The notes under the pieces are model-generated. The model made no database searches. It was given only the letters and a program-made list of their open reading frames with translations, and was not told the DNA's origin. The translations under genes and the position numbers were made by a program. A DNA stretch of 64,000 nucleotides from Roseimicrobium sp. ORNL1 (GTDB taxonomy: Bacteria; Verrucomicrobiota; Verrucomicrobiia; Verrucomicrobiales; Verrucomicrobiaceae): NCBI RefSeq assembly GCF_011044495.1, contig NZ_CP049143.1, positions 4,464,001 through 4,528,000 of the forward strand, read 5' to 3'. This document shows positions 1 to 64,000 of the stretch, piece by piece. Position 1 is the first letter of the stretch. Every line of letters starts with the position of its first letter.

Positions 1-463
1 AGACCTGCAGGGTCTGGGCACCTGTCTGGATAATGCGCAGTCCATCCAGAGGCTGGGTGGGAACGAAGTCGCCGACCTCGACAAGCGCCTGCATCGCCTC
101 CAGGGCGGAATGCGTGACCTGCATGGCAAGCCAGACGGGCAGGGTATCTGTGCGCTCCAGATAGGTGCGCAGCGTCTCACCATCCACATTGGCGGTGATG
201 TAGAAGGGACTGCCGTCGTCCTCGCCATAGTCCAGCAAGCGGGCGAGGCGCGTGTGGCCGTGGTTCTGCATTTGCCTGGCTCGCTCCTCAAAGGCCGGAC
301 GATCCTTCAAGGGCTCCAGAAGCACATGGAAATGCACGAAGACATGGCGCTCCGAATCGAAGGCGAGAACGCCCACCTGCTCTGCGGACCGTACCACCTC
401 GATGTTTTTTCCCCCGGCTTCCTGAGCGATGAGGTAATGTCGGAATTGCGTCGGACCCGGCAT
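1..463 (-). CDS. Protein-kinase-like protein, 5' portion only (runs off the left edge)
   Basis: The reverse strand has an open frame reading into the window edge, giving about 154 N-terminal residues. It reads like the N-lobe of a bacterial Ser/Thr kinase-like fold: a stretch FEERARQMQNHGHTRLARLL followed by DYGEDDGSPFYI and ETLRTYLE matches the usual helix C, hinge and 'LRxxL' spacing. The expected beta-3 lysine (V-A-x-K) is not obvious; the local text is HVFVHFHVLLEPLK, so this may be a pseudokinase-type sensor. The start ATG at 463 was chosen; an in-frame TTG about 30 bases upstream is possible. Function beyond the fold is not known. Confidence 0.5.
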   Translation of the reverse strand, partial: MPGPTQFRHYLIAQEAGGKNIEVVRSAEQVGVLAFDSERHVFVHFHVLLEPLKDRPAFEERARQMQNHGHTRLARLLDYGEDDGSPFYITANVDGETLRTYLERTDTLPVWLAMQVTHSALEAMQALVEVGDFVPTQPLDGLRIIQTGAQTLQV

Positions 464-681
464 GCTTTCGATTACCCTGACAATCGGCAACCTTGAGGGA
501 ATTTGCAAGAAGCGAGTATGCGATCAAGGGCAATATGAAAGCCACGATGGTGAACCGTCCTTCACCCGCAACGACCGCCTGACAGCACTTTCCCTGCTAT
601 CGAAGTCTATCGATGAGCCTTGAGGACATGTCTTGCCCAGTCTGCGCATGCGGATTGCGAACAACACCGTCCTACGACACT

Positions 682-1785
682 TTAGGCAGTGGCTTCGGTT
701 CGCCGTTCTCCTTTTCGTATACGGTCAGCTCCTTCTTCCAATTTTCGAAGGCTTTCCTCACCAACTGCGGACCATCCAGAGGCAAGGGTTTCAACGGTTG
801 TGAGGTTGCCCCTGAGCCATTCGCGGATGACATGCTCCCGGAAGCGTTGTGCGAGGAGTTGTTTGCTTCCATTTTCACCTTGGGAAGCGTAGGACCGTTC
901 GCGAAGGAACTCAAGGGACTTCTCCTCGATCTCTTCCGGTTTTCCTTCGTTCACAAAGACCAGGAAATCCGCCCTGTCGCGGTACATTTGCTCGAGCTTC
1001 AGGAAGGTCACCTGGGCCTCGTGGTGATTGTCTGCCAAAGTGTTCGCCGAGATGGGCCGCCCATTCTTCCGAAGTCGGCGCAATACGAATCTCTCCACCA
1101 AGTACATGGGCGAATAAATGAAGATCACCTGCGGACGGAGCCCCTGTTCAATCGCAGCGCTGATCAGTTCTATGCCTCTCGCCATGGTGGCGAGATTGGA
1201 GTCCACGATGATGGAAGTAACATCCAACAAGGTCTTCAGAGCACCCTTCGACACGGTGGTTTTTCCCGACGACGGACCGCCAGCCAGAAGCAACCCCAAT
1301 GGGCGGCCCTTTCTGTCCCGGCGCAGAATCTGAGGAATCGCCAACCGGCGGGTCAGATGGCTCACCGGCGCATAGGTGGCACGATGGAAAATGGTGCGGA
1401 ACTCGTGATCTCGTGCGTATTCAGGAAACAACGAGAGGGCAAGGTCCGCATTCACATAACAATCAGAGCCAAAATCCTCGCGTGCGAGAGCGAGATACTG
1501 CTCCACGGCTCCTTTCAAATCCACGGCGATGAGTTGAGCAAACCGCGCCTCCACCACTCGCTCCATGCGCGTGAGACTCGCAGCAGGAACCAATCCCGGC
1601 AACCCGGAGTAGCCATGCATGGCGTCTTCGTCTACCGCACGCAAAAATTCAGGATGGAGCTCACTAGCCAGGCGTGCAGCAGTCTCTTCTGACCTGGAAA
1701 GGGCGTCTTCCAATTGCTTCCACGCACACGCGACCAATTTTCGCTGGTTCTCCAGATTGATCGGCGCGGCGTCGGAACTATCCAT
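682..1785 (-). CDS. Zeta-toxin-like P-loop protein
   Basis: 367 residues. A Walker A motif, GGPSSGKTT, lies near residue 170, followed by IIVDSN and a kinase-like core with QVIFIYSPMYLVERFVL and NGRPISANTL. This resembles zeta toxin / UDP-N-acetylglucosamine kinase-like proteins, which use ATP to phosphorylate a small-molecule target. The first 150 residues are a helical extension not seen in classical zeta toxins. No epsilon antitoxin gene is visible on either side, so a toxin-antitoxin role is not supported by context; a housekeeping or phage-defence kinase is equally possible. Base composition looks lower in G+C than the Mla operon next door. The last 35 codons have unusual third-position use (see findings), so the annotated C-terminus may be wrong. 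Confidence 0.6.
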   Translation of the reverse strand: MDSSDAAPINLENQRKLVACAWKQLEDALSRSEETAARLASELHPEFLRAVDEDAMHGYSGLPGLVPAASLTRMERVVEARFAQLIAVDLKGAVEQYLALAREDFGSDCYVNADLALSLFPEYARDHEFRTIFHRATYAPVSHLTRRLAIPQILRRDRKGRPLGLLLAGGPSSGKTTVSKGALKTLLDVTSIIVDSNLATMARGIELISAAIEQGLRPQVIFIYSPMYLVERFVLRRLRKNGRPISANTLADNHHEAQVTFLKLEQMYRDRADFLVFVNEGKPEEIEEKSLEFLRERSYASQGENGSKQLLAQRFREHVIREWLRGNLTTVETLASGWSAVGEESLRKLEEGADRIRKGERRTEATA

Positions 1786-1976
1786 GATTTACTTCGTCAC
1801 GCGGCACGAACACGCGGACATGCAACGTCCATACACCTCCAACATCATGGACAAAAGGAAAAAAGCGCTTTCCACACACATTCCGACCGACAATTTCCCC
1901 GCTTGCGATTCCCAGGACAAAACGCCATCATGCCCCGTCGGACGTTCACGCAACAACACATGAGGAAGCCGTGGTC
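1786..1976. promoter_or_regulatory. Divergent intergenic region between zeta-like gene and STAS-Mla operon
   Basis: 191 bases separate two divergent genes, so promoters for both must lie here. No convincing -35/-10 pair could be picked by eye. A GAGGAAG sequence at 1962-1968 sits 8 bases before the ATG at 1977 and is one of the few clear Shine-Dalgarno sequences in the window. Confidence 0.35.
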
Positions 1977-2357
1977 ATGGTCATGAATCTGTCCCCGCAT
2001 CTGGGTTATGAAGAGGAGTCGCACGCCGGGGGCAGGGTCCTCAAGTTTGCGGGTGAGGCGGACTTCCTGGCAGTGCCGGCGGTGAGGCAGCTTTTGAAGT
2101 CGCTGCTGGGGCAGAAGATTCCCCTGCTCATCGTGGACCTCACCGGGGTGACTTTTCTAAATACGCCATTTTGGGCAGCCATGCAGCGGTACCAGCTCGA
2201 CGGGCATCCTGATTCACGGCTGGCCATCTGCGGCATGAATGAGGCGTTAAGGGCGGCTTTTGACATCAATGGCGTGGGTCTCGAGTCCGCCGAGGGTGGT
2301 CGCATCGCCGTGTACGAAACCCTGGAATCAGCGAAGGCAGCGGGCACGGCCAAATAG
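1977..2357 (+). CDS. STAS-domain protein (MlaB / anti-sigma-factor antagonist type)
   Basis: 126 residues from the ATG at 1977, which has GAGGAAG 8 bases upstream; an in-frame GTG at 1971 is too close to that site. The whole protein is one STAS domain: LKFAGEADFLAVPAVRQLL, then the core strand IVDLTGVTFLN and LAICGMNEALRAAFDI. In SpoIIAA-type proteins the core motif is followed by a phosphorylated Ser (D-S-S-G); here it is N-T-P, with Thr near residue 63. It is the first gene of the operon with MlaE, MlaF and MlaD, matching MlaB, the STAS partner of MlaF in lipid transport; the phosphatase/kinase-like protein at the operon end suggests it may also be a phospho-switch. Confidence 0.8.
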   Translation: MVMNLSPHLGYEEESHAGGRVLKFAGEADFLAVPAVRQLLKSLLGQKIPLLIVDLTGVTFLNTPFWAAMQRYQLDGHPDSRLAICGMNEALRAAFDINGVGLESAEGGRIAVYETLESAKAAGTAK

Positions 2358-2388
2358 TTGCTGGCATCATCATTCTCCTTCTCCTCCC

Positions 2389-3147
2389 ATGTTGAAGCCA
2401 GGCAGTGAGTACAGCTATCCGGGTCTCTCCACGGCAATGGTCCGCGGAGCCATGGAGCGCCCGTGGCTGCCGGCCAGCATGTGGAAGACCTTCTTCCAGC
2501 GCGCGCTCTCCGTGGGTGTGCGTGCGGCGCCCACGGTCTTCCTGATGTCACTCTGCGTGGGCTTCGTGATAGCACTGGTGCTGCAGGAACAGCTTGCCAA
2601 GCTGAGCATGCAGGACCGGGTGCCACGGCTCATCTGGGTAATCCTGAATCACCAGCTCGCGCCGCTGCTCACCGCTACGGTTTTCATCGGGCGCAGTGTG
2701 GCAGGTACGGCGGCGGAACTCGCGAACATGAAGATCGCGGAGGAGATCAAGGCGCTGGAGACCATGGGCGTGGACCTTTCGCGCTACCTGCTGCTGCCGG
2801 TGCTCGCAGCCTTCGGCGTGATGCTGCCGGTGATGACCATCTACACGATGGGTGTGGGATTGATTGGCGCGTTTCTCATCTGCTCGCAGACGCTGGGCAT
2901 GTCCGCGGATCAGTTCGTGGTGCGGGCGCTGGAGGGAGCGCAGATCAGCGACGTGCTCGTGAGCATCGGGAAGGCATGGGTGTTCTCACTGATGGCCGCC
3001 ATGATTGCCTTTAACAAAGGGCTCAATGCCACGGGCGGCTCGGATGCCGTGGGACGCGTGGCCACTGCTGCGGTGGTGACGGCGCTCGTATCCGTGACGG
3101 CCATCAATGCGGTGATCACGGGTCTGCAACTTCTGCTGAAACGCTAG
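2389..3147 (+). CDS. mlaE: MlaE-family ABC transporter permease
   Basis: 252 residues, the usual length for MlaE. Hydrophobic segments include TVFLMSLCVGFVIALVLQEQ, LLLPVLAAFGVMLPVMTIY and a C-terminal VVTALVSVTAINAVI. The conserved MlaE signature is present: ATVFIGRSVAGTAAELANMK followed by IKALETMGVDLSRYLL. It forms the inner-membrane channel of a Mla-type phospholipid transporter. ATG 2389 is chosen because the domain starts there; a longer reading frame from 2260 would overlap the STAS gene in another frame. The start is preceded by a C/T-only tract (CTCCTTCTCCTCCC), not by a purine-rich ribosome site. Six bases separate its stop from the ATPase gene. Confidence 0.9.
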   Translation: MLKPGSEYSYPGLSTAMVRGAMERPWLPASMWKTFFQRALSVGVRAAPTVFLMSLCVGFVIALVLQEQLAKLSMQDRVPRLIWVILNHQLAPLLTATVFIGRSVAGTAAELANMKIAEEIKALETMGVDLSRYLLLPVLAAFGVMLPVMTIYTMGVGLIGAFLICSQTLGMSADQFVVRALEGAQISDVLVSIGKAWVFSLMAAMIAFNKGLNATGGSDAVGRVATAAVVTALVSVTAINAVITGLQLLLKR

Positions 3148-3153
3148 CCAGCC

Positions 3154-3981
3154 ATGCCCCCCCCTGCCGCCAAGTCGAAGACCTCCACCGGGCCGCTGCT
3201 CGTGGTGAAGGATTTGATCAAAGCGTATCCCAATGGCACGCGCGTGCTGAATGGCGTGAGCTTCGAGGTGCATGCAGGAGATGTCTTCACCATTCTCGGA
3301 GGTTCAGGCTGCGGAAAGAGCACGCTGCTGAACATTCTCATCGGCGTGGACGCGCCCACGGAAGGCTCCGTGCATGTGCTGGGAGAAAACATCCACCAAC
3401 TCCCCCGCCCCAAGCGTGCGACGCTGATGCGGGATGTCGGTGTGCTCTTCCAATCGGGAGCGCTGCTGCAGAGTCTGACGATCGCGGAAAATGTGGCGCT
3501 GCCTTTTCAGCAGCATCATCCCGAGATCGCCAATGACAAGGAACTGCTGGAAGACACGGTGATGATGAAGCTCCGCGCGGTGGGCCTGGCGCGACATGCG
3601 GATAAGTACCCGCGCGAACTCAGCGGCGGCATGAAGAAGCGCGCAGCACTGGCGAGAGCACTGGCCCTAGATCCGAAACTGCTCATCAGCGACGAGCCCA
3701 CCTCCGGTCTCGATCCGGTGAGCACGAAGGAAATCGACGACCTCACCATCACCCTCAGCCGGAAGAGCGGCGCGACGGTGATTGTAGTCACGCATGACCT
3801 GTTGAGCTTCCAGCGCATCGCCACACGCGGCATCATGCTCGGGGCGGAGCGCGATGGTGCGGTGCGCGGCACGGTGCTGCTCTCTGGCACGAAGCAGGAA
3901 TTCCACGCCAGCACGCATCCCCTGGTGCGCGCCTTCCTCCAGCCTGCCGAGGATCTCGCCGCGGCGGGCGTGGCTGTCTGA
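3154..3981 (+). CDS. mlaF: MlaF-type ABC transporter ATP-binding protein
   Basis: 275 residues. All nucleotide-binding motifs are visible: Walker A GGSGCGKST near residue 49, Q-loop VLFQSGALLQSLT, signature LSGGMKKRAALARAL, Walker B LLISDEPTSGLD and H-loop VVTHDL. QSGAL and the GGMKKR signature are typical of the MlaF/Ttg2A group rather than general ABC importers. It powers the MlaE permease and in known systems binds the STAS protein MlaB, whose homologue is encoded two genes upstream. Co-directional, 6 bases after mlaE and 29 bases before mlaD. Confidence 0.93.
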   Translation: MPPPAAKSKTSTGPLLVVKDLIKAYPNGTRVLNGVSFEVHAGDVFTILGGSGCGKSTLLNILIGVDAPTEGSVHVLGENIHQLPRPKRATLMRDVGVLFQSGALLQSLTIAENVALPFQQHHPEIANDKELLEDTVMMKLRAVGLARHADKYPRELSGGMKKRAALARALALDPKLLISDEPTSGLDPVSTKEIDDLTITLSRKSGATVIVVTHDLLSFQRIATRGIMLGAERDGAVRGTVLLSGTKQEFHASTHPLVRAFLQPAEDLAAAGVAV

Positions 3982-4010
3982 GCCATCCCTCGAAGCCACT
4001 CCCTTTTCCC

Positions 4011-5138
4011 ATGAAACTTCTGAAATCACTCAAGGGCTCCTACGATGCGGTGCTGGTGCTGCTCATCGTGGCTGTAGCCGGCATCCTGCTCTTCGCCATC
4101 TATCGCGCGATTGGTGGAGGCTCGGGCACGAAGCTTTCCTTTGCGGCTTCATTCGATGACATCACGGGCATCAAGGAAAAGTCGAAGGTGCTCTTCAAAG
4201 GTATGCCTGTGGGGTCCGTAGGCGCGCTGCAATATGAGCCGAAGACAGACAAGATTCTGGTCCGCATCGATCTGCAGAGCGAGGTGGAGATCCCCTCCAA
4301 TGTGCATCCGTATCTGGAAAGCTCGCTCTTCGGTGACTCTCACATTTCCCTGAGAACGGATCCCGTGGCGGCAGGAAATGGAACGCTCGCGTCCATCACG
4401 GAGAAGCATCGGGGGTCGCTGGAAGAACTGCACCGCATCGAGGGTGTGCGCCTGAGCCGCGCCGACTCCGTGCTTCCGGGCCTGGATCAAAATGCCAGGA
4501 AGGCCATCGATGCCGCGGCGGATGCCATGGTGGAGGTGAAGGCCATGGCCACTGTCTCCAAGGACATGCTGAAGACGGTGAATGACGACATGGATCACCT
4601 GGTGATGACGCCCGTAAAGGAAACGGTGGACGAACTGAAACGGCTCATCGCGGGACCGGAAGGCCAGCAGGATGCAGGCCTCGCCTTCGAGCTGAAGAAT
4701 GCGGTGACGGAGCTGGAGCAAAGCACCACGGCGATGAACGTGCTCTTCAACGGGAGCAAGGATGGCTCGAAGAAGGGACTCATCGATCTCACCCAAAAGA
4801 TCGATGGCGGGTGGCAGGACATTGTGAGCACGCTGCTGGAGGGCAAGGAAGAGACCGTGAATGAATTGCAAAAGGTCTCCGCAGCGCTCGACAAAGCAGG
4901 CAAGGCGATCAGCCGCAGTGAAACTCAAATCCAGAAACTGGGCACCGCCTCAGACAAGGTGGGCGACGCAGCGCGGCGCGTGGATGTCTTCATGGAAATG
5001 CTCTCCCTCAAGCCGAACGCCGTGGTGTGGGGCAAGAACAAAGAGCAGGACCGGATGATCGAGCAACGCGGCGGCACAGTGACTCCGCGATCTGGAACGA
5101 GTGGCCAGAGGACGGCACCTGCTGTCCCGCGCAAGTAA
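4011..5138 (+). CDS. mlaD: MlaD/MCE-domain lipid-binding protein
   Basis: 375 residues. One N-terminal membrane segment (VLVLLIVAVAGILLFAIY, about residues 14-31) anchors it in the inner membrane; an MCE domain follows, with the hallmark ITGIKEKSKVLFKGMPVGSV and LQSEVEIPSNVHPYLESSLF. The C-terminal two thirds is a long helical region, AVTELEQSTTAMNVLF to the end, longer than in E. coli MlaD (183 residues) and closer to the long-tailed MCE proteins, probably forming a periplasmic tunnel or needle. It is the substrate-binding subunit of the transporter. The ATG follows CTCCCTTTTCCC, a pyrimidine tract. Confidence 0.9.
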   Translation: MKLLKSLKGSYDAVLVLLIVAVAGILLFAIYRAIGGGSGTKLSFAASFDDITGIKEKSKVLFKGMPVGSVGALQYEPKTDKILVRIDLQSEVEIPSNVHPYLESSLFGDSHISLRTDPVAAGNGTLASITEKHRGSLEELHRIEGVRLSRADSVLPGLDQNARKAIDAAADAMVEVKAMATVSKDMLKTVNDDMDHLVMTPVKETVDELKRLIAGPEGQQDAGLAFELKNAVTELEQSTTAMNVLFNGSKDGSKKGLIDLTQKIDGGWQDIVSTLLEGKEETVNELQKVSAALDKAGKAISRSETQIQKLGTASDKVGDAARRVDVFMEMLSLKPNAVVWGKNKEQDRMIEQRGGTVTPRSGTSGQRTAPAVPRK

Positions 5139-5155
5139 TCCTACCGTGTGCGATC

Positions 5156-6895
5156 ATGAGTGCCGCGCTGCAGAATGATGAGTCACCCGAGTCAGTCCGC
5201 TCCATAGGCGGAGAGGGACTGCTGGTTGAAACTCTGCTCGGTGTCGCGGCGTCGCTCAATCGCTCAGGCGATTTCGAGTCACTGCTCGCGAACATCCTGC
5301 ACGGTGCCCGCGCGGTGATGCGCTGCGCAGCGTGCTCCATTTCGCTGCCGGATGCCGCGAACGGTGATTTGCTGATTCACAGCACCCAGCGTGATTGGAA
5401 AAAGGAGGGCGCGTGGCGGCTTCCCAAAGGACAGGGCATCGCTGGTCGAGTGTTCGAATCGCGCGTGGCGGTGAACACCGCAGATGCTGCAAATCATCCT
5501 GAGCACTACCGCCGCACCGGGCAGGACGCGGGACTCGCAACGCAGGCGCTGCTGACCATTCCCCTCCTGGACGGAGAACACTGTCGCGGGGTGATGCAGG
5601 CGATGAATCCAGAAGATCGCGAGCAGTTCGATGCAGATGACGTGCGCATCTTCATGGCCTTTGGCGCGCTGGTGTCGGTGACTCTTGGAAGGCGTGAGGC
5701 GGAAGAGCAGGCCAGGGCTCGCGCGGTGGAGGAAGCCGAGCGCAAGGTGGAGATGGAACTGGCGCGACAGGTACAGGAAACTTTCCTGCCCGAGCCCCGC
5801 GCCACCCATGGTCCATTACGCATGCAGGCGTATCTGGAGCAGGCCACGGGCATTGGTGGCGATTGTTATTTCTTCCACTCGCCCGGGCCTCATCTGCTGC
5901 TCGCTGGTGTGGGAGATGTGACCGGCAAAGGCTCCAGCGCGGCGCTGGACATGGCGCGACTCACCACGCAGATCGCGCTCACGGCTTCGCAATGTGTGCC
6001 GGAGAAATTCAGCGCGTGGCTGGCGACGCTGAACAACACCCTGTATCAGGCGATGCACGCCGGTGACAATGCGGCGGCGCTGACCGTGCTTCTCTTCGAC
6101 TTGGAGAACCGTCGTGTGCAGGCATCGGCCTTCGCCCAGGCACCGCCCCTCTTCCGCTCGCGTGAGAATGGCACATGGCAGGAGCTTGCGTGTCCGCGAC
6201 AGCCCTTCTTCGGCCAGCGACGCCTCACGGAATGCAAAGTTGCCTCCATGGCGCTCGGCTCGGGGACACATTGGCTCGCGCAGTCCGACGGGATCCTGGA
6301 AGCAGTGGTCAAGGATGGCTCAGAACTGGGACGTGAAGGCCTGCTCGGTATCCTGAATGACGCTGCGTGGCATGAATCCACGGACATCGAATCCCTGGTC
6401 ACCAAATGGCGCTCCCTCCTGAAGGATGGTGCGCGCGATGATGCCACTCTTCTTCTCCTTATGGACGCGTCTCCCCCACCCGCTTCCCGTTTCGAGGCCG
6501 CCTGCACGCCGGAGAGCATCCGGGAGGCACGGAAGTTCTGCGAAGGCTGGCTGGATTTCGCAGGCATCGGCAGGGACTTGAAAGTGCAAATCCTGGTGGG
6601 CTGCGACGAGGTGCTCACGAATGTGCTCAAGCACGCCTACGGTGTGGATGAGCCACCAGGCCCCATCACCTGCGTGGCCGCCATGGAGCCCGCAAAACTG
6701 CGCTTCACGATCAAGCATCGTGGCCGCGGCATCTCACAAGAAGAAGCCGCTGCCCAGGCTCACGCCGGTGCACGCGAAGAAGGGGGCATGGGCCTCGCGC
6801 TCGTGAGGCGTGTATTCACCCATGTGCATTTTCATGCGGCGAACAACGCGGAGGAGGAGTCGGAGATTACGCTGGAGAAGGACCTTTACATGTAA
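5156..6895 (+). CDS. GAF - SpoIIE-type phosphatase - HATPase_c (RsbU/RsbW-like) signalling protein
   Basis: 579 residues, cytoplasmic. Residues about 22-175 form a GAF domain (GQGIAGRVFESRVAVNTADA; LTIPLLDG). A coiled stretch (EEAERKVEMELARQVQETF) leads into a PP2C-type SpoIIE domain, about 195-420, with metal-ligand motifs IGGDCYF, GDVTGKGSSAAL, SDGILEA and DDATLLLL. The last 150 residues are an anti-sigma-kinase-like HATPase domain with N-box CDEVLTNVLKHAYG and G-loop GGMGLALVRRVF; the usual D-x-G-x-G is H-R-G-R-G. Such proteins dephosphorylate and phosphorylate STAS partners. It starts 17 bases after mlaD, so the STAS protein at the operon head is the natural partner. ATG 5156 avoids overlap with mlaD. 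Confidence 0.85.
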   Translation: MSAALQNDESPESVRSIGGEGLLVETLLGVAASLNRSGDFESLLANILHGARAVMRCAACSISLPDAANGDLLIHSTQRDWKKEGAWRLPKGQGIAGRVFESRVAVNTADAANHPEHYRRTGQDAGLATQALLTIPLLDGEHCRGVMQAMNPEDREQFDADDVRIFMAFGALVSVTLGRREAEEQARARAVEEAERKVEMELARQVQETFLPEPRATHGPLRMQAYLEQATGIGGDCYFFHSPGPHLLLAGVGDVTGKGSSAALDMARLTTQIALTASQCVPEKFSAWLATLNNTLYQAMHAGDNAAALTVLLFDLENRRVQASAFAQAPPLFRSRENGTWQELACPRQPFFGQRRLTECKVASMALGSGTHWLAQSDGILEAVVKDGSELGREGLLGILNDAAWHESTDIESLVTKWRSLLKDGARDDATLLLLMDASPPPASRFEAACTPESIREARKFCEGWLDFAGIGRDLKVQILVGCDEVLTNVLKHAYGVDEPPGPITCVAAMEPAKLRFTIKHRGRGISQEEAAAQAHAGAREEGGMGLALVRRVFTHVHFHAANNAEEESEITLEKDLYM

Positions 6896-6913
6896 TACCA
6901 TCCGTTCATCGGA

Positions 6914-7621
6914 ATGGCAGAAACACCTCGCAAAAACCGAAAGCTCCGATGGACATATGTATTGGCCCTTTCGTTGCCAGTGTTGGTGCTGCTGACCTGC
7001 GCAGGCTACCGCGTATACTGTGTCGCGGCTTTGCAGAACGCCGTAGTCTGGGCGAAGCACATCGGAATTGGAAAAGCAGAAGACCTGGATGCTGGGACGG
7101 GATGGGACGATGAGGTTATCGACTACGTGGCAAAGCAGGCTTATAAGTACAGCATCAACTTCCCCTGGTCATCGCGGGAAAGGCTCCGTGCCATCTTGCA
7201 CCCGCTCTCTCGAGTCGAAGTCATCAGAATCTCAGATCCCGAGGGATTCTCGCCAGAATTCGGTACTGCGCTGGCCAGGTTTCCCCATCTCCGTGTGTTT
7301 GGGTTCTACAATCCCGGCACCGTGCCGGAAGAAGATCTCGCCATGCTTTTCGCTGAGTTGCGGCAATCGAAGCACCTAGAGACACTCGAACTGCATGGCA
7401 GCATCACCCATCACTCTTTTGCTTTACTTACCGGGCATCCGAATATCCGCGGAGTGAAATTTGTAGTAGCAACCATCACGCCGGAGATAGCCGCCACGCT
7501 CAAAACATTCCCCAACCTCAAGGATGTAAAAATCACTACATTGATCGAGACGACACCAACCACGCAACAGGTGTTCCAAGAGTCGCTCTCCGGCGTGAAG
7601 GTGGAATTCGAAAGATTTTAA
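6914..7621 (+). CDS. Membrane-anchored protein of unknown function with leucine-rich-like C-terminal part
   Basis: 235 residues. Basic N-terminus (PRKNRKLRW) then one membrane segment YVLALSLPVLVLLTCAGYRVY. The rest has irregular leucine-rich spacing (HLRVFGFYNPGTVPEED, LETLELHGSITHHSFALLTG, PNLKDVKI), as in short LRR folds. It begins 18 bases after the preceding gene and may be read through from the Mla operon, though its lower G+C suggests a separate origin. A shortened relative follows at 7857. No function can be given. Confidence 0.65.
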   Translation: MAETPRKNRKLRWTYVLALSLPVLVLLTCAGYRVYCVAALQNAVVWAKHIGIGKAEDLDAGTGWDDEVIDYVAKQAYKYSINFPWSSRERLRAILHPLSRVEVIRISDPEGFSPEFGTALARFPHLRVFGFYNPGTVPEEDLAMLFAELRQSKHLETLELHGSITHHSFALLTGHPNIRGVKFVVATITPEIAATLKTFPNLKDVKITTLIETTPTTQQVFQESLSGVKVEFERF

Positions 7622-7630
7622 GGTGCTGAT

Positions 7631-7653
7631 GAAGCCCTTTTCAATGGGGCTTC
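7631..7653 (+). terminator. Short hairpin after the 6914-7621 gene
   Basis: GAAGCCC (7631-7637) pairs with GGGCTTC (7647-7653) around a 9-base loop, starting 10 bases after the stop codon. There is no clear T-run after it, so it could be a weak or factor-assisted terminator. Confidence 0.3.
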
Positions 7654-7856
7654 GACTTCATGGCACACTAAAGACCGCCTCGAGCCTCCTGAAATATCTC
7701 CACGGTTGCCCTATCCCGCCCTTCTCGACAGAATGGCGCTGGTGCGACGCGTGTCTCATGTGTCGGCAGTGCAGGGGAGAAATCGTATACCGCCTGGAGA
7801 AATAACTGGCGCGATGAAAGGGTTGTGAGATATCCCAACAAGTGACGTTGATTTGC

Positions 7857-8096
7857 ATGAACGAGGGTCCCAGTCCTAAAACACGCAAAAAGAACCGCTG
7901 GATCGTCATCGCGGCGATTGTGATTTCCATGGCGACACTGCTGGGTATCTTCGGGTACAGGATATTTCGCGTCGCTGCGCTGCAAAGTGCGCTTGGAAAG
8001 CGGGGTCTGGTGTCATTCTCAGGGGGAGATCCTTCCTCCCAAGGAACGAAATGGGCGAACAAGGCGGTCGCTTCGCTGATGCGATATGTGCTATGA
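7857..8096 (+). pseudogene. Truncated paralogue of the membrane-anchored protein at 6914
   Basis: 79 codons. The N-terminus repeats the plan of its neighbour: a basic start (PKTRKKNRW), a membrane segment IVIAAIVISMATLLGIFGYR, then FRVAALQSAL against YCVAALQNAV upstream, and GTKWANKAVASLMRYV against GTGWDDEVIDYVAKQA. It stops where the relative continues for 150 more residues, and the following 160 bases up to 8260 hold no continuing frame, only fragments. A duplicated and decayed gene is the simplest reading; a short membrane peptide is not excluded. Confidence 0.55.
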
Positions 8097-8260
8097 GATG
8101 CCCGACGTTTCACCTTGGGATTGAATGGCACCTCGTGGGAGCGAAGGCCAAGGAACGAATTTTTTTAGAATCTCACGCTTCGATGTCCTGCGTGAGCCGA
8201 GGTGTTCGTCAGGCATGGAAGGCTACTTAACCCAAGCCCATCTACTACCCTACCAATCCC

Positions 8261-8683
8261 ATGCCACTCTCTACCCCCATCACTGGCGGATGCGCCTGCG
8301 GAGCCATCCGGTACGAATGCACCGAGGCACCCATGGCCATGTTCTCCTGTCATTGTCGCGAATGCCAGCGCGCCAGTGGCGGTCCCTATTCGCCCGCCAC
8401 GCTGTTCCCCGTCACGGCTTTCAAGATCACCCAGGGCACGCCGAAGTACCATGACCGTCCCAGTGATGGTGGCGGCCAGCACACGCGCGGCTTCTGCCCG
8501 GATTGTGGTTCGCGGTTGTTTGGCGCGGTGAATCCGGCCTTCCCCTTCATCGGGGTCGTCGCTTCGAGCCTGGATGACCCGTCCATCTTCAAGCCGGCCT
8601 TTGACATCTTCACCGCAGATGCGCAGCCGTGGGACCTCATGGACCCGGCACTGCCCAAGCATGAGCAGTATGCACCGATGTGA
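8261..8683 (+). CDS. GFA / CENP-V-type zinc-binding protein
   Basis: 140 residues, a single GFA domain (family of glutathione-dependent formaldehyde-activating enzyme). Zinc-ligand motifs are complete: GGCACGAIRY, CHCRECQRAS and GFCPDCGSRLF. The natural substrate of most members is unknown; some act as glutathione adduct enzymes. A second, divergent member lies at 29805. The ATG follows CTACCAATCCC, no Shine-Dalgarno. Confidence 0.85.
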   Translation: MPLSTPITGGCACGAIRYECTEAPMAMFSCHCRECQRASGGPYSPATLFPVTAFKITQGTPKYHDRPSDGGGQHTRGFCPDCGSRLFGAVNPAFPFIGVVASSLDDPSIFKPAFDIFTADAQPWDLMDPALPKHEQYAPM

Positions 8684-8752
8684 GACGAGGATTGGGCGGA
8701 AGTTGGCACCACCAAATACGCGCATGAACCCCTGACGATAAACACATGCTGC

Positions 8753-8862
8753 AGCCCTGGGAGCGCTGGCCTCTGGCCGGCGTGGTTGTGGTGTGATACC
8801 GCGCAGGGGTTGCCAGCCTCAATACCAATACGCCGGCCGGAGGCCAGCGCTCCCAGGGCCGT
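8753..8862. repeat. Inverted-repeat element, family A, copy 1
   Basis: Left arm 8755-8782 (CCCTGGGAGCGCTGGCCTCT then GGCCGGCG) pairs with right arm 8831-8858 (CGCCGGCCGGAGGCCAGCGC then TCCCAGGG) across about 48 bases. A second copy with nearly identical arms but a different middle is at 20249-20350. The rest of the 8684-8971 gap before polA shows no gene. Confidence 0.85.
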
Positions 8863-8971
8863 GCCATGCGATACACACTCTGTGGTCGGATTGGCTTCAC
8901 ACTACGCGTCCCGGCTTCCGCATTCCGAACTAGCCGGTTGCCCTTCCGCCCTGCCTCTCCATTCTGGACAG

Positions 8972-11869
8972 ATGCCGAATCGCCTCTTCCTCCTCGACAG
9001 CATGGCGCTGTTGTACCGTGCGCACTTTGCACTGATCAAGAAGCCCATCTTCAACAGCAAGGGGGTCAATACGTCGGCGCTCTACGGCTTCGCCAACGTG
9101 CTGCTAGACATCCGGGAGAATCAGAAGCCCACGCACCTGTCGGCGGCCTTTGATACCAGTGCGCCCACACCGCGCCACACCATGTTCGCCGAGTACAAGG
9201 CGCAGCGCGAGGAAATGCCGGAGGACCTCTCCCTGGCCATCCCCGCAGCGAAGCGGCTGCTGAAGGCCATGCGCATTCCCATCCTTGAGCTGGATGGATA
9301 TGAGGCAGACGATCTCATCGGCACGCTCGCGCATCAGGCGGAGGGACGCGGCGACTTCGAGACGTACATGGTCACGCCGGACAAGGACTTCGGCCAGCTC
9401 GTGACGGAGCGCACGAAGATTTACAAACCGGGCCGCCAGGGAAGCGACACGGAGATTCTCGGCGTCAAAGAAATATGCGAACGCTGGGGAGTACAGAATC
9501 CCGAGCAGGTGATCGACATCCTCGGTCTCATGGGGGATGCGAGCGACAACATCCCGGGCATCAAAGGCGTGGGAGAGAAGACGGCCGCGAAGCTCATTCA
9601 ACAGTTCGGCGGTGTCGAGGCAATGCTGGAGCGCGTGGACGAAATCGAAGGCAAGCTGAAGGACAAGGTGAAGGAAGGCGCGGCCATGGCACGCCTCTCG
9701 CGGCAGCTTGCGGTGATCATGCGCGATGCGCCCGCGCCGGTGGGACTCGATGAGATGGCGTTGCAATCCTTCGACGATGACGCGCTGAAGGCCATCTTCG
9801 TGGAGTATGAATTCAATGCGCTCGGTCGCCGCATCTTTGGCGAGGATTTCAAGGCAGGACGCGGCGGGGCAGCAGCGCCCGCGCAACCGACAAAGAAGAC
9901 CTCTGCGAAAGCAAAGTCAGCCGCGGGTGGCGATGCGCAGGGAGACCTCTTCGGCGGGGGTGGTACCACAGCAGAAGCTCCCACCACCATCCCCACGGAG
10001 CTTGAGGCGAACGAGCAGGAACTGTTCGACGCTCCCACGAATCCGAATCTGCAAACAGCGGCTACCGTGCCGCACAAGTATGATCTGGTGACCACACGCG
10101 AGGATCGCGAGCGCTGGCTGAAGCGTCTCGCCGAGGTGAAGGCCTTCTGCTTCGATACGGAAACTGACGGGCTGGATCCACTGACCGCTCGCATGCTCGG
10201 CATGTCCTTTGCCATCGATCCGCATGAGGCGTGCTACATCCATATTCCGGAAGATCCGCAGGAGCATCTCGCCGTGTTGGCAGAGCTGAAGCCGCTGCTC
10301 ACCACGAGCACGGCGGAGAAGATTGGGCACAACCTGAAGTTCGACCTGCGCGTGCTCATGGCTCACAAGATTGAGGTCGCTGGCCCCTTCTTTGACACCA
10401 TGCTCGCCCACTCCCTCATTGAGCCCGATCAGCGGCACGGGATGGATTACTTGAGCGAGCGCTATCTGGGTTACTCGCCCATCTCCATCACCACGCTCAT
10501 CGGTGAGAAGAAGGGACCCACACCGCAGAAGAGCATGGCGGAGGTACCGCTGGAACCGCTGGCCGAGTACGCGGCGGAAGATGCGGACGTGACCCTGCAG
10601 CTCGCAACCATCCTGCGTCCCGAACTGGAAAAGCAGGGACAGCACAAGGTCTTCTATGACATCGAAGCACCGCTGCTGCCCGTGCTGGTGCGCATGGAGC
10701 ACGTGGGAGTGACCGTGGACGCACCCACGCTCAATGAAATTGGACACACCTTGGAGCAGCGCGCTCGTGAATTGGAAGCTCGCATCCACAGCTATGCGGG
10801 AGCCCCCTTCAACCTGAACTCGCCGAAGAAGCTGGGTGAGGTGCTCTTCGATCAACTGCGGCTGATTGAGAAGCCGAAGAAGACGGCGACCGGCCAGTAC
10901 CAGACCAACGAGCAGACCCTGCAGTCGCTCGTGGGTGTGCATCCCATCATCGAGGACATCCTGGCCTATCGTGAGTCCACCAAACTGAAGAACACTTATG
11001 TGGATGCGCTGCCCGCCACGGTGAATCCGATTGATGGCCGCGTGCACACCACCTTCCACCAGCTCATGGCGGCGACGGGCCGCATGGCCTCCTCGGATCC
11101 GAACCTGCAGAACATCCCCATCCGCAGCGATGCTGGGCGTGAGATTCGCAAGGCGTTCGTTCCCGAGAAGGAAGACTGGGTGCTGCTCAGCGCGGACTAT
11201 TCGCAGATCGAACTGCGCGTGATGGCCGCCCTCAGTGGTGATGATAACATGGCGGAGGCATTCCAACGCAAGCTCGACATTCACACCGCCACCGCCGCAA
11301 AGGTGTATAACGTGCCTCTTGAGGAGACCACCTCCGACATGCGGCGCACGGCGAAGATGGTGAACTTCGGCATCATCTATGGCATCAGCGCCTTCGGCCT
11401 GAGCCAGCGTCTGGGCATCCCACGAGCAGAGGCAGGACAGATCATCGACAGCTACTTCGTCCAGTATCCCGGCGTGCGTGAGTACATGGACCGGGAGGTG
11501 GAAGATGCGCGCAAGCGCGGATTCGTGTCCACGCTCACGGGACGTCGCCGTTTTCTGCGGGACATCAATTCCTCCAACGCCACCGTACGCAATGCCACTG
11601 AACGCGTAGCGATGAACACACCCATCCAGGGCACGGCGGCGGACATGATCAAGCTCGCCATGATCACCGTGGACCGACTGTTGCACGAAGGTGGATTCAA
11701 GACTCGCATGCTCCTGCAGGTGCACGATGAATTGCTCTTTGAAGTGCCCAACAGCGAAGTGGAGAAGGTCACGCCCATCATTGTGGAGAGCATGCAGCAC
11801 GCTCTTCCCCTTCGCGTGCCGGTGCTGGTGGAGACGGGCACGGGGAAGAATTGGCTGGAGGCGCACTGA
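8972..11869 (+). CDS. polA: DNA polymerase I
   Basis: 965 residues, full length. N-terminal 5'-3' exonuclease about residues 1-310 (LFLLDSMALLYRAHFA; YEADDLIGTLA; MGDASDNIPGIKGVGEKTAA). A Pro/Ala-rich linker leads to a 3'-5' exonuclease domain from about 375 with the D-x-E motif FCFDTETDGLDPL and HNLKFDLRVL, so proofreading is likely kept. The polymerase domain has SSDPNLQNIPIRS, motif A DYSQIELRVMAAL near residue 741, motif B RRTAKMVNFGIIYGIS and motif C LLQVHDELLFEV. ATG 8972 was chosen because the exonuclease begins immediately; upstream in-frame codons run through the family A repeat. Confidence 0.97.
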   Translation: MPNRLFLLDSMALLYRAHFALIKKPIFNSKGVNTSALYGFANVLLDIRENQKPTHLSAAFDTSAPTPRHTMFAEYKAQREEMPEDLSLAIPAAKRLLKAMRIPILELDGYEADDLIGTLAHQAEGRGDFETYMVTPDKDFGQLVTERTKIYKPGRQGSDTEILGVKEICERWGVQNPEQVIDILGLMGDASDNIPGIKGVGEKTAAKLIQQFGGVEAMLERVDEIEGKLKDKVKEGAAMARLSRQLAVIMRDAPAPVGLDEMALQSFDDDALKAIFVEYEFNALGRRIFGEDFKAGRGGAAAPAQPTKKTSAKAKSAAGGDAQGDLFGGGGTTAEAPTTIPTELEANEQELFDAPTNPNLQTAATVPHKYDLVTTREDRERWLKRLAEVKAFCFDTETDGLDPLTARMLGMSFAIDPHEACYIHIPEDPQEHLAVLAELKPLLTTSTAEKIGHNLKFDLRVLMAHKIEVAGPFFDTMLAHSLIEPDQRHGMDYLSERYLGYSPISITTLIGEKKGPTPQKSMAEVPLEPLAEYAAEDADVTLQLATILRPELEKQGQHKVFYDIEAPLLPVLVRMEHVGVTVDAPTLNEIGHTLEQRARELEARIHSYAGAPFNLNSPKKLGEVLFDQLRLIEKPKKTATGQYQTNEQTLQSLVGVHPIIEDILAYRESTKLKNTYVDALPATVNPIDGRVHTTFHQLMAATGRMASSDPNLQNIPIRSDAGREIRKAFVPEKEDWVLLSADYSQIELRVMAALSGDDNMAEAFQRKLDIHTATAAKVYNVPLEETTSDMRRTAKMVNFGIIYGISAFGLSQRLGIPRAEAGQIIDSYFVQYPGVREYMDREVEDARKRGFVSTLTGRRRFLRDINSSNATVRNATERVAMNTPIQGTAADMIKLAMITVDRLLHEGGFKTRMLLQVHDELLFEVPNSEVEKVTPIIVESMQHALPLRVPVLVETGTGKNWLEAH

Positions 11870-11871
11870 CC

Positions 11872-11942
11872 AACGTAGCTCGCGAGTCCCTTCGCGAAGT
11901 TGTTGACGAAATACACTCGCGAAGGGACTCGCGAGCTGCGTT
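11872..11942. repeat. Inverted-repeat element, family B, copy 1
   Basis: AACGTAGCTCGCGAGTCCCT + TCGCGA (11872-11897) pairs with TCGCGAAGGGACTCGCGAGC + TGCGTT (11917-11942) across a 19-base loop containing TTGACGAAATACAC. It begins 3 bases after the polA stop and could fold into a strong transcript-end hairpin. A half copy lies at 14195 and a degenerate copy at 41000. Confidence 0.85.
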
Positions 11943-11956
11943 AACTGCGCATACGC

Positions 11957-12376
11957 ATGCAAGCCACCATCATCGAACAACCCGCGCTACGGCTCATCAC
12001 CGCCAAGGCAGCGACATTTCCGGGAGACACCTCGGACGCGTTTCAAGCATTGGAGAGCAAGCTCCCAACCTTGAAAGGACGCAAGATGTACGGGCTGGTG
12101 TATGGCGGGCCAAATGGCCTGGAGTACTATGCCGGACTGGTCCCGGAGAGCGAGGCGGAAGAACGCGCCTTCGGCCTGCCCATCATCGAAGTTCCTGCCG
12201 GGTTGTGCGTGCGCCGGAAGCTGGAGAACTGGACGGAGCATACGGACCAGATTGGGGTGATGTTTGATGAGATGATCCGCGAGTTCGGCATGGACCGGTC
12301 ACGACCGACCATGGAGTACTATCGAAGCGTGGAGGAGATGCATTTGCTGGTGCCGATTGAGAGGAGGCTGGGATAG
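11957..12376 (+). CDS. GyrI-like small-molecule-binding domain protein
   Basis: 139 residues. The layout LRLITAKAATFPG, then LPTLKGRKMYGLVYG, PIIEVPAGLCVRRK and a C-terminal MEYYRSVEEMHLLVPI matches free-standing GyrI-like / AraC effector-binding domains, which bind small hydrophobic ligands and end in a 'xxExxxPI' strand. No DNA-binding domain is attached, so it is not a regulator by itself. Role in the cell unknown. It sits between two repeat elements. Confidence 0.65.
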   Translation: MQATIIEQPALRLITAKAATFPGDTSDAFQALESKLPTLKGRKMYGLVYGGPNGLEYYAGLVPESEAEERAFGLPIIEVPAGLCVRRKLENWTEHTDQIGVMFDEMIREFGMDRSRPTMEYYRSVEEMHLLVPIERRLG

Positions 12377-12412
12377 AGCGTTTCAAGCAGCGCCGTAGCC
12401 GATTTCAGGAAT

Positions 12413-12669
12413 ACGCCGAAGGCGTTACACATTGTCCAGCCCAAGGTAAGCTTCGCCGCGAAGCGGCAAGCGCCACCTTGGGATGCGCCATCGAGATGCT
12501 GAACGCTGAAAGCGTTCCACAGACGCGCTGCTGGGGAAAATCGCTTTCAGCGTTGGCCACGCCTTTGTTGAACTCTTTCAGAGTTCCGATGATTCATCTA
12601 ACGCACCCAAGGTGGCGCCTGCTTCGCAGGCTGACCTTGGGCTAGACAATGTGTAACGCCTTCGGCGTA
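12413..12669. repeat. Large palindrome made of two inverted REP-type units (RAYT-associated family)
   Basis: Unit 1 (12413-12520) and unit 2 (12568-12669) are in opposite orientation. Outer arms match almost perfectly: ACGCCGAAGGCGTTACACAT... at 12413-12446 against the reverse complement at 12635-12669, ending TGTGTAACGCCTTCGGCGT. Each unit holds an inner CCCAAGGT...ACCTTGGG stem with a GCGAAGC-type hairpin and ends in a small GAAC-x-CTTTCAGAGTTC-type stem. Three more units surround the transposase at 47653. The rest of the 12377-12762 gap has no gene. Confidence 0.85.
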
Positions 12670-12762
12670 AAAGCGGCTGCAATTCAACTTAGGACATCCT
12701 GACATCGTCGCTCAAGCAACACCCATCAGGGAAACAAGTACGCTATTGAAGGTTGAAGGGAG

Positions 12763-13860
12763 TTACCTCGTCCTCTCCCCAGACACCGCAATCGCCGTCG
12801 ATACCACCAGGGACGTCCCGTCTTTGAGCTGCACAATGCCGGGGTCGGCTCCCACGATGGAGGGGGGTGACTCGATCAAGGTCCAGTCGGTTCCGGTCTT
12901 GCTCGTGGCCATCCAGAGGCCGCCGCGTCGGGGAGTGGCGCTGCCGGTGCCGATGAAGGTCATGGTAGTGCCGTCTGAAAGGACATTGCCCAGCCAGCGG
13001 AGGTTGGAGGCACCCTCGATTTTCACATCGGGCACGCGTTCGAAGTTCAGGCCGTCCTTGCTGGTGGCGTGGTAGCCGAGACCGGATGCTGGCCGGGGAC
13101 GTCCCGGAAACTGCTCCTCGCGCATTTCTGCCGGGGTGCCGTTGTCAGGTGAGAAGAGGTGGAATACACCCTGATGCAAACACACTGCACAGTCGATGAC
13201 CACCTTGCCCTCCACGCCGAAGCGCATGCCGGGTTCAAAGGTGTAGTGGAGACCGTCCTCCGAGATGGCGGAATAGATGGCGGGCGTGCTTTCTTCAAAT
13301 CGTGGGCTGCGATTGCTGGTGAAGTACATGCGCACGCGACCGTCCGGCAGAGGCACCAGTGTGGGATCGAAGGGGCGCATCAGGCCCTGATCCATGCCGG
13401 TGATGACCATGGTCGCGGGCGTGGTCCACGTCTTTCCCTCGTCCGCTGAAAAGGAGACGGCCACCTTGTCGAAGTTGGCCTGGTCATCCTTGGGGAAGTT
13501 CTGAAACGCCGCCATCAGACGGCCATCCTTGAGCCGGGCCACGGTGGGCACGCCAGCCCTCTCGAAGGTATGGAGCCGGGTCACGGTGCCGTCCGCTCCG
13601 GCCACGGTGACATTCACATCTCCCTGCCAGGGACCGAATCTCGGGCGCTGCTGGTTCATCTGATTTGGCTGCTGCTGCGGTGGCAGCATGGGCACACCAC
13701 GGCCGAAGGGAGGCGGGAGCTGAAGGACATCGTCCAACACCGAAAACGCCGGAGGGAAAGGCAGGCCGCGCGCAGGGGCAGGCTCAGCCCGGTCCACGGC
13801 GGGGGCGGGCGTGACCATGAAGATGACGACGGCATGCGCGAGGCAGAGGGTGCGGTTCAT
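12763..13860 (-). CDS. Exported sialidase-fold (BNR/Asp-box) protein
   Basis: 365 residues from the ATG at 13860, which begins a signal peptide MNRTLCLAHAVVIFM ending near APAVDRA. A Pro-rich linker (LQLPPPFGRGVPMLPPQQQ) precedes a six- or five-bladed propeller with an Asp-box, SFSADEGKTW, and weaker copies such as SEDGLHYTF, SKDGLNFE and SKTGTDWTL. FDPTLVPLPDGRVRMYFTS resembles the metal/substrate face of GH43/GH33-like propellers. Likely a periplasmic or secreted glycan-acting hydrolase or binding protein; substrate unknown. Convergent with the palindrome at 12413, divergent from leuS. Confidence 0.65.
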   Translation of the reverse strand: MNRTLCLAHAVVIFMVTPAPAVDRAEPAPARGLPFPPAFSVLDDVLQLPPPFGRGVPMLPPQQQPNQMNQQRPRFGPWQGDVNVTVAGADGTVTRLHTFERAGVPTVARLKDGRLMAAFQNFPKDDQANFDKVAVSFSADEGKTWTTPATMVITGMDQGLMRPFDPTLVPLPDGRVRMYFTSNRSPRFEESTPAIYSAISEDGLHYTFEPGMRFGVEGKVVIDCAVCLHQGVFHLFSPDNGTPAEMREEQFPGRPRPASGLGYHATSKDGLNFERVPDVKIEGASNLRWLGNVLSDGTTMTFIGTGSATPRRGGLWMATSKTGTDWTLIESPPSIVGADPGIVQLKDGTSLVVSTAIAVSGERTR

Positions 13861-13952
13861 GGCAGTGGTGCGGGTGGTTGCCAGATGGTGGCCCGCTGCT
13901 CGATGAAACCCTTGAACGGGGAGGAAGTTGTCCGTTGAGGCGGTGGGCGGAA

Positions 13953-14149
13953 GGAAAGTAGTCCGCCGAGCCTTCGGCAGCAGTGCCGAGGGAAATGCAA
14001 AGTGACTGAGGTGCATTCCATTTTGCACTTTTCATTTTTCACTTCTCATTTTGCATTGTTGGGCGCCGCTGCTCGCGCTTTCGGTTGGAATAAGGGCTCA
14101 TGGGCCAGCTATCGCCAACTGACCGCCGAGGCTCGGCGGACTACTTTCC
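13953..14149. repeat. Inverted-repeat element, family C, copy 1, with heptanucleotide core
   Basis: The arms are a perfect 20-base inverted pair: 13953-13972 and GGCTCGGCGGACTACTTTCC at 14130-14149. Between them, from about 14025, run degenerate 7-base units TTTTGCA, CTTTTCA, TTTTTCA, CTTCTCA, TTTTGCA. A second copy is at 25981-26205. The element fills most of the divergent 13861-14294 gap between the sialidase-fold gene and leuS; no gene was seen in the gap. Confidence 0.85.
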
Positions 14150-14194
14150 TGGCGGCATCCTGCTTTGTTGTGGTGGGCGGGTGGATGGGGTGAG

Positions 14195-14223
14195 CTCGCG
14201 AAGGGACTCGCGAGGTACGTTCG
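14195..14223. repeat. Half copy of inverted-repeat family B
   Basis: CTCGCGAAGGGACTCGCGAG followed by GTACGTTCG matches the right arm of the element at 11872-11942; the partner arm is absent. It lies 70 bases before leuS. Confidence 0.7.
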
Positions 14224-14294
14224 AGGACAGATCTCCATTTGCACTCCGGCCCGAATGCGGTTTCCTGTGCGCCCCTTTTTCACACATCCCCCTC

Positions 14295-16883
<2,589 letters not shown>

Positions 16884-16912
16884 CATACTCTTCGCGATAA
16901 ATATCGCAAAAA

Positions 16913-18001
16913 ATGCGCATCGCTCTGGTCCACTACGCTGCACCTCCCGTCATCGGGGGCGTGGAGCGTGTGCTGGAGCAGCAGGCCCAGATCCTCGCCA
17001 TGCACGGCCACGAGGTCGTGGTGGTGAGCGGAAACAAGGGTGCGAAGGTGCAGGGCGCCATCATGGAGTATGCGCCGAACTTTTATATCAAGCGTCTCCG
17101 CTCCGCCTTCACCGGGTGTGAGGTGATCATCGTGCACAACATGTTCACCATGCCCTTCGCCTGGGACTGCACCCAGACGCTGGCGGAACTCAGCCGGGAG
17201 ATGACAGGAACGCGGTTCATCAACTGGGTACATGATGTCGATGTGTCGAAGGATACATTCGACGACCTCCATCTCCGCGCCGAGCACGTGGCCGTTTCCG
17301 AAGTGCGCCGCGGAGAGTTTTGCCAGAAGCTCGGCATCACCAAGACGAAGTGCAAGGTGGTGCCGAATGGCATCAATGCAGGCGCCACGCTCGGCCTGAC
17401 CAAGAACGTTTCAGCCTTCGCCTCGCGGCATTCCATCTTTGAGCGCGAGATGGTGCTCTTCCACCCCTCGCGCATCGTCGCGCGGAAGAACATCGAGCTC
17501 ACCATCGAAACCACGGCGGCCCTCTGCAAGATGGGCATTGATGCGGTGAGCATCGTGACCGGTGCTGCAGATCCGCATCGCCCGGAATCCCAGGAGTACG
17601 CGGAAAAGGTCAACGCGCTCCTCCGGAAGAAGAAGATGGAGGAGCATGTGCTCATGGCCGGCCAGCGATTCGAGGCCTCCGATGAGGATGTGCGTGGGTT
17701 CTACGACCTGTCGGATGCCCTGTTTTTCCCCAGCAAGGTCGAGGGTTTCGGCCTGCCCCTGCTGGAGGCCGCGCAGCATCGCCTGACCGTTTTCTGCTCG
17801 GACATCCCTGCGCACAAAGAGGTGGCTGGGAAGCACGCGGAGTATTTTGCCCTCTCGGAGAAGCCGGACGCCATCGCGGCCAGAATCGCCAAGGCGCTGA
17901 AGAAGGATGCCTTCGGAGCGAGGAAAAGGGAGGTCGTGCGACAATTTAGTTGGGAGCGTATCTACAAGGATTATCTTGAGCCCTTGCTCAAGGCGGGCTA
18001 A
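16913..18001 (+). CDS. GT4-type glycosyltransferase
   Basis: 362 residues, cytoplasmic GT-B fold. N-terminal PPVIGGVERVLEQQAQILAM is the acceptor-side start of GT4 enzymes; the nucleotide-sugar domain contains VVPNGIN, LFHPSRIVARKNIELTIE and the E-x7-E motif in KVEGFGLPLLEAAQ. It starts 29 bases after leuS and ends 9 bases before glgB, with which it is probably co-transcribed, so a role in glycogen or another alpha-glucan is possible, but the substrate cannot be told from sequence alone. Confidence 0.8.
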   Translation: MRIALVHYAAPPVIGGVERVLEQQAQILAMHGHEVVVVSGNKGAKVQGAIMEYAPNFYIKRLRSAFTGCEVIIVHNMFTMPFAWDCTQTLAELSREMTGTRFINWVHDVDVSKDTFDDLHLRAEHVAVSEVRRGEFCQKLGITKTKCKVVPNGINAGATLGLTKNVSAFASRHSIFEREMVLFHPSRIVARKNIELTIETTAALCKMGIDAVSIVTGAADPHRPESQEYAEKVNALLRKKKMEEHVLMAGQRFEASDEDVRGFYDLSDALFFPSKVEGFGLPLLEAAQHRLTVFCSDIPAHKEVAGKHAEYFALSEKPDAIAARIAKALKKDAFGARKREVVRQFSWERIYKDYLEPLLKAG

Positions 18002-18010
18002 GGGTGGGCC

Positions 18011-20203
18011 ATGTCATTGACGGCTAACTCTTTGGACGAGAATGCAACACGCATCCTGGAAGCCCGGCACCATGACCCCTTTTCCTACCTTGGGCCGCAT
18101 CGCCTGAACGATGGCCGCCTGGTAGTACGGGCGTTGCAACCCCAAGCGCACGCGCTGGATATCGTATTGCTGGACGGCGGTGGCACCTTTTCCGCGGAGC
18201 TGCTGCACCCCAATGGGCTCTATGAAGCCTACCTCCCTGCCGACGCGTGGGGCAAGGCTTATGAGATCCTCTGGCACACCCACGAAGGCAAGCATGTGCA
18301 GCATCGCGATGCCTATTCCTTCGGCATGTGTCTGGGCGATCTGGATATGCACCTCTTCCGCGAGGGGCGGCATTGGAGACTCTTCGAGCACCTCGGCGCG
18401 CATCCGAAGATCAAGGATGGCGTGAGCGGCATGCAGTTCGCCGTGTGGGCGCCAAATGCGAAGCGCGTGTCCGTGACGGGCGACTTCAATTGCTGGGACG
18501 GCCGCGTGCATTCCATGCGCCTGCGCATGGAGGGCGGTATCTGGGAGCTCTTCATCCCGCACATCGGTCCGGGTGCGCACTACAAGTTTGAATTGCTCGG
18601 CGCGCACGGTCAGCTCTTCAACAAGAGCGACCCCTTTGCCTTCTTCGCACAGAATGGTCCCCAGACCGCGTCACTCACGTGGGACTTCCATTTGTACCAA
18701 TGGCAGGATGCCGAGTGGATGCAGCGCCGTCCCGCGACGGACCCCTACCATGCGCCGATGAGCATCTATGAGGTGCATCTGGGCTCCTGGAAGCGTGGAG
18801 AAAACAATCGTCCACTTTCCTACAATGAACTGGCGGATCAGCTCATCCCGTATGTGAAACAGCTTGGCTTCACACACATCGAGCTCATGCCCGTGAGTGA
18901 GTTCCCCTTTGATGGTTCGTGGGGTTATCAGGTGGGCGGCTACTATGCCCCGACCTCACGCTTTGGGAATCCGGATCAATTCCGCCACTTTGTGGATCGT
19001 TGCCACCAGGAGAATATCGGCGTGATTGTGGACTGGGTGCCCGCGCACTTCCCGAAGGATGCCCATGGCCTCGCGCGCTTCGATGGCACTGCACTCTATG
19101 AGCATGCGGACCCGCGCCAGGGCGAGCACATGGACTGGGGCACACTCATCTTCAACTACGGGCGTAATGAGGTGCGAAACTTCCTCATCGCAAACGCCCT
19201 CTTCTGGCTGGAGCATTATCACATCGATGGCATCCGCGTGGATGCGGTGGCCTCGATGCTCTACCTCGACTACTCCCGCGAACAGGGAGAATGGGTGCCC
19301 AATGTCCACGGCGGCCGCGAAAACCTGGAGGCGATCGCCTTCATGAAGGAGCTGAACCTGCAGTGCTACACACAGCATCCCGGTGTGATGATGATCGCCG
19401 AGGAGAGCACCTCGTGGGGTGGTGTATCACGTCCTGTGGCCAGCGGTGGCCTGGGCTTCGGCTTCAAGTGGAACATGGGCTGGATGAATGACACGCTCAA
19501 GTACATGGAGAAGGAGCCGATTCACCGGAAGTACCATCATGGTGAGGCCACCTTCTCGATGCTCTATGCCTATGATGAGAACTTCATCCTCGTGCTGAGC
19601 CACGATGAAGTGGTGCATGGCAAGCACGCCCTGCTGGACAAGATGCCCGGCGACCGCTGGCAGAAGTTCGCGAACCTGCGAATGTTCCTCGGCTGGATGT
19701 GGACGCACCCGGGCAAGAAGCTGCTCTTCATGGGTTGTGAAATCGGCCAATGGCGTGAGTGGTCCCACGAGCGCCAGCTCGACTGGGAAGTCCTCTTTGG
19801 TGAAGAACACCGCGGCCTGCAAAAGCTGGTGGCGGATCTGAACCATCTCTATACTTCGCGCCCCTCCCTGCACCGCCGCGACCATGAAAATGGTGGCTTC
19901 CGCTGGCTGGATGCAAATGACTGGGAGAACAGCCTCTTCGTCTATGTGCGTGAAGAACCCACCGGTGACCAGTGCACCGTGCTGGTGAATGCAACGCCGG
20001 TGCCTCGCCAGGGCTACCGCCTCGGCGTGAGCCAGCCGGGCACGTATCGCGAGCTGCTGAACACGGACTCTGGACTCTACTCCGGAGCGAACATGGGCAA
20101 CGGCGCCGGCCTCAATGCCGAGCCCACCCCGTGGCAGGGCCAGCCGTACTCCGTGGTAGTGACCGTGCCTCCGCTGGCGACGGTGATCATTGCGAAGGAG
20201 TAG
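18011..20203 (+). CDS. glgB: 1,4-alpha-glucan branching enzyme
   Basis: 730 residues, the usual size. Two N-terminal CBM48-like modules ([40 protein letters not shown]) precede the GH13 barrel. GH13 motifs are intact: [18 protein letters not shown] with the nucleophile Asp near residue 410, [10 protein letters not shown] with the acid/base Glu near 462 and LSHDEVVHG with the third Asp near 530. It introduces alpha-1,6 branches into glycogen. Other glycogen genes (glgA, glgC, glgP) are not in the window; the neighbouring upstream glycosyltransferase may act in the same process. Confidence 0.95.
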
Positions 20204-20248
20204 GTAGCCTTCGCGTGAAATCTCCAACCAGGGTCGCGAGCACTGCGC

Positions 20249-20350
20249 GGCCCTAGGAGCGCTGGCCTCTGGCCGGCGTTTTGGTGTTGCGATGCCTTGC
20301 CGGATAGAAACCATAATACGCCGGCCGGAGGCCAGCGCTCCCAGGGCCGT
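20249..20350. repeat. Inverted-repeat element, family A, copy 2
   Basis: Arms at about 20249-20279 and 20318-20350 carry the same GGAGCGCTGGCCTCTGGCCG / CGGCCGGAGGCCAGCGCTCC pair as the element at 8753, with a different 38-base middle. It starts 45 bases after glgB. The remainder of the gap to 20497 has no gene. Confidence 0.85.
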
Positions 20351-20497
20351 ACCTCGCTCATGGCGTCACAAGGTCGCTCAGAACACAGAGAGGGGTAGTC
20401 GCAATCGACGCTCTCCTCATGCCAACCGGAGAAGAGCACCCGGCCCCCCAGATGCGATATATGGGTGAGCGGCGCATGAAGCGTCCGCACTTCTCCC

Positions 20498-20827
20498 ATG
20501 ATTTCCCAAGCCCCCGCCCCCCTCGCCGGCGTACTTCCGCCTCCTTTTGAGCGACCCGAGCCGGTCGTGGCGCCCGCCCATCCCGTGGAGCAGTTGATTG
20601 ATAAAATCACCGCGCGCACGGGCGAGTTTTCCCGGCAGGACCCGGCCCGTGCCGTGGCCATCGCGCTGGGTACCGGCATTTTCCTCAACGTGATACCCAC
20701 CCGCTTCATCGTGAAAACGGTGACGGCGGTCACCGTGACCGTGCTCCGCCCGGCGCTGCTGACCTTGGGCATCATCAAGGCCCTCGAACTTTGCACTGAG
20801 AAACACCAACATACCGACCCATCATGA
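20498..20827 (+). CDS. Small membrane protein of unknown function
   Basis: 109 residues. A Pro-rich N-terminus (APAPLAGVLPPPFERPEP) is followed by one or two hydrophobic stretches, AVAIALGTGIFLNVIP and TVTAVTVTVLRPALLTLGII. Its end overlaps the next start by 4 bases (ATGA at 20824), so the two are translationally coupled. The partner is a DUF883/ElaB-like envelope protein, hinting at a shared envelope-stress role. The ATG follows GCACTTCTCCC. Confidence 0.6.
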   Translation: MISQAPAPLAGVLPPPFERPEPVVAPAHPVEQLIDKITARTGEFSRQDPARAVAIALGTGIFLNVIPTRFIVKTVTAVTVTVLRPALLTLGIIKALELCTEKHQHTDPS

Positions 20828-21321
20828 GCTCATATACTGAATCCCTCGGACAACAGGCTTCTGAAAAAGCTTCCGAAGCCTTGGACCAAGCGCATAGCAT
20901 GGCAGACCGCGCAAAAGAAAAGGCCACCCAAGCCATGGGCCAGGCCCAGGACATGGCAAAACATGCCAAGGAAAGCGCGCTGCACGCTGCCGAAAAAGGA
21001 CGCGAGCTGTGCAATACCACCACGACGGAAGTGGAGAACTTTGTACGAAAGCATCCCGTGTGGGCCGTGGCCGCCACGGTGGGCATCGGCTATGCCGTGG
21101 GCCTGCTGGCACGTGAGCTTCTGACCCCGCCCCCGCCCCCGAAGAACCGTGCCGTGCGCATGCTGGAGGACATCCAGGAACGTCTCTCGGACTTCCTGGG
21201 ACCTGCCTATGACCGTGCCAGCCACTACGCCGAAGACGGCATGAGCGCCGTGAAGAGTGGAGCTCAATCCCTCAGCGACATGAAGCTGGGCAACCGCCTC
21301 AAACAGTTCTTCTCCAACTGA
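20824..21321 (+). CDS. ElaB/YqjD (DUF883)-like membrane protein
   Basis: 165 residues. The first 75 residues are an Ala/Lys/Gln-rich amphipathic helix with 11-residue-like repeats (KASEALDQAHSMADRAKEKA; AMGQAQDMAKHAKESALHAA), as in LEA-type and DUF883 proteins. A membrane segment with typical context follows: VRKHPVWAVAATVGIGYAVG then LLARELL. The C-terminal tail is soluble. DUF883 proteins are stationary-phase inner-membrane proteins that can bind ribosomes; that is family knowledge, not shown here. Coupled to the upstream gene and 53 bases from the UspA gene. Confidence 0.65.
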   Translation: MSSYTESLGQQASEKASEALDQAHSMADRAKEKATQAMGQAQDMAKHAKESALHAAEKGRELCNTTTTEVENFVRKHPVWAVAATVGIGYAVGLLARELLTPPPPPKNRAVRMLEDIQERLSDFLGPAYDRASHYAEDGMSAVKSGAQSLSDMKLGNRLKQFFSN

Positions 21322-21374
21322 TCCATCGATCTCGATGCCGGTGATGGCACGTGGTCGTTCAACCGCTCCCTCCT

Positions 21375-21845
21375 ATGAAGACGATCGTCGCGCTGGTAGA
21401 TTTTTCCGACATGACCTTCAAAGTGCTGAAGCAGGCGCACCAACTTGCGTCTGCCTTCGGCAGTGAGGTCGTGCTGCTCCACGTGGTCTCCCCGGACCCT
21501 GTGGTGGTGGACTTTGGCATGGCGCCCACGGTGTACCGCCCGCCATCCCCCGAGACCATCGCAGCGGAGGGTGATCGTATGGTGCAGCTTCAGGAGTCCC
21601 TGGAGAAGTTTGGCGTGCGCGCGAGCACACGGCAGATCCAGGGCACTCAGGTGGAGGACCTCATTGAGGAATGCCGCCGCTTGGGAGCGGAGCTCATCAT
21701 CGTGGGATCTCACGGACACGGCTCCCTGTACAACCTGCTGGTGGGCTCCATCACCGCGCAGGTGCTGAAGAGTGCCCCCTGTCCCGTGCTGGTGGTGCCG
21801 GCCACGGAGGAGAAGAAAGCGGAACAATTGAAGGAAGCGGTGTAA
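21375..21845 (+). CDS. Universal stress protein (UspA family)
   Basis: 156 residues, a single Usp domain. The ATP-binding signature G-2x-G-9x-G-S is present in GSHGHGSLYNLLVGSIT near residue 112, so this is an ATP-binding member. TIVALVDFSDMTFKVLKQA and CPVLVVPA mark the first and last strands. The start follows CCGCTCCCTCCT. The gene closes a run of three small stress-type genes. Confidence 0.88.
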   Translation: MKTIVALVDFSDMTFKVLKQAHQLASAFGSEVVLLHVVSPDPVVVDFGMAPTVYRPPSPETIAAEGDRMVQLQESLEKFGVRASTRQIQGTQVEDLIEECRRLGAELIIVGSHGHGSLYNLLVGSITAQVLKSAPCPVLVVPATEEKKAEQLKEAV

Positions 21846-21883
21846 GCCCGTGGCCGCGTGCGGTGAAGGGCCTTGCGTCTGAA

Positions 21884-22045
21884 AGGAGCGCGGACACTCT
21901 TGTCCGCCGCCCCTGAGGCGCCATCGTTTTTCATCCGGCAGGCAAGGTCGTGGTCCACCGGCTGCTTCTGAAGCGCCATGTCGCAGTTTTAGCGCGCACG
22001 TGCTCGCTGCGTTACAGAACGGCGGACAAGAGTGTCCACGCTCCT
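21884..22045. repeat. Inverted-repeat element, family D
   Basis: AGGAGCGCGGACACTCTTGT + CCGCCG (21884-21909) pairs with CGGCGGACAAGAGTGTCCAC + GCTCCT (22020-22045), with one mismatch, across 110 bases. Only one copy is in the window. It fills half of the 21846-22201 gap, in which no gene was seen. Confidence 0.8.
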
Positions 22046-22201
22046 ATGGGGGCAGCCCGCGCCGGGCAGCAGGCTTTGGCGCGGAATCTCCTTGCCGATG
22101 CGGCGGTGAGGGTTAGGGAAAACATGGACCCGTTCCGCCCTGCTCGGGCGTATCGTCCATTCCCCCTCGCCCTCTGTACCGCCGCCTTCGTTTGCCCTTT
22201 C

Positions 22202-23425
22202 ATGCGCCAGCCGCCCAAGAAATTTGTTGCCCATCCCTTTCCCTATCATCACGAGCTCGACCTCACGATTGAGAAGCTGACGAATCTGGGACATGGCATC
22301 GCGCGGGTGGACGGCTGGGTGGTGATGATTCCCTTTGGCCTGCCGGGTGAAAAGGTGCGGGCGCGAATCCATCGCAATCACAAGAACTACAGCGAGGCGG
22401 ACCTCATGGAGGTGCTGGAGCCCTCGCCGGAGCGCGTAGAGGCGCGTTGTCCCCTCTTCGGCACCTGTGGTGGCTGTCAGTACCAGAACCTGGGGTATGA
22501 GGCCCAGCTTGTCTGGAAGCAGCAGCAAGTAGCGGAGTTGCTGAAGCACATGGCACGTATCGAGCACGAGGTGCTGCCTGTGATTGGCTCGCCGAGGCAG
22601 TTTGAGTATCGCTCAAAGATCACGCCGCACTTCGCCCAGCCGCGCAACGGGCAGATTGCCGAGATTGGCTTCCTCGCGGACAGCAGCCGCCACCGCATCA
22701 TCGATGTGCCGCGCTGCGACATCGCCATGCCGGAGCTCAATGAAGCGCTGGGAGGCATGCGTGAGGACATCCGTGCGCACGCCTCGCGCTACAAGCGCGG
22801 CGCCACGGTGCTGCTGCGTGCCTCTCAGGGGAGCGTGCTTACGCAGTCCGCGGAGATTGCGACTGAGGTGGTGGATGATGTGCGGTTTGAGTTCCAAGCG
22901 GGTGACTTCTTCCAGAACAATCCCTTCATCCTTCCCGCCTTCGTGCAACACGTCGCCGCCGAAGCGAAGGCGAGCGGCGCGCGCTTCCTGCTGGATGCGT
23001 ATTGCGGCAGCGGACTCTTCGCGTTGAGCTGCGCGAAGCATTTCGAGCATGTGGTGGGCATCGAAATTTCCGAATCCGCTGTGGTGAAGGCGAAGCACAA
23101 TGCGGAGATCAACGGCATCACCAATGCACAATTTACCGCGGGGAGTGCGGAGCATCTGTTTGCCAAGGCAATTCATCCTGCGGCAGAGACCGCGGTGATT
23201 GTCGACCCTCCTCGTGCAGGATGCGGTGACAGCTTCCTGGCGCAGCTCTTTGAGTTTGGTCCACGTGCGGTGGTGTATGTGTCCTGCAATCCGGCCACGC
23301 AGATGCGCGACCTGGTGAAGTTCACTGAAGCTGGATATGAGCTGTCGAAGGTGCAGCCGTTTGATTTGTTCCCGCAGACACGGCATTTGGAGTGTGTGGT
23401 GACGCTGGTGAAGAAGAGCGTGTGA
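22202..23425 (+). CDS. RumA/RlmD-type 23S rRNA/tRNA m5U methyltransferase
   Basis: 407 residues. An N-terminal TRAM domain (LTIEKLTNLGHGIARVDGWV) is followed by the 4Fe-4S ligands C-x5-C-x2-C in RCPLFGTCGGCQYQ (about 83-92) and a fourth Cys in VPRCDIAM (about 171). The SAM domain has FFQNNPFILP, DAYCGSGLFALSCA, IVDPPRAGCG and the catalytic Cys in VYVSCNPATQ near 361. It methylates C5 of uridine in RNA; whether 23S U1939, U747 or tRNA U54 is the target cannot be decided here. ATG 22202 is the first start after the repeat-containing gap. Confidence 0.88.
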   Translation: MRQPPKKFVAHPFPYHHELDLTIEKLTNLGHGIARVDGWVVMIPFGLPGEKVRARIHRNHKNYSEADLMEVLEPSPERVEARCPLFGTCGGCQYQNLGYEAQLVWKQQQVAELLKHMARIEHEVLPVIGSPRQFEYRSKITPHFAQPRNGQIAEIGFLADSSRHRIIDVPRCDIAMPELNEALGGMREDIRAHASRYKRGATVLLRASQGSVLTQSAEIATEVVDDVRFEFQAGDFFQNNPFILPAFVQHVAAEAKASGARFLLDAYCGSGLFALSCAKHFEHVVGIEISESAVVKAKHNAEINGITNAQFTAGSAEHLFAKAIHPAAETAVIVDPPRAGCGDSFLAQLFEFGPRAVVYVSCNPATQMRDLVKFTEAGYELSKVQPFDLFPQTRHLECVVTLVKKSV

Positions 23426-23449
23426 TGACGCGTCGCAGCAGCCCAAATC

Positions 23450-23483
23450 AAATGCCCGCTCACCATTACAGTAAGCGGGCATG
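23450..23483. terminator. Hairpin between convergent genes
   Basis: ATGCCCGCT (about 23452-23460) pairs with AGCGGGCAT (about 23474-23482) around a 13-base loop, lying between the ends of the convergent RNA methyltransferase and PRC-barrel genes. No strong T-run on either side; it probably serves as a bidirectional terminator. Confidence 0.55.
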
Positions 23484-23518
23484 CTGGTTCAGGTTGGGTA
23501 TGATGACTTGATGAACCG

Positions 23519-24670
23519 TTAGAGCGGCTTCCTGTCGGCTGCGCTGCCAGTGGGGGATGTCGGTGAGGGCGTAGCAGAGGGTGTTTCGTCAGCCTTCTTT
23601 GGCGCAGCGTTCTCGATGGCCTTTTCAGCCTTCTGCTGGGCACCCTTGTTTTCGGGATTGTCGCGATTAGGACGGCGATTCGCCGGGTCAGTGGTATCGG
23701 CACCAGGCGTCTTCTTCTCCGTCGGAGTTTCTTTCTTCGCCTGATCGTCCTTGTTTGCACCGTTCGCATTGGCCGGAGGATTGGTGGCGCTGCGATTGGC
23801 AGGCTCATTCGGCTTGTCAGCGGAGGCTCCGGGACGTGAGGTGTTGCTGGAATCGCTGGACCCGCCAGGGCGATTGTTAGGACTGTCGGGTGACGAGGCA
23901 TCCGGACGGTTGGCACTGCCACGGCGCTCGGAGGAGCTGTCGGGACGATTGCCGGAGCGGTTTGCTTCTCCATCAGGGCGGTTGTTGCCACGGCGTTCTT
24001 CGCCGGCACGGGATTCGGGCATATTGCGGTCGCGGTTGGCTTCCGAGGTGGAAGTGCGATCGCTATCGCGACGAGCGGTGGCGTCCGCACGATTGCGTTC
24101 GGTTGCGCTGGTTTCTGCACGATCCGTACGGGATGGATCGGTGGCATCCGGGCGGTTGCGGTCACGATCGCGGCCTTCGCGTCCACGTCCATCACGATCG
24201 CGATTGCGGTCGATTTCCGTGCGTGATGAGGTTTCCGAACGGACGCCTACTCGAAGCTCAGTGGCATTGCCACCGAAGTGCGTGTACGAGCGCTCGAAGA
24301 ACGCAGGCTCAAAACGCGTGGTGGTGCTGGTGAGGTGGGTGCGCTCGACGATGGGAGCGCTGATAAGGCGCTCGCGATTGATGTCGACGAGGGTCACTTC
24401 ACGAGCGCTGCTGTAGCGGATCGCGGTGTAGGGCACGGCGACGACACGCTCGGCGAGCACGCCGCCAGTGACTAGTGCAGACACGATGCGCTGGCTGCCC
24501 GGATCGACCACGACGTAGCCGATATGACCGGCGTCCTGGTTATCAGAGGTATGCAAGACGAGGTCTTCCTGGCAGACCTTCAGTACACTGAAGCCTTCGA
24601 CTTCCTGTGCCTTGCTGCTCCATGGAACTGCCAGAGCTACGGCAGCAATAATTCCAAGAGATGTTTTCAT
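23519..24670 (-). CDS. Exported PRC-barrel-like protein with long Arg/Asp/Asn-rich disordered tail
   Basis: 383 residues. Signal peptide MKTSLGIIAAVALAVPWSSK-AQ. Residues about 25-140 look like a PRC-barrel (IGYVVVDPGSQRIVSALVTG; VVAVPYTAIRY; REVTLVDINRERL). The remaining 230 residues are low complexity: RNRDRDGRGREGRDRDRNRP, then Ser/Asn/Arg-rich and finally Lys/Pro/Ala-rich segments, with many RPD/RPG repeats. Such a tail is disordered and highly charged, perhaps binding nucleic acid, polyanions or peptidoglycan outside the inner membrane. No function is established. Confidence 0.6.
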   Translation of the reverse strand: MKTSLGIIAAVALAVPWSSKAQEVEGFSVLKVCQEDLVLHTSDNQDAGHIGYVVVDPGSQRIVSALVTGGVLAERVVAVPYTAIRYSSAREVTLVDINRERLISAPIVERTHLTSTTTRFEPAFFERSYTHFGGNATELRVGVRSETSSRTEIDRNRDRDGRGREGRDRDRNRPDATDPSRTDRAETSATERNRADATARRDSDRTSTSEANRDRNMPESRAGEERRGNNRPDGEANRSGNRPDSSSERRGSANRPDASSPDSPNNRPGGSSDSSNTSRPGASADKPNEPANRSATNPPANANGANKDDQAKKETPTEKKTPGADTTDPANRRPNRDNPENKGAQQKAEKAIENAAPKKADETPSATPSPTSPTGSAADRKPL

Positions 24671-24945
24671 TGGGTGGTTTGGGTTGGGTTCGTTGGTTAG
24701 GCAGGTATCGCATTTTGCGCGATCCTGGCTTTGCTTTTTGTCGACTAATCCGTGAACACTTTCTGTGTCGCAGTACCGTCGATGGCTGATTGTTCGCGAT
24801 TGCGTGAAGCTGCGGCCGTAAGAAATTCCGAAGCAAGATACCTGCGGAGAGAGCGGAGCAGTCTCTGACAGCCATCCGCATTGTTGGCCGCGAATCAGTT
24901 CCGCAAGCCAGCAATGGCGAGCAAAAATTTTCGCCCTCTCCCCTT
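24671..24945. promoter_or_regulatory. Divergent intergenic region
   Basis: 275 bases between divergent genes (PRC-barrel and beta-helix proteins), which must hold both promoters. No repeat element or clear promoter boxes could be identified by eye. Confidence 0.3.
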
Positions 24946-25980
24946 ATGGCAATGCGACGTCTCACCCGCAATCTATTGCTCGGACTGACCACGTTCCTCG
25001 CGGTCGCCGTGGCTATAGGTTTTTACATCCACGAGAAAGAACACTCCCACACCCAGGCGGTCTCGCCATCGGGTGGAGGTGTTGCGATTCAGCGGGCCAT
25101 TGAAAAGCTCGGTCCTGAGGGTGGAGAAATTCTACTCACGTCCGGTACCTACGAGTGTGCTACGCCCATCGTCATCCGCTCGAACTACATCACGCTGCGC
25201 GGCGCAGGTAATGCGACCATTCTGCGCTTGAAAGCAGGCGCGAACTGCCCGGTCATCATCATCGGGGATGAAGCGCCTACACCAAGGCGCGAGGTGAGCG
25301 GCATCCAACTCGCGGACCTCGCCATTGATGGTAATCGTTTGAAACAGGACGTGGAGTGCTGGGACGGCTCCTGCGACACAGGTGAGAAGACAGTGATCCG
25401 CAGCTGCGGCGTAGTCGTGCGCAAAGCAGTGGATGTCTCGCTGGAACGACTGAACATCCATGGCTGCCGCTCTGCGGGTGTGGTCACGGAAAAAGGATGC
25501 CGCAGGCTTACGGTTCGTGAGTTGAGCGCGAGCGACAATCACTTCGACGGTCTCGCCTGCTATGAGACTGAAGAGAGTCTTTTCGAGGGGCTTCACCTGC
25601 ACCGCAACAACTGTGCCGGCATCTCCACGGACATCAAGTTCAACCGCAATCTCGTGTCCAATGTGATGCTCTCGAACAACGGCAAACAGGGCATCTTCAT
25701 GCGCGACTCACGCAGCAATGTCTTCCTGGGTGTGGTGATCGTGGGAAGCGGCGAGCAAGGCGTCTTCATTGCGCAGAGCGACGCAGACCCAAAGACAGCG
25801 GTTGTCGGCAACAGTTTCACGGCACTCACCGTGAGCGGCTGCAAAGGTCCTGCCGTACGAGTGAATGACAAGTCGTGCACGAATAACGTGATGACTGGAT
25901 GCCAGTTCATCGACAACGCAGACGGTCTTTCCGAGGTGACGTCAGGACTCGTGAGTATGCAGTCCGCTCTGACGGAGTGA
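24946..25980 (+). CDS. Membrane-anchored right-handed beta-helix protein
   Basis: 344 residues. An N-terminal segment NLLLGLTTFLAVAVAIGFYI is a signal anchor or uncleaved signal peptide. From residue 45 on it has pectate-lyase-like / parallel beta-helix coils: AIQRAIEKLGPEGGEILLTS, GTYECATPIVIRSNYITLRG, CGVVVRKAVDVSLERLNIHG, NHFDGLACYETEESLFEGL, NNGKQGIFMRDSRSNVFLG. Such proteins bind or cleave polysaccharides; no lyase catalytic signature stands out. A second in-frame ATG lies at 24952. Confidence 0.75.
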   Translation: MAMRRLTRNLLLGLTTFLAVAVAIGFYIHEKEHSHTQAVSPSGGGVAIQRAIEKLGPEGGEILLTSGTYECATPIVIRSNYITLRGAGNATILRLKAGANCPVIIIGDEAPTPRREVSGIQLADLAIDGNRLKQDVECWDGSCDTGEKTVIRSCGVVVRKAVDVSLERLNIHGCRSAGVVTEKGCRRLTVRELSASDNHFDGLACYETEESLFEGLHLHRNNCAGISTDIKFNRNLVSNVMLSNNGKQGIFMRDSRSNVFLGVVIVGSGEQGVFIAQSDADPKTAVVGNSFTALTVSGCKGPAVRVNDKSCTNNVMTGCQFIDNADGLSEVTSGLVSMQSALTE

Positions 25981-26205
25981 GAAAGTTGGTCGTCCGCTGT
26001 TCCTTCGGTAGGCTGCATCGAGAAATGCAAAATGAGAAATGAAAGGTGAAAAATTCAAAGTGACTGAAGGGCATTCCATTTTGCATTTTTCACTTCTCAC
26101 TTTGCATTGTTGGAGCAGACCAGACGGGTGCACGATCGTTTTCAAATCGATTGGGAAAGCCAAGCCGCTCGCCACTAACCGCCGAGGCCCGGCGGACTAC
26201 TTTCT
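25981..26205. repeat. Inverted-repeat element, family C, copy 2, with heptanucleotide core
   Basis: The left arm (GAAAGTTGGTCGTCCGCTG at 25981) is decayed; the right arm GGCCCGGCGGACTACTTTCT at about 26185-26204 is good. The middle is made of 7-base units, GAAATGC, AAAATGA, GAAATGA, AAGGTGA, AAAATTC, AAAGTGA, then the inverted set TTTTGCA, TTTTTCA, CTTCTCA, CTTTGCA. It lies between the convergent beta-helix and MauE genes, and its right end provides the stop codon of the latter. Confidence 0.8.
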
Positions 26206-26619
26206 ACGCACGAACATCAGCCACGCTCCCACGGCGAGCAGCACTGCATCCCGCACCAATGCCTCTACAATGGTGGTGGTCCCCTTCCCTCCTCCGAAGC
26301 AGCCGCATTCAACATCAAGCCCGCGCATCCACGCGGCGATCAATGCAACGGCAAACACCACGAGGGAGACATTCAAAATCAGAAGACCTCCACGGCGCAG
26401 CCAACCGGTGAGCACACACAGTCCGGCGAAGATCTCCAGCCACGGCAGCAACAGTGCGGTCCACGCGGCAAAGGGATCCGGCAGCAGGTGAAAGCTGCGG
26501 ACATTCACCAGGAACTGCGCAGGGTCCTGCACTTTCACCACGCCAGCCCAGATGAAGACGCCGCCGAAAATCCAAGCGAGCACTTCATGTACCCAGCGCA
26601 TGCCAGCCCCCTGCTTCAT
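26197..26619 (-). CDS. MauE/DoxX-family membrane protein
   Basis: 140 residues from the ATG at 26619, one base after the stop of holB, so clearly in the same transcript. Four membrane segments can be read: VLAWIFGGVFIWAGVVKV, AAWTALLLPWLEIFAGLCVL, GGLLILNVSLVVFAVALIAA and AVLLAVGAWLMFV. The C-x-C in DVECGCFGGG sits after segment 3, as in MauE-like proteins linked to disulfide or quinone redox chemistry. Reading frames starting further upstream would be inside holB. The last codons and TAG stop lie in repeat family C. Confidence 0.75.
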   Translation of the reverse strand: MKQGAGMRWVHEVLAWIFGGVFIWAGVVKVQDPAQFLVNVRSFHLLPDPFAAWTALLLPWLEIFAGLCVLTGWLRRGGLLILNVSLVVFAVALIAAWMRGLDVECGCFGGGKGTTTIVEALVRDAVLLAVGAWLMFVRRK

Positions 26620-26620
26620 A

Positions 26621-27601
26621 TCACGCAAACGCCGCCACAAACGCCGCATCCAGCGCCAGGTTCTCCTGCACGTTTGTATGCAAATTTGAGTGCAGTCGAC
26701 GCAGTTCCTTGATACGACGGGAGACGGTCGCGGGCTCCCACCGCTGAGCGAGCACACCCGTAGCGGCGGCATGCTCCGGCAGATCGAGGCGACTCACTCC
26801 CACTTGATGGCGCAGCACATCACCGAGCCAGGCGAGCAGCAGTTCCATAAGGCCATCACGCTCCTGCCGGTAGCGAGCCTCTATGGCAGCCTTCGATTCT
26901 TCCTCGCGATCCTTCAGCCAGGCATTGTCCACGTCCGTGGTCTGCTTGTAGAATTTCTTCTCTTCATCAAACTGCGACTCCAACTCCTTGGTGAGGCGGT
27001 CTTCGATTTCCGTGAGGATGTCGTCGAACTCCTTCCGCAGCGCGAGGGCACCGGCGAGAGAGTCGGTGGGGCGATTCGCGAGATCGGTGAGCAGGCGCAC
27101 CAGCTTCTGTTCCGGAGCGGAGAGTTGCCGCGTGTTTGCTTCCGGCAGCAGAGCGATCCGAATGACACGCGAGAGGGTGGTCTCCAGGAACTGCTCCGGC
27201 TGGGTGGAGAGCAGGAGGAAGAGCGTACGCGGCGGCGGCTCCTCCAGTGTGCGGAGGAATGCATTTTGCGTGGCCTGATTCATCCGCTCCGCATCCACGA
27301 AGACACAGAACCGATGCGCCGCGCCGGAGGTGGTGACGTACAGGAAGGGCTCCACCTGCTCACGGATGGTCTCGATGCGGATCTGACGCGACTTGCTCTC
27401 CGGCCGGAGAACCAGAGCTCCATGCGACTCCCAGCCTTCGAGATCAGGCCAGCGTTCTCCCGAGACGAGGTTGAGGGTTTTCACCGCAAATCCGGGTAAA
27501 TCCGCCTCCTTGGGACCGGAAATCAGGTAGGCGTGACCCAGTCGCCCCTTGTCCTTGGCGCGGGCGAGGAATTGGAGAGCGACGTTGGCTTTGAAGGGCA
27601 T
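26621..27601 (-). CDS. holB: DNA polymerase III delta' subunit
   Basis: 326 residues. RLGHAYLISGPKEADL is the start of the clamp-loader AAA+ fold; as in other delta' subunits the P-loop is degenerate (SGPKEADLPGF in place of GxxGxGK). FCVFVDAERMNQATQNAFLR + TLEEPPPRTLFLLLST is the highly conserved Walker B / sensor 1 region, with the SRC motif replaced by LSRVI. The middle has an unusual charged helical insertion (ESQFDEEKKFYKQTTDVDN). It is a subunit of the clamp loader. ATG 27601 (MPFKANVALQFLARA) was chosen over a further upstream ATG at 27646. Confidence 0.8.
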   Translation of the reverse strand: MPFKANVALQFLARAKDKGRLGHAYLISGPKEADLPGFAVKTLNLVSGERWPDLEGWESHGALVLRPESKSRQIRIETIREQVEPFLYVTTSGAAHRFCVFVDAERMNQATQNAFLRTLEEPPPRTLFLLLSTQPEQFLETTLSRVIRIALLPEANTRQLSAPEQKLVRLLTDLANRPTDSLAGALALRKEFDDILTEIEDRLTKELESQFDEEKKFYKQTTDVDNAWLKDREEESKAAIEARYRQERDGLMELLLAWLGDVLRHQVGVSRLDLPEHAAATGVLAQRWEPATVSRRIKELRRLHSNLHTNVQENLALDAAFVAAFA

Positions 27602-27707
27602 ACGATGATTTTGAGCGAGCGCCAGAGCACTGAAGCCAAGGCGCAAATGATGCTTTCCAATTTAGGAAACGCGTCCATGTTATACGCCCCCCTCAAATCC
27701 ACAAGCG

Positions 27708-28145
27708 ATGCATTCCTCCATGCAAGTCACCGCCGAGCAATTCCAGTTCGCGACCCGCGAGTCCAAGTCCAACATTGAGCAGGGTCTGGCATTGGCCCCG
27801 AAATTTGACGCAGACGGTCTCATCCCCGCCATCGCTTTGGACCACGAGACGAATGAGCCCCTCATGGTGGCCTACATGAATGCGGAGACGCTGAAGATGA
27901 CGCTGGCCCTCGGTCAGGCGGTCTACTACAGCCGCAGCCGCAAGGAGATCTGGCACAAGGGAGCCACTTCCGGTGAATTCCAGGTGGTGAAGGAAATTCG
28001 CGTGGACTGCGATCAGGACGCCATCGTGCTCAAGGTGGAGCAACTGGGCGGCGGCTGCTGCCACACGAAGGCTCCGACCTGCTTCTACCGGAAGGTGGAC
28101 ATGGAGAACCTGCAGGAGGGGTTTGTGCCCCTCGTGCGGGATTAA
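27708..28145 (+). CDS. hisI: Phosphoribosyl-AMP cyclohydrolase
   Basis: 145 residues; the ATG at 27720 is an alternative start. Family motifs are intact: [44 protein letters not shown] with the Mg-binding D-x-D-x-D, and GGGCCHT with the zinc cysteines. It opens the adenine ring of phosphoribosyl-AMP in step 3 of histidine synthesis. The fused HisE domain of some bacteria is absent. It is divergent from holB and separate from other his genes. Confidence 0.93.
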
Positions 28146-28166
28146 GATTCTCCAAAGGAAGGCAGC

Positions 28167-28799
28167 TCAACTGCGAGGTGCCGTGCCGCTGATGGTGACC
28201 ACGGTGCCGACATCCACGACGTCGTAGAGCGTCGCCGCCATGCCGCGAGGCAGGCGGATGCAGCCGTGCGAGGCTGGGTAGCCAGGATTCGGGATATTGC
28301 CGGCGTGCATGCCGATGCCATTGCCCGTCAGGCGCATCCAGTACGGCATTGAAGCACCTACGAAGCGACAGCCTGGAGGAATGCGGTCCACCCCAAGCGT
28401 GGCCTCTCCATCGACGACGTTGCCTTCGCTATCGACGATGATGCCATACTTGGAGGAGTTTTTCTGTTCCTTCTTCTCGCTGATGCGATAGGTGCCCTGC
28501 GGTGTCTGGAAACCGCCTCGACCGGAGGCCAGGTAGGTCCAGCCGGCCTGTTGGTCTCCTTTATAGATATAGGCCTTCTGTTCATTGAGTGCGATGCGCA
28601 CCTTGGTGGGACCGCTTGCATCCGTGGCGCCGTGCCATTCATACAAGGTGGGCTGCAGGGTGGTGCCTGCCACGGGAGGCTTTCCTTGACTGCCCGTGTT
28701 GCTGGCACAGGAGGGCAGAAGGGTGGCGGCGGTGATCGTGAAGCACAAAAGTGCCAGACCACGCGCCATTCGAATCATGGGGGACGGATGGGCTTTCAT
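28167..28799 (-). CDS. Lipoprotein L,D-transpeptidase (YkuD domain)
   Basis: 210 residues from the ATG at 28799; an in-frame GTG at 28814 is possible. The N-terminus is a lipoprotein signal with lipobox LLPSC. The YkuD domain runs from KVRIALNEQKAYIYKGDQ to the end, with GGFQTPQGTYRI, HAGNIPNPGYPASHGCIRLP carrying the catalytic His and Cys (near 182). It should cross-link peptidoglycan (3-3 bonds) or attach proteins to it in the periplasm. Convergent with hisI. Confidence 0.9.
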   Translation of the reverse strand: MKAHPSPMIRMARGLALLCFTITAATLLPSCASNTGSQGKPPVAGTTLQPTLYEWHGATDASGPTKVRIALNEQKAYIYKGDQQAGWTYLASGRGGFQTPQGTYRISEKKEQKNSSKYGIIVDSEGNVVDGEATLGVDRIPPGCRFVGASMPYWMRLTGNGIGMHAGNIPNPGYPASHGCIRLPRGMAATLYDVVDVGTVVTISGTAPRS

Positions 28800-28928
28800 G
28801 GTAGTGGTTTTCACCTGCCAAACGACAGGCGTTGTATGCCATAAGATTCGCTAATCACTTGCCAGATGGCGGTGTCATGGACGACATCTGAGACGCGTCA
28901 TTCATCAACTCCACCTTATCTTTTACCT

Positions 28929-29732
28929 GTGAAAATCGTTCGCTTCCAAGACCCGCTCGACCTCATCCGCTTTGGTGTGCTCCACGATGATGGCAGCATC
29001 ACACTACTCGAAGGAGAAATCTTTGGTGAGTTCCGCGATTCCAAAAATCGTGCGGATGTGAAAAAGCTTCTGGCTCCGATCGCACCGGTGAGCATTCCCT
29101 GCATTGGGCTGAACTATCGCCATCACGCCGCGGAGAGCAATGCGCCCATTCCGCAGCATCCCGTGCTCTTCCACAAGGCGGTGAGCGCGCTGCAACATCC
29201 GGGTGATCCCATCGACCTGCCCACGAAACTGGCGAGCCACCAGGTGGACTATGAATGCGAACTCGCCGTTGTCATTGGCAAGACCTGCAAGAACGTGAGC
29301 AAGGAAGATGCTCTGAGCCACGTGCTCGGCTACACCTGCGCGAACGACGTGAGCGCACGCGACTGGCAGAAGGATTGGGGTGGCAGTCAGTGGTGCCGTG
29401 GGAAAACTTTTGACACCTTCTGCCCGCTCGGTCCGAGCATCGTGACGAAGGATGAAATCCCGAATCCGAACGCGCTGCAGATCAAGACCATTGTGAATGG
29501 CGAAGTGCTCCAGGACTGGAACACGAGCGACATGATCTTCGACGTGCCCACTCTGATCGCGTTCCTCAGCGGCAGCACCACGCTTCTGCCTGGCACGGTG
29601 ATCCTCACCGGCACTCCCCACGGGGTGGGCATGGCCCGCAAGCCGCCGCGCTGGCTGCAGGCGGGAGACAGCGTGACGATCTCCATCGAGGGCATCGGCG
29701 AGCTGACGAATCCCGTGCGACTGGAAGAGTAG
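28929..29732 (+). CDS. Fumarylacetoacetate hydrolase family protein
   Basis: 267 residues from a GTG at 28929 (VKIVRFQDPLDLIRFGVL), preceded by a C/T-rich leader; upstream in-frame codons do not look coding. The FAH fold is clear: CIGLNYRHHAAESN, metal ligands in YECELAVVIGKT, GYTCANDVSARDWQ, DTFCPLGPSIV and GTVILTGTPHGVGM. Members cleave C-C bonds of acylpyruvates or oxaloacetate-type substrates, needing Mg2+. Specific substrate unknown. Confidence 0.87.
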   Translation: MKIVRFQDPLDLIRFGVLHDDGSITLLEGEIFGEFRDSKNRADVKKLLAPIAPVSIPCIGLNYRHHAAESNAPIPQHPVLFHKAVSALQHPGDPIDLPTKLASHQVDYECELAVVIGKTCKNVSKEDALSHVLGYTCANDVSARDWQKDWGGSQWCRGKTFDTFCPLGPSIVTKDEIPNPNALQIKTIVNGEVLQDWNTSDMIFDVPTLIAFLSGSTTLLPGTVILTGTPHGVGMARKPPRWLQAGDSVTISIEGIGELTNPVRLEE

Positions 29733-29804
29733 CTGCAGTACAGCGCACGGTGTCAGGAGAAGGAAACTACCAGGCATCGACGCTGCGTGGTATAAAGAGG
29801 CATC

Positions 29805-30221
29805 ATGAGTACCTCCTCCTGCACCGGCGGCTGCCTCTGTGGCGCCATTCGCTATGAAGGCACCGGCACGCCGTACAACATCACTCACTGCCATTGCCTG
29901 GATTGTCGTCGGGCCAATGCCGCACCGATGGTCACCTGGGCTTCCTTCGGCATTGATGACTTCCGTTTCATTCAGGGATCACCCAAGAAAGTCCACTGGG
30001 CGGGGCGTATCCGCAGCTTCTGCCCCGAGTGCGGCACGCAGCTTGCGTTCCTCTCCTCCGCGCTAGCCACGGAAGTGGATGTGACGGTGTGCAGCATGGA
30101 CAATCCGGAGTTTATTACGCCCGCGGATCAGACGTGGGTGGAGGATCGATTGCCATGGCTGCATACGGTGGATGGCCTGCCTACCTATCCTCGGGAGCGA
30201 TCCAGCCACACCAAGCCGTGA
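29805..30221 (+). CDS. GFA / CENP-V-type zinc-binding protein, second copy
   Basis: 138 residues. Motifs GGCLCGAIRYEG, HCHCLDCRRANAA and SFCPECGTQLAF supply the zinc cysteines of the GFA fold. It differs strongly from the member at 8261 outside these motifs, so this is not a recent duplication. Substrate unknown. It starts 72 bases after the FAH gene and ends 51 bases before the quinone-oxidoreductase gene. Confidence 0.83.
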   Translation: MSTSSCTGGCLCGAIRYEGTGTPYNITHCHCLDCRRANAAPMVTWASFGIDDFRFIQGSPKKVHWAGRIRSFCPECGTQLAFLSSALATEVDVTVCSMDNPEFITPADQTWVEDRLPWLHTVDGLPTYPRERSSHTKP

Positions 30222-30272
30222 ATCGATTTCATCAGGGCAACCGTATCCCACCTCTTACTCGCAGACTCACTC

Positions 30273-31295
30273 ATGAAAGCCATCGCCCTCACCCAAGCCC
30301 TGCCTCTTGACGATCCCAAATGCTTCAGCGAGATCGAGCTCCCGACGCCAACTCCCGGGCCGCGCGACCTGCTGGTGCGCGTGCGTGCAGTGGGACTGAA
30401 TCCTATCGACACCAAAGTGCGCAAGCGTCGCGCCCCGGATGCGACGAAGCCCACCATCCTCGGCTGGGATGCCGCGGGCGTGGTGGAGGCGGTAGGCAAG
30501 GAAGTCACCCGGTTCAAGGCAGGTGAGGAAGTCTGGTATGCGGGCGATGTGACCCGCGATGGCTGCAACGCACAATACCAATGCGTAGACGAGCGCATCG
30601 TGGCGCACAAACCCAAGCATCTGGATTTTGCCCAAGCGGCAGCCATGCCACTGACCACCATCACCGCGTGGGAGGGACTTTTTGATCGCATGGGCTTTTC
30701 TATTGAGCATCCCAAACTGAATGAAGGCAAGGGCGTGCTCATCATCGGTGGCGCCGGCGGTGTGGGTTCCATTGCCATTCAGCTCGCCGCGCGTGTGGCG
30801 GGACTCACCGTGGTGGCCACTGCTTCGCGTGAGAACTCGGCAGCGTGGTGTCGCGAGATGGGCGCCCAGCATGTGATCAATCACCAGAAGCCCCTGCTCG
30901 CCCAGCTCAAGGAGATTGGCGTAGGAGAAGTGGATGGCATCTACAACTGCGCCGATGTGGATACCTACTGGGCTGGCATGGCGGAGGCCATCCGCCCGCA
31001 GGGAAAAATCTGTGCCATCGTGGACAATCGTGAGCCGCTCAACCTCGCCCTGCTGAAGCCGAAGTGCGCCTCCTTCCACTGGGAATTCATGTTTGCCCGC
31101 CCGATGTACAAGACGCCAGACATGGAAGAGCAACATCGCCTGCTCACGCGTGTCGCCGTGCTCATGGACCAGGGCATTCTCACTACAACGCACCGTGAGA
31201 CGCTTGGCCCGCTGACAGTCGAGAATCTTCGGAAGGCGCACCAGCAACAGGAAAGCGGCACCATGATGGGGAAGATGGCGCTGGTGGTGGAGTAG
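30273..31295 (+). CDS. Zinc-independent MDR oxidoreductase (quinone oxidoreductase / zinc-binding alcohol dehydrogenase-like)
   Basis: 340 residues. N-terminal GroES-like half (LLVRVRAVGLNPIDTKVRK; LGWDAAGVVEAVGKEVTRFK) and a Rossmann half with GVLIIGGAGGVGSIAIQLA and VVATASRENSAAW. The catalytic zinc ligands of alcohol dehydrogenases are missing, as in quinone oxidoreductases, so it likely uses NADPH to reduce quinones or enones. The start follows GACTCACTC. Confidence 0.87.
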   Translation: MKAIALTQALPLDDPKCFSEIELPTPTPGPRDLLVRVRAVGLNPIDTKVRKRRAPDATKPTILGWDAAGVVEAVGKEVTRFKAGEEVWYAGDVTRDGCNAQYQCVDERIVAHKPKHLDFAQAAAMPLTTITAWEGLFDRMGFSIEHPKLNEGKGVLIIGGAGGVGSIAIQLAARVAGLTVVATASRENSAAWCREMGAQHVINHQKPLLAQLKEIGVGEVDGIYNCADVDTYWAGMAEAIRPQGKICAIVDNREPLNLALLKPKCASFHWEFMFARPMYKTPDMEEQHRLLTRVAVLMDQGILTTTHRETLGPLTVENLRKAHQQQESGTMMGKMALVVE

Positions 31296-31301
31296 CCCAC
31301 C

Positions 31302-33845
31302 TCAGCGCGCAGTCAGGTGACGGATCAGGAAGGATTCCATGGAGTCATCCTCCGTCACCGGACCGCCGGGATAGAGGAGTTGCAAGCTGACTCCTGTTGC
31401 CTTCGCGGGATCCTCCATGAGTGCGCCGAAGAGAGCCGAGTGCGCTGGGTCACTCTGAGCACTTCCCTTCTTCATGGAGCCAATCTGAGCCTGCCGCGGA
31501 TAGTACAGCAGCAGCGGTGGATCCCCGGCGCTGAGATGATGCAACGGTGAGTATTCATCAATGAGCGGCTGCAACTCTGCGCGAGCCGCAAGGAGCGGCG
31601 GAAACGCATCTGGGCGTGACATGCCCGGCTTCTGCAGGCCGAAGGCGTGGCCGCCATAGTTGCTGCCAGGGATCCACTCCAGCATGAGCTGTGGATCCAG
31701 CGTGGTCTGTGCCGCCTTCACCGCGACAGCACTCAAGCGTGTGGATTTGCGGGCAATGGGATCACTCGCGTCGGCCTTTGCCAGATCGTCATGCAAGCCA
31801 AGCCACAACGCAGTGCAGCCACCGGCGGATACGCCCGTGGCTCCAATACGCTCTGGATCGAGCCCCCACTCCCCTGCCCTGTGCCTGAGAAGCTGAAGTG
31901 CGCGCGCAGCATCCTGCAGGGGCCACTGCACCGGCGGATGCACGCTTGCCGACTGCGCATCGCGAATGAAGCGGTAGTTCACCGAAGCCGTAGAAATGCC
32001 CGCATCGAGCAGGCGTTTCACATCGAGGTGCCGGTGGATGTCACTCTTGTCATCCGCGTTCCATCCACCTCCGTGGATATACACCACGAGCGGCGTGGGC
32101 TTCTCTGACCTCGCCAGCCACAGATCCAGTGTCTGTCGAAAGTGCGGACCATAGGGCACTTCCGCGTGTGTCGGCAGCAGGGCATGCGCCACATCACTCT
32201 TCAGGCTTGCGCGCACTTCCGCGGGTGGCAGCCAGCCAATGACCCGCTTCTCCGCGGGTTGATAGGCACAAGTGACAAAGTAGAGACTCATCGCTGCCGC
32301 CTTTGCGGGAGGTACGTGGACTTGCACCTGTGTCCAGCCATCTGCGGTCCATGCTTCATAACCATCCTCGCGACTCTCGGGCAAGGCCATGCCGTTCAAT
32401 CGGACATCAAGCTTGCCGGGTTTCAACGTGGGCAGCCGCAATCGGAAACCGATGCCATGTTTCAGAGCCGGGATGCTTTCGGCATTCGGCTTCGTCATGG
32501 TGGTATCGAGGGCCACCTTGATCTCGGGTCCGTTCGCGAAGAACGTGTTCAACGCGACAGCCTGCTCCTCGCCTGTGAAAGGAGCGATGCGAGTCGCCAG
32601 AGTCTTGAGGTCGCCTTGCAGCGCCTGCTTCGCATCACGAGAAGTTGCACACACCAGCGTGGCGCGCCCCCATGTTTCCGGATACAAAAGGCCCATGCCC
32701 GCATGTTCCTGAGCTGGCCACAACTCTGCGCGGCTGGCTCGTCGCTCAGCGGCGTTGCGCCCCCACGTGGTGATGAATCGCCCTATCAAGGACTTCATTC
32801 GTCCCACGGGGTAGCCAGGTGCACGCTCGTCTTCCCACGTCATATTGCCCAACTGTAGAAGTCCGCGCATCCGCGCCACGGCACTTTCCTCCCAGGCGGT
32901 TTCCAGAGCCAGTATCATGGTATGATATTTGAAGTATCCGTACTGCGAGGTGTAAAAGAGCGGCTGTCCGCTCCACAACCTGCCTGCCTGCACCGCCACT
33001 TCCGGACCGGTGAGGGAACGCTGGGCATCCGCCTCGAAACGGTCCGAGGGGAAACCTGCCTCGCGACCCGCTGCAATCATCGCCTCTGTCACCCTCCAAT
33101 CCCAAGGCCGGAGTGTGTAGTTCGAGTAAGCGGAGCCTGTCACCTCCGTCATCATCTGCCCCTGGTACAGCCGGCGCTGGCCAAGCTGCTCGGGCGAGTA
33201 TTCCTGCAGACCGATGCCATGCAGATCGGCGTGCACCTCCGGCTGGTATTCATCTATAACGGAAAGAACGGCCGCAACCTCCGGCGCTGCCTCAGGATTC
33301 TTGAGCATCAGGCTGCGTGCATCCAGCGCCTTTCCCAGTGGACCAACTGAGGTATAGGGATCCACTCCTTTGGAATTACGAAACCGGTCGGTATGGAACA
33401 GTGCCATGGGATTGATGACAGGCATGAAGAGCACCACCTGACGGCGACGCGTCTCGGCCGCCTCTGGCGAATCGCCGAGCAGCCACTCCATAAGCGCGAA
33501 AGAGGCCGTGGTGCCGCTGTGCTCAGGGCCTGAGTGCAACGCCGTCACGAGGCATACTTGTTTATCCGCGTCAGACACAGCCGTGTCAGTCACCTTGGCC
33601 AGGTAAATGGCAAATCCCTCTGGCGACTCGCCTCGCTTCTGAAATGTGAATGTCTTGGGATACTTGGTCCGCCAATGCCGGAGCGTGGCTTCGTATTCAT
33701 CCTGCGTGAGACGCGGTACCAGCGGATACTGCGCCTGCATCGCTGACTCAGACGATTTCTCTTCTTTTGGAGAAGTAGAAGGCGGCGCTGCTTGCGAAGC
33801 GCCAGTCATGAGAATACCAACAAACAGAGGCAGGAGTCGTTTCAT
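31302..33845 (-). CDS. Exported fusion of M14-type zinc carboxypeptidase and alpha/beta-hydrolase
   Basis: 847 residues from the ATG at 33845, which begins a signal peptide MKRLLPLFVGILMTGASQA-A. The first half is an M14-like peptidase: the H-x2-E pair in ALHSGPEHSG near residue 105, a third His in VHADLHGIG near 205 and YFKYHTMILALETAW. Residues about 470-570 form a beta-rich linker. The last 290 residues are an esterase-type alpha/beta-hydrolase: oxyanion YIHGGGW near 593, nucleophile GVSAGGCTA near 670. The order peptidase-esterase in one exported chain is unusual. Convergent with the oxidoreductase, 6 bases apart. Confidence 0.75.
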   Translation of the reverse strand: MKRLLPLFVGILMTGASQAAPPSTSPKEEKSSESAMQAQYPLVPRLTQDEYEATLRHWRTKYPKTFTFQKRGESPEGFAIYLAKVTDTAVSDADKQVCLVTALHSGPEHSGTTASFALMEWLLGDSPEAAETRRRQVVLFMPVINPMALFHTDRFRNSKGVDPYTSVGPLGKALDARSLMLKNPEAAPEVAAVLSVIDEYQPEVHADLHGIGLQEYSPEQLGQRRLYQGQMMTEVTGSAYSNYTLRPWDWRVTEAMIAAGREAGFPSDRFEADAQRSLTGPEVAVQAGRLWSGQPLFYTSQYGYFKYHTMILALETAWEESAVARMRGLLQLGNMTWEDERAPGYPVGRMKSLIGRFITTWGRNAAERRASRAELWPAQEHAGMGLLYPETWGRATLVCATSRDAKQALQGDLKTLATRIAPFTGEEQAVALNTFFANGPEIKVALDTTMTKPNAESIPALKHGIGFRLRLPTLKPGKLDVRLNGMALPESREDGYEAWTADGWTQVQVHVPPAKAAAMSLYFVTCAYQPAEKRVIGWLPPAEVRASLKSDVAHALLPTHAEVPYGPHFRQTLDLWLARSEKPTPLVVYIHGGGWNADDKSDIHRHLDVKRLLDAGISTASVNYRFIRDAQSASVHPPVQWPLQDAARALQLLRHRAGEWGLDPERIGATGVSAGGCTALWLGLHDDLAKADASDPIARKSTRLSAVAVKAAQTTLDPQLMLEWIPGSNYGGHAFGLQKPGMSRPDAFPPLLAARAELQPLIDEYSPLHHLSAGDPPLLLYYPRQAQIGSMKKGSAQSDPAHSALFGALMEDPAKATGVSLQLLYPGGPVTEDDSMESFLIRHLTAR

Positions 33846-33965
33846 GCGTGCGGTGAGGTCTGACAAATACGCCGCGCAGACGCCATTCTTCAGCAGGGGG
33901 CGTGGGACTTTCCATCTGCCAGACATCGCGCTTGAGCACTCGAGAGCCTTCCGTAACAGTGGAGC

Positions 33966-34322
33966 ATGCTCAAAGTGTATACCTATTCGGGATGCTCCAC
34001 CTGCAAGTCCGCCACCAAGTGGCTGAAGGCGAATGGCGTCACGTTCGATGAGAAACCCATCCGTGAAACACCACCCTCAGTCGCAGAACTCAAAGCCATG
34101 CTGAAAGCACGTGGCGATCTCAAACCGCTCTTCAACACCTCCGGCCAGGACTACCGCGCCATGGGTATCAAAGACAAGCTCGCGGACATGAGCGAGGCGG
34201 ATGCACTGAAACTGCTCTCCGAGCACGGCAATCTGGTGAAGCGGCCTTTCGCACTCGACAAGGACGCCGGCGTGTTCCTCGTGGGCTTCAAGGAGGACGA
34301 GTGGCAGAAGGCGCTGAAGTAA
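33966..34322 (+). CDS. ArsC/Spx-family thioredoxin-fold protein (YffB-like)
   Basis: 118 residues. The thioredoxin-like fold opens with VYTYSGCSTCKSATKWL, having a C-x2-C pair at residues 10 and 13, then FDEKPIRETPPSVAEL and the ArsC-type end LVKRPFALDKD. The C-x2-C and the basic RP motif fit the YffB/arsenate-reductase-related group rather than true ArsC. It could be a glutathione-linked reductase or a transcription-modulating Spx relative. Divergent from the 31302-33845 gene. Confidence 0.8.
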   Translation: MLKVYTYSGCSTCKSATKWLKANGVTFDEKPIRETPPSVAELKAMLKARGDLKPLFNTSGQDYRAMGIKDKLADMSEADALKLLSEHGNLVKRPFALDKDAGVFLVGFKEDEWQKALK

Positions 34323-34437
34323 TCAGTGTTCAGACCCGTGGCTCAGGAATCGCTGAAATGCGCCGGAGGAACCGCATCCGAGCTTGCTTCGACCGTGGCG
34401 AGTGGGTAAGGAAGGGAGCAACACCCGCTTTCCCACC

Positions 34438-34710
34438 ATGGCCGAGTTCATCCCCATTTCCATCGACGGCAACCCGCACGTCTACATCCAGAGCTCGCAG
34501 ATTGTCTCCCTGACGGCAGGATACTCACCCGCACCGTCTGAGGATGGCAGCGAGGAAATCGAGTTCAACAACCCGCCGAGCGAAGATGACATCTTCACCC
34601 TTTCCATCGCCATGGCTGACGGGCAGACCTTTGACCTGCGCGGCTCTGTGGCGGAGGTGACGTATGATTTGCTTACCGGCCATCCGCGGCCAACGCGTGG
34701 GGAGATTTGA
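34438..34710 (+). CDS. Small acidic protein of unknown function
   Basis: 90 residues, MAEFIPISIDGNPHVYIQS..., with an acidic middle (PSEDGSEEIEFNNPPSEDD) and a predicted beta-rich ending (FTLSIAMADGQTFDLRGSVA). No signal peptide or known motif. The ATG follows CTTTCCCACC. It lies between the ArsC-like gene and the convergent rtcB. Confidence 0.5.
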   Translation: MAEFIPISIDGNPHVYIQSSQIVSLTAGYSPAPSEDGSEEIEFNNPPSEDDIFTLSIAMADGQTFDLRGSVAEVTYDLLTGHPRPTRGEI

Positions 34711-34739
34711 GGTAGTCTCGCAACGGTCAGCGTTGCCCC

Positions 34740-36284
34740 CTACCCTTTCATCGTCATCAGCGGCCTCAGTTCCGCCACCACGCGGGCGATGCCTGCCTGT
34801 TCCAAGGTGGAGATGATGGGAGCAATACCCTTGTACGCGTAGGGCGCTTCTTCCTTGAGCGCCTGCAGCTTCTTGTCCACGATGTCACGCCGAAGTGCGA
34901 TATCGGGCCGACGGAGATCCACCGGTGTAACCACACGAAACTCCTTCATGAAGCGCTCGAACTCCGCGTCGAACCCATGCGCGGCATCGCCTCGCGAAAG
35001 AACACGACCTGCACCGTGACTGGCACTGTGCAGCGAGGCCTCCAGCCCCTGTCCCGCGAGGATAAAACTGCTCGCGCCCATGGAACCAGGTACGAGCACC
35101 GGCTCGCCGAAGCACTCGAACTCGGTGCCCGCCATGGCCTCATAACCACGCGCAGGGCAGGCGCCCTTGCGGTGAATCACACGGGCATCGGGTGCGTTTG
35201 ATTCACGCCACAGAAGATTGTGAGGTGCATCATAGAGCAGCGGCAGGTCGAAATCGCCCAGCACCTCACGCATGCCGGCCCATGCCATCAGCGCGAGGAA
35301 GCAGCGGTTGGCGAAGGCGAAGTTCGCAGCGTTGTTCAGCGAGTTCCAGAATGCCTGCATCTCGGCACCATCTCCTTCGCCGTTCGGCAGGATAAAGATA
35401 CCATTCTTCGGATGCGGCTGCGATGTGGGATGGAGCGCCTTCACACGTGAACGATAACGCTCGCCGGCGAGGTGCCCGATGGCATTCGAGCCCGTGTGCA
35501 CCATGACGGTGACCATTCCGGGTTGCAGACCCCAGGCGTGTGCTGCCGCACCATCGTAAATCTTCTCCACGTACTGCAGCTCGACGAAGTGATTCCCGCC
35601 GCCGATGCTTCCCATGATTTGGTCGCGCACCGCTCGGTCTTCTGTACCGAGATAGTTTTCCAGCCCTTCGGTGCTGTCCGCGGGCAGGCTGCCACCGCCA
35701 TCCACGCGCCCGAGATGCTTCTCCATCTGGCTCTCATGGAAATAGCGCCACAGCCCTTCGTTGCACGAGCGAGGGGTGCTGTTCAGCAGACCGCGCAGAC
35801 CATCCTTCAGCAGGGCTTCACGCTGCACTCGGGTCATGGGAAGATTGCGCCCGCCCGCGAAGAAGATGTGGCGGAAGCGATCCTCCAGCGCATCGAGATT
35901 CTCCTTCACCACATCCGCCCTGAGCGTGGTGATGTGCACTCGCATGCCGCAGTTGATGTCATTGCCAATCGCCTGCGGCACCAGGAACCCGCGCGTGGCC
36001 AGCACGGTGCCCACGGGGATGCCCTTCGCCTTGTGAAAATCCGGCGTCACTGCGACTTTCTCAATCTCCGGTGGCACGGGAAACAGTTCCGGCGCGGCCT
36101 CAGCAAAAGACTCGGCCGTGCGCTGCAACTCCAGCATCTGCACGAGTTCATCCACCGCCGCGGTCTCAATCGGCACCTCAGCCGTGGCGAAGATGGTGGT
36201 GTCCACCCGCCCCTCGTTGGCCACTTCCAGCATGCACTCATTGACACGTGTCAGCCTCGTATCGCTGGACGCTCTTACCGACAT
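34740..36284 (-). CDS. rtcB: RtcB-type RNA ligase
   Basis: 514 residues. Metal and GMP-binding motifs are intact: VTPDFHKAKGIPVGTV, GNDINCGMRVH with Asp and Cys ligands, GSIGGGNHFVELQ, MVHTGSNAIG and SASHGAGRVLSR carrying the guanylylated His near residue 420. RtcB joins 2',3'-cyclic phosphate or 3'-phosphate ends to 5'-OH ends of RNA, using GTP and Mn2+. Neither RtcA, archease nor RtcR is adjacent. Confidence 0.93.
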   Translation of the reverse strand: MSVRASSDTRLTRVNECMLEVANEGRVDTTIFATAEVPIETAAVDELVQMLELQRTAESFAEAAPELFPVPPEIEKVAVTPDFHKAKGIPVGTVLATRGFLVPQAIGNDINCGMRVHITTLRADVVKENLDALEDRFRHIFFAGGRNLPMTRVQREALLKDGLRGLLNSTPRSCNEGLWRYFHESQMEKHLGRVDGGGSLPADSTEGLENYLGTEDRAVRDQIMGSIGGGNHFVELQYVEKIYDGAAAHAWGLQPGMVTVMVHTGSNAIGHLAGERYRSRVKALHPTSQPHPKNGIFILPNGEGDGAEMQAFWNSLNNAANFAFANRCFLALMAWAGMREVLGDFDLPLLYDAPHNLLWRESNAPDARVIHRKGACPARGYEAMAGTEFECFGEPVLVPGSMGASSFILAGQGLEASLHSASHGAGRVLSRGDAAHGFDAEFERFMKEFRVVTPVDLRRPDIALRRDIVDKKLQALKEEAPYAYKGIAPIISTLEQAGIARVVAELRPLMTMKG

Positions 36285-36401
36285 ACTCTGGATGCTCCTG
36301 GAACCATGGGGTGGGCATGATACTCACCATTGCAACAATAGCGAGATTTTTTTGTGCATTGGAATACAAATCCCGTTCTGCAAGAGGAGCGCACACGTGC
36401 G

Positions 36402-37181
36402 TCACCATCCCTCCACGCACTGCACCAGTCGCGGTTCCAGCGCGAGATCCAGCCACGTGAGCACTTCACCCAAGTCCTGCTCCGCCATGCCGGTGCAGCC
36501 TGCGGTCGGCTCGCCGGGTCCCGGCCAGCGATGCAGGAAAATGCACGAGCCTGCTTCGGGAATGCACTGCGGATTATGCGCCACGAAAGCGCCCCAGTGA
36601 TAAAGCGAAGTGTAGCGCCTCATGGGCTGGTGTTCCTCGTCGCCCCAGTCGCGCTGGACCTTCGTCACATCCACCACCTGATTGTAGTAACGCGACTTTG
36701 GGTCCTCCACTCCGAAGATGTCCGGTGAGAGAAAGGTGTACGGCAGACGCAGATGGGCGGCCTCTTCTGGCGTGGCGATACCGAATGCAAAGGGAATTCG
36801 GAAGATGCCCGCAGGACTGCAGCCATCACCCTCGTGCTTGATGGGGAAACCTTCCGGCGGCGCGCCCGTGTGCTCGCCGATGCCCCACGCGAGCCCATTG
36901 CGGCCAAGGGTGACATCCATCGGGCCGCGATGCACTTTCAACGAGGACTCCGCGTCATCCCGCTCCATGAGCCAGAGCTGGGCCGTGATGGAATTCGTCT
37001 GCGGCGAGACCACCAGCATGATCTGACGGCACGCCGGCGGCAGGTCATTGGCGAAGCACTCGGGAAGACGCGATTCCGGACTCATGAGAGTACGCTCAAA
37101 GATCCACCCGGACAACGCCACCACCAGCACACCCGCCACGGCGCTGAGGATGAAGATGAGAGGGGTGCGCTCCGTCGGCAT
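36402..37181 (-). CDS. Membrane-anchored L,D-transpeptidase-like protein
   Basis: 259 residues from the ATG at 37181; an in-frame GTG lies 18 bases upstream. One N-terminal membrane segment, LIFILSAVAGVLVVALSGWI. Downstream, GDGCSPAGIFRIPFAFG and FLHRWPGPGEPTAGCTGM (with a Cys near 224 and a His before it) match the divergent YkuD-like group that ends in x-T-x-GC-x. Likely acts on peptidoglycan in the periplasm; enzyme activity is inferred. Divergent from the SGNH hydrolase gene. Confidence 0.7.
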   Translation of the reverse strand: MPTERTPLIFILSAVAGVLVVALSGWIFERTLMSPESRLPECFANDLPPACRQIMLVVSPQTNSITAQLWLMERDDAESSLKVHRGPMDVTLGRNGLAWGIGEHTGAPPEGFPIKHEGDGCSPAGIFRIPFAFGIATPEEAAHLRLPYTFLSPDIFGVEDPKSRYYNQVVDVTKVQRDWGDEEHQPMRRYTSLYHWGAFVAHNPQCIPEAGSCIFLHRWPGPGEPTAGCTGMAEQDLGEVLTWLDLALEPRLVQCVEGW

Positions 37182-37316
37182 ATCGCATGATAGTGACACA
37201 GGCCCGCCCCTGTTCCAAACCGATCCTTGTAACCAACCCGGAAATAAAGCCGTCTATGCAGGAGTAGCCCGCCTGCCGCGTGCACCGTATCCTATTGCAT
37301 CACCGCCATAGCCCCC

Positions 37317-38267
37317 ATGCGCCGATTTGCCTCCTGCCTTCTCCTCACTCTCTGCATTCAACTGGCTCTGGTCGCGCTTTCTGCCGCACAGTCCATCGAT
37401 GGGTTGGTGACCTTCGGTGACAGCCTTTCAGACATGGGCAATCGGTCTGTGGAAACGAAAAAGCCCGGCATCAAGTTCCGTGAGAACTGGGTGAAGATCC
37501 TGGCAGATCCCGGCTTGCTAAATGTCCCGGACTTCAAGCCCTCCGGCATGTCCTACTACTACGGCGGCACGAACTACGCCGTGGGCGGAGCAACTACCGA
37601 GGTGACCGCGGCAATGAACAAGGACCGCAATCGCGGCCAGCATCTCACCCAGCAGATCTCCAAGCGCTACCTGAACCCCACCTTTAACAAGGATGGAGTG
37701 AAGAAGAATGCACTGCACGTGATCGTCATCGGCACGAATGACCTCATGCTCGCGTCCATTGGCATTGACCAACTTGCGACACAGTGGGCGAAGCTCGACA
37801 CTGTCGGAGTGGCTGTTGCCAAAAGCACGGAATCACAAATCCAGGCACTCGCGAGCGCAGGCGTGCGACGCGTGATGTGGGGCGACCTTTTCGATGTGGC
37901 GCAAGCGCCCTCCGTGGTGAATCGTGCGAAGCCCTTCGGGGCCTCAGTGTCCGCCACGTATCTTGCCGCCATCACGCGCGCAGTAAATGCCCACAACACC
38001 GAGATGGATGCCGCCATTGCCCGACTGCAGAAGGCCAATCCCGGCCTCACCATCACTAAGCTGGATCTGCATTCCCGCTTTGCCGATGTAGCCAAGGATC
38101 CCTCCAAGTACGGCTTCACGGAAGTGACTAAGGGCGCGAATGACGACAAGCATCTCTTCTCCGCGGACGGCCTGCACCCCACCACGCAGGCGCACAAGAT
38201 GCTAGCACAATATGCGTACGAAGTGCTGACCAAGTCCAAGCCGGTAGCCCAGCAGGGTGCGCAGTAG
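37317..38267 (+). CDS. Exported SGNH/GDSL hydrolase
   Basis: 316 residues. Signal peptide MRRFASCLLLTLCIQLALVA-LSAAQ. The four SGNH blocks are visible: block I FGDSLSDMGN with the catalytic Ser, block II YGGTNYAVGGA, block III VIGTNDL and block V DGLHPTTQAHK with catalytic Asp and His. This is the secreted lipase/esterase type of GDSL enzyme. No beta-barrel autotransporter domain follows. Substrate unknown. Confidence 0.88.
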   Translation: MRRFASCLLLTLCIQLALVALSAAQSIDGLVTFGDSLSDMGNRSVETKKPGIKFRENWVKILADPGLLNVPDFKPSGMSYYYGGTNYAVGGATTEVTAAMNKDRNRGQHLTQQISKRYLNPTFNKDGVKKNALHVIVIGTNDLMLASIGIDQLATQWAKLDTVGVAVAKSTESQIQALASAGVRRVMWGDLFDVAQAPSVVNRAKPFGASVSATYLAAITRAVNAHNTEMDAAIARLQKANPGLTITKLDLHSRFADVAKDPSKYGFTEVTKGANDDKHLFSADGLHPTTQAHKMLAQYAYEVLTKSKPVAQQGAQ

Positions 38268-38347
38268 CTAGAAGCGGCTGGGGACACTTTCCCGCATTGC
38301 CCTCTCGCGGGCTTTCTGCCAGTCTGATGCCGCAAGCGTCACCTGCC

Positions 38348-39046
38348 ATGCATACCATTGCCCGTTACCTGCTTCCTCTTCTGCTCCTCTCCGTCACGAG
38401 CATCGCGGAGGAGCCATTGTGGGTGGACATGGAACTTGATGAGCCGAGGTACGACTGGAGGCCTACTGAAATGCCCGGCCATCCGGACCACACGTTCAAG
38501 AAGGACCCCTGGACTTCCACCGCGCTGATGCTGGCCGAGCAAAAGATGGTGCCCCACGCTGGAAAGCCGTTCCGCATGGCAGACATGTTTAATGATAACT
38601 TCATGGATCGGATGCTACTCAAGGCGCTGGGTATTTCGGCAAGAGGTACCGCAAAAGTGGTTCTCTGTCCGGCAACTCCCGAATCAGGGGGCCTGGACAT
38701 GGTGGTGGCAAAATACAAATCCGGTGTCGAATTCGAAATCCGAAGGTGCAAATTTGTGTGGGTACTCGTTCCGGCACAACCCATCAAGGACCTGGATGAA
38801 TTGAAGGTGAAACTTGGCCTCAGCCTGACTCGCTATCCTGGCAGCATCGTGAAAAGCACGCTGCCACCCGAGGCCAGTTCTCTACGGGCTCAAATTGTCG
38901 GCGACGATCTACCGCCCTACCTGGCAGATGCCACCGTCCACGAGACACCAAAGGGACTCATCCTTGCAGGCTCACTCATTCTGGAACCACCGCAAATTCC
39001 CATTTCCCATCAGATAAGAGACAACCGCCAATGGTTCCCGCGGTAA
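38348..39046 (+). CDS. Exported protein of unknown function
   Basis: 232 residues from the ATG at 38348, which opens a signal peptide MHTIARYLLPLLLLSVTSIA-EEP. The mature part has no recognisable motif; it contains acidic and proline-rich stretches (WVDMELDEPRYDWRPTEMPG) and alternating strands toward the end. It ends 36 bases before the next gene's start and is probably co-transcribed with it. Confidence 0.6.
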   Translation: MHTIARYLLPLLLLSVTSIAEEPLWVDMELDEPRYDWRPTEMPGHPDHTFKKDPWTSTALMLAEQKMVPHAGKPFRMADMFNDNFMDRMLLKALGISARGTAKVVLCPATPESGGLDMVVAKYKSGVEFEIRRCKFVWVLVPAQPIKDLDELKVKLGLSLTRYPGSIVKSTLPPEASSLRAQIVGDDLPPYLADATVHETPKGLILAGSLILEPPQIPISHQIRDNRQWFPR

Positions 39047-39081
39047 GACCTCCTGGGTTTATTCATACGATATTCTCTGCC

Positions 39082-40341
39082 ATGCACCGCCGTCATTTCC
39101 TGCATACCGCCCTGGCCTCCGCGCTCGCTTCCATTCCCGCCATCGCTGCGGGAGAACGCAAGCCGCGCATTGTGCTGCGTTCCTCCTGGCAGACGGTGAA
39201 TATCGGCGACATCGGCCACACGCCGGGTGTGCTGGCCTTGATTGAAAAGCATCTGCCGGAAGTGGAGGTGATTCTGTGGCCCATGAATGTGGAGAATGGC
39301 GTGGAGGAGATGCTCCGGAAGCGCTTCCCCAAGCTCACCATTACCAAGGACAAGAGCGAAGTCTTCGTGTGCGATTTCCTGCTGCATGGATCGGGACCCT
39401 ATCTCACCGCGCATCGCGATGTGGCCGAGTGGAAGCAGACGACTGGCAAGCCCTACGGCGTCTATGGCATCACCATGGCGGCGGCTGGTGACCCGGGACT
39501 GAAGATCATGCGCAACAACGGTCTCGATGACAACTGCCGTGCGCTGCTGGATACCGCGAGCTTTGTCTTTCTGCGCGACAGTTGCTCACTCAAAGTCGTG
39601 AAGGATGCGGGCGTGAAGAGTCCCATCATCGACTTCGGTCCCGACGGCGCCTTCGGCTGCGACCTGCGCAATGATGAAGCTGCGCTCGCCTTCATGAAGC
39701 AGCATGGTCTGGAGGAGGGCAAGTTCCTCTGTACCATTCCAAACCTGCGCAACGCGCCCTACTGGAAGGTGAAGAAGGGTTATGCCTTCGATGAGAACAA
39801 GCAGCGCCGGAATGATGAGATGAAAGACCACGATCACGTATTGCTGCGCGAGGCCATTATCGCCGTGACGCGGGAGACAGACATGAAGGTGCTCGTCTGT
39901 CCCGAAGACTCCACGCAGATGGAGGACGGCAAGCTACTCATCGTGGACCCACTCCCCAACGACGTGAAGGCTAAGGTTGTATGGCGGGAGAACTTCTGGC
40001 TCACCGATGAAGCCCTCAGCACCTATGTGCGCAGCGCCGGCCTCTTTGGCAATGAAATGCACAGCCCCATCATGTGCATCGGCAATGGCGTGCCCGCGAT
40101 CGTCTGCCGTTTCGTGGAACAGACCACCAAGGGTTTCATGTGGGAAGACATCGGCCTCGGTGACTGGCTCTTTGATTTGGACAAGACCGAGGACCGCCTC
40201 CGCCTGCCGAGTACTGTATTGACCATGGCGAAGGATCCTGCGGCGGCGAAGGCGAAAGCAGCGAAGGCGCGTGAAACAGTGCAAGGGCACCAGAAGCGCA
40301 CGATGGAAGTGCTGAGGAAGGCCGCTGGCGCTGGCGTTTGA
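39082..40341 (+). CDS. Polysaccharide pyruvyl transferase-family protein with Tat-like signal
   Basis: 419 residues. N-terminus MHRRHFLHTALASALASIPA has an R-R-x-F-L pair followed by a hydrophobic stretch, as in Tat signal peptides. The remainder fits the PS_pyruv_trans fold: SSWQTVNIGDIGHTPGVLAL at the start, FLLHGSGPYLTAHRD, YGVYGITMAAAGDPG, FVFLRDSCSLKVVKDAGV, and GNEMHSPIMCIGNGVPAI near the end. Known members add pyruvate to sugars in the cytoplasm; an exported version suggests another role. Start ATG 39082. Confidence 0.72.
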   Translation: MHRRHFLHTALASALASIPAIAAGERKPRIVLRSSWQTVNIGDIGHTPGVLALIEKHLPEVEVILWPMNVENGVEEMLRKRFPKLTITKDKSEVFVCDFLLHGSGPYLTAHRDVAEWKQTTGKPYGVYGITMAAAGDPGLKIMRNNGLDDNCRALLDTASFVFLRDSCSLKVVKDAGVKSPIIDFGPDGAFGCDLRNDEAALAFMKQHGLEEGKFLCTIPNLRNAPYWKVKKGYAFDENKQRRNDEMKDHDHVLLREAIIAVTRETDMKVLVCPEDSTQMEDGKLLIVDPLPNDVKAKVVWRENFWLTDEALSTYVRSAGLFGNEMHSPIMCIGNGVPAIVCRFVEQTTKGFMWEDIGLGDWLFDLDKTEDRLRLPSTVLTMAKDPAAAKAKAAKARETVQGHQKRTMEVLRKAAGAGV

Positions 40342-40361
40342 TCGGGACGATACCAGATCCG

Positions 40362-41006
40362 ATGAAGCTGATCCTTGTACGCCACGGTGAAACGGAGTGG
40401 AATGTCCAGGGCCGTGAGATGGGTCAACTCGACAGCCCACTGACGGCGCGTGGTCTTCAACAAGCGGAGGCGCTCGCTGCGAGATTGAGCTCGTGTCGTT
40501 TACATTCACTCTACTGCAGCGACCTTGGCAGAGCTCTGCATACCGCGACACTCATTGCTGCGTCCTGTGGAGTAGAGAGCATCAAAGACGTGGCTCTGCG
40601 TGAGAGGCACATGGGGATTTTACAGGGACTTACCCCGACGGAAATGGCCAGCCAGCATCCGGAGGTTTACGCGGAGTATCGCCGGTCACCTCACACCTAT
40701 GAGATACCCGAGGGCGAGAGTGGACAGCAGCGGCAGGATCGGAGCGTGAAGGCGCTCACGGAAATCGCCCAACGTCATCCCTCGCTAACCGTGGCCGTCG
40801 TCACACATGGTGGCTTCTTGATGGGATTCTTCGAGCACGTGCTCGGCATGACACCTGGCAATGGCTGGCGGTTCAAGAAGCAGAACGCAGCGTACAACTG
40901 TTTTGAGTTCACCAACGATCGATGGAGTCTGGTCACGTGGAATGACACGAGCCATCTAGATGCGCTCGGTTCGCTGGATGACGCAGCGGCTGGCAGTTCA
41001 ACGTAG
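40362..41006 (+). CDS. Histidine phosphatase superfamily protein (phosphoglycerate-mutase-like)
   Basis: 214 residues. The phosphohistidine motif is LVRHGETEWN at residues 5-14, and VVTHGGFLMG supplies the second His. LDSPLTARGLQQAEALAARL, YCSDLGRALHTA and RERHMGILQGLT are typical of broad-specificity phosphatases (CobC, PhoE, GpmB groups). The start is 20 bases after the upstream stop. The stop TAG (41004-41006) is formed by the family B repeat, so the last residues are repeat-derived. Confidence 0.85.
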   Translation: MKLILVRHGETEWNVQGREMGQLDSPLTARGLQQAEALAARLSSCRLHSLYCSDLGRALHTATLIAASCGVESIKDVALRERHMGILQGLTPTEMASQHPEVYAEYRRSPHTYEIPEGESGQQRQDRSVKALTEIAQRHPSLTVAVVTHGGFLMGFFEHVLGMTPGNGWRFKKQNAAYNCFEFTNDRWSLVTWNDTSHLDALGSLDDAAAGSST

Positions 41007-41075
41007 CTCGCGAGTCCCTTCGCGAGTTTTGACTCTTGAAATACACTCGCGCGGTGACTTCGCTCTGCGCGCTAG
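41000..41075. repeat. Inverted-repeat element, family B, copy 3 (right arm decayed)
   Basis: AACGTAGCTCGCGAGTCCCT + TCGCGA (41000-41025) is an exact match to the left arm at 11872. The loop (GTTTTGACTCTTGAAATACAC) resembles the one at 11898-11916, and the right arm (TCGCGCGGTGACTTCGCTCT) is degenerate. It overlaps the stop codon of the histidine phosphatase gene. Confidence 0.75.
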
Positions 41076-41237
41076 GAAGTCGGGTCTCCTGACCGGACAG
41101 CGTCCGGCGGGTTTTCCTACCCGCCAGAAGCGACGCAAAGTCGTTGATCCATTCACAACGTCTTCGCGCATTCATACCACTCGCACGACGGGTCCGGAGA
41201 CCCATCGGACACTGTCCGGTCTGGAGACCCGACTTCC
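41075..41237. repeat. Inverted-repeat element, family E
   Basis: GGAAGTCGGGTCTCCTGACC + GGACAG (41075-41100) pairs with CTGTCCGGTCTGGAGACCCG + ACTTCC (41212-41237) across 111 bases; a small inner hairpin GGCGGGttttcctaCCCGCC lies at 41106-41125. It abuts family B and ends 10 bases before the convergent GHL10 gene. Confidence 0.8.
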
Positions 41238-41247
41238 TTCTGAAGCG

Positions 41248-42423
41248 CTACCGCGAACTCCGAATCACTTCGCGTACTCCCTTCAGGTCACGCATCACGG
41301 GGCCCATGCTCCAGAGGATGAAGCCAGCCGTATTTCCACGGCGCGGGCCAATCTTCTTCTCCAGCTCAAGCTGTCGCGCGATCTCGCTCGCGGGCCACTT
41401 GTGACTGCCGCCCACGCGGTCCGCAGCGATGCTCGGGATGATGGGCACGCCACGAGGATTCGCCTGCGGACTGCGCCACCATTGCAGCAGCGCGGAGTAG
41501 CTCTGCGGGCCGGCATCTGCCCAGTAGAGCTGCGGGGAGAGATAGTCGATCCACCCCTCACGCATCCACACAAGCGGGTCGGAGTAGATTTCCATCACTT
41601 GATCGAGCTGTGCCTCCACCCCGGGAGGCACATTCGGCCGCCAGATGCCGAAGGGACTCACGCCAAATCTCCTGCCTCCGCCGGACACCACACCACTCAA
41701 ATCGCGCACGAGGGAGTGCACGTTGTTGCGCCGCCAGTCTCCCCGGCTCTGGCCCTTGCCATACTTCGCAAAGGTCGCGTCGTCCGGAAACGTGCCACGC
41801 GGAATACCGCTGCCGGGATAGGGATAAAAATAGTCATCAATCACCACGCCGGCCACATCATAGCGACTCACGATGTCCTGCACCACGCGCACCACATGCT
41901 GGCGCACGGCGGGATCGCCAGGGTCCATCCAGAGCATGGAGCCCACGCGGCGCACGGCACCGGGCATGGTGTTGGTCACATGATTGCGAGCACGCGCCAC
42001 CTTGCTGCTGGTCGCAGCGCGGTAGGGATTGATCCACGCATGAATCGCGATACCCTGTGCGCGCCCTTCCGCGATGAATGTAGCCAGTGGATCATACCCC
42101 GGATCCACACCCTGCGTGCCGGAAACAAAACGACTCCACGGCTCGATGCGCGAGCGGTACAGCGCATCCCCCTCCGGTCGCACCTGGACCATCAGGGTAT
42201 TCAACCCACTCGCCGCCGCGGTGCTCACGATGCGGCGAATTTCCGCCTGCTGGGCTTCTGCGGAGAGACCAGCCGAGGAGGGGAAGTTCAGATTGTGCAC
42301 CGAGGCGACCCAAGCGGCGCGCATTTCGGCACGGGCTGCGGTGGAGGGTAAGGTCGCAGCCACCGCGCAGAACAGCGTGGCAACAAGAGCGCGAAGAGGC
42401 CTGAGGAAGCTTGGGGGACGCAT
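41248..42423 (-). CDS. Exported GHL10-type glycoside hydrolase-like protein (DUF187)
   Basis: 391 residues from the ATG at 42423, which has TTCTTCCTCCT just before it. Signal peptide MRPPSFLRPLRALVATLFCA ends near ARA-EMRAAW. The barrel has the GHL10 hallmarks RAAWVASVHNLNFPS, LMVQVRPEGDALY, IHAWINPYRAATS, DVAGVVIDDYFYPYPG, FGVSPFGIWRP and DYLSPQLYW. These are putative glycoside or peptidoglycan-linked glycan hydrolases with acid residues in the D-D pair. Longer in-frame starts up to 42534 run through repeat DNA. Confidence 0.82.
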   Translation of the reverse strand: MRPPSFLRPLRALVATLFCAVAATLPSTAARAEMRAAWVASVHNLNFPSSAGLSAEAQQAEIRRIVSTAAASGLNTLMVQVRPEGDALYRSRIEPWSRFVSGTQGVDPGYDPLATFIAEGRAQGIAIHAWINPYRAATSSKVARARNHVTNTMPGAVRRVGSMLWMDPGDPAVRQHVVRVVQDIVSRYDVAGVVIDDYFYPYPGSGIPRGTFPDDATFAKYGKGQSRGDWRRNNVHSLVRDLSGVVSGGGRRFGVSPFGIWRPNVPPGVEAQLDQVMEIYSDPLVWMREGWIDYLSPQLYWADAGPQSYSALLQWWRSPQANPRGVPIIPSIAADRVGGSHKWPASEIARQLELEKKIGPRRGNTAGFILWSMGPVMRDLKGVREVIRSSR

Positions 42424-42500
42424 AGGAGGAAGAATGCAGCGCAGTGCCCAAGTATTCGCGGCTCCCAGGCATCCCGCCAGCACGACCTTGCAAAGAATGA

Positions 42501-42622
42501 CGGAAAGGAGCGTGGCCTTTCCAGGCCGCCTCATCGCATCGCCCCTGATGTTGAAGTCCTGAGTAAGCTTGCGGATCAGTCACACAGCCACCCTGCGGCC
42601 TGGAAAGGCCGCGCTCCTTCCG
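42501..42622. repeat. Inverted-repeat element, family F
   Basis: CGGAAAGGAGCGTGGCCTTT + CCAGGCCGC (42501-42529) pairs with GCGGCCTGGAAAGGCCGCGC + TCCTTCCG (42595-42622), one mismatch, across 65 bases. It lies in the divergent gap 42424-42802 between the GHL10 and YdeP-like genes; the rest of that gap has no gene and must hold both promoters. Confidence 0.8.
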
Positions 42623-42802
42623 CCACTCCCCACGAAAGTGCCAAGAAACACCATCTCCGAGCGCAATCCATGCCCAGCTTCCCTGCATGCTCCCCCGTTG
42701 CCAAGCGTATCTCTTTCTGCGAGACTGAACTGTAGCGGCAGGCCCGATTCCCGCTCTTCGCCACTGTCGCACCGCTCACCGTCGTACCGTCCCACCGATT
42801 TC

Positions 42803-45181
42803 ATGTCCTCCCGCACGCCAGCCGAAACCGAATCCGACCCCGCCATCGCGCCAGCAGCCCCGACGCAGCCCTCTCCTGCTGAGGCCCTGCCGAATGCGCT
42901 GACGCCGGAGGAGCACACGGGCATTCGCGTCGGCTCGCCCTCGCATGCGGCGGCTGGGGTGCCGGCGGTGCTTTCCTCGCTGAATCACATCTTCTCCCAG
43001 GCAGGCGTCGTGCGCGGCACGCAGGCCATGCTGAAGCTGAACCAGAAGGGCGGCTTCGACTGCCCTTCCTGCGCGTGGCCGGACCCGGATGACCACCGTG
43101 CGCCCACCGAGTTCTGTGAGAATGGGGCCAAGGCCATCGCCGCCGAGACCACGCTGAAGCGCGTCACGCCCGAGTTCTTCGCGCAGAACAGCGTGAATGA
43201 ACTCGCGGAGCAGTCCGACTACTGGCTGGAGCAGCAGGGCCGCCTCACCCAGCCCATGCTGCTGGAGGCAGGCGAGGGCTCCACGCATTACAAGCCCGTC
43301 TCTTGGGACCAGGCCTTCAACATCATGGCGGCAGAGCTGAACAAGCTCGCCTCGCCGGATGAGGCCGTCTTCTACACCAGCGGACGCGCCAGCAATGAGG
43401 CCGCGTTCCTCTACCAGCTCTTCGTACGCCAGTATGGCACGAACAATCTGCCCGACTGCTCAAACATGTGCCACGAGTCCAGCGGCTCCGCACTGAAGGA
43501 AACCCTCGGCGTGGGCAAGGGCACCGTGAAGCTCGCCGACTTCGACAAGGCGGACACCATCATCGTGGTCGGCCAGAATCCTGGCACGAACCATCCGCGC
43601 ATGCTCAGCGCCCTGCAGAGCGCCGTGCGCCACGGGGGGAAGGTCATTTCTGTGAACCCGCTCATCGAGGCGGGCCTGCTGGGCTTCAAGCATCCGCAGG
43701 AAGTCGTCGGCATGATGGGCCTCGCCACGAAGCTCACCAGTCAGTACATCCAGGTGCGCATCAATGGAGACATGGCCCTCTTCCGCGGCATCGCAAAGGC
43801 GCTGCTCGGCATGGAAAGGGAAAACCCAGGCAAGGTGCTGGACCAAAGCTTCATCAAGGACCGCACCACCGGCTACGAAGCCTATCGCAAGCTGGTGGAG
43901 GCCACCAAGTGGGACGAAATCGAAAAGCACAGCGGCATCGAGCGCGCGGAGATCAAGAAGGCGGCACAGCAGATTGCGTCCGGCTCACGGAAAATCATCT
44001 CCTGCTGGGCCATGGGACTCACGCAGCACCGCAATGCCGTGGCCACCATCCAGGAAGTCGTGCATGTGCACCTCATGCTCGGCGCCGTGGCACGCGAGGG
44101 CGCAGGCCTCTGCCCCGTGCGCGGCCACAGCAATGTGCAGGGCGACCGCACCATGGGCATCTTCGAAAAGATGCCGGACTCCTTCCTGGATAAGCTCGGC
44201 GAAGTCTTCAGCTTTTCGCCGCCGCGTCATCATGGCTGGGATGTCTGCATGTCCATCAAGGCCATGCACGAGGGCCAGGGAAAGTTTTTCCTCGGCCTCG
44301 GTGGGAACTTTCTCTCCGCCACCCCGGACACGGAGTTCACCGCCGCCGCGCTGCGGAACTGCAATCTCACCGCGCACATCTCGACCAAGCTGAACCGCAG
44401 CCACCTCATCACCGGGAAACGCGCCCTCATCCTCCCCTGCCTCGGCCGCTCGGAAGTGGACCTGCAGAATGGCATGGAGCAGTTCGTCACCGTGGAGAAT
44501 TCCATGGGCATCGTGCACATGAGCCAGGGCCGCCTCACGCCGCCCAGCGACCAGTGCCTGAGCGAGACCGCCATCGTCGCCCGCCTCGCCGAGGCCACCT
44601 TGAAAGGCCGCAGCACCGTGCCCTGGCGCGAGCTGTATGGAAACTACGATCTCATCCGCGACAAGGTGGAGGCCGTAATCCCCGGCTTTGAGAACTTCAA
44701 CGAACGCGTGCGCACCCCCGGCGGCTTCTATTTGTACAACGCCGCCCGCGAAGGAGTCTTCAACACACCCACCGGAAACGGACGCGCCGTCTTCACGGCC
44801 CATCCCCTCTCCTCACTGGAAGCCGCCCCCGGCCAGTTGGTCCTCCAGACCTTCCGCAGCCACGACCAATTCAACACCACCGTCTACGGCCTGCACGACC
44901 GCTACCGCGGCATCAGCAACGAACGCCGCATCATCTTCCTGAATCCGGATGACATGAAGTCCCGCGGCATCGGCCCTGTGAAGCCCGTGGACATCACCAG
45001 CCATTGGAACGGCGAAACCCGAGTCGCGCGAAACTTTTTGGCGATCCCGTATGATATCCCCGCAGGGACGGCGGCGGCCTATTTTCCGGAGGCGAATGTG
45101 CTCGTGCCTGTGGATAGCGTGGCGGAGGTGAGTAATACGCCGACGTCGAAGGGGGTGTTGGTGACGGTGGAGAGGGTGTGA
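42803..45181 (+). CDS. YdeP/FdhF-like molybdopterin oxidoreductase
   Basis: 792 residues. CPSCAWPD near residue 88 opens the family's N-terminal domain; the bis-MGD domains follow with SWDQAFNIMAAELNKL, YTSGRASNEAAFLYQLFV, SNMCHESSGSALKETLG, VGQNPGTNHPRML, GAGLCPVRGHSNVQGDRTMG, NFLSATPDT and the C-terminal cap from VLQTFRSHDQFNTTVYG. The usual 4Fe-4S cysteines of formate dehydrogenases are not seen, as in YdeP. In E. coli YdeP affects acid resistance; the substrate is unknown. ATG 42803 was chosen because upstream in-frame codons are low in information and cross the family F repeat. Confidence 0.87.
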   Translation: MSSRTPAETESDPAIAPAAPTQPSPAEALPNALTPEEHTGIRVGSPSHAAAGVPAVLSSLNHIFSQAGVVRGTQAMLKLNQKGGFDCPSCAWPDPDDHRAPTEFCENGAKAIAAETTLKRVTPEFFAQNSVNELAEQSDYWLEQQGRLTQPMLLEAGEGSTHYKPVSWDQAFNIMAAELNKLASPDEAVFYTSGRASNEAAFLYQLFVRQYGTNNLPDCSNMCHESSGSALKETLGVGKGTVKLADFDKADTIIVVGQNPGTNHPRMLSALQSAVRHGGKVISVNPLIEAGLLGFKHPQEVVGMMGLATKLTSQYIQVRINGDMALFRGIAKALLGMERENPGKVLDQSFIKDRTTGYEAYRKLVEATKWDEIEKHSGIERAEIKKAAQQIASGSRKIISCWAMGLTQHRNAVATIQEVVHVHLMLGAVAREGAGLCPVRGHSNVQGDRTMGIFEKMPDSFLDKLGEVFSFSPPRHHGWDVCMSIKAMHEGQGKFFLGLGGNFLSATPDTEFTAAALRNCNLTAHISTKLNRSHLITGKRALILPCLGRSEVDLQNGMEQFVTVENSMGIVHMSQGRLTPPSDQCLSETAIVARLAEATLKGRSTVPWRELYGNYDLIRDKVEAVIPGFENFNERVRTPGGFYLYNAAREGVFNTPTGNGRAVFTAHPLSSLEAAPGQLVLQTFRSHDQFNTTVYGLHDRYRGISNERRIIFLNPDDMKSRGIGPVKPVDITSHWNGETRVARNFLAIPYDIPAGTAAAYFPEANVLVPVDSVAEVSNTPTSKGVLVTVERV

Positions 45182-45304
45182 GCCGACGTTGGATCTGCCC
45201 CGTCCTTCTCATGAGGCAAGTCCGCGTCCCGCTTGACGTAGCCATCAGCCAATGTAGTACATGGCATCGAGGCAAACCTCTGCATCCAGCCAAGAATTGT
45301 CCTA

Positions 45305-47488
45305 ATGAAGAAGCTTCATATTGATCTCGAAAACTGCTACGGCATCAAAAAGTTGAAGGCCGACTTTGATTTCTCGGCAAACGGCAGAGTTTTCACCATC
45401 TATGCTCCAAACGGTGTGATGAAAACATCACTCGCCAACACCTTTGGAGACCTTGCGAAAGGCGAACAATCGTCAGACCGTATCTGGCCACAAAAAGCCA
45501 CGAAAAGGATTATCACTGATGAAACCGGCGCCGAACTACCGAAGGAGGCCGTATTTGTCATTGAACCATACAATGAAGCTTACAGGTCCGATCGCTTGTC
45601 CACATTGCTCGTCAATGAGACCCTTCGGAGGAGATACCTCGAGGTTCACGCGATCATCGATGAGAAAACTGAATTGTTAGTCGATGCGCTCAAACCAAGA
45701 ACTGGCCTCAAAAGCTCCATTAAGGAGAGCCTCGCTGTTTCAATCACTCATGATCGCAACGACTTCTTCCGCGCACTCGTACGAATCAAAGAGGAAGTTC
45801 TTGAGGGCACCGATTCAACTCTCGGCGATGTAGTTTATTCAGACATCTTCAATCCCAAGGTCGAAGCAATTCTCAACGATCCTGAGTTCCGCAACTCAGT
45901 TGAAAACTACGTTAAAAAGTATGACGAACTTTTGACGAGATCGACCTTTTTCAGAAAGGGCGTCTTTACCCACAACAACGCTGCCGACGTCGCGAAGGCT
46001 TTGAGTGCCAACGGCTTTTTCAAGGCAGATCACTCCGTATACTTACGCGTTGACGGGGAAAAGAAAGAAGTAAGCACTCTTACGGAGCTCGAAAAAGCCA
46101 TTCAGTCTGAAAAAGATAGAATTCTTACCGACGAAAAGCTTAAGAACGCCTTCGAGAAAATTGACAAACAGCTCACCAAGAATGTTGAACTCAAGAAGTT
46201 CAGAGCATGCTTGGAGCAGCATCCGGCAATAGTAGCGGAACTCTCAAATCCAGAGAGGTTAAAACAGAAGCTCTGGGTCGCATATCTCATCAAAGCCAAA
46301 GAACAGTTTGAAGAAGTGCTTCGCGTTTACAATGAGGGAAAGGCAAAAATCGCAGAAATTGTGGAGGAGGCTGGCAATGAAAGAACTCGCTGGGCACAAG
46401 TCATTCATATTTTTAACGAGCGGTTTTCAGTTCCCTTTGTCGTGCGAATGGACAATCAGGTTGATGTCATTTTAAAAAGTGTTGCACCAGTTATCTCATT
46501 TGATTTTTTAGATGACTCTGACGACAGGGACTCTGAATCCGTTGGCGTTGAAGAAGGCGTCCTTCGGCAGGTGCTGAGCAATGGCGAGAAACGAGCCTTA
46601 TATCTACTCAACATCATTTTCGAAGTTGAAGCTCGAAGAACCTCTGGGCAAGAAACCCTATTCATTGTTGATGATATAGCGGATTCATTCGATTATAAGA
46701 ACAAGTACGCAATTGTAGAGTATCTCAAAGAGGTGAGCGAAGACGCCAATTTCTCCCAACTCATCTTTAGCCACAATTTCGATTTCTACCGCACAGTCTC
46801 CGGAAGGCTTGCATTGAAGCGCAATAGCCGCATGCTAGCAAGCAAAGCAAATGGCGGCGTGGAGCTGCAGGCTGAAAAATATCAGAAATCGCCATTTGCC
46901 CATTGGCGACAGAATCTCGACAAAAATGATTCAATGCTGATTGCCGCAATCCCCTTTCTCAGGAATTTGGCTGAATATTCGGGCGACGACCCGAACTTCG
47001 ACACGTTGACATCCTTGCTCCACCTCAAAAGTGATACTCAGGCGATAACCAAGTCTACGCTGGAGGGTATAGTTAAGAATATTCTCAAAGACTGTAGCAC
47101 GCTACAACTGCTACCGCCAAACAAACCCATTCTGGAGCTAATACATGATGTCGCAGATATACTTTCCAACGATCCAAACGAAGTTCCCCAGCTAGAAGAC
47201 AAGGTTGTACTATCAATGGCAATTCGGCTGAAGGCTGAAGAGTTCATGATTAGAAAAATCAATGATCCCATTTTTGTCCAGGCCATTACAGCCAACCAAA
47301 CCATCGCACTCATCAAGCGATTCAAGAACAACTTTCCAACTGAGCGTGACAATATTCAGCTCGTTGAGCAGGTGAACTTGATGACACCCGAGAACATTCA
47401 CCTCAACTCGTTCATGTACGAGCCCATCCTCGATTTGTCTGCCGGTCATTTGAAGAAGCTATACGGAAAAGTTAAGGCGATGAATTGA
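45305..47488 (+). CDS. Solitary ABC/SMC-like ATPase of the AAA_13 / RloC-like type, candidate phage-defence gene
   Basis: 727 residues. A variant Walker A, APNGVMKTS (residues 34-42), has Met where Gly precedes the Lys. A helical, charged region at about 110-400 probably forms a coiled coil (YLIKAKEQFEEVLRVYNEGK). The ABC-type signature LSNGEKRALYLL is near 424, Walker B LFIVDDIADSFD near 452 (D-D in place of D-E) and an H-loop-like FSHNFDFYR near 489. The last 230 residues, ending LMTPENIHLNSFMYEPILDL, are unassigned and may hold the effector. G+C is lower than around it: three 60-base lines counted gave 28, 33 and 27 G/C. No partner gene is adjacent. Confidence 0.7.
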   Translation: MKKLHIDLENCYGIKKLKADFDFSANGRVFTIYAPNGVMKTSLANTFGDLAKGEQSSDRIWPQKATKRIITDETGAELPKEAVFVIEPYNEAYRSDRLSTLLVNETLRRRYLEVHAIIDEKTELLVDALKPRTGLKSSIKESLAVSITHDRNDFFRALVRIKEEVLEGTDSTLGDVVYSDIFNPKVEAILNDPEFRNSVENYVKKYDELLTRSTFFRKGVFTHNNAADVAKALSANGFFKADHSVYLRVDGEKKEVSTLTELEKAIQSEKDRILTDEKLKNAFEKIDKQLTKNVELKKFRACLEQHPAIVAELSNPERLKQKLWVAYLIKAKEQFEEVLRVYNEGKAKIAEIVEEAGNERTRWAQVIHIFNERFSVPFVVRMDNQVDVILKSVAPVISFDFLDDSDDRDSESVGVEEGVLRQVLSNGEKRALYLLNIIFEVEARRTSGQETLFIVDDIADSFDYKNKYAIVEYLKEVSEDANFSQLIFSHNFDFYRTVSGRLALKRNSRMLASKANGGVELQAEKYQKSPFAHWRQNLDKNDSMLIAAIPFLRNLAEYSGDDPNFDTLTSLLHLKSDTQAITKSTLEGIVKNILKDCSTLQLLPPNKPILELIHDVADILSNDPNEVPQLEDKVVLSMAIRLKAEEFMIRKINDPIFVQAITANQTIALIKRFKNNFPTERDNIQLVEQVNLMTPENIHLNSFMYEPILDLSAGHLKKLYGKVKAMN

Positions 47489-47534
47489 TGCTCCCAGGAC
47501 GTGGCGGTGTGCTGCAAGGCAAACTACTCCGCCT

Positions 47535-47635
47535 ACGCCGAAGGCGTTGCACATCGTCCAGCCCAGGGTAAGCACGCGAAGCGGGCGCCACCCTGGGTTT
47601 GGTGGAGAAATCTATTGAACTCTGAAAGAGTTCCA
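47535..47635 (+). repeat. REP-type unit, upstream of the transposase
   Basis: Starts ACGCCGAAGGCGTTGCACAT, continues with CCAGCCCAGGGT, a small AAGCACGCGAAGCGGGCG hairpin, CCACCCTGGG and ends TTGAACTCTGAAAGAGTTCC. It ends 17 bases before the transposase ATG and is inverted relative to the unit at 48162. Same family as 12413-12669. Confidence 0.85.
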
Positions 47636-47652
47636 CAAAGAGTCGGCTCACA

Positions 47653-48108
47653 ATGTCCCAATCCATCAGCCGCGATTTCCAGCATTTCGTGTTCTCCACG
47701 AAGGAGCGTGCCACCTTCCTCACGGATGCCTCGTTCCGGCACGAGACGCATGCGTACATGGCCGGAGCGTGTGAGAACATGGAGTCACCGCCGGTGGTCA
47801 TCGGCGGGGTGGCGGATCATGTGCATGTGTTTTGCCGGTTGTCCAAGAACCTGTCCCAAGCGGCGTTCGTGCGGGATTTGAAACGCGAGACCACCAAGTG
47901 GATCAAGACCACCAACCGGAGCCTCCGGGATTTCCGGTGGCAGGCGGGTTATGGGGCGTTTTCCGTAAGCCCGTCGCATATCGATGCGCTTGCCAAATAC
48001 ATCCGGAATCAGGAGGAGCATCACCGGAAGGTCGGATTCCAGGACGAGTTCCGCCGATTGTGCAAAAAGTACGGCGCGGAGTTGGATGAGAGGTACGCGT
48101 GGGATTGA
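47653..48108 (+). CDS. REP-associated tyrosine transposase (Y1_Tnp, IS200-like)
   Basis: 151 residues. The HUH metal motif is in VADHVHVFCRL (H-x-H near residue 57), and the catalytic Tyr is in KYIRNQEEHH near residue 116. HFVFSTKERATFL at the start and GYGAFSVSPSHIDALAKYI are typical of RAYT/IS200-like proteins. There is no TnpB partner and no IS605 ends; the gene is instead bracketed by inverted REP-type units at 47535 and 48162, the hallmark of a domesticated RAYT that nicks and mobilises REP sequences. Confidence 0.85.
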   Translation: MSQSISRDFQHFVFSTKERATFLTDASFRHETHAYMAGACENMESPPVVIGGVADHVHVFCRLSKNLSQAAFVRDLKRETTKWIKTTNRSLRDFRWQAGYGAFSVSPSHIDALAKYIRNQEEHHRKVGFQDEFRRLCKKYGAELDERYAWD

Positions 48109-48161
48109 TGCGGGTGGACGCCCGGGAAAGCAACGCAACGATGCCAGTCAATGGCAGCCGT

Positions 48162-48266
48162 TTGTGGAACACCTACGGCGTTCAAGTTTCATTATCAGCT
48201 ACCCAAGGTGGCGCTTGCTCCGCAAGCTGACCTTGGGCTGGACAATGTGCAACGCCTTCGGCGTAG
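48162..48266 (-). repeat. REP-type unit, downstream of the transposase (inverted)
   Basis: Reverse complement of the 47535 unit: GTGGAACACCTACGGCGTTC at the left, ACCCAAGGTGGCGCTTGCTC, CGCAAGCTGACCTTGGGC, then GACAATGTGCAACGCCTTCG + GCGT. With the upstream unit it places the transposase between inverted repeats. Confidence 0.85.
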
Positions 48267-48440
48267 GAGCTTCCTTTGGTTATGATGCTGGGGAGATGGT
48301 GAATCAGGGATTCGGCCACGGTTCGCGCTGAGGGCAGCGTGAGCCACTTTGGCAAAGCCTCGTCTCTCCCGCCAAGACCCATCGCCATCTTCACAACAGT
48401 ATTACCAGCTCAAACCGTACGACACCCCCGTATCGAAGCT

Positions 48441-48545
48441 CCTACACCGAAGGTGTTGAACATTGTCCAGCCTGGGGTCAGTCCGCGAAGCGGACGCCAC
48501 CCCAGGTGGTTGCGGAAGAAGCTTGAACGCCGAAGGTGTTCCACA
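48441..48545 (+). repeat. REP-type unit, third copy at the transposase locus
   Basis: CCTACACCGAAGGTGTTGAA at the left, CATTGTCCAGCCTGGGGTCA, hairpin GTCCGCGAAGCGGAC, GCCACCCCAGG and a tail GCTTGAACGCCGAAGGTGTT + CCACA. GAAGCTCCTACACC here pairs with GGCGTAGGAGCTTC at the end of the 48162 unit, forming a larger palindrome. The remainder of the 48109-48616 gap has no gene. Confidence 0.82.
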
Positions 48546-48616
48546 AAATCGTAACCGTCACGCTGCGAGATGACATTTGCCAAAAGCACCGCCACGCCAC
48601 GTGGTCCTTTGTTCCC

Positions 48617-49459
48617 TCACGGCACTACGTCCTTCGCGTTGCCCTGCACGCCCAACACCTCACTCGGCACGTCCGTGCACAAAATGTTCGCGCCCATCAT
48701 CACAGCCAAATCCGCGTCGGCTTTGCTTTTGATAGGCCAGAGGGAGACTTGAAGGCCGGCGTCTTTGACTTCGCGGGCCATCTTTCGTGAGGTGGCGTCG
48801 AGGGAGACGGAGAGGCGGCCGCTGCCGATGGCTTTGGCTTCGGCGATGAGTTCGGGTGTGGGGAAGGTGCTGGTGAGGAGACCGGTGAGGACGTCGGGCT
48901 GGAGGCGCTTCATGGTGGTGAGGGAGCGCTTGTCGAAGGAGGTGAAGTGGTAGGTGCCGGCTGGGAGGAGCTTGCGCGTGGCTTCATCCACGAGGCGGCA
49001 GTAGATGGCGAGGCGGTCTTCGGTGTAGACCTTTTCCTCCTTGGTCTTCAACTCGAGGAGGAGCAGGACCTCGGGCTTGTCCTTGAAGTAGGTGAAGAGG
49101 TCGGTGACTGAGGGCACGGGGACGCCGCTGCGGGTGGTGCGCAGGGCCTGGATCTCGGCGAGGGTGAGGTCTTCGATTTTGCCTTTGCCGTTCGTGGTGC
49201 GGGCGGTGTCGGCGTCGTGCATGAGGACGAGGTGGTTGTCCTTGGTGAGGCGGATGTCCACCTCGAAGCCGCGGATACCTTTGTCGTAGCTGTGCTTGCA
49301 GCCTTCGACGGTGTTTTCATCGAACTCGAATCCTGCACCGCGATGGGCGATGACGCGGACGCCCTGGTAGAGGCCGGTGGTGGGAACGGGCTCGGAGGCG
49401 CGGGCCGTGAGGTGGCTGGCTGCCAGGGTGAGGAGGGAGAGGAAGGCGAGGCGGAGCAT
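48617..49459 (-). CDS. Exported glycerophosphodiester phosphodiesterase
   Basis: 280 residues. Signal peptide MLRLAFLSLLTLAASHLTAR-ASE. GDPD catalytic motifs: VIAHRGAGFEFDENT with the His and Glu, GFEVDIRLTKDNHLVLMHDA with the metal acids and second His, and LLLELKTKE. It hydrolyses glycerophosphodiesters to glycerol-3-phosphate and an alcohol, in the periplasm. TSFDKRSLTTMKRLQPDVLTG and SLWPIKSKADAD continue the TIM barrel. Confidence 0.9.
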   Translation of the reverse strand: MLRLAFLSLLTLAASHLTARASEPVPTTGLYQGVRVIAHRGAGFEFDENTVEGCKHSYDKGIRGFEVDIRLTKDNHLVLMHDADTARTTNGKGKIEDLTLAEIQALRTTRSGVPVPSVTDLFTYFKDKPEVLLLLELKTKEEKVYTEDRLAIYCRLVDEATRKLLPAGTYHFTSFDKRSLTTMKRLQPDVLTGLLTSTFPTPELIAEAKAIGSGRLSVSLDATSRKMAREVKDAGLQVSLWPIKSKADADLAVMMGANILCTDVPSEVLGVQGNAKDVVP

Positions 49460-49681
49460 GCGGGGAACGGAGGCGTGGAGCTTGGGGCGTGAGGCTTGAG
49501 ATGAATGCCTGAGAAGAACGTGGTGGGAGGTGGAGTTGAATCAGGGGAGTTGGGAGGATTTGGGGGAGACGGGATGGAGGGCCGGAGCCACGGCAGGCGG
49601 GGCGGGCTGCATTGGATTCAACACAGAGACGCGGAGACGCAGAGGAACTTCGGAGACTGAGGTGAACGGAGCGAGTGGTAC

Positions 49682-49842
49682 CCAAGGAGCGGCGACTTCA
49701 GTCGCCGTTTGGGGTATTGGGTTTTGGGCTGGGCACGTTTTAGGACGGTGCCAGCGGATGTGCGCGCATAAAGCTCCAAGCTCCAAGCTCCAAGCTCCAA
49801 GCTCCAAGCTCCCAATCAGCGACTGAAGTCGCCGCTCCTTGG
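49682..49842. repeat. Inverted-repeat element, family G, with AAGCTCC tandem array
   Basis: CCAAGGAGCGGCGACTTCAG + TCGC (49682-49705) pairs perfectly with GCGACTGAAGTCGCCGCTCC + TTGG (49819-49842). Just inside the right arm, 49771-49812 holds six exact copies of the heptamer AAGCTCC. The arms also contain a self-palindrome GCGACTTCAGTCGC. The surrounding 49460-49986 gap shows no gene; a degenerate GAGACGCGGAGACGCAGAGG stretch sits at about 49626-49645. Confidence 0.85.
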
Positions 49843-49986
49843 TGAATGCGGCGCGATGCGCTGGAGGGCGCTACGTCAGGAGACGTGCGTGCGTGAAAGG
49901 CTTCTGGAGAAGCCTTCTACGTTGTGTTCCTGCTGCTTAGCTGCTTTGCGTTTGACCCTCTATAGGTCACGAAAGCGTTCCCTGCC

Positions 49987-51891
49987 TTACGGCACGGTCA
50001 TGCCGTTGCCGACGACGCCGCCTCCGAGCTTGCCTACCTGGCGGGTGATGCCGTCGCGGGCGAATTCGCTGGGGGGATATTGGGTGCGGGCTTTCAGATA
50101 CCACGCAAGGGCGGAGCCGGTTTGCTGGCGGTCTTCGTGCTGCTTGGCCTTTTGCAGAGCGCCTACGAAATCGGTAGCCTTCACGCTGAAGTCGGAGCGG
50201 AGGCGGGCGACTTCGGGATCTTCGGGGAATTCCAGATAGGCCTTCTCAATCGACTCCCACGCACCGGCGATGTCACCGCCCTGCGAGCGGCTGGTGGCGC
50301 CGGCGATGATGAGGTTCACCTTATTCATGTCCACGAGCACCTTCTTGAGCGACTCCTGGCGCGCCGGATCGTCCATCACGGCGGCGAGGTAGCGGCCCTG
50401 GTCGTTGTAGATCTGGCGGTAGTTGCGCTGGCTGAGCAGGCGGTCGAGGTCGAGCGCGGCCTGCGTTTTCACGTCGGCGTTGTTGCCGATCATGTTGGTG
50501 AATTCCTTCAACTTCGGATTGGTGGGCCAGATGGTGGCGGCCTGGGTGAGGGCATCCGTGCTGCCCTTCTGATCTCCCTGCATGGCGGCGACCTTGGCCT
50601 TGTTCAGGTGCATGTCGCTCACGGTCTTGGCGGTCTCGATGGCAGCGGTGGGCTTGCTGTAGTCGAAGTCCTTCGCGAGCGCGCGCATCTTCGTGACAAG
50701 CGTCTCCGCGAGCGTGTAGTCCTTCATCTCCATGGCGGAGACGAGCTGGTTCCCGTCGCGGGTGAAGTCGAGGACCTTCATCTTCCTTTCGATGGGCACA
50801 CGGCGCACACGGGGAAGATACTCTCCTACCATAAAGGCCTCTGAAATGCGCTGGGAGGCGCTGGCCATATCGCCACGCTCCACGAGATAATCGAAGGCCT
50901 GCACCGCCTCATCCACATCGCGGATAGCTTCGTTCGCAAACGAGTCGAGCGCACTGATGGTGGGCGAGGTGCCGAGGCTGGAGGCAAACATCTTCTCCGC
51001 ATCCGAACCTTCCTTGAGATTCAAGATGCCGGAGGGGTCCGCAAAGATGTGGCGGTAGAAGCGGCAGGCGAGCACGACATGCTCGAAGCGGCGCTGGATG
51101 GCGAACTGGATGATGATGGCCTGGAACTCCGCCTTGGCCGTGACCTGAGCGGTGGCCATGGAGAGCTCGGCAGCCTTCATCTTGGCCTCGAGCTCGATGA
51201 TGTCCTTTGTGTACTGGGCCACATCGCCGAGTTGCGAGGCGGCCTGCTGCGGCGTGTTCTGCTGTTGGCCGCCACGGTTATTCCCGCCGGGCGCAGGGCG
51301 CTGGGCGGACATGGGGTCGGTGGTGTGCTTGCCGAAGAAGTGACGGTTGCTCCGCTGGCGGGCCATTTCCGTGGTGGTGGCGCGGAGACTGGCCACGTTC
51401 TTCTGCGAGAGCCAGACTCCGTAGATGGCATTCGCGAGGGTATCGCAAAGCTTGGCATCAATCTTGTGCTGGGCAGCGATGGGCAGGAGCGCGACCGCGC
51501 CGGGCAGGCTGGGATTTCCCCCGTTGTGAGTGGGCGCGAGCAGCGCGGTGATTTCATCGAGCACCTTCCGATACTCCTCATCTTCCGGTGTATCTGCCGT
51601 GGGCGAGGCGAGGTATTTCTCCAGGCGCGCGCGGAACATGCGGTTGTTCGTCACGTTCCACATCTTGCCGTCCCAGGCCACGGTCTCATTCCCCACATCC
51701 ATGAAGGGGAGCGTCGTGCCGAGCATGGGGTTCTGCTGGGAGGATTGTGAAGACTGCGTGGGTGGCGGGCTGCTGGCCGGCTGGCTCGCGGGCGCGCCAC
51801 CACCTCCTCCGCTGGGCAGCATCTGGGCATGCGAGAGCGCCAGGGGGGAAAGGAAGCACGCGGCGGGAAGCAGAAGCAGCTTGGTCTTCAT
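49987..51891 (-). CDS. Large exported protein of unknown function with helical-repeat C-terminus
   Basis: 634 residues. Signal peptide MKTKLLLLPAACFLSPLALS-HAQ, then a Gly/Ser/Pro/Gln-rich linker (LPSGGGGGAPASQPASSPPP). The bulk is alpha-helical, with AHQKID... and a C-terminal half that looks like TPR-type helical repeats: AEFQAIIIQFAIQRRFEHVV, ALTQAATIWPTNPKLKEF, GAWESIEKAYLEFPEDPEVA, GSALAWYLKARTQYPPSEFA. No catalytic motif. It could be a periplasmic scaffold. Divergent from the FAD-oxidoreductase gene. Confidence 0.65.
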   Translation of the reverse strand: MKTKLLLLPAACFLSPLALSHAQMLPSGGGGGAPASQPASSPPPTQSSQSSQQNPMLGTTLPFMDVGNETVAWDGKMWNVTNNRMFRARLEKYLASPTADTPEDEEYRKVLDEITALLAPTHNGGNPSLPGAVALLPIAAQHKIDAKLCDTLANAIYGVWLSQKNVASLRATTTEMARQRSNRHFFGKHTTDPMSAQRPAPGGNNRGGQQQNTPQQAASQLGDVAQYTKDIIELEAKMKAAELSMATAQVTAKAEFQAIIIQFAIQRRFEHVVLACRFYRHIFADPSGILNLKEGSDAEKMFASSLGTSPTISALDSFANEAIRDVDEAVQAFDYLVERGDMASASQRISEAFMVGEYLPRVRRVPIERKMKVLDFTRDGNQLVSAMEMKDYTLAETLVTKMRALAKDFDYSKPTAAIETAKTVSDMHLNKAKVAAMQGDQKGSTDALTQAATIWPTNPKLKEFTNMIGNNADVKTQAALDLDRLLSQRNYRQIYNDQGRYLAAVMDDPARQESLKKVLVDMNKVNLIIAGATSRSQGGDIAGAWESIEKAYLEFPEDPEVARLRSDFSVKATDFVGALQKAKQHEDRQQTGSALAWYLKARTQYPPSEFARDGITRQVGKLGGGVVGNGMTVP

Positions 51892-52087
51892 TAGAAAAAA
51901 GCATAATCGCTGACCCACAATTGACAAGAAAGGGATGAGACACCGCGAAAATAGCCCGAGCCCAAAAGCCGCCTCTGTCGAATCTCCGTCCAACCCACGC
52001 CGCGAGGGACTACATTCAAAAGAAAGCCAAGGCACCTCACCGTCTGCCTTCCCTGGCACGCCTCATCCTCTCTTCCTTTTTCATTCC

Positions 52088-53587
52088 ATGCCATCCCCCA
52101 ACGCTTCCTCGTCCTCCTCAGATGCTGAGTCTCATCCGGGCCAGGGTCAGGGTCGTCGCCACTTCCTGCGCGCCGCACTGACCGGAGCCGGGGCGCTCTC
52201 CGCAGCGCCGTGGCTCGCCGGAGCAGAAGTCTCCCCTTCCCCTGCTGCCGTGAAGGCTGGCATCTTCGCGGAGCCAGCGCAAGAGTTGCCGATGGTGGAG
52301 GAGGCGGACGTGATTGTGTGCGGAGCGGGACCGGCGGGTATTGCCGCTGCCCTTGCCGCCGCGCGGTCCGGCGCCAAGACGCACCTCTTTGAAGTGCACG
52401 GCTGCCTGGGTGGGGTGTGGACCGCGGGACTGCTGACATACATCTTCGACTTCAACAAGCCGGGCATCACGAAGGAGATCATCCAGCGTCTGGACGAGCG
52501 CGATGCACGCCGGAGCAAGCTGCCGGACCAGTTCGTCTATGAGCCGGAGGAAATGAAGGTGCTGCTGGAGGAGATGTGCGTGGAAGCGGGGGTGAAGTTC
52601 CACCTGCACACACGCCTCGCTGCGGCGTACCGGGACGGGCGGAAACTCACCACCGTGGTCACCGAGTCCAAGTCAGGCCGCCAGGCATGGCGCGCTCCGG
52701 TATTCATCGACTGCACCGGCGACGGTGACTTGGGCGCGATGGCGAAATGCGGATGGGACATCGGCCAGGGCGGCGCGGAGTGTCCGTGTCAGCCGATGAC
52801 GCTGAACACGCTTGCCATGGTGCGCGATGCCTCGGCGCTGAAGCAGTTCATCTCCTTCTACGAGGTGACGCCGGAGAATCGGAAGGGCATGTGGGATTGG
52901 CATCACCAGGCGACGGAGGCCTTCAAGAACGAAATCACCCGCGCCGGCTTCAAGCCATCCTATGGCATGCCCACGCTCTTCCAGGTGCGGGAGAATCTGG
53001 TGATGGTGATGATCAATCACGAGTACGGTATCAAGGCCTTCGATGCCCCCGCCATCACGGAAGCGACGGTGCGCGCGAGGGCGGAGGTCTTCGCCGTGGT
53101 GCGTGGCCTGCGGAAGCTCGGCGGCCCCTGGGAGGGCATGCAGGTGGTGGCGACGCCGGAGCAGATTGGCGTGCGAGATGGACGGCGCATTCATGGACGA
53201 TACACGGTGAATCGCGATGACCTGGCCAAGGGCGCACGCCATGAGGACGCGGTGACGCGAGCCACCTTCGGCGTGGATATCCATGCGCTGGACAAGGAGG
53301 CGAATGACGAGAAGGCCATCACGCATGCGGACTTCAAGTTCCACGCGTATGACATTCCCCTGCGCGCCCTGATTGCGAAGGATGTGGATGGACTGCTGAT
53401 GGCCGGGCGCTGCATCAGTGGCGACTTCGTGGCACACGCCAGTTACCGTGTTACGGGCAACTCCGTGGCCATGGGTGAGGCCGCTGGTGTCACGGCTGCC
53501 ATCGCCGCCCGCACGAAGCGCATGCCTCACGAGGTGGCCTGGAGCGAAGTCAGCAGTGCGCTCGCAGCCACGCAGAAGAAAGCGTGA
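52088..53587 (+). CDS. Tat-exported FAD-dependent oxidoreductase
   Basis: 499 residues. The N-terminus carries a Tat-type signal: GRRHFLRAALTGAGALSAAP. The FAD-binding fold starts at residue 70 with ADVIVCGAGPAGIAAALAAA and ends with VDGLLMAGRCISGDFVAHAS, as in the FAD_oxidored (PF12831-like) proteins common in Planctomycetes and Verrucomicrobia. FHLHTRLAAAYRDG and FIDCTGDGDLGAMAKCG fit the same family. Probably oxidises a sugar or related alcohol in the periplasm; substrate unknown. Start follows TTTTTCATTCC. Confidence 0.82.
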   Translation: MPSPNASSSSSDAESHPGQGQGRRHFLRAALTGAGALSAAPWLAGAEVSPSPAAVKAGIFAEPAQELPMVEEADVIVCGAGPAGIAAALAAARSGAKTHLFEVHGCLGGVWTAGLLTYIFDFNKPGITKEIIQRLDERDARRSKLPDQFVYEPEEMKVLLEEMCVEAGVKFHLHTRLAAAYRDGRKLTTVVTESKSGRQAWRAPVFIDCTGDGDLGAMAKCGWDIGQGGAECPCQPMTLNTLAMVRDASALKQFISFYEVTPENRKGMWDWHHQATEAFKNEITRAGFKPSYGMPTLFQVRENLVMVMINHEYGIKAFDAPAITEATVRARAEVFAVVRGLRKLGGPWEGMQVVATPEQIGVRDGRRIHGRYTVNRDDLAKGARHEDAVTRATFGVDIHALDKEANDEKAITHADFKFHAYDIPLRALIAKDVDGLLMAGRCISGDFVAHASYRVTGNSVAMGEAAGVTAAIAARTKRMPHEVAWSEVSSALAATQKKA

Positions 53588-53623
53588 GCCGTTCCCACGC
53601 TATCGGTAGTCTGCCTCGGTGGA

Positions 53624-54040
53624 CTAGGCCTTGGTGAGGTCCACCACTTCCAGCACGCCGGTGCCGGACTGGACGGTCACCTTGAACTTGAACCGCTGCC
53701 CGCGCTGGATGTTGGTGCTGTTGAACTTCTCCGGCACCACCACACCCACAGCGGCGCGCTCCTTGCCGTCATCCAGGAGCACACTGAAGAGGCGGCCCTG
53801 GGTGGAGCGCCAGTTGTCCAGGCGGTCTTCGATGGTGCCCTCGATGCGGTAGGTGTTGTTGGAGAGGGCGTTGGAATTCTCCATGTACTCGCGCAGGTCC
53901 AGCTCCGAGGTATCCGCGAACCCTGTGCTGGCGCCCGTCCCCTGGAGCACCTTGAATCCGATGAACGCCAGCAGGCCGACACCGGCGAGAACTGCAACAA
54001 GATGGAGAGGCGTGAACTGGGATTTTGCGCGGCGGGCCAT
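53624..54040 (-). CDS. Membrane-anchored small protein, probable OB-fold
   Basis: 138 residues. One N-terminal membrane segment, LHLVAVLAGVGLLAFIGFKV, then a short linker and a beta-rich domain (TYRIEGTIEDRLDNWRSTQG; LFSVLLDDGKERAAVGVVVP; QRGQRFKFKVTVQSGTGVLE) with the alternation of an OB fold. No function can be named. Convergent with the upstream oxidoreductase gene. Confidence 0.55.
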   Translation of the reverse strand: MARRAKSQFTPLHLVAVLAGVGLLAFIGFKVLQGTGASTGFADTSELDLREYMENSNALSNNTYRIEGTIEDRLDNWRSTQGRLFSVLLDDGKERAAVGVVVPEKFNSTNIQRGQRFKFKVTVQSGTGVLEVVDLTKA

Positions 54041-54230
54041 GAAATGCGGGGGAGCGGAAATTCGTGATAACGAACATCAATTACAGGCAGGACACCGGGG
54101 GAAAGCAAGTGCCTTTCTAATCAGATGAAGGGAAAGTCGGAGCGCGGCATGCGGCGCTTCGAGTAAATGAACCGGTCCATGGGCGCCTTGCCTTGACACG
54201 GTGGTATCTGCATGCTGCCATCTGCGTCCC

Positions 54231-54884
54231 ATGGGCAGGCTTTTCTCCATCGCACTCGTCTGCATGCTCGCCGCAACCACTTGCGTCGCAGCGCCTCCCC
54301 AAGCATTCGCGCCAGAAGTCTACCAGTCCAAGGATGGCAAGGAATCCATCACTCTGGTCTCCAAGGACAAGGCCGAGCGTTTCGCGAACGACCAAACCAC
54401 CACCGGAACGTATACCCGGACGAAGGACGAGCTTCACGTGACCCTTTCGGCGCAGGGCGTGAGTTTCACCACCGTCTACCGAATCACAAAGCAGGGTCTT
54501 GTTTCACAGCAAAGTCAGGTGCTGTTGAGGAAGCGGTCTTCGATGGGAATGCGGGAAGTGGATCCTCAGTTCGCTCAAGAGTTTCCCCACTCCCCTCCTT
54601 CGCCGGAGGAGCACGTAAGCGTTGAAGGAGGAAGATTGGTCGTGGAACTTACCGTGGATGACAAAGGAATGATCTCCAGAACCAAGCTGCTGGAATCGTC
54701 TGGCTCGCCGGAAATGGACAAGCACATACAAGATTGGATCAAGAAGCGCTGGCGTTTCCCCAAGGGAAAACCGCTTACACACAAACAGACCGTCCACTTC
54801 AAACTAAAGCCGGCTGACAAGGACACCTCCTCAGGTCCGCAGACCGAACTTCAACCTCAATCCCAAAAGGCGGGCCAGAGATGA
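54231..54884 (+). CDS. Exported TonB C-terminal-like protein, first of a tandem pair
   Basis: 217 residues from the ATG at 54231. Signal peptide MGRLFSIALVCMLAATTCVA-APP. The middle domain (TGTYTRTKDELHVTLSAQGV SF) is shared with the next gene, and the C-terminal part (LVVELTVDDKGMISRTKLLE; EMDKHIQDWIKKRWRFPKG) resembles the energy-transducing TonB C-terminal fold, but without an inner-membrane anchor or the usual P-x-Y-P motif. So it is an exported relative, not a TonB. Paralogous to the gene 54 bases downstream. Confidence 0.65.
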   Translation: MGRLFSIALVCMLAATTCVAAPPQAFAPEVYQSKDGKESITLVSKDKAERFANDQTTTGTYTRTKDELHVTLSAQGVSFTTVYRITKQGLVSQQSQVLLRKRSSMGMREVDPQFAQEFPHSPPSPEEHVSVEGGRLVVELTVDDKGMISRTKLLESSGSPEMDKHIQDWIKKRWRFPKGKPLTHKQTVHFKLKPADKDTSSGPQTELQPQSQKAGQR

Positions 54885-54937
54885 TGCGGCGTAGTTTTCC
54901 AACACTCTGACATCAACACGCATCTGGCTTAACACCG

Positions 54938-55612
54938 ATGACTAAACTTCACACCTTCCTGCTCATCAGCCTCCTCGCAGCGACCGTCGGACTCGCAACT
55001 GCAAAGGACGTCGAAGGCCATGTCTACCGCTCCCAAAATGGGAACGAGAGTGTCGCTTTGATTTCCGAGACTGAGGTTGCGCGCTCCGTGAGTGGCATCG
55101 TGACACAGGGCACTTATGTGCGGGAAAAGAACAACCTGCACCTGACCCTTTCAGCACAAGGCGTCCCCTTCAAGACAAGCTATCGCGTCATCAAGGAGGG
55201 TCTTCTGGCGCATGACGGGAAGGTCCTTTTCAGCAAGCAGCCGCCTCAACACGAGAACGTGGAGGAAGTGCCACTCGTGATTGGTCCACGTGAGCCAGGC
55301 GTCAAATTTCCCGCACCGCCCTACCCTCCCACAGCACGCGCGAATCACGTGGAAGGAACGGTAGTCATGGCCATCACAGTCGATGACCAAGGCAAGGTCA
55401 CGGATGCCGCAGTCCGTGAGTCGAGCGGCAACCATGAGCTCGATATGTATACCAAGAACTGGGTGCTAGCGCGCTGGCACTATCCCAAAGGAAAGCCCGC
55501 GATCTACCGGATGCCATTCATCTTCAGACTGGGCTCAGACGACAAGCAGAATAGCACCTCTTCCAACAAACCCACGGGAACGGCAGCTGATAAAAAGCCT
55601 GCCGTCCCGTGA
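54938..55612 (+). CDS. Exported TonB C-terminal-like protein, second of a tandem pair
   Basis: 224 residues. Signal peptide MTKLHTFLLISLLAATVGLA-TAK. It keeps the shared middle (GTYVREKNNLHLTLSAQGVP) and a more classical TonB-C domain: PPYPPTARANHVEGTVVMAI, TVDDQGKVTDAAVRESSGN and ARWHYPKGKPA. The tail is Ser/Thr/Lys-rich. The pair arose by tandem duplication with divergence in the TonB-box-like proline motif. Role unknown. Confidence 0.7.
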   Translation: MTKLHTFLLISLLAATVGLATAKDVEGHVYRSQNGNESVALISETEVARSVSGIVTQGTYVREKNNLHLTLSAQGVPFKTSYRVIKEGLLAHDGKVLFSKQPPQHENVEEVPLVIGPREPGVKFPAPPYPPTARANHVEGTVVMAITVDDQGKVTDAAVRESSGNHELDMYTKNWVLARWHYPKGKPAIYRMPFIFRLGSDDKQNSTSSNKPTGTAADKKPAVP

Positions 55613-55684
55613 ATCTGGTAAAGCAGCTCGTCTTACGTCCGCGTCATGACATTACCGTAAGGGAAAGTCGCGCCGCTTCAGCTC

Positions 55685-56698
55685 TCACTGCTCCGCTGCA
55701 GGCTTCTTCACCGGAGTAGCCTTGCCAAATGCGGACTTGAAAGCGTCCACGGTTTTAGGCCACTCATTACCGCGCGAGTCCAACTCACCCGGATAACCCG
55801 AGTTGGAGTTCCAATAAGTATGCGAGCGCACGCCATGCTCCTTGAGAAAGGCGGCCATGCCTTCCACAAAGGGCGCGGCATTCGGGCCCCACACACCCCA
55901 TTCGTCGATTTGGAAGGGTTTGCCCTTCGCCTTGGCAAACGCCAGCATACCACTCACGCACCACTCATTGTACCCGTTCGTCGCCCGCAGCTTCCACGCC
56001 TCAACAGGATCTTCGGTTTCCCAACCTTCACCGCCCATGCTCTTGGGCTTCCAGTAGAGATCATATCCTACCAAATCCACATAGGCATCACCCGGCCACA
56101 TGGGACGTGGATCGCTGGCACCTTCGGAAACGGAGAAACTCATCCGGAACCTCGACCCGCCCTGCACTCCGCGGAATACCCCGTGAAAGCGCTGCCAGGA
56201 GGCGATGAAGTCAGGGATCATCGCCTCTCGCGAACCGCCTACGCCCCAGGCGAACCACTCACCATTCATTTCGTGGCTGGGCCGGATCACGATTTCATAG
56301 TCGCCCGGATTGTTGGCAACGATCGTCTCCGCGAGACACTTCCAGTGTTCATCATAGGCACCAGTCTTGGCCTCGGCGTAGCTTGCGCCGTTGATGATGA
56401 TGGGCACATCATACACCAGTCGCCGCTTTCCCCTGGCGCCATACACGGTGTTGCTCAGCCAGTCCGAGTAGCGGTAGTTCTCCCACTGGTGGAAATCGAT
56501 CGTGCACAGGATGACATCCACGGGTCTCCCGAGCCACTTCTCAAAAGCCAGCACCCGCTCCATGGAGTTCTCGCCATACACCCCCAGCAGCGGCTCATCG
56601 GCTTGAGCTTTCGGAAGGAAGGCGAGCGTCATGGCCACGCAGGCAACGCTCGTAACACTGCGGGCAAGTGAGGGGCACACCTTTTTCAACAGGAACAT
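55685..56698 (-). CDS. Exported GH26-type beta-mannanase-like glycoside hydrolase
   Basis: 337 residues from the ATG at 56698. Signal peptide ends near FLPKAQA-DE. GH26 catalytic residues are visible: acid/base Glu in RPSHEMNGEWFAWG near residue 142 and nucleophile Glu in FQIDEWGVWGPN near 264; DLVGYDLYW is a typical barrel strand. It should cleave beta-1,4 (or 1,3) mannan or related glycans in the periplasm. Alternative upstream ATG at 56722 is in frame. The gene is followed in the same direction by nothing in this operon. Confidence 0.82.
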   Translation of the reverse strand: MFLLKKVCPSLARSVTSVACVAMTLAFLPKAQADEPLLGVYGENSMERVLAFEKWLGRPVDVILCTIDFHQWENYRYSDWLSNTVYGARGKRRLVYDVPIIINGASYAEAKTGAYDEHWKCLAETIVANNPGDYEIVIRPSHEMNGEWFAWGVGGSREAMIPDFIASWQRFHGVFRGVQGGSRFRMSFSVSEGASDPRPMWPGDAYVDLVGYDLYWKPKSMGGEGWETEDPVEAWKLRATNGYNEWCVSGMLAFAKAKGKPFQIDEWGVWGPNAAPFVEGMAAFLKEHGVRSHTYWNSNSGYPGELDSRGNEWPKTVDAFKSAFGKATPVKKPAAEQ

Positions 56699-56756
56699 CG
56701 CAGTGACTAGACTCGACGCCAAGGGCTGTCGAGTTCTTTGTCACCCCTGGAAAATG

Positions 56757-56788
56757 CCTTCCACACGCCATGGGAATGGCGTGTGGAA
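56757..56788 (-). terminator. Terminator-like hairpin after clpB
   Basis: CTTCCACACGCCAT and ATGGCGTGTGGAAG form a perfect 14-base stem with a GGGA loop, 19 bases beyond the end of clpB on the minus strand and before the GH26 gene. In transcript direction it is followed by GCATTTTCC. Confidence 0.75.
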
Positions 56789-56806
56789 GAAATCAACACG
56801 AGCGAC

Positions 56807-59380
56807 TTATGCCTTGGTCACAAACTCCAGCTTTCCGTCCTTCACGCGTCCCTCCACCTGGGAGCCGTCGGTGAATTTGCCTTCGAGCATGTCTAGTGAG
56901 AGCGGATCGAGGATGAGTTTCTGGATGGCGCGTTTCAGAGGACGAGCGCCGAAGACGGGGTCATAGCCTTCATCTGCCACCTTGCGCACGGCCTCGTCCG
57001 CGAGATGCAGGGTGATGTTCTGCTTCTTCAAGCGATCCACCACGCGCTGCACCTGGATTTTCACGATCTGGTCGAGATCCTTCGCATGCAGTCGATCGAA
57101 GATAATGATCTCATCCACGCGGTTCAGGAACTCGGGACGGAAGAATTGCTTCAGAGCATCTTTCACCAAAGCTTCGCGCTGCTCGGCATTCTCCTCATTC
57201 TGGATAAACTGGCTGCCGATGTTGCTGGTCATGATGAGGACCGTATTGCGGAAGTCCACGGTGCGCCCCTGGCCATCCGTGATGCGTCCGTCATCCAGCA
57301 CCTGCAGGAGTGTGTTGAAGACATCCGGGTGCGCCTTCTCGACTTCATCGAAAAGGACCACGCTGTACGGACGGCGACGCACGGCCTCCGTGAGTTGGCC
57401 ACCTTCTTCATAACCGACATATCCAGGAGGCGCGCCAATGAGACGAGCCACGCTGTGCTTCTCCATGTACTCGCTCATGTCGAGACGGGTCATAGCATTC
57501 TCATCATCAAAGAGGAACTCGGCGAGCGCCTTGCTCAGCTCCGTCTTACCTACACCCGTGGGTCCCAGGAAGAGGAAACTGCCGATGGGGCGATTCTCAT
57601 CCTGCAGCCCCGCACGCGCACGGCGCACGGCGTTGGACACGGCACTGATGGCACTCGTCTGACCGATGACACGATGGCGCAGACGCTCCTCCATGTGCGT
57701 GAGCTTGCTGCGCTCACCTTCCTGGAGGCGTGAAACGGGAATGCCCGTCCAGCTTGCGACAACCTTGGCAATGTCGTCATCGGTCACCTCTTCACGCAGG
57801 AGCGTGCGACCACCCTGCGCCTCGGCCTTGCTGGCATCGGCGAGCTTCTTTTCAAGATCGGGGATGAGTCCATACTGGATCTCACCGGCACGTGCGAAGT
57901 CGCCACGACGCTGGGCCTGCTCCTGTTCGGTGCGCAGACGATCGACTTCCTCCTTCACCTTGCGGCTCTCCTGCACGGATTCCTTTTCCTTCTGCCACTG
58001 GGCCTTGAGCCCGGTGCTCTTTTCCTTGAGGTCGGCAATCTCCTTCTCCAGTCGCGCGAGGTGCGCGCGGCTGCCGGGATCCGTTTCCTTCTTCAGCACC
58101 TGGCGCTCCATCTCATACTGCATGATGGCGCGCTCCAGCACGTCGATCTCCGTGGGCATGGAGTCGAGTTCGATCTTCAGACGGCTCGCGGCTTCATCCA
58201 CGAGGTCCACGGCCTTGTCCGGCAGGAAGCGATCGCTGATGTAGCGATGGCTCAGCGTCGCCGCGGCGACGATGGCGCTATCCTGAATCCTCACACCATG
58301 ATGCACCTCATAGCGCTCCTTCAGGCCGCGCAGGATGGCGATGGTGTCCTCCACACTCGGCTCGCCGACATACACCGGCTGAAAGCGGCGCTCGAGAGCG
58401 GCGTCCTTCTCAATGTATTTGCGATACTCATCCAGCGTGGTCGCACCGACGCAGCGCAGTTCCCCACGGGCGAGCTGCGGCTTGAGCAGGTTGCTCGCGT
58501 CTACCGCGCCCTCGCTCTTGCCCGCACCCACGATGGTGTGCAGTTCGTCGATGAAGAGAATGATCTGGCCTTCGCTGGAAGTCACTTCCTTGAGGAAAGC
58601 TTTCAGACGCTCTTCGAACTCGCCGCGATACTTCGCGCCGGCGAGCATACCGCCGAGGTCCATGCTGATGACGCGCTTGTTCTTCAATGAATCCGGCACG
58701 TCACCGGCCACGATGCGGCGCGCGAGGCCCTCCACGATGGCGGTCTTCCCCACGCCGGGCTCACCGATGAGCACGGGATTGTTCTTACTGCGGCGGCTGA
58801 GCACCTGCATCACGCGGCGGATTTCCTCGTCGCGACCAATCACGGGGTCGATTTTACCCTGCCGGGCGCGCGCGGTGAGATCGGTGCCGTATTTCTCAAG
58901 GGTCTGATATTTGCCCTCCGGGTCCTGGTCCGTCACGCGCTGGGCGCCACGCACGGAGGTGAGGGCCTGCAGCAGCGTATCGTGCTTCAGGCCGGCCTGC
59001 TTCAGCGCGCCTTCGATGTCCGTGCGCGTCTTGGTGAGCGCCAGGAGGAAGTGCTCCACGCTGAGGTAGTCGTCCTTCAGCGCGTGTTGCTCCTTCTCCG
59101 CGTTCGCCATGGTCTCGCGGAGATCGCTGCTCATGTGCTGCGGCCCACCGCCGCCGGAAACTTTTGGCTGCTTGGCGAGGTGTGCCTCCACAGCAGACTT
59201 GAGGTTGGCAGGCGAGGCGCCCACCTTCTCCAAGAGGGGTTTGGTCACGCCTTCCGTCTGCTCCAGGAGGGCAAGGAGGACGTGGGAAGGCTTGAGTTCC
59301 GCGTGCCCATAGCGGCCCGCGATGGATTGTCCGGAGGCGAGGGCCTCCTGCATTTTGAGAGTGAAACGGTCAGGATTCAT
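56807..59380 (-). CDS. clpB: ATP-dependent disaggregase ClpB
   Basis: 857 residues, standard length. An N-domain (residues 1-145, [20 protein letters not shown]) is followed by NBD1 with Walker [16 protein letters not shown] near 205, [11 protein letters not shown] and the coiled M domain at about 400-525 ([20 protein letters not shown]; the M domain distinguishes ClpB from ClpA/C). NBD2 has [16 protein letters not shown] near 605, [20 protein letters not shown] and sensor 2 at the end. It rescues aggregated proteins with DnaK. Upstream is an inverted repeat that may regulate it (59433-59460). Confidence 0.97.
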
Positions 59381-59432
59381 GCAGTGCGAAAATTGAGAAT
59401 GCTGGTTCTACTCATGCAATTGGCATGCCGAT

Positions 59433-59460
59433 ATTTTCAATACGTCACTCCATTGAAAAT
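59433..59460 (-). promoter_or_regulatory. Inverted repeat upstream of clpB, candidate operator
   Basis: ATTTTCAAT (59433-59441) and ATTGAAAAT (59452-59460) form a perfect 9-base inverted pair with a 10-base spacer, 53-80 bases before the clpB start. The layout resembles the CIRCE box of heat-shock genes (9-9-9), but the sequence does not match CIRCE. It is the likeliest regulatory site for clpB. Confidence 0.5.
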
Positions 59461-59856
59461 GAACGTATTAATCTGAAATCCTACGCAAGGAACGTGTGAC
59501 ACAATAACCCAATAGCGGCAAAATCGCGAGAGTCGGACGGTGGGCAAGATGCCATTTTGTCACGCGAAAGCCCGGGACATCGACAGTGAGCGAGGGCCTC
59601 CTGTCTCTCGACAACCGTCGGATGCGGACTGAGTTCATCCTATTCTACTAGTCGTCTAGCATACGCGCCTTGGTCGCACCGCTGTTGCAAAACGCCTTCC
59701 AGTTGAAGCCAGACTCAGGTGAGATTTCTCGCGCGCACCCGTACGCGGGTGGGCGCGTATCACGGGATGGAGCGCGTGGCAGTGGTTTTCCCCTTGCCCG
59801 CCTCCCCGTTTCGTGGATTGTCGCCCTCCCTATTCTTCAGTCTCACCACTTTACTC
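59461..59856. other. Gene-free divergent gap before fabF
   Basis: About 400 bases between the clpB operator and fabF. Codons in frame with fabF run back to 59719 but are proline/arginine-rich and not conserved-looking. No acpP, no RNA gene and no repeat element could be supported here; it must hold the fabF promoter. Confidence 0.4.
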
Positions 59857-61101
59857 ATGTCCGACCGTCGCGTTGTCATCACCGGAATTGGCGTTGTCAC
59901 CCCTGTGGGGAACAACAAGGATGAATTTTGGAAGAACCTTGTAGCTGGCCAGAGCGGCATCCAGAACATCACGGCTTTTGACACCACGGAATACGGCACG
60001 CATTTCGGTGGTGAGGCGAAAGGCTTTGACCCGAAGCCCTACTTCTCAGACTTCAAGGACGCGCGTCGCGCCGACCGCTTCACCCAGCTCGCCATGGCCG
60101 CGGCCAAGATGTCCGTGGCAGACAGCGGCCTGGAGCCAGACAAGCTCGATGTAACCCGCGTGGGCGTGATGGTCGGCTCCGGCATTGGTGGCCTCATGAC
60201 GCTGGAAGACAACCACGAGCTGCTGCTGAAGAAGCACCCCAGCCGCGTGTCGCCTTTCACCATCCCGATGATGATCAGCAACATCGCCAGCGGGATGATC
60301 TCCATGGAGTACGGCTTCCTCGGGCCGAACATGTGCATCGTGACCGCCTGTGCGACTTCGAACCACTGCATCGGTGAAGCTTGGCGCATCATCAAATTCG
60401 GCGACGCGGACGTCATCGTCGCCGGTGGCGCGGAAGCAAGCATCTCGCCGATGGGTCTCTCGGGCTTCGGCAACATGAAGGCTCTGAGCACCCGCAACGA
60501 CGCACCGGAAAAGGCCAGCCGTCCCTTCGACAAGGACCGCGATGGCTTCGTGATGGGCGAAGGCTCCGGCGTGGTGATCCTGGAAGAGTATGAGCACGCG
60601 AAGAAGCGCGGTGCGCACATCTATTGCGAGCTCGCCGGCTACGGCCTGAGCGCGGACGCCTACCACCTGAGCGCTCCCCTGCCCGATGGCTCCGGCGCAG
60701 CGCGCTGCATGAACATGGCGCTGAAGCATGCCAAGCTGAACGCCGACCAGATCTCCTACGTAAACGCGCACGCCACCAGCACCCCGGTGGGCGACGTGTG
60801 CGAAACGCAGGCCATCAAGAAGACCTTCGGCGACTACGCGACGAACGGCCTCCTCGTGAGCGCCACGAAGTCCATGACCGGCCACCTCCTCGGTGCCGCC
60901 GGCGGTGTGGAACTCGCCGCGAGCATCCTCGCCATCCGCGACCAGATCATTCCTCCAACCATCAACGTGGAAAACCAGGACCCTGCCGTCGACCTCGACG
61001 TGGTGCCGAACGTGGCCCGCGAAGCGAAGGTGACTGCCGCGCTGAGCAACTCCTTCGGCTTCGGTGGACACAATGCGGCGGTGCTGGTGACGAAGATCTG
61101 A
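59857..61101 (+). CDS. fabF: Beta-ketoacyl-ACP synthase II
   Basis: 414 residues. Thiolase-fold condensing enzyme with Cys-His-His triad: Cys in CIVTACATSNHCIGEA near residue 164, His in NAHATSTPVGD near 306 and His in SMTGHLLGAAGG near 342. SNSFGFGGHNAAVLV ends the fold. KAS II elongates acyl-ACP in fatty acid synthesis. No acpP or other fab gene is adjacent. ATG 59857 follows CACCACTTTACTC. Confidence 0.95.
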   Translation: MSDRRVVITGIGVVTPVGNNKDEFWKNLVAGQSGIQNITAFDTTEYGTHFGGEAKGFDPKPYFSDFKDARRADRFTQLAMAAAKMSVADSGLEPDKLDVTRVGVMVGSGIGGLMTLEDNHELLLKKHPSRVSPFTIPMMISNIASGMISMEYGFLGPNMCIVTACATSNHCIGEAWRIIKFGDADVIVAGGAEASISPMGLSGFGNMKALSTRNDAPEKASRPFDKDRDGFVMGEGSGVVILEEYEHAKKRGAHIYCELAGYGLSADAYHLSAPLPDGSGAARCMNMALKHAKLNADQISYVNAHATSTPVGDVCETQAIKKTFGDYATNGLLVSATKSMTGHLLGAAGGVELAASILAIRDQIIPPTINVENQDPAVDLDVVPNVAREAKVTAALSNSFGFGGHNAAVLVTKI

Positions 61102-61128
61102 TGGTGGCCTACGGGCGGGTGGAGACTG

Positions 61129-61229
61129 AGTAATCAGTGGGTCAGTGAGCAGTAAACAGAACTGAAAGCATCTCTTTGATTTGTTGGATGGCAGCTTCTG
61201 ATTACTGAACACTGACTACTGTTTACTGG
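61129..61229. repeat. Heptanucleotide-type inverted repeat between fabF and next gene
   Basis: Left arm 61129-61158: AGTAATC, AGTGGGTC, AGTGAGC, AGTAAAC. Right arm about 61201-61228: ATTACTG, AACACTG, ACTACTG, TTTACTG, the reverse complement pattern. So both arms are tandem degenerate 7-mers around CAGT, and they pair with each other. It ends at the next gene's start codon. Confidence 0.8.
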
Positions 61230-61230
61230 T

Positions 61231-62655
61231 ATGCCTTCCCACGACGCCATCATCATCGGCTCCGGCCCTAATGGGCTCGCGGCGGCGATTCGTCTGGCGC
61301 AAAAGGGTTGGAGGGTGCTGGTACTCGAAACGGCCAGCACCACGGGTGGTGGCACGCGGACAAAGGAGCTTACGCTCCCCGGCTTCCGCCACGATGTGTG
61401 CTCCGCGGTGCATCCCATGGGGCTCGGCTCGCCCTACCTGCGTGCGCTTGGACCGGAGCTGGAAAAGCATGGCCTGCACTGGATTCAGCCGGACCGTCCA
61501 CTGGCGCACCCACTGGAGGGCGGACGCGCGGCGGTACTGCATCGCTCACTGGACGAGACAGCAAACTCCCTCGGCAAGGACGCGGCAAGGTACCGCCTGT
61601 TCTTCAAGGTACTCGTGGAGTACGCGCATGAACTCTACGGCGACATGCTCGCACCTGCAGGTTTCCCCAAGCATCCCTACCTCATGGCCAGGCTCGGCAT
61701 GGGCGCAGGATTGCCAGCCACATGGTTCGCGAAGTATTTCTCGACGGAAGAAGGCCGCGCCCTCTTCGGCGGATGCGCGGCACACTCCATCATGGCGCTG
61801 CATCTGCCGCTGACCTCGGCGATTGGTGTGGTGCTCCAGCTCAGCGGGCATGCCGTGGGCTGGCCGATTCCCGAGGGTGGCTCCCAGCGCATCACGGATG
61901 CCATGGTGGGCCTGCTGCGCTCACTCGGTGGTGAGGTGCAGTGTGATACACCGGTAAAGTCTCTCGCAGACCTGCCTCCGGCGAAGGCGTATCTCTTTGA
62001 CCTGAGCCCCAAGAATGTCTCGCGCATCTGTGGCGAGGCACTGCCGGCCAGCTACCGCAGCAAGCTCGAGCGCTTCCGCCACGGGCCGGGCGTGTTCAAG
62101 GTGGACTACGCACTCAACGCACCGATTCCCTGGGCCAATGAAGAGTGCCGCAAGGCTGGCACCGTGCACGTGGGCGGCAACATGGCTGAGCTGGTCACCA
62201 GCGAACGTGATGCCTGGGAAGGCAGGCTGAATGACGCGCCCTTCGTTCTGGTCGCACAGCCGAGCGTCCACGACGCGACACGCGCTCCCGCAGGCAAGCA
62301 CGTCGTCTGGGCCTACTGCCATGTGCCGGCGAATTCCACGGAGGACCGGCTGGAGATCATCACGAAGCAAATTGAGCGATTCGCCCCCGGATTCCGCGAC
62401 TGCATCATGGCACATCACACCATGAACTGCGCGGAAATGGAGGCCTACAATCCGAACTACATCGGCGGCGATGTCATCGGCGGTGTCACCGACTGGCGGC
62501 AGCTTTTCACACGCCCGGTGGGAATGTTCGACCCGTATGCCACGCCGAACAGCAAAATCTTCCTCTGCTCCGCCTCCACGCCGCCCGGCGGGGGCGTGCA
62601 TGGCATGTGCGGCTACTGGGCCGCAGAGAGTGTGGCGAAGCGCGTGAACAGGTAA
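61231..62655 (+). CDS. Phytoene-desaturase-like FAD/NAD(P)-binding oxidoreductase
   Basis: 474 residues. The dinucleotide-binding start is AIIIGSGPNGLAAAIRLAQK followed by G-W-R-V-L-V-L-E; GGTRTKELTLPGFRHDVCSA is the second conserved block. The C-terminal FAD loop is PPGGGVHGMCGYWAAESVAK. This group (COG1233-like) comprises carotenoid-type desaturases and uncharacterised amine/phenol oxidases; no crt gene is nearby, so the substrate cannot be stated. Starts with the ATG immediately after a heptamer repeat. Confidence 0.82.
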   Translation: MPSHDAIIIGSGPNGLAAAIRLAQKGWRVLVLETASTTGGGTRTKELTLPGFRHDVCSAVHPMGLGSPYLRALGPELEKHGLHWIQPDRPLAHPLEGGRAAVLHRSLDETANSLGKDAARYRLFFKVLVEYAHELYGDMLAPAGFPKHPYLMARLGMGAGLPATWFAKYFSTEEGRALFGGCAAHSIMALHLPLTSAIGVVLQLSGHAVGWPIPEGGSQRITDAMVGLLRSLGGEVQCDTPVKSLADLPPAKAYLFDLSPKNVSRICGEALPASYRSKLERFRHGPGVFKVDYALNAPIPWANEECRKAGTVHVGGNMAELVTSERDAWEGRLNDAPFVLVAQPSVHDATRAPAGKHVVWAYCHVPANSTEDRLEIITKQIERFAPGFRDCIMAHHTMNCAEMEAYNPNYIGGDVIGGVTDWRQLFTRPVGMFDPYATPNSKIFLCSASTPPGGGVHGMCGYWAAESVAKRVNR

Positions 62656-62715
62656 AACCCTGAGGCTGACATCCAGTGGCGCAAGGAGGAGGGGAATTGA
62701 CTTCCCCCCCACGGC

Positions 62716-63132
62716 GTGGCAAAATATTGGATGTCAAAAACGCAGGTTCGAGATGAAGATGCCGCTGACAAGGCTGCTCGCATCCTTGACCTTGAGTTTG
62801 ACAGACCGCGCAGTCTGACCGCGCTCTCTCTGGAGGTTGGTCTGAGCCCCACACAACTCAGCCGCGCGTTTCACTCGCGTCATGGAGTTACCATTCCGGG
62901 CTATGTGCGCCGACTTAGAACGACCCTGGCATCACACCTTCTCTCCACCACCGACATGATGATCGGCGAGATCGGGCTGGCGGTGGGCTATCACAGCATG
63001 AGCGCGTTTGTCCGGGGGTTCACGCGCGAGAGCGGCAGGACCCCCAGCACCTTCCGTGCGGAGGCGCGTACGCAAACGGCGGCGGACAGGCAGGCCACTC
63101 TGGCAGGAGACGCACTGCCGGCCATTGCCTGA
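62716..63132 (+). CDS. Minimal AraC-type transcription regulator
   Basis: 138 residues, almost entirely the double helix-turn-helix domain: SLTALSLEVGLSPTQLSRAF (first HTH) and MIGEIGLAVGYHSMSAFVRG + FTRESGRTPSTFR (second HTH with the conserved GY-x2-x-SAF and G-x-TPS). There is no separate ligand-binding domain, so it may respond through expression level or another partner. It could control the neighbouring cupredoxin gene, 66 bases downstream. Confidence 0.82.
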   Translation: MAKYWMSKTQVRDEDAADKAARILDLEFDRPRSLTALSLEVGLSPTQLSRAFHSRHGVTIPGYVRRLRTTLASHLLSTTDMMIGEIGLAVGYHSMSAFVRGFTRESGRTPSTFRAEARTQTAADRQATLAGDALPAIA

Positions 63133-63197
63133 ACGCAGCCGCGCGTGGACATTTCTCCATGGTTGCGCCCGGATGCAGCTTCCAGTAGTCTGCGGCC

Positions 63198-63839
63198 ATG
63201 CTCCCCCCATGGACATGGCAGATTGTGGCTCTGACGCTGGCGATCATTCCGCAATGGCTGACAGCCCAGGCAACCATTGAAGGCACCGTGCCTGCCACGG
63301 GCGCAGCCATGTCCCCGCCCCCTTCGCCCAAGTATCAATTGAAGGCTGGCTCCGTAGCCCCCTCGCCCCGCCAGGTCGCGGTGGTGTATCTGGAGGGAAA
63401 CTTCGGATCCCGTGCGGGTAACAAGACCGTGACCTTCGGCCAGAAGGGGTACCAGTTCGATCCCGGTGTGATTGTGGTACAAACGGGCACGCGCGTGTCG
63501 TTTCCCAACTTCGACGACGACTACCACAACGTGTTCAGCTATTCCAAGACCAAGCGCTTCGACCTCGGGCGGTACCGCAAGGATGAGACACCGCCTGCGC
63601 TCGTCTTCGAAAAGCCCGGCATCGTGCGTCTCTATTGCGAGATCCACGAGCACATGCGCGGTGTGATCGTGGTGGTGGACACACCCCACTTCACCACCAC
63701 CACCGCGGAGGGAAAATTCAAACTCACCGGACTGCCTGCTGGCAACTATGTGCTGAAGGCGTGGTTGGATGACAAGACCACGCTGCAACAGCCAGTGACG
63801 CTGAAATCCGGTGTGCTCAAGGTGGACTTCAAGAAGTAG
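63198..63839 (+). CDS. Exported cupredoxin-type blue-copper protein with C-terminal carboxypeptidase-regulatory-like domain
   Basis: 213 residues. Signal peptide MLPPWTWQIVALTLAIIPQW + LTAQA. The cupredoxin domain (about 85-160) has type 1 copper ligands: His in DYHNVFSYSKTK near 109, then Cys, His and Met in RLYCEIHEHMRGVI near 146-152. A small beta-sandwich (AEGKFKLTGLPAGNYVLKAW) follows, as in carboxypeptidase-regulatory-like domains. It likely carries electrons in the periplasm. Probably co-transcribed with the partial gene after it. Confidence 0.82.
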   Translation: MLPPWTWQIVALTLAIIPQWLTAQATIEGTVPATGAAMSPPPSPKYQLKAGSVAPSPRQVAVVYLEGNFGSRAGNKTVTFGQKGYQFDPGVIVVQTGTRVSFPNFDDDYHNVFSYSKTKRFDLGRYRKDETPPALVFEKPGIVRLYCEIHEHMRGVIVVVDTPHFTTTTAEGKFKLTGLPAGNYVLKAWLDDKTTLQQPVTLKSGVLKVDFKK

Positions 63840-63901
63840 CACAACCTCGCACCACACTCCCTCCGGACTCGCGCGGGCGCAGTATCCCTCCCACCCCTCC
63901 A

Positions 63902-64000
63902 ATGCCCCTTCCGAAGCTCCGCTCCCCGTCATTCCGCACCAAGCTGATCGTCGCAATGACGCTGGTGGTGGCGGGAGTCACCGGGGCCACACTGTATGTG
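63902..64000 (+). CDS. Membrane protein, N-terminal 33 residues only (runs off the right edge)
   Basis: MPLPKLRSPSFRTKLIVAMT then LVVAGVTGATLYV gives a basic N-terminus with one membrane segment, as in sensor histidine kinases, adenylate cyclases or chemoreceptors. The remainder is beyond the window. It starts 62 bases after the cupredoxin gene and likely shares its transcript. Confidence 0.5.
   Translation, partial: MPLPKLRSPSFRTKLIVAMTLVVAGVTGATLYV

Follow-up and report, generated by a model that had tools for sequence, protein, structure and literature searches.

The window analysed here is a 64,000-nt stretch of DNA (positions 4464001-4528000 of the host genome G000, which is 7.96 Mb in one contig), and coordinates below are positions in this window unless a genome is named. 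Within it, a gene for a 151-aa Y1 HUH transposase stands between two inverted copies of a repeat unit, a third copy in plus orientation lies further downstream, and an inverted pair of the same unit lies far upstream (Table 1). The sequence-only reading had seen a repeat of about 100 bases in three copies around the gene. Plus, inverted and third plus copies are all present, but the unit is 108 nt long, and the layout resolves into one element, 47532-48267, with the gene in its spacer, and a solitary unit. The distant pair noted earlier at 12413-12669 was found at 12410-12671; it carries no gene and is a non-autonomous element. The arms of the transposase element show 87% complementarity across 67 nt (47532-47598 against 48201-48267); for 48161-48273 against 48435-48547 the value is 79% across 113 nt. 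The distance from hp3 of the left arm to the transposase start codon is 19 nt.

Table 1. Features of the transposase element, the solitary unit and the gene-less pair (window positions)
Feature	Position	Strand	Evidence
Left arm, three-hairpin unit (hp1 and tag, middle AGC-hairpin, hp3 and tag)	47532-47640	+	R1 114.6 bits; alignment, covariation
hp1, stem ACGCC/GGCGT, loop GAA	47535-47547	+	helix 1
hp1 tag ACA	47551-47553	+	invariant in 39/39 units
Middle hairpin, AG before, inner GCGAAGC tip	47562-47597	+	helices 2-5, 14 pairs, 6 with both-side changes
hp3, stem GAACTCT/AGAGTTC, loop GAA	47617-47633	+	helix 6
hp3 tag ACA	47635-47637	+	invariant in 39/39 units
Transposase gene, subclass-1.2 signature	47653-48108	+	PF01797, motifs, AlphaFold fold like IS608/ISDra2 TnpA
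Right arm, inverted unit	48160-48267	-	R1 119.9 bits
Solitary third unit; no inverted partner found	48441-48548	+	R1 117.4 bits
Left arm, gene-less inverted pair	12410-12524	+	R1 96.4 bits
Right arm, gene-less inverted pair; 38-nt spacer	12563-12671	-	R1 115.7 bits

Y1_Tnp (PF01797, E 2.4e-20) is the sole Pfam family matched by the 151-aa protein, which carries the motifs DHVH, WQ and YIRNQEEHH with Tyr116 and is indeed the Y1 transposase with HUH and Tyr motifs that had been recognised at first sight. Its AlphaFold model has a pLDDT of 93.1, and both fold comparison and profile search place IS200/IS605-type TnpA proteins, such as those of IS608 and ISDra2, as its nearest structures; the NCBIfam IS200/IS605 model gives 53.1 bits, slightly under the cut-off of 55. 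The RAYT structure 4er8 comes at rank 30 by fold and does not appear in the profile search, which gave 8 matches at E 0.001. Judged by its motifs and by comparison with PDB structures, the protein is assigned to TnpA-Y1 subclass 1.2. In Quentin et al. 2018 (PMC6006769), this subclass has the motifs DH[IV]H, WQ and Y---Q--HH, a median length of 148 aa, and few copies per genome with divergent paralogues, and is found mostly in Cyanobacteria and Bacteroidetes; class-2 proteins, RAYTs included, have Y---NP. The likeness extends to motifs, length and divergent low-copy paralogues, as the host genome has five subclass-1.2 genes, the window's type is single-copy, and the other four are 41-52% identical to it (next paralogue 52%).

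Alignment of the 39 unit copies of the host genome, which is the basis of both the covariance model R1 and the covariation test, resolves the unit into three separate hairpins. The first, hp1, has five base pairs and a loop that is mostly GAA, and is followed by ACA at a fixed distance; the last, hp3, has seven base pairs, again a mostly GAA loop, and then ACA. The middle hairpin has AG in front and the GCGAAGC tip inside. Of the anatomy first described, the inner GCGAAGC tip holds; what was called a terminal GAAC/GTTC stem belongs to hp3, which forms a second hairpin-plus-tag module like hp1 and not the outer stem of a single hairpin. The idea of a multi-stem substrate far longer than a REP is borne out by this 108-nt, three-hairpin unit. 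Both hp1 and hp3 of a unit point in the same direction. Read in reverse complement, they are mostly preceded by TGTG, and a GT[AG]G foot (GTAG/GTGG) is lacking in the units, where ACA follows both hairpins in 39/39 copies.

Base pairing is kept in 99.1% of the alignment cells of the 39 units, with changes on both sides in 9 of the 26 base pairs. None of 500 shuffles matched the cells paired, the pairs changed, the cells changed or the covariation score, a count that should not be read as a probability because the unit copies are related; on one of the five measures, further pair types, 414/500 shuffles were as high. Shifting the partner by one column lowered the pairing to 35-46%. Moreover, the two tags of one unit resemble each other more than tags of different units do (60 of 61 units usable): the longest stretch common to the hp1 and hp3 tags is 3.68 bases within units against 2.82 between them (0/2000 permutations), and with one unit per locus 3.73 against 2.88 bases, again with no permutation as high. 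In 56 of these 61 units, 7-11 nt separate hp1 from the middle hairpin (the detector allowed 2-18), and in 47 the distance between hp3 and the matched gene end is at most 40 nt, the median being 22 nt.

Searched with R1, the window contains five units at E <= 1, with 96-120 bits and E <= 3.6e-19, all five belonging to the 39 sequences from which R1 was built. Seven folds of these units (five units, two on both strands) had z-scores of -3.2 to -5.4 against dinucleotide shuffles, one of the seven being equalled by 1/200 shuffles, and the 262-nt palindrome 12410-12671 reached z -14.8. The repeats and folds in the window are not due to chance. Rfam gave nothing in the window at gathering thresholds; a known RNA family was rejected for 47400-48700, where asX6 alone appeared, sub-threshold (E 0.34, 22.4 vs 50 bits) and inside the gene. 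A terminator role was rejected as well, no terminator-like site being present at the three units of 47300-48700.

Beyond the window, the unit is dispersed over the host genome. R1, built from the same copies, gave at least 39 units at >= 92.5 bits, and the next match, at 52.8 bits, is where related families begin; a DNA search gave at least 36 of the 39. These counts may be low because first-look candidates were partly scored (150/4540 with R1, 40/44 in the DNA search). The units are arranged as at least 18 inverted pairs, one of them with the gene, and three singles, so the further copies in orientation pairs on which the earlier reading relied do exist. The dispersed gene-less palindromes are about 255 bp long, and their spacers measure 35-42 nt in 17/17 pairs. 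A stop-to-stop frame of >=150 aa extends across each of five gene-less elements out of 19, and an extragenic position is hence not established. Several gene-less elements (L056, L016, L051, L009, L055) have flanks of about 25-85 bp in common beyond the units, at 73-90% identity, as if some copies had been carried along in a larger repeat or duplicated locally.

Transposase and repeat belong together, as the sequence-only reading held: the gene lies inside an inverted pair of units and the unit is dispersed. We propose, with a probability of roughly 0.7, that 47532-48267 is a 736-bp autonomous subclass-1.2 element, that the dispersed palindromes are its REPIN-like non-autonomous relatives, and that TnpA mobilises the doublet.

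Copy number follows the transposase in part. Among 68 family genomes surveyed for R1 matches at E 1e-6 (with stricter filters above 40 genomes), five have at least 20 matches and the rest 0-3. The rich genomes are the host with 43 (39 of this family), the sister species G061 with 51, G064 with 47, G065 with 56 and G067 with 25; they fall in two genera and are not independent, and the matches in G064, G065 and G067 are divergent, with at most 91 bits. Identical contig positions identify G064 as Verrucomicrobium sp. BvORR034 and G065 as Verrucomicrobium sp. BvORR106. In favour of the suggested dependence, four of the five carry a Y1 protein >=54% identical to the window's (best identity 96% in G061, 55% in G065 and 54% in G064). 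The exceptions are G067, where the best Y1, at 49%, has units of another type on its flanks (35 bits), and G007, which has a 53% Y1 and no R1 matches, the gene for this Y1 (L204) showing no inverted repeat. The R1-like units of G067 (L237, L238) look like an orphan population.

Comparison with the sister species bears on whether the units have moved. Both species have the transposase element, and the solitary third unit as well (L235 1268-1375 in G061). At four sites with both flanks conserved (2478k, 2878k, 7323k and 7475k) G061 has no unit; these are not clean empty sites because the bases and lengths between the flanks differ too, and a clean single-step empty site was not found in this species. 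At 5722k, flank conservation is one-sided only, and an overlap of 8 bases at 2478k was not counted as a target duplication. Homology between the two genomes at the transposase locus starts at 47533, the left end of the element, and the genes to the left differ, which makes the outer foot of hp1 a likely boundary. The gene left of the element (45305-47488) encodes a 727-aa ATPase that matches the PADLOC candidate defence family PDC-S46 over its full length (7e-272), and a different gene, with a match to a TIR-like effector (L235 2453-3571, 5e-8), occupies the same place in G061. With different genes at the same place, the element seems to border a variable, defence-like locus.

The differing sites also bear on the possibility that the system has been domesticated and is immobile, the protein processing the palindromes for the host, in a replication-fork or regulatory role, and the copies being relics. 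One gene per unit type, highly divergent paralogues, frames mostly without stops among the matches listed and near absence from plasmids (2/72,556 records matching at E 1e-15) would all suit such a role. Movement in the not-too-distant past is suggested, however, by sites that differ between two species of one genus and by arms up to 96% identical between elements, and we regard domestication as unlikely.

The relations among the arms fit a doublet that multiplies as a unit. Mean arm identity within an element is 0.735. Each of the 36 paired arms has a better match in some other element (0.74-0.96) than in its own partner (0.68-0.79), and a simple local inverted duplication was rejected on this ground. 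Between nearest elements, the arm-to-arm match beats the crosswise one in 18/18 cases. Left and right arms thus form separate lineages that are passed on together as one doublet. An origin of the gene-less doublets as plain internal deletions of the gene element is not supported, their spacers resembling it, by eye, only in the first bases past the tag. In one element (L052, G000 7475674-7475854) the left arm looks like hp1 fused to hp3 with the middle hairpin gone, as expected from recombination between like modules. It may be asked whether the single unit of about 105 nt is itself the mobile entity, with hp1 as left end, hp3 as right end, the middle hairpin as cargo and pairs arising via repeated adjacent insertion. 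The common direction and matching tags of hp1 and hp3 fit this idea, as do the three solitary units, one of them common to the sister species. Nevertheless, 36 of 39 units are paired, the gene-less pairs have near-constant spacers, and the one-to-one correspondence of arms between related elements implies that pairs are inherited whole; a mobile single unit is quite improbable.

Inverted repeats were found between the flanks of all five subclass-1.2 genes of the host genome. By eye, their units have the three-hairpin plan in common, with differing sequence and tag, and the strict detector (hairpin, AGC-hairpin, hairpin, with an AGC start of the middle hairpin required) finds a unit at four of the five genes, on both sides at three. 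Four of the five have further copies of their unit type. When the concatenated units of the other four genes were searched in the host genome (40/62 candidates scored), at least 65 matches were obtained: at least 43 of the L032 type, two being the gene's own pair and many limited to hp1 and the middle hairpin; at least 13 of the L031 type plus one partial, 11 of them beyond its own pair; at least five of the L034 type, including an additional copy close by and a pair far away; and at least three of the L033 type, essentially its own pair with a weak match besides. The L032 type, a second and related unit family with CTCC-type tags (family B), occurs with the subclass-1.2 gene at L032/L059 (G000 6585425-6586441) and at scattered places. 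Altogether the genome has 20 Y1_Tnp matches, 17 of them over the Pfam cut-off, and 17 of 19 tested Y1 genes have inverted flanking repeats. For the class-2 (Y---N) genes (L036-L050, with L040, which has no frame, left out), inverted repeats occur in 12/14; these are long and of other designs, with a strict unit in 2/14 and on both sides in none, so that the three-hairpin plan, as far as this genome is concerned, is associated with subclass 1.2.

The arrangement also recurs in several phyla, and calling it verrucomicrobial was too narrow. From 558 relatives in public genomes the best 80 were kept; the subclass-1.2 motif Y---Q--HH is present in 78 of these 80, the search patterns themselves having required it, and two have an internal stop. 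An inverted repeat between the flanks was found in 57 of the 76 with >=200 bp on both sides, against 0/127 for distal windows of the same loci. Flanks paired from different loci matched in 67/378 cases because the hairpin consensus is shared. Of the 19 relatives with no inverted repeat, 14 are Bacteroidota members by title, suggesting that the arrangement is less regular there. The strict three-hairpin unit was present on either side in 40/76 and on both sides in 21/76, and on neither side in 36/76. Controls gave none in 5 x 76 dinucleotide shuffles and 3/720 in distal windows, and the opposite orientation was met five times upstream, five times downstream and never on both sides. Within the family, 28 loci were given, own and sister loci having been excluded beforehand, and four without such a frame were dropped; among the 24 with the signature, 18 have the strict unit and 21 an inverted repeat.

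Units from 12 loci, concatenated and searched in their 12 genomes (<=36 candidates scored per genome), gave at least 226 matches at E 1e-6. Nine genomes have five or more (>=65, 58, 32, 17, 14, 11, 11, 8 and 5), and the remaining three have 2, 2 and 1. In G073, with 11 matches, those listed lie at two places on one contig. Unit sequences differ among the 12 genomes compared, and each genome, among the matches listed, matches its own unit, the exception being G078, which also matches the L160 unit. Over 31 loci, similarity between transposases was correlated with similarity of the hp3 tag at a Spearman value of 0.14 (18/2000 permutations as high) and of the hp1 tag at -0.005 (1085/2000); two control stretches gave 0.10 (46/2000) and 0.08 (115/2000), and the relation is weak and not tag-specific.

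These brackets stand against the view that the transposase merely landed in or beside palindromic repeats of another function, such as terminators, gyrase sites or nucleoid sites. In its favour, some insertion sequences are known to lie in REPs (PMC1525189, PMC8450116), and G067 carries its 25 unit matches although none of its Y1 proteins is close. However, each of the five paralogues stands between units on either side, the unit families differing in sequence, hp3 keeps close to the gene end in most units, the bracket recurs in several phyla with none in the distal controls, and terminator-like sites are lacking at the three units by the gene. Chance landing is accordingly a distinctly improbable account.

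The autonomous element and its gene-less relatives can be compared with several known systems. REPIN doublets multiply as units, and the dispersed inverted doublets here do likewise; RAYT/TnpAREP systems with their REPs, REPINs and BIMEs also have a single-copy Y1 gene between inverted hairpin repeats and a short tag beside each hairpin. The differences lie in the protein, which has a class-2 motif in RAYTs and a class-1 motif here, and in the repeat, one 20-40-nt REP with the tag GTRG there and a 108-nt three-hairpin unit here, with a tag such as ACA, ATA or ATC on the 3' side of the hairpin (on the other strand TGT, TAT or GAT). In reverse complement, the module resembles a REP in its layout of tetranucleotide and hairpin, but the tetranucleotide is TGTG. 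A true class-2 RAYT-REP system with long REPs, which the inverted repeats at a single-copy Y1 gene and the dispersed doublets might suggest from what is described for RAYTs in PMC2817692, is very improbable given YIRNQEEHH instead of Y---NP, no GT[AG]G (GTAG/GTGG) foot, and IS200/IS605-type TnpA of IS608 and ISDra2 as best PDB relatives with 4er8 at rank 30 by fold, and the label RAYT given at first is dropped. The system works like RAYT-REPIN and is not a member of it.

In IS200/IS605, the LE and RE hairpins lie in the same direction on one strand; IS608 and ISDra2 have the same fold and HUH and Tyr motifs as the present system. Known IS200/IS605 members are described without terminal inverted repeats in PMC2817692, whereas the present element has inverted 108-nt arms. 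Subclass 1.1 has multiple near-identical copies (on average 4.8, at 99.4% identity; PMC6006769), in contrast to one full copy with gene-less doublets here.

TIRtrons are a further system for comparison. As characterised by Di Nocera et al. 2013 (PMC3733652), they have a Y1 gene (TIRYT) and long inverted repeats, some 'double palindromic', with repeats elsewhere as single, dimeric or grouped copies and a GGGGWSAS motif in the majority. Long terminal inverted repeats with dispersed copies are present here too, but GGGGWSAS occurs in only 3/39 units. TIRYT proteins are class 2, mostly 2.1, with a C-terminal HTH extension, whereas the present protein has 151 aa, a class-1 motif and Y1_Tnp only. 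Among the 26 TIRYT examples, according to PMC6006769, 20 are in subclass 2.1, six in 2.2 and 2.5, and none in 1.2.

For subclass 1.2, the same paper gives 'no' in the REP column and states that it 'does not share IS properties', generally without IS200-type ends; here there are three-hairpin inverted ends and dispersed doublets. The automatic REP search of that study, as described there, needed a GTAG or GTGG foot, with human inspection. The lack of REPs and ends is an observation of that paper and not a trait of the protein, and we dispute it here. A report of cognate repeats for subclass 1.2 was not found in the open-licence PubMed Central papers searched, and the TIRtron proteins lie outside this subclass.

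The comparisons of sequence establish the pairing of units, their compensated folds, their dispersal, the inheritance of whole doublets and the recurrence in several phyla, and on this ground a mechanism may be outlined. In IS608/ISDra2 and TnpAREP, a Y1 dimer recognises single-stranded hairpins and an adjacent short guide sets the cut. In the present system, the single-copy gene between two inverted three-hairpin units would be the autonomous element, and the gene-less palindromes, with the same two distinct arms and a near-constant 35-42-nt spacer, would be its substrates in the same way. A TnpA dimer may bind the hairpin-plus-tag modules on single-stranded DNA, two per unit and in the same direction, and Tyr116 would nick the outer foot of hp1 or a position close to it. 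The doublet could then be mobilised with or without the gene, and excision or copying would most likely take place while replication leaves the palindrome single-stranded. A role in spacing or orienting the two modules is probable for the middle hairpin, and hp3 near the start codon may also restrain translation.

A wider reading, for and against which we see even odds, is that subclass-1.2 TnpA represents a third Y1 design, neither IS200/IS605 nor RAYT-REP, that spans phyla and has inverted compound three-hairpin ends, with private gene-less doublets in Planctomycetota, Verrucomicrobiota, Bacteroidota and others and a unit specific to its transposase.

The host genome contains many coexisting Y1-repeat systems and is a good subject for studying how such populations coexist. 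Genome-resident palindromes like those of RAYT-REPIN are extended to a different branch of Y1 proteins, and the extension reaches phyla for which the open-licence literature searched holds little on such repeats. Moreover, a transposase class described as having no DNA partner is given one, which makes its biochemistry directly testable as to hairpin, strand and tag.
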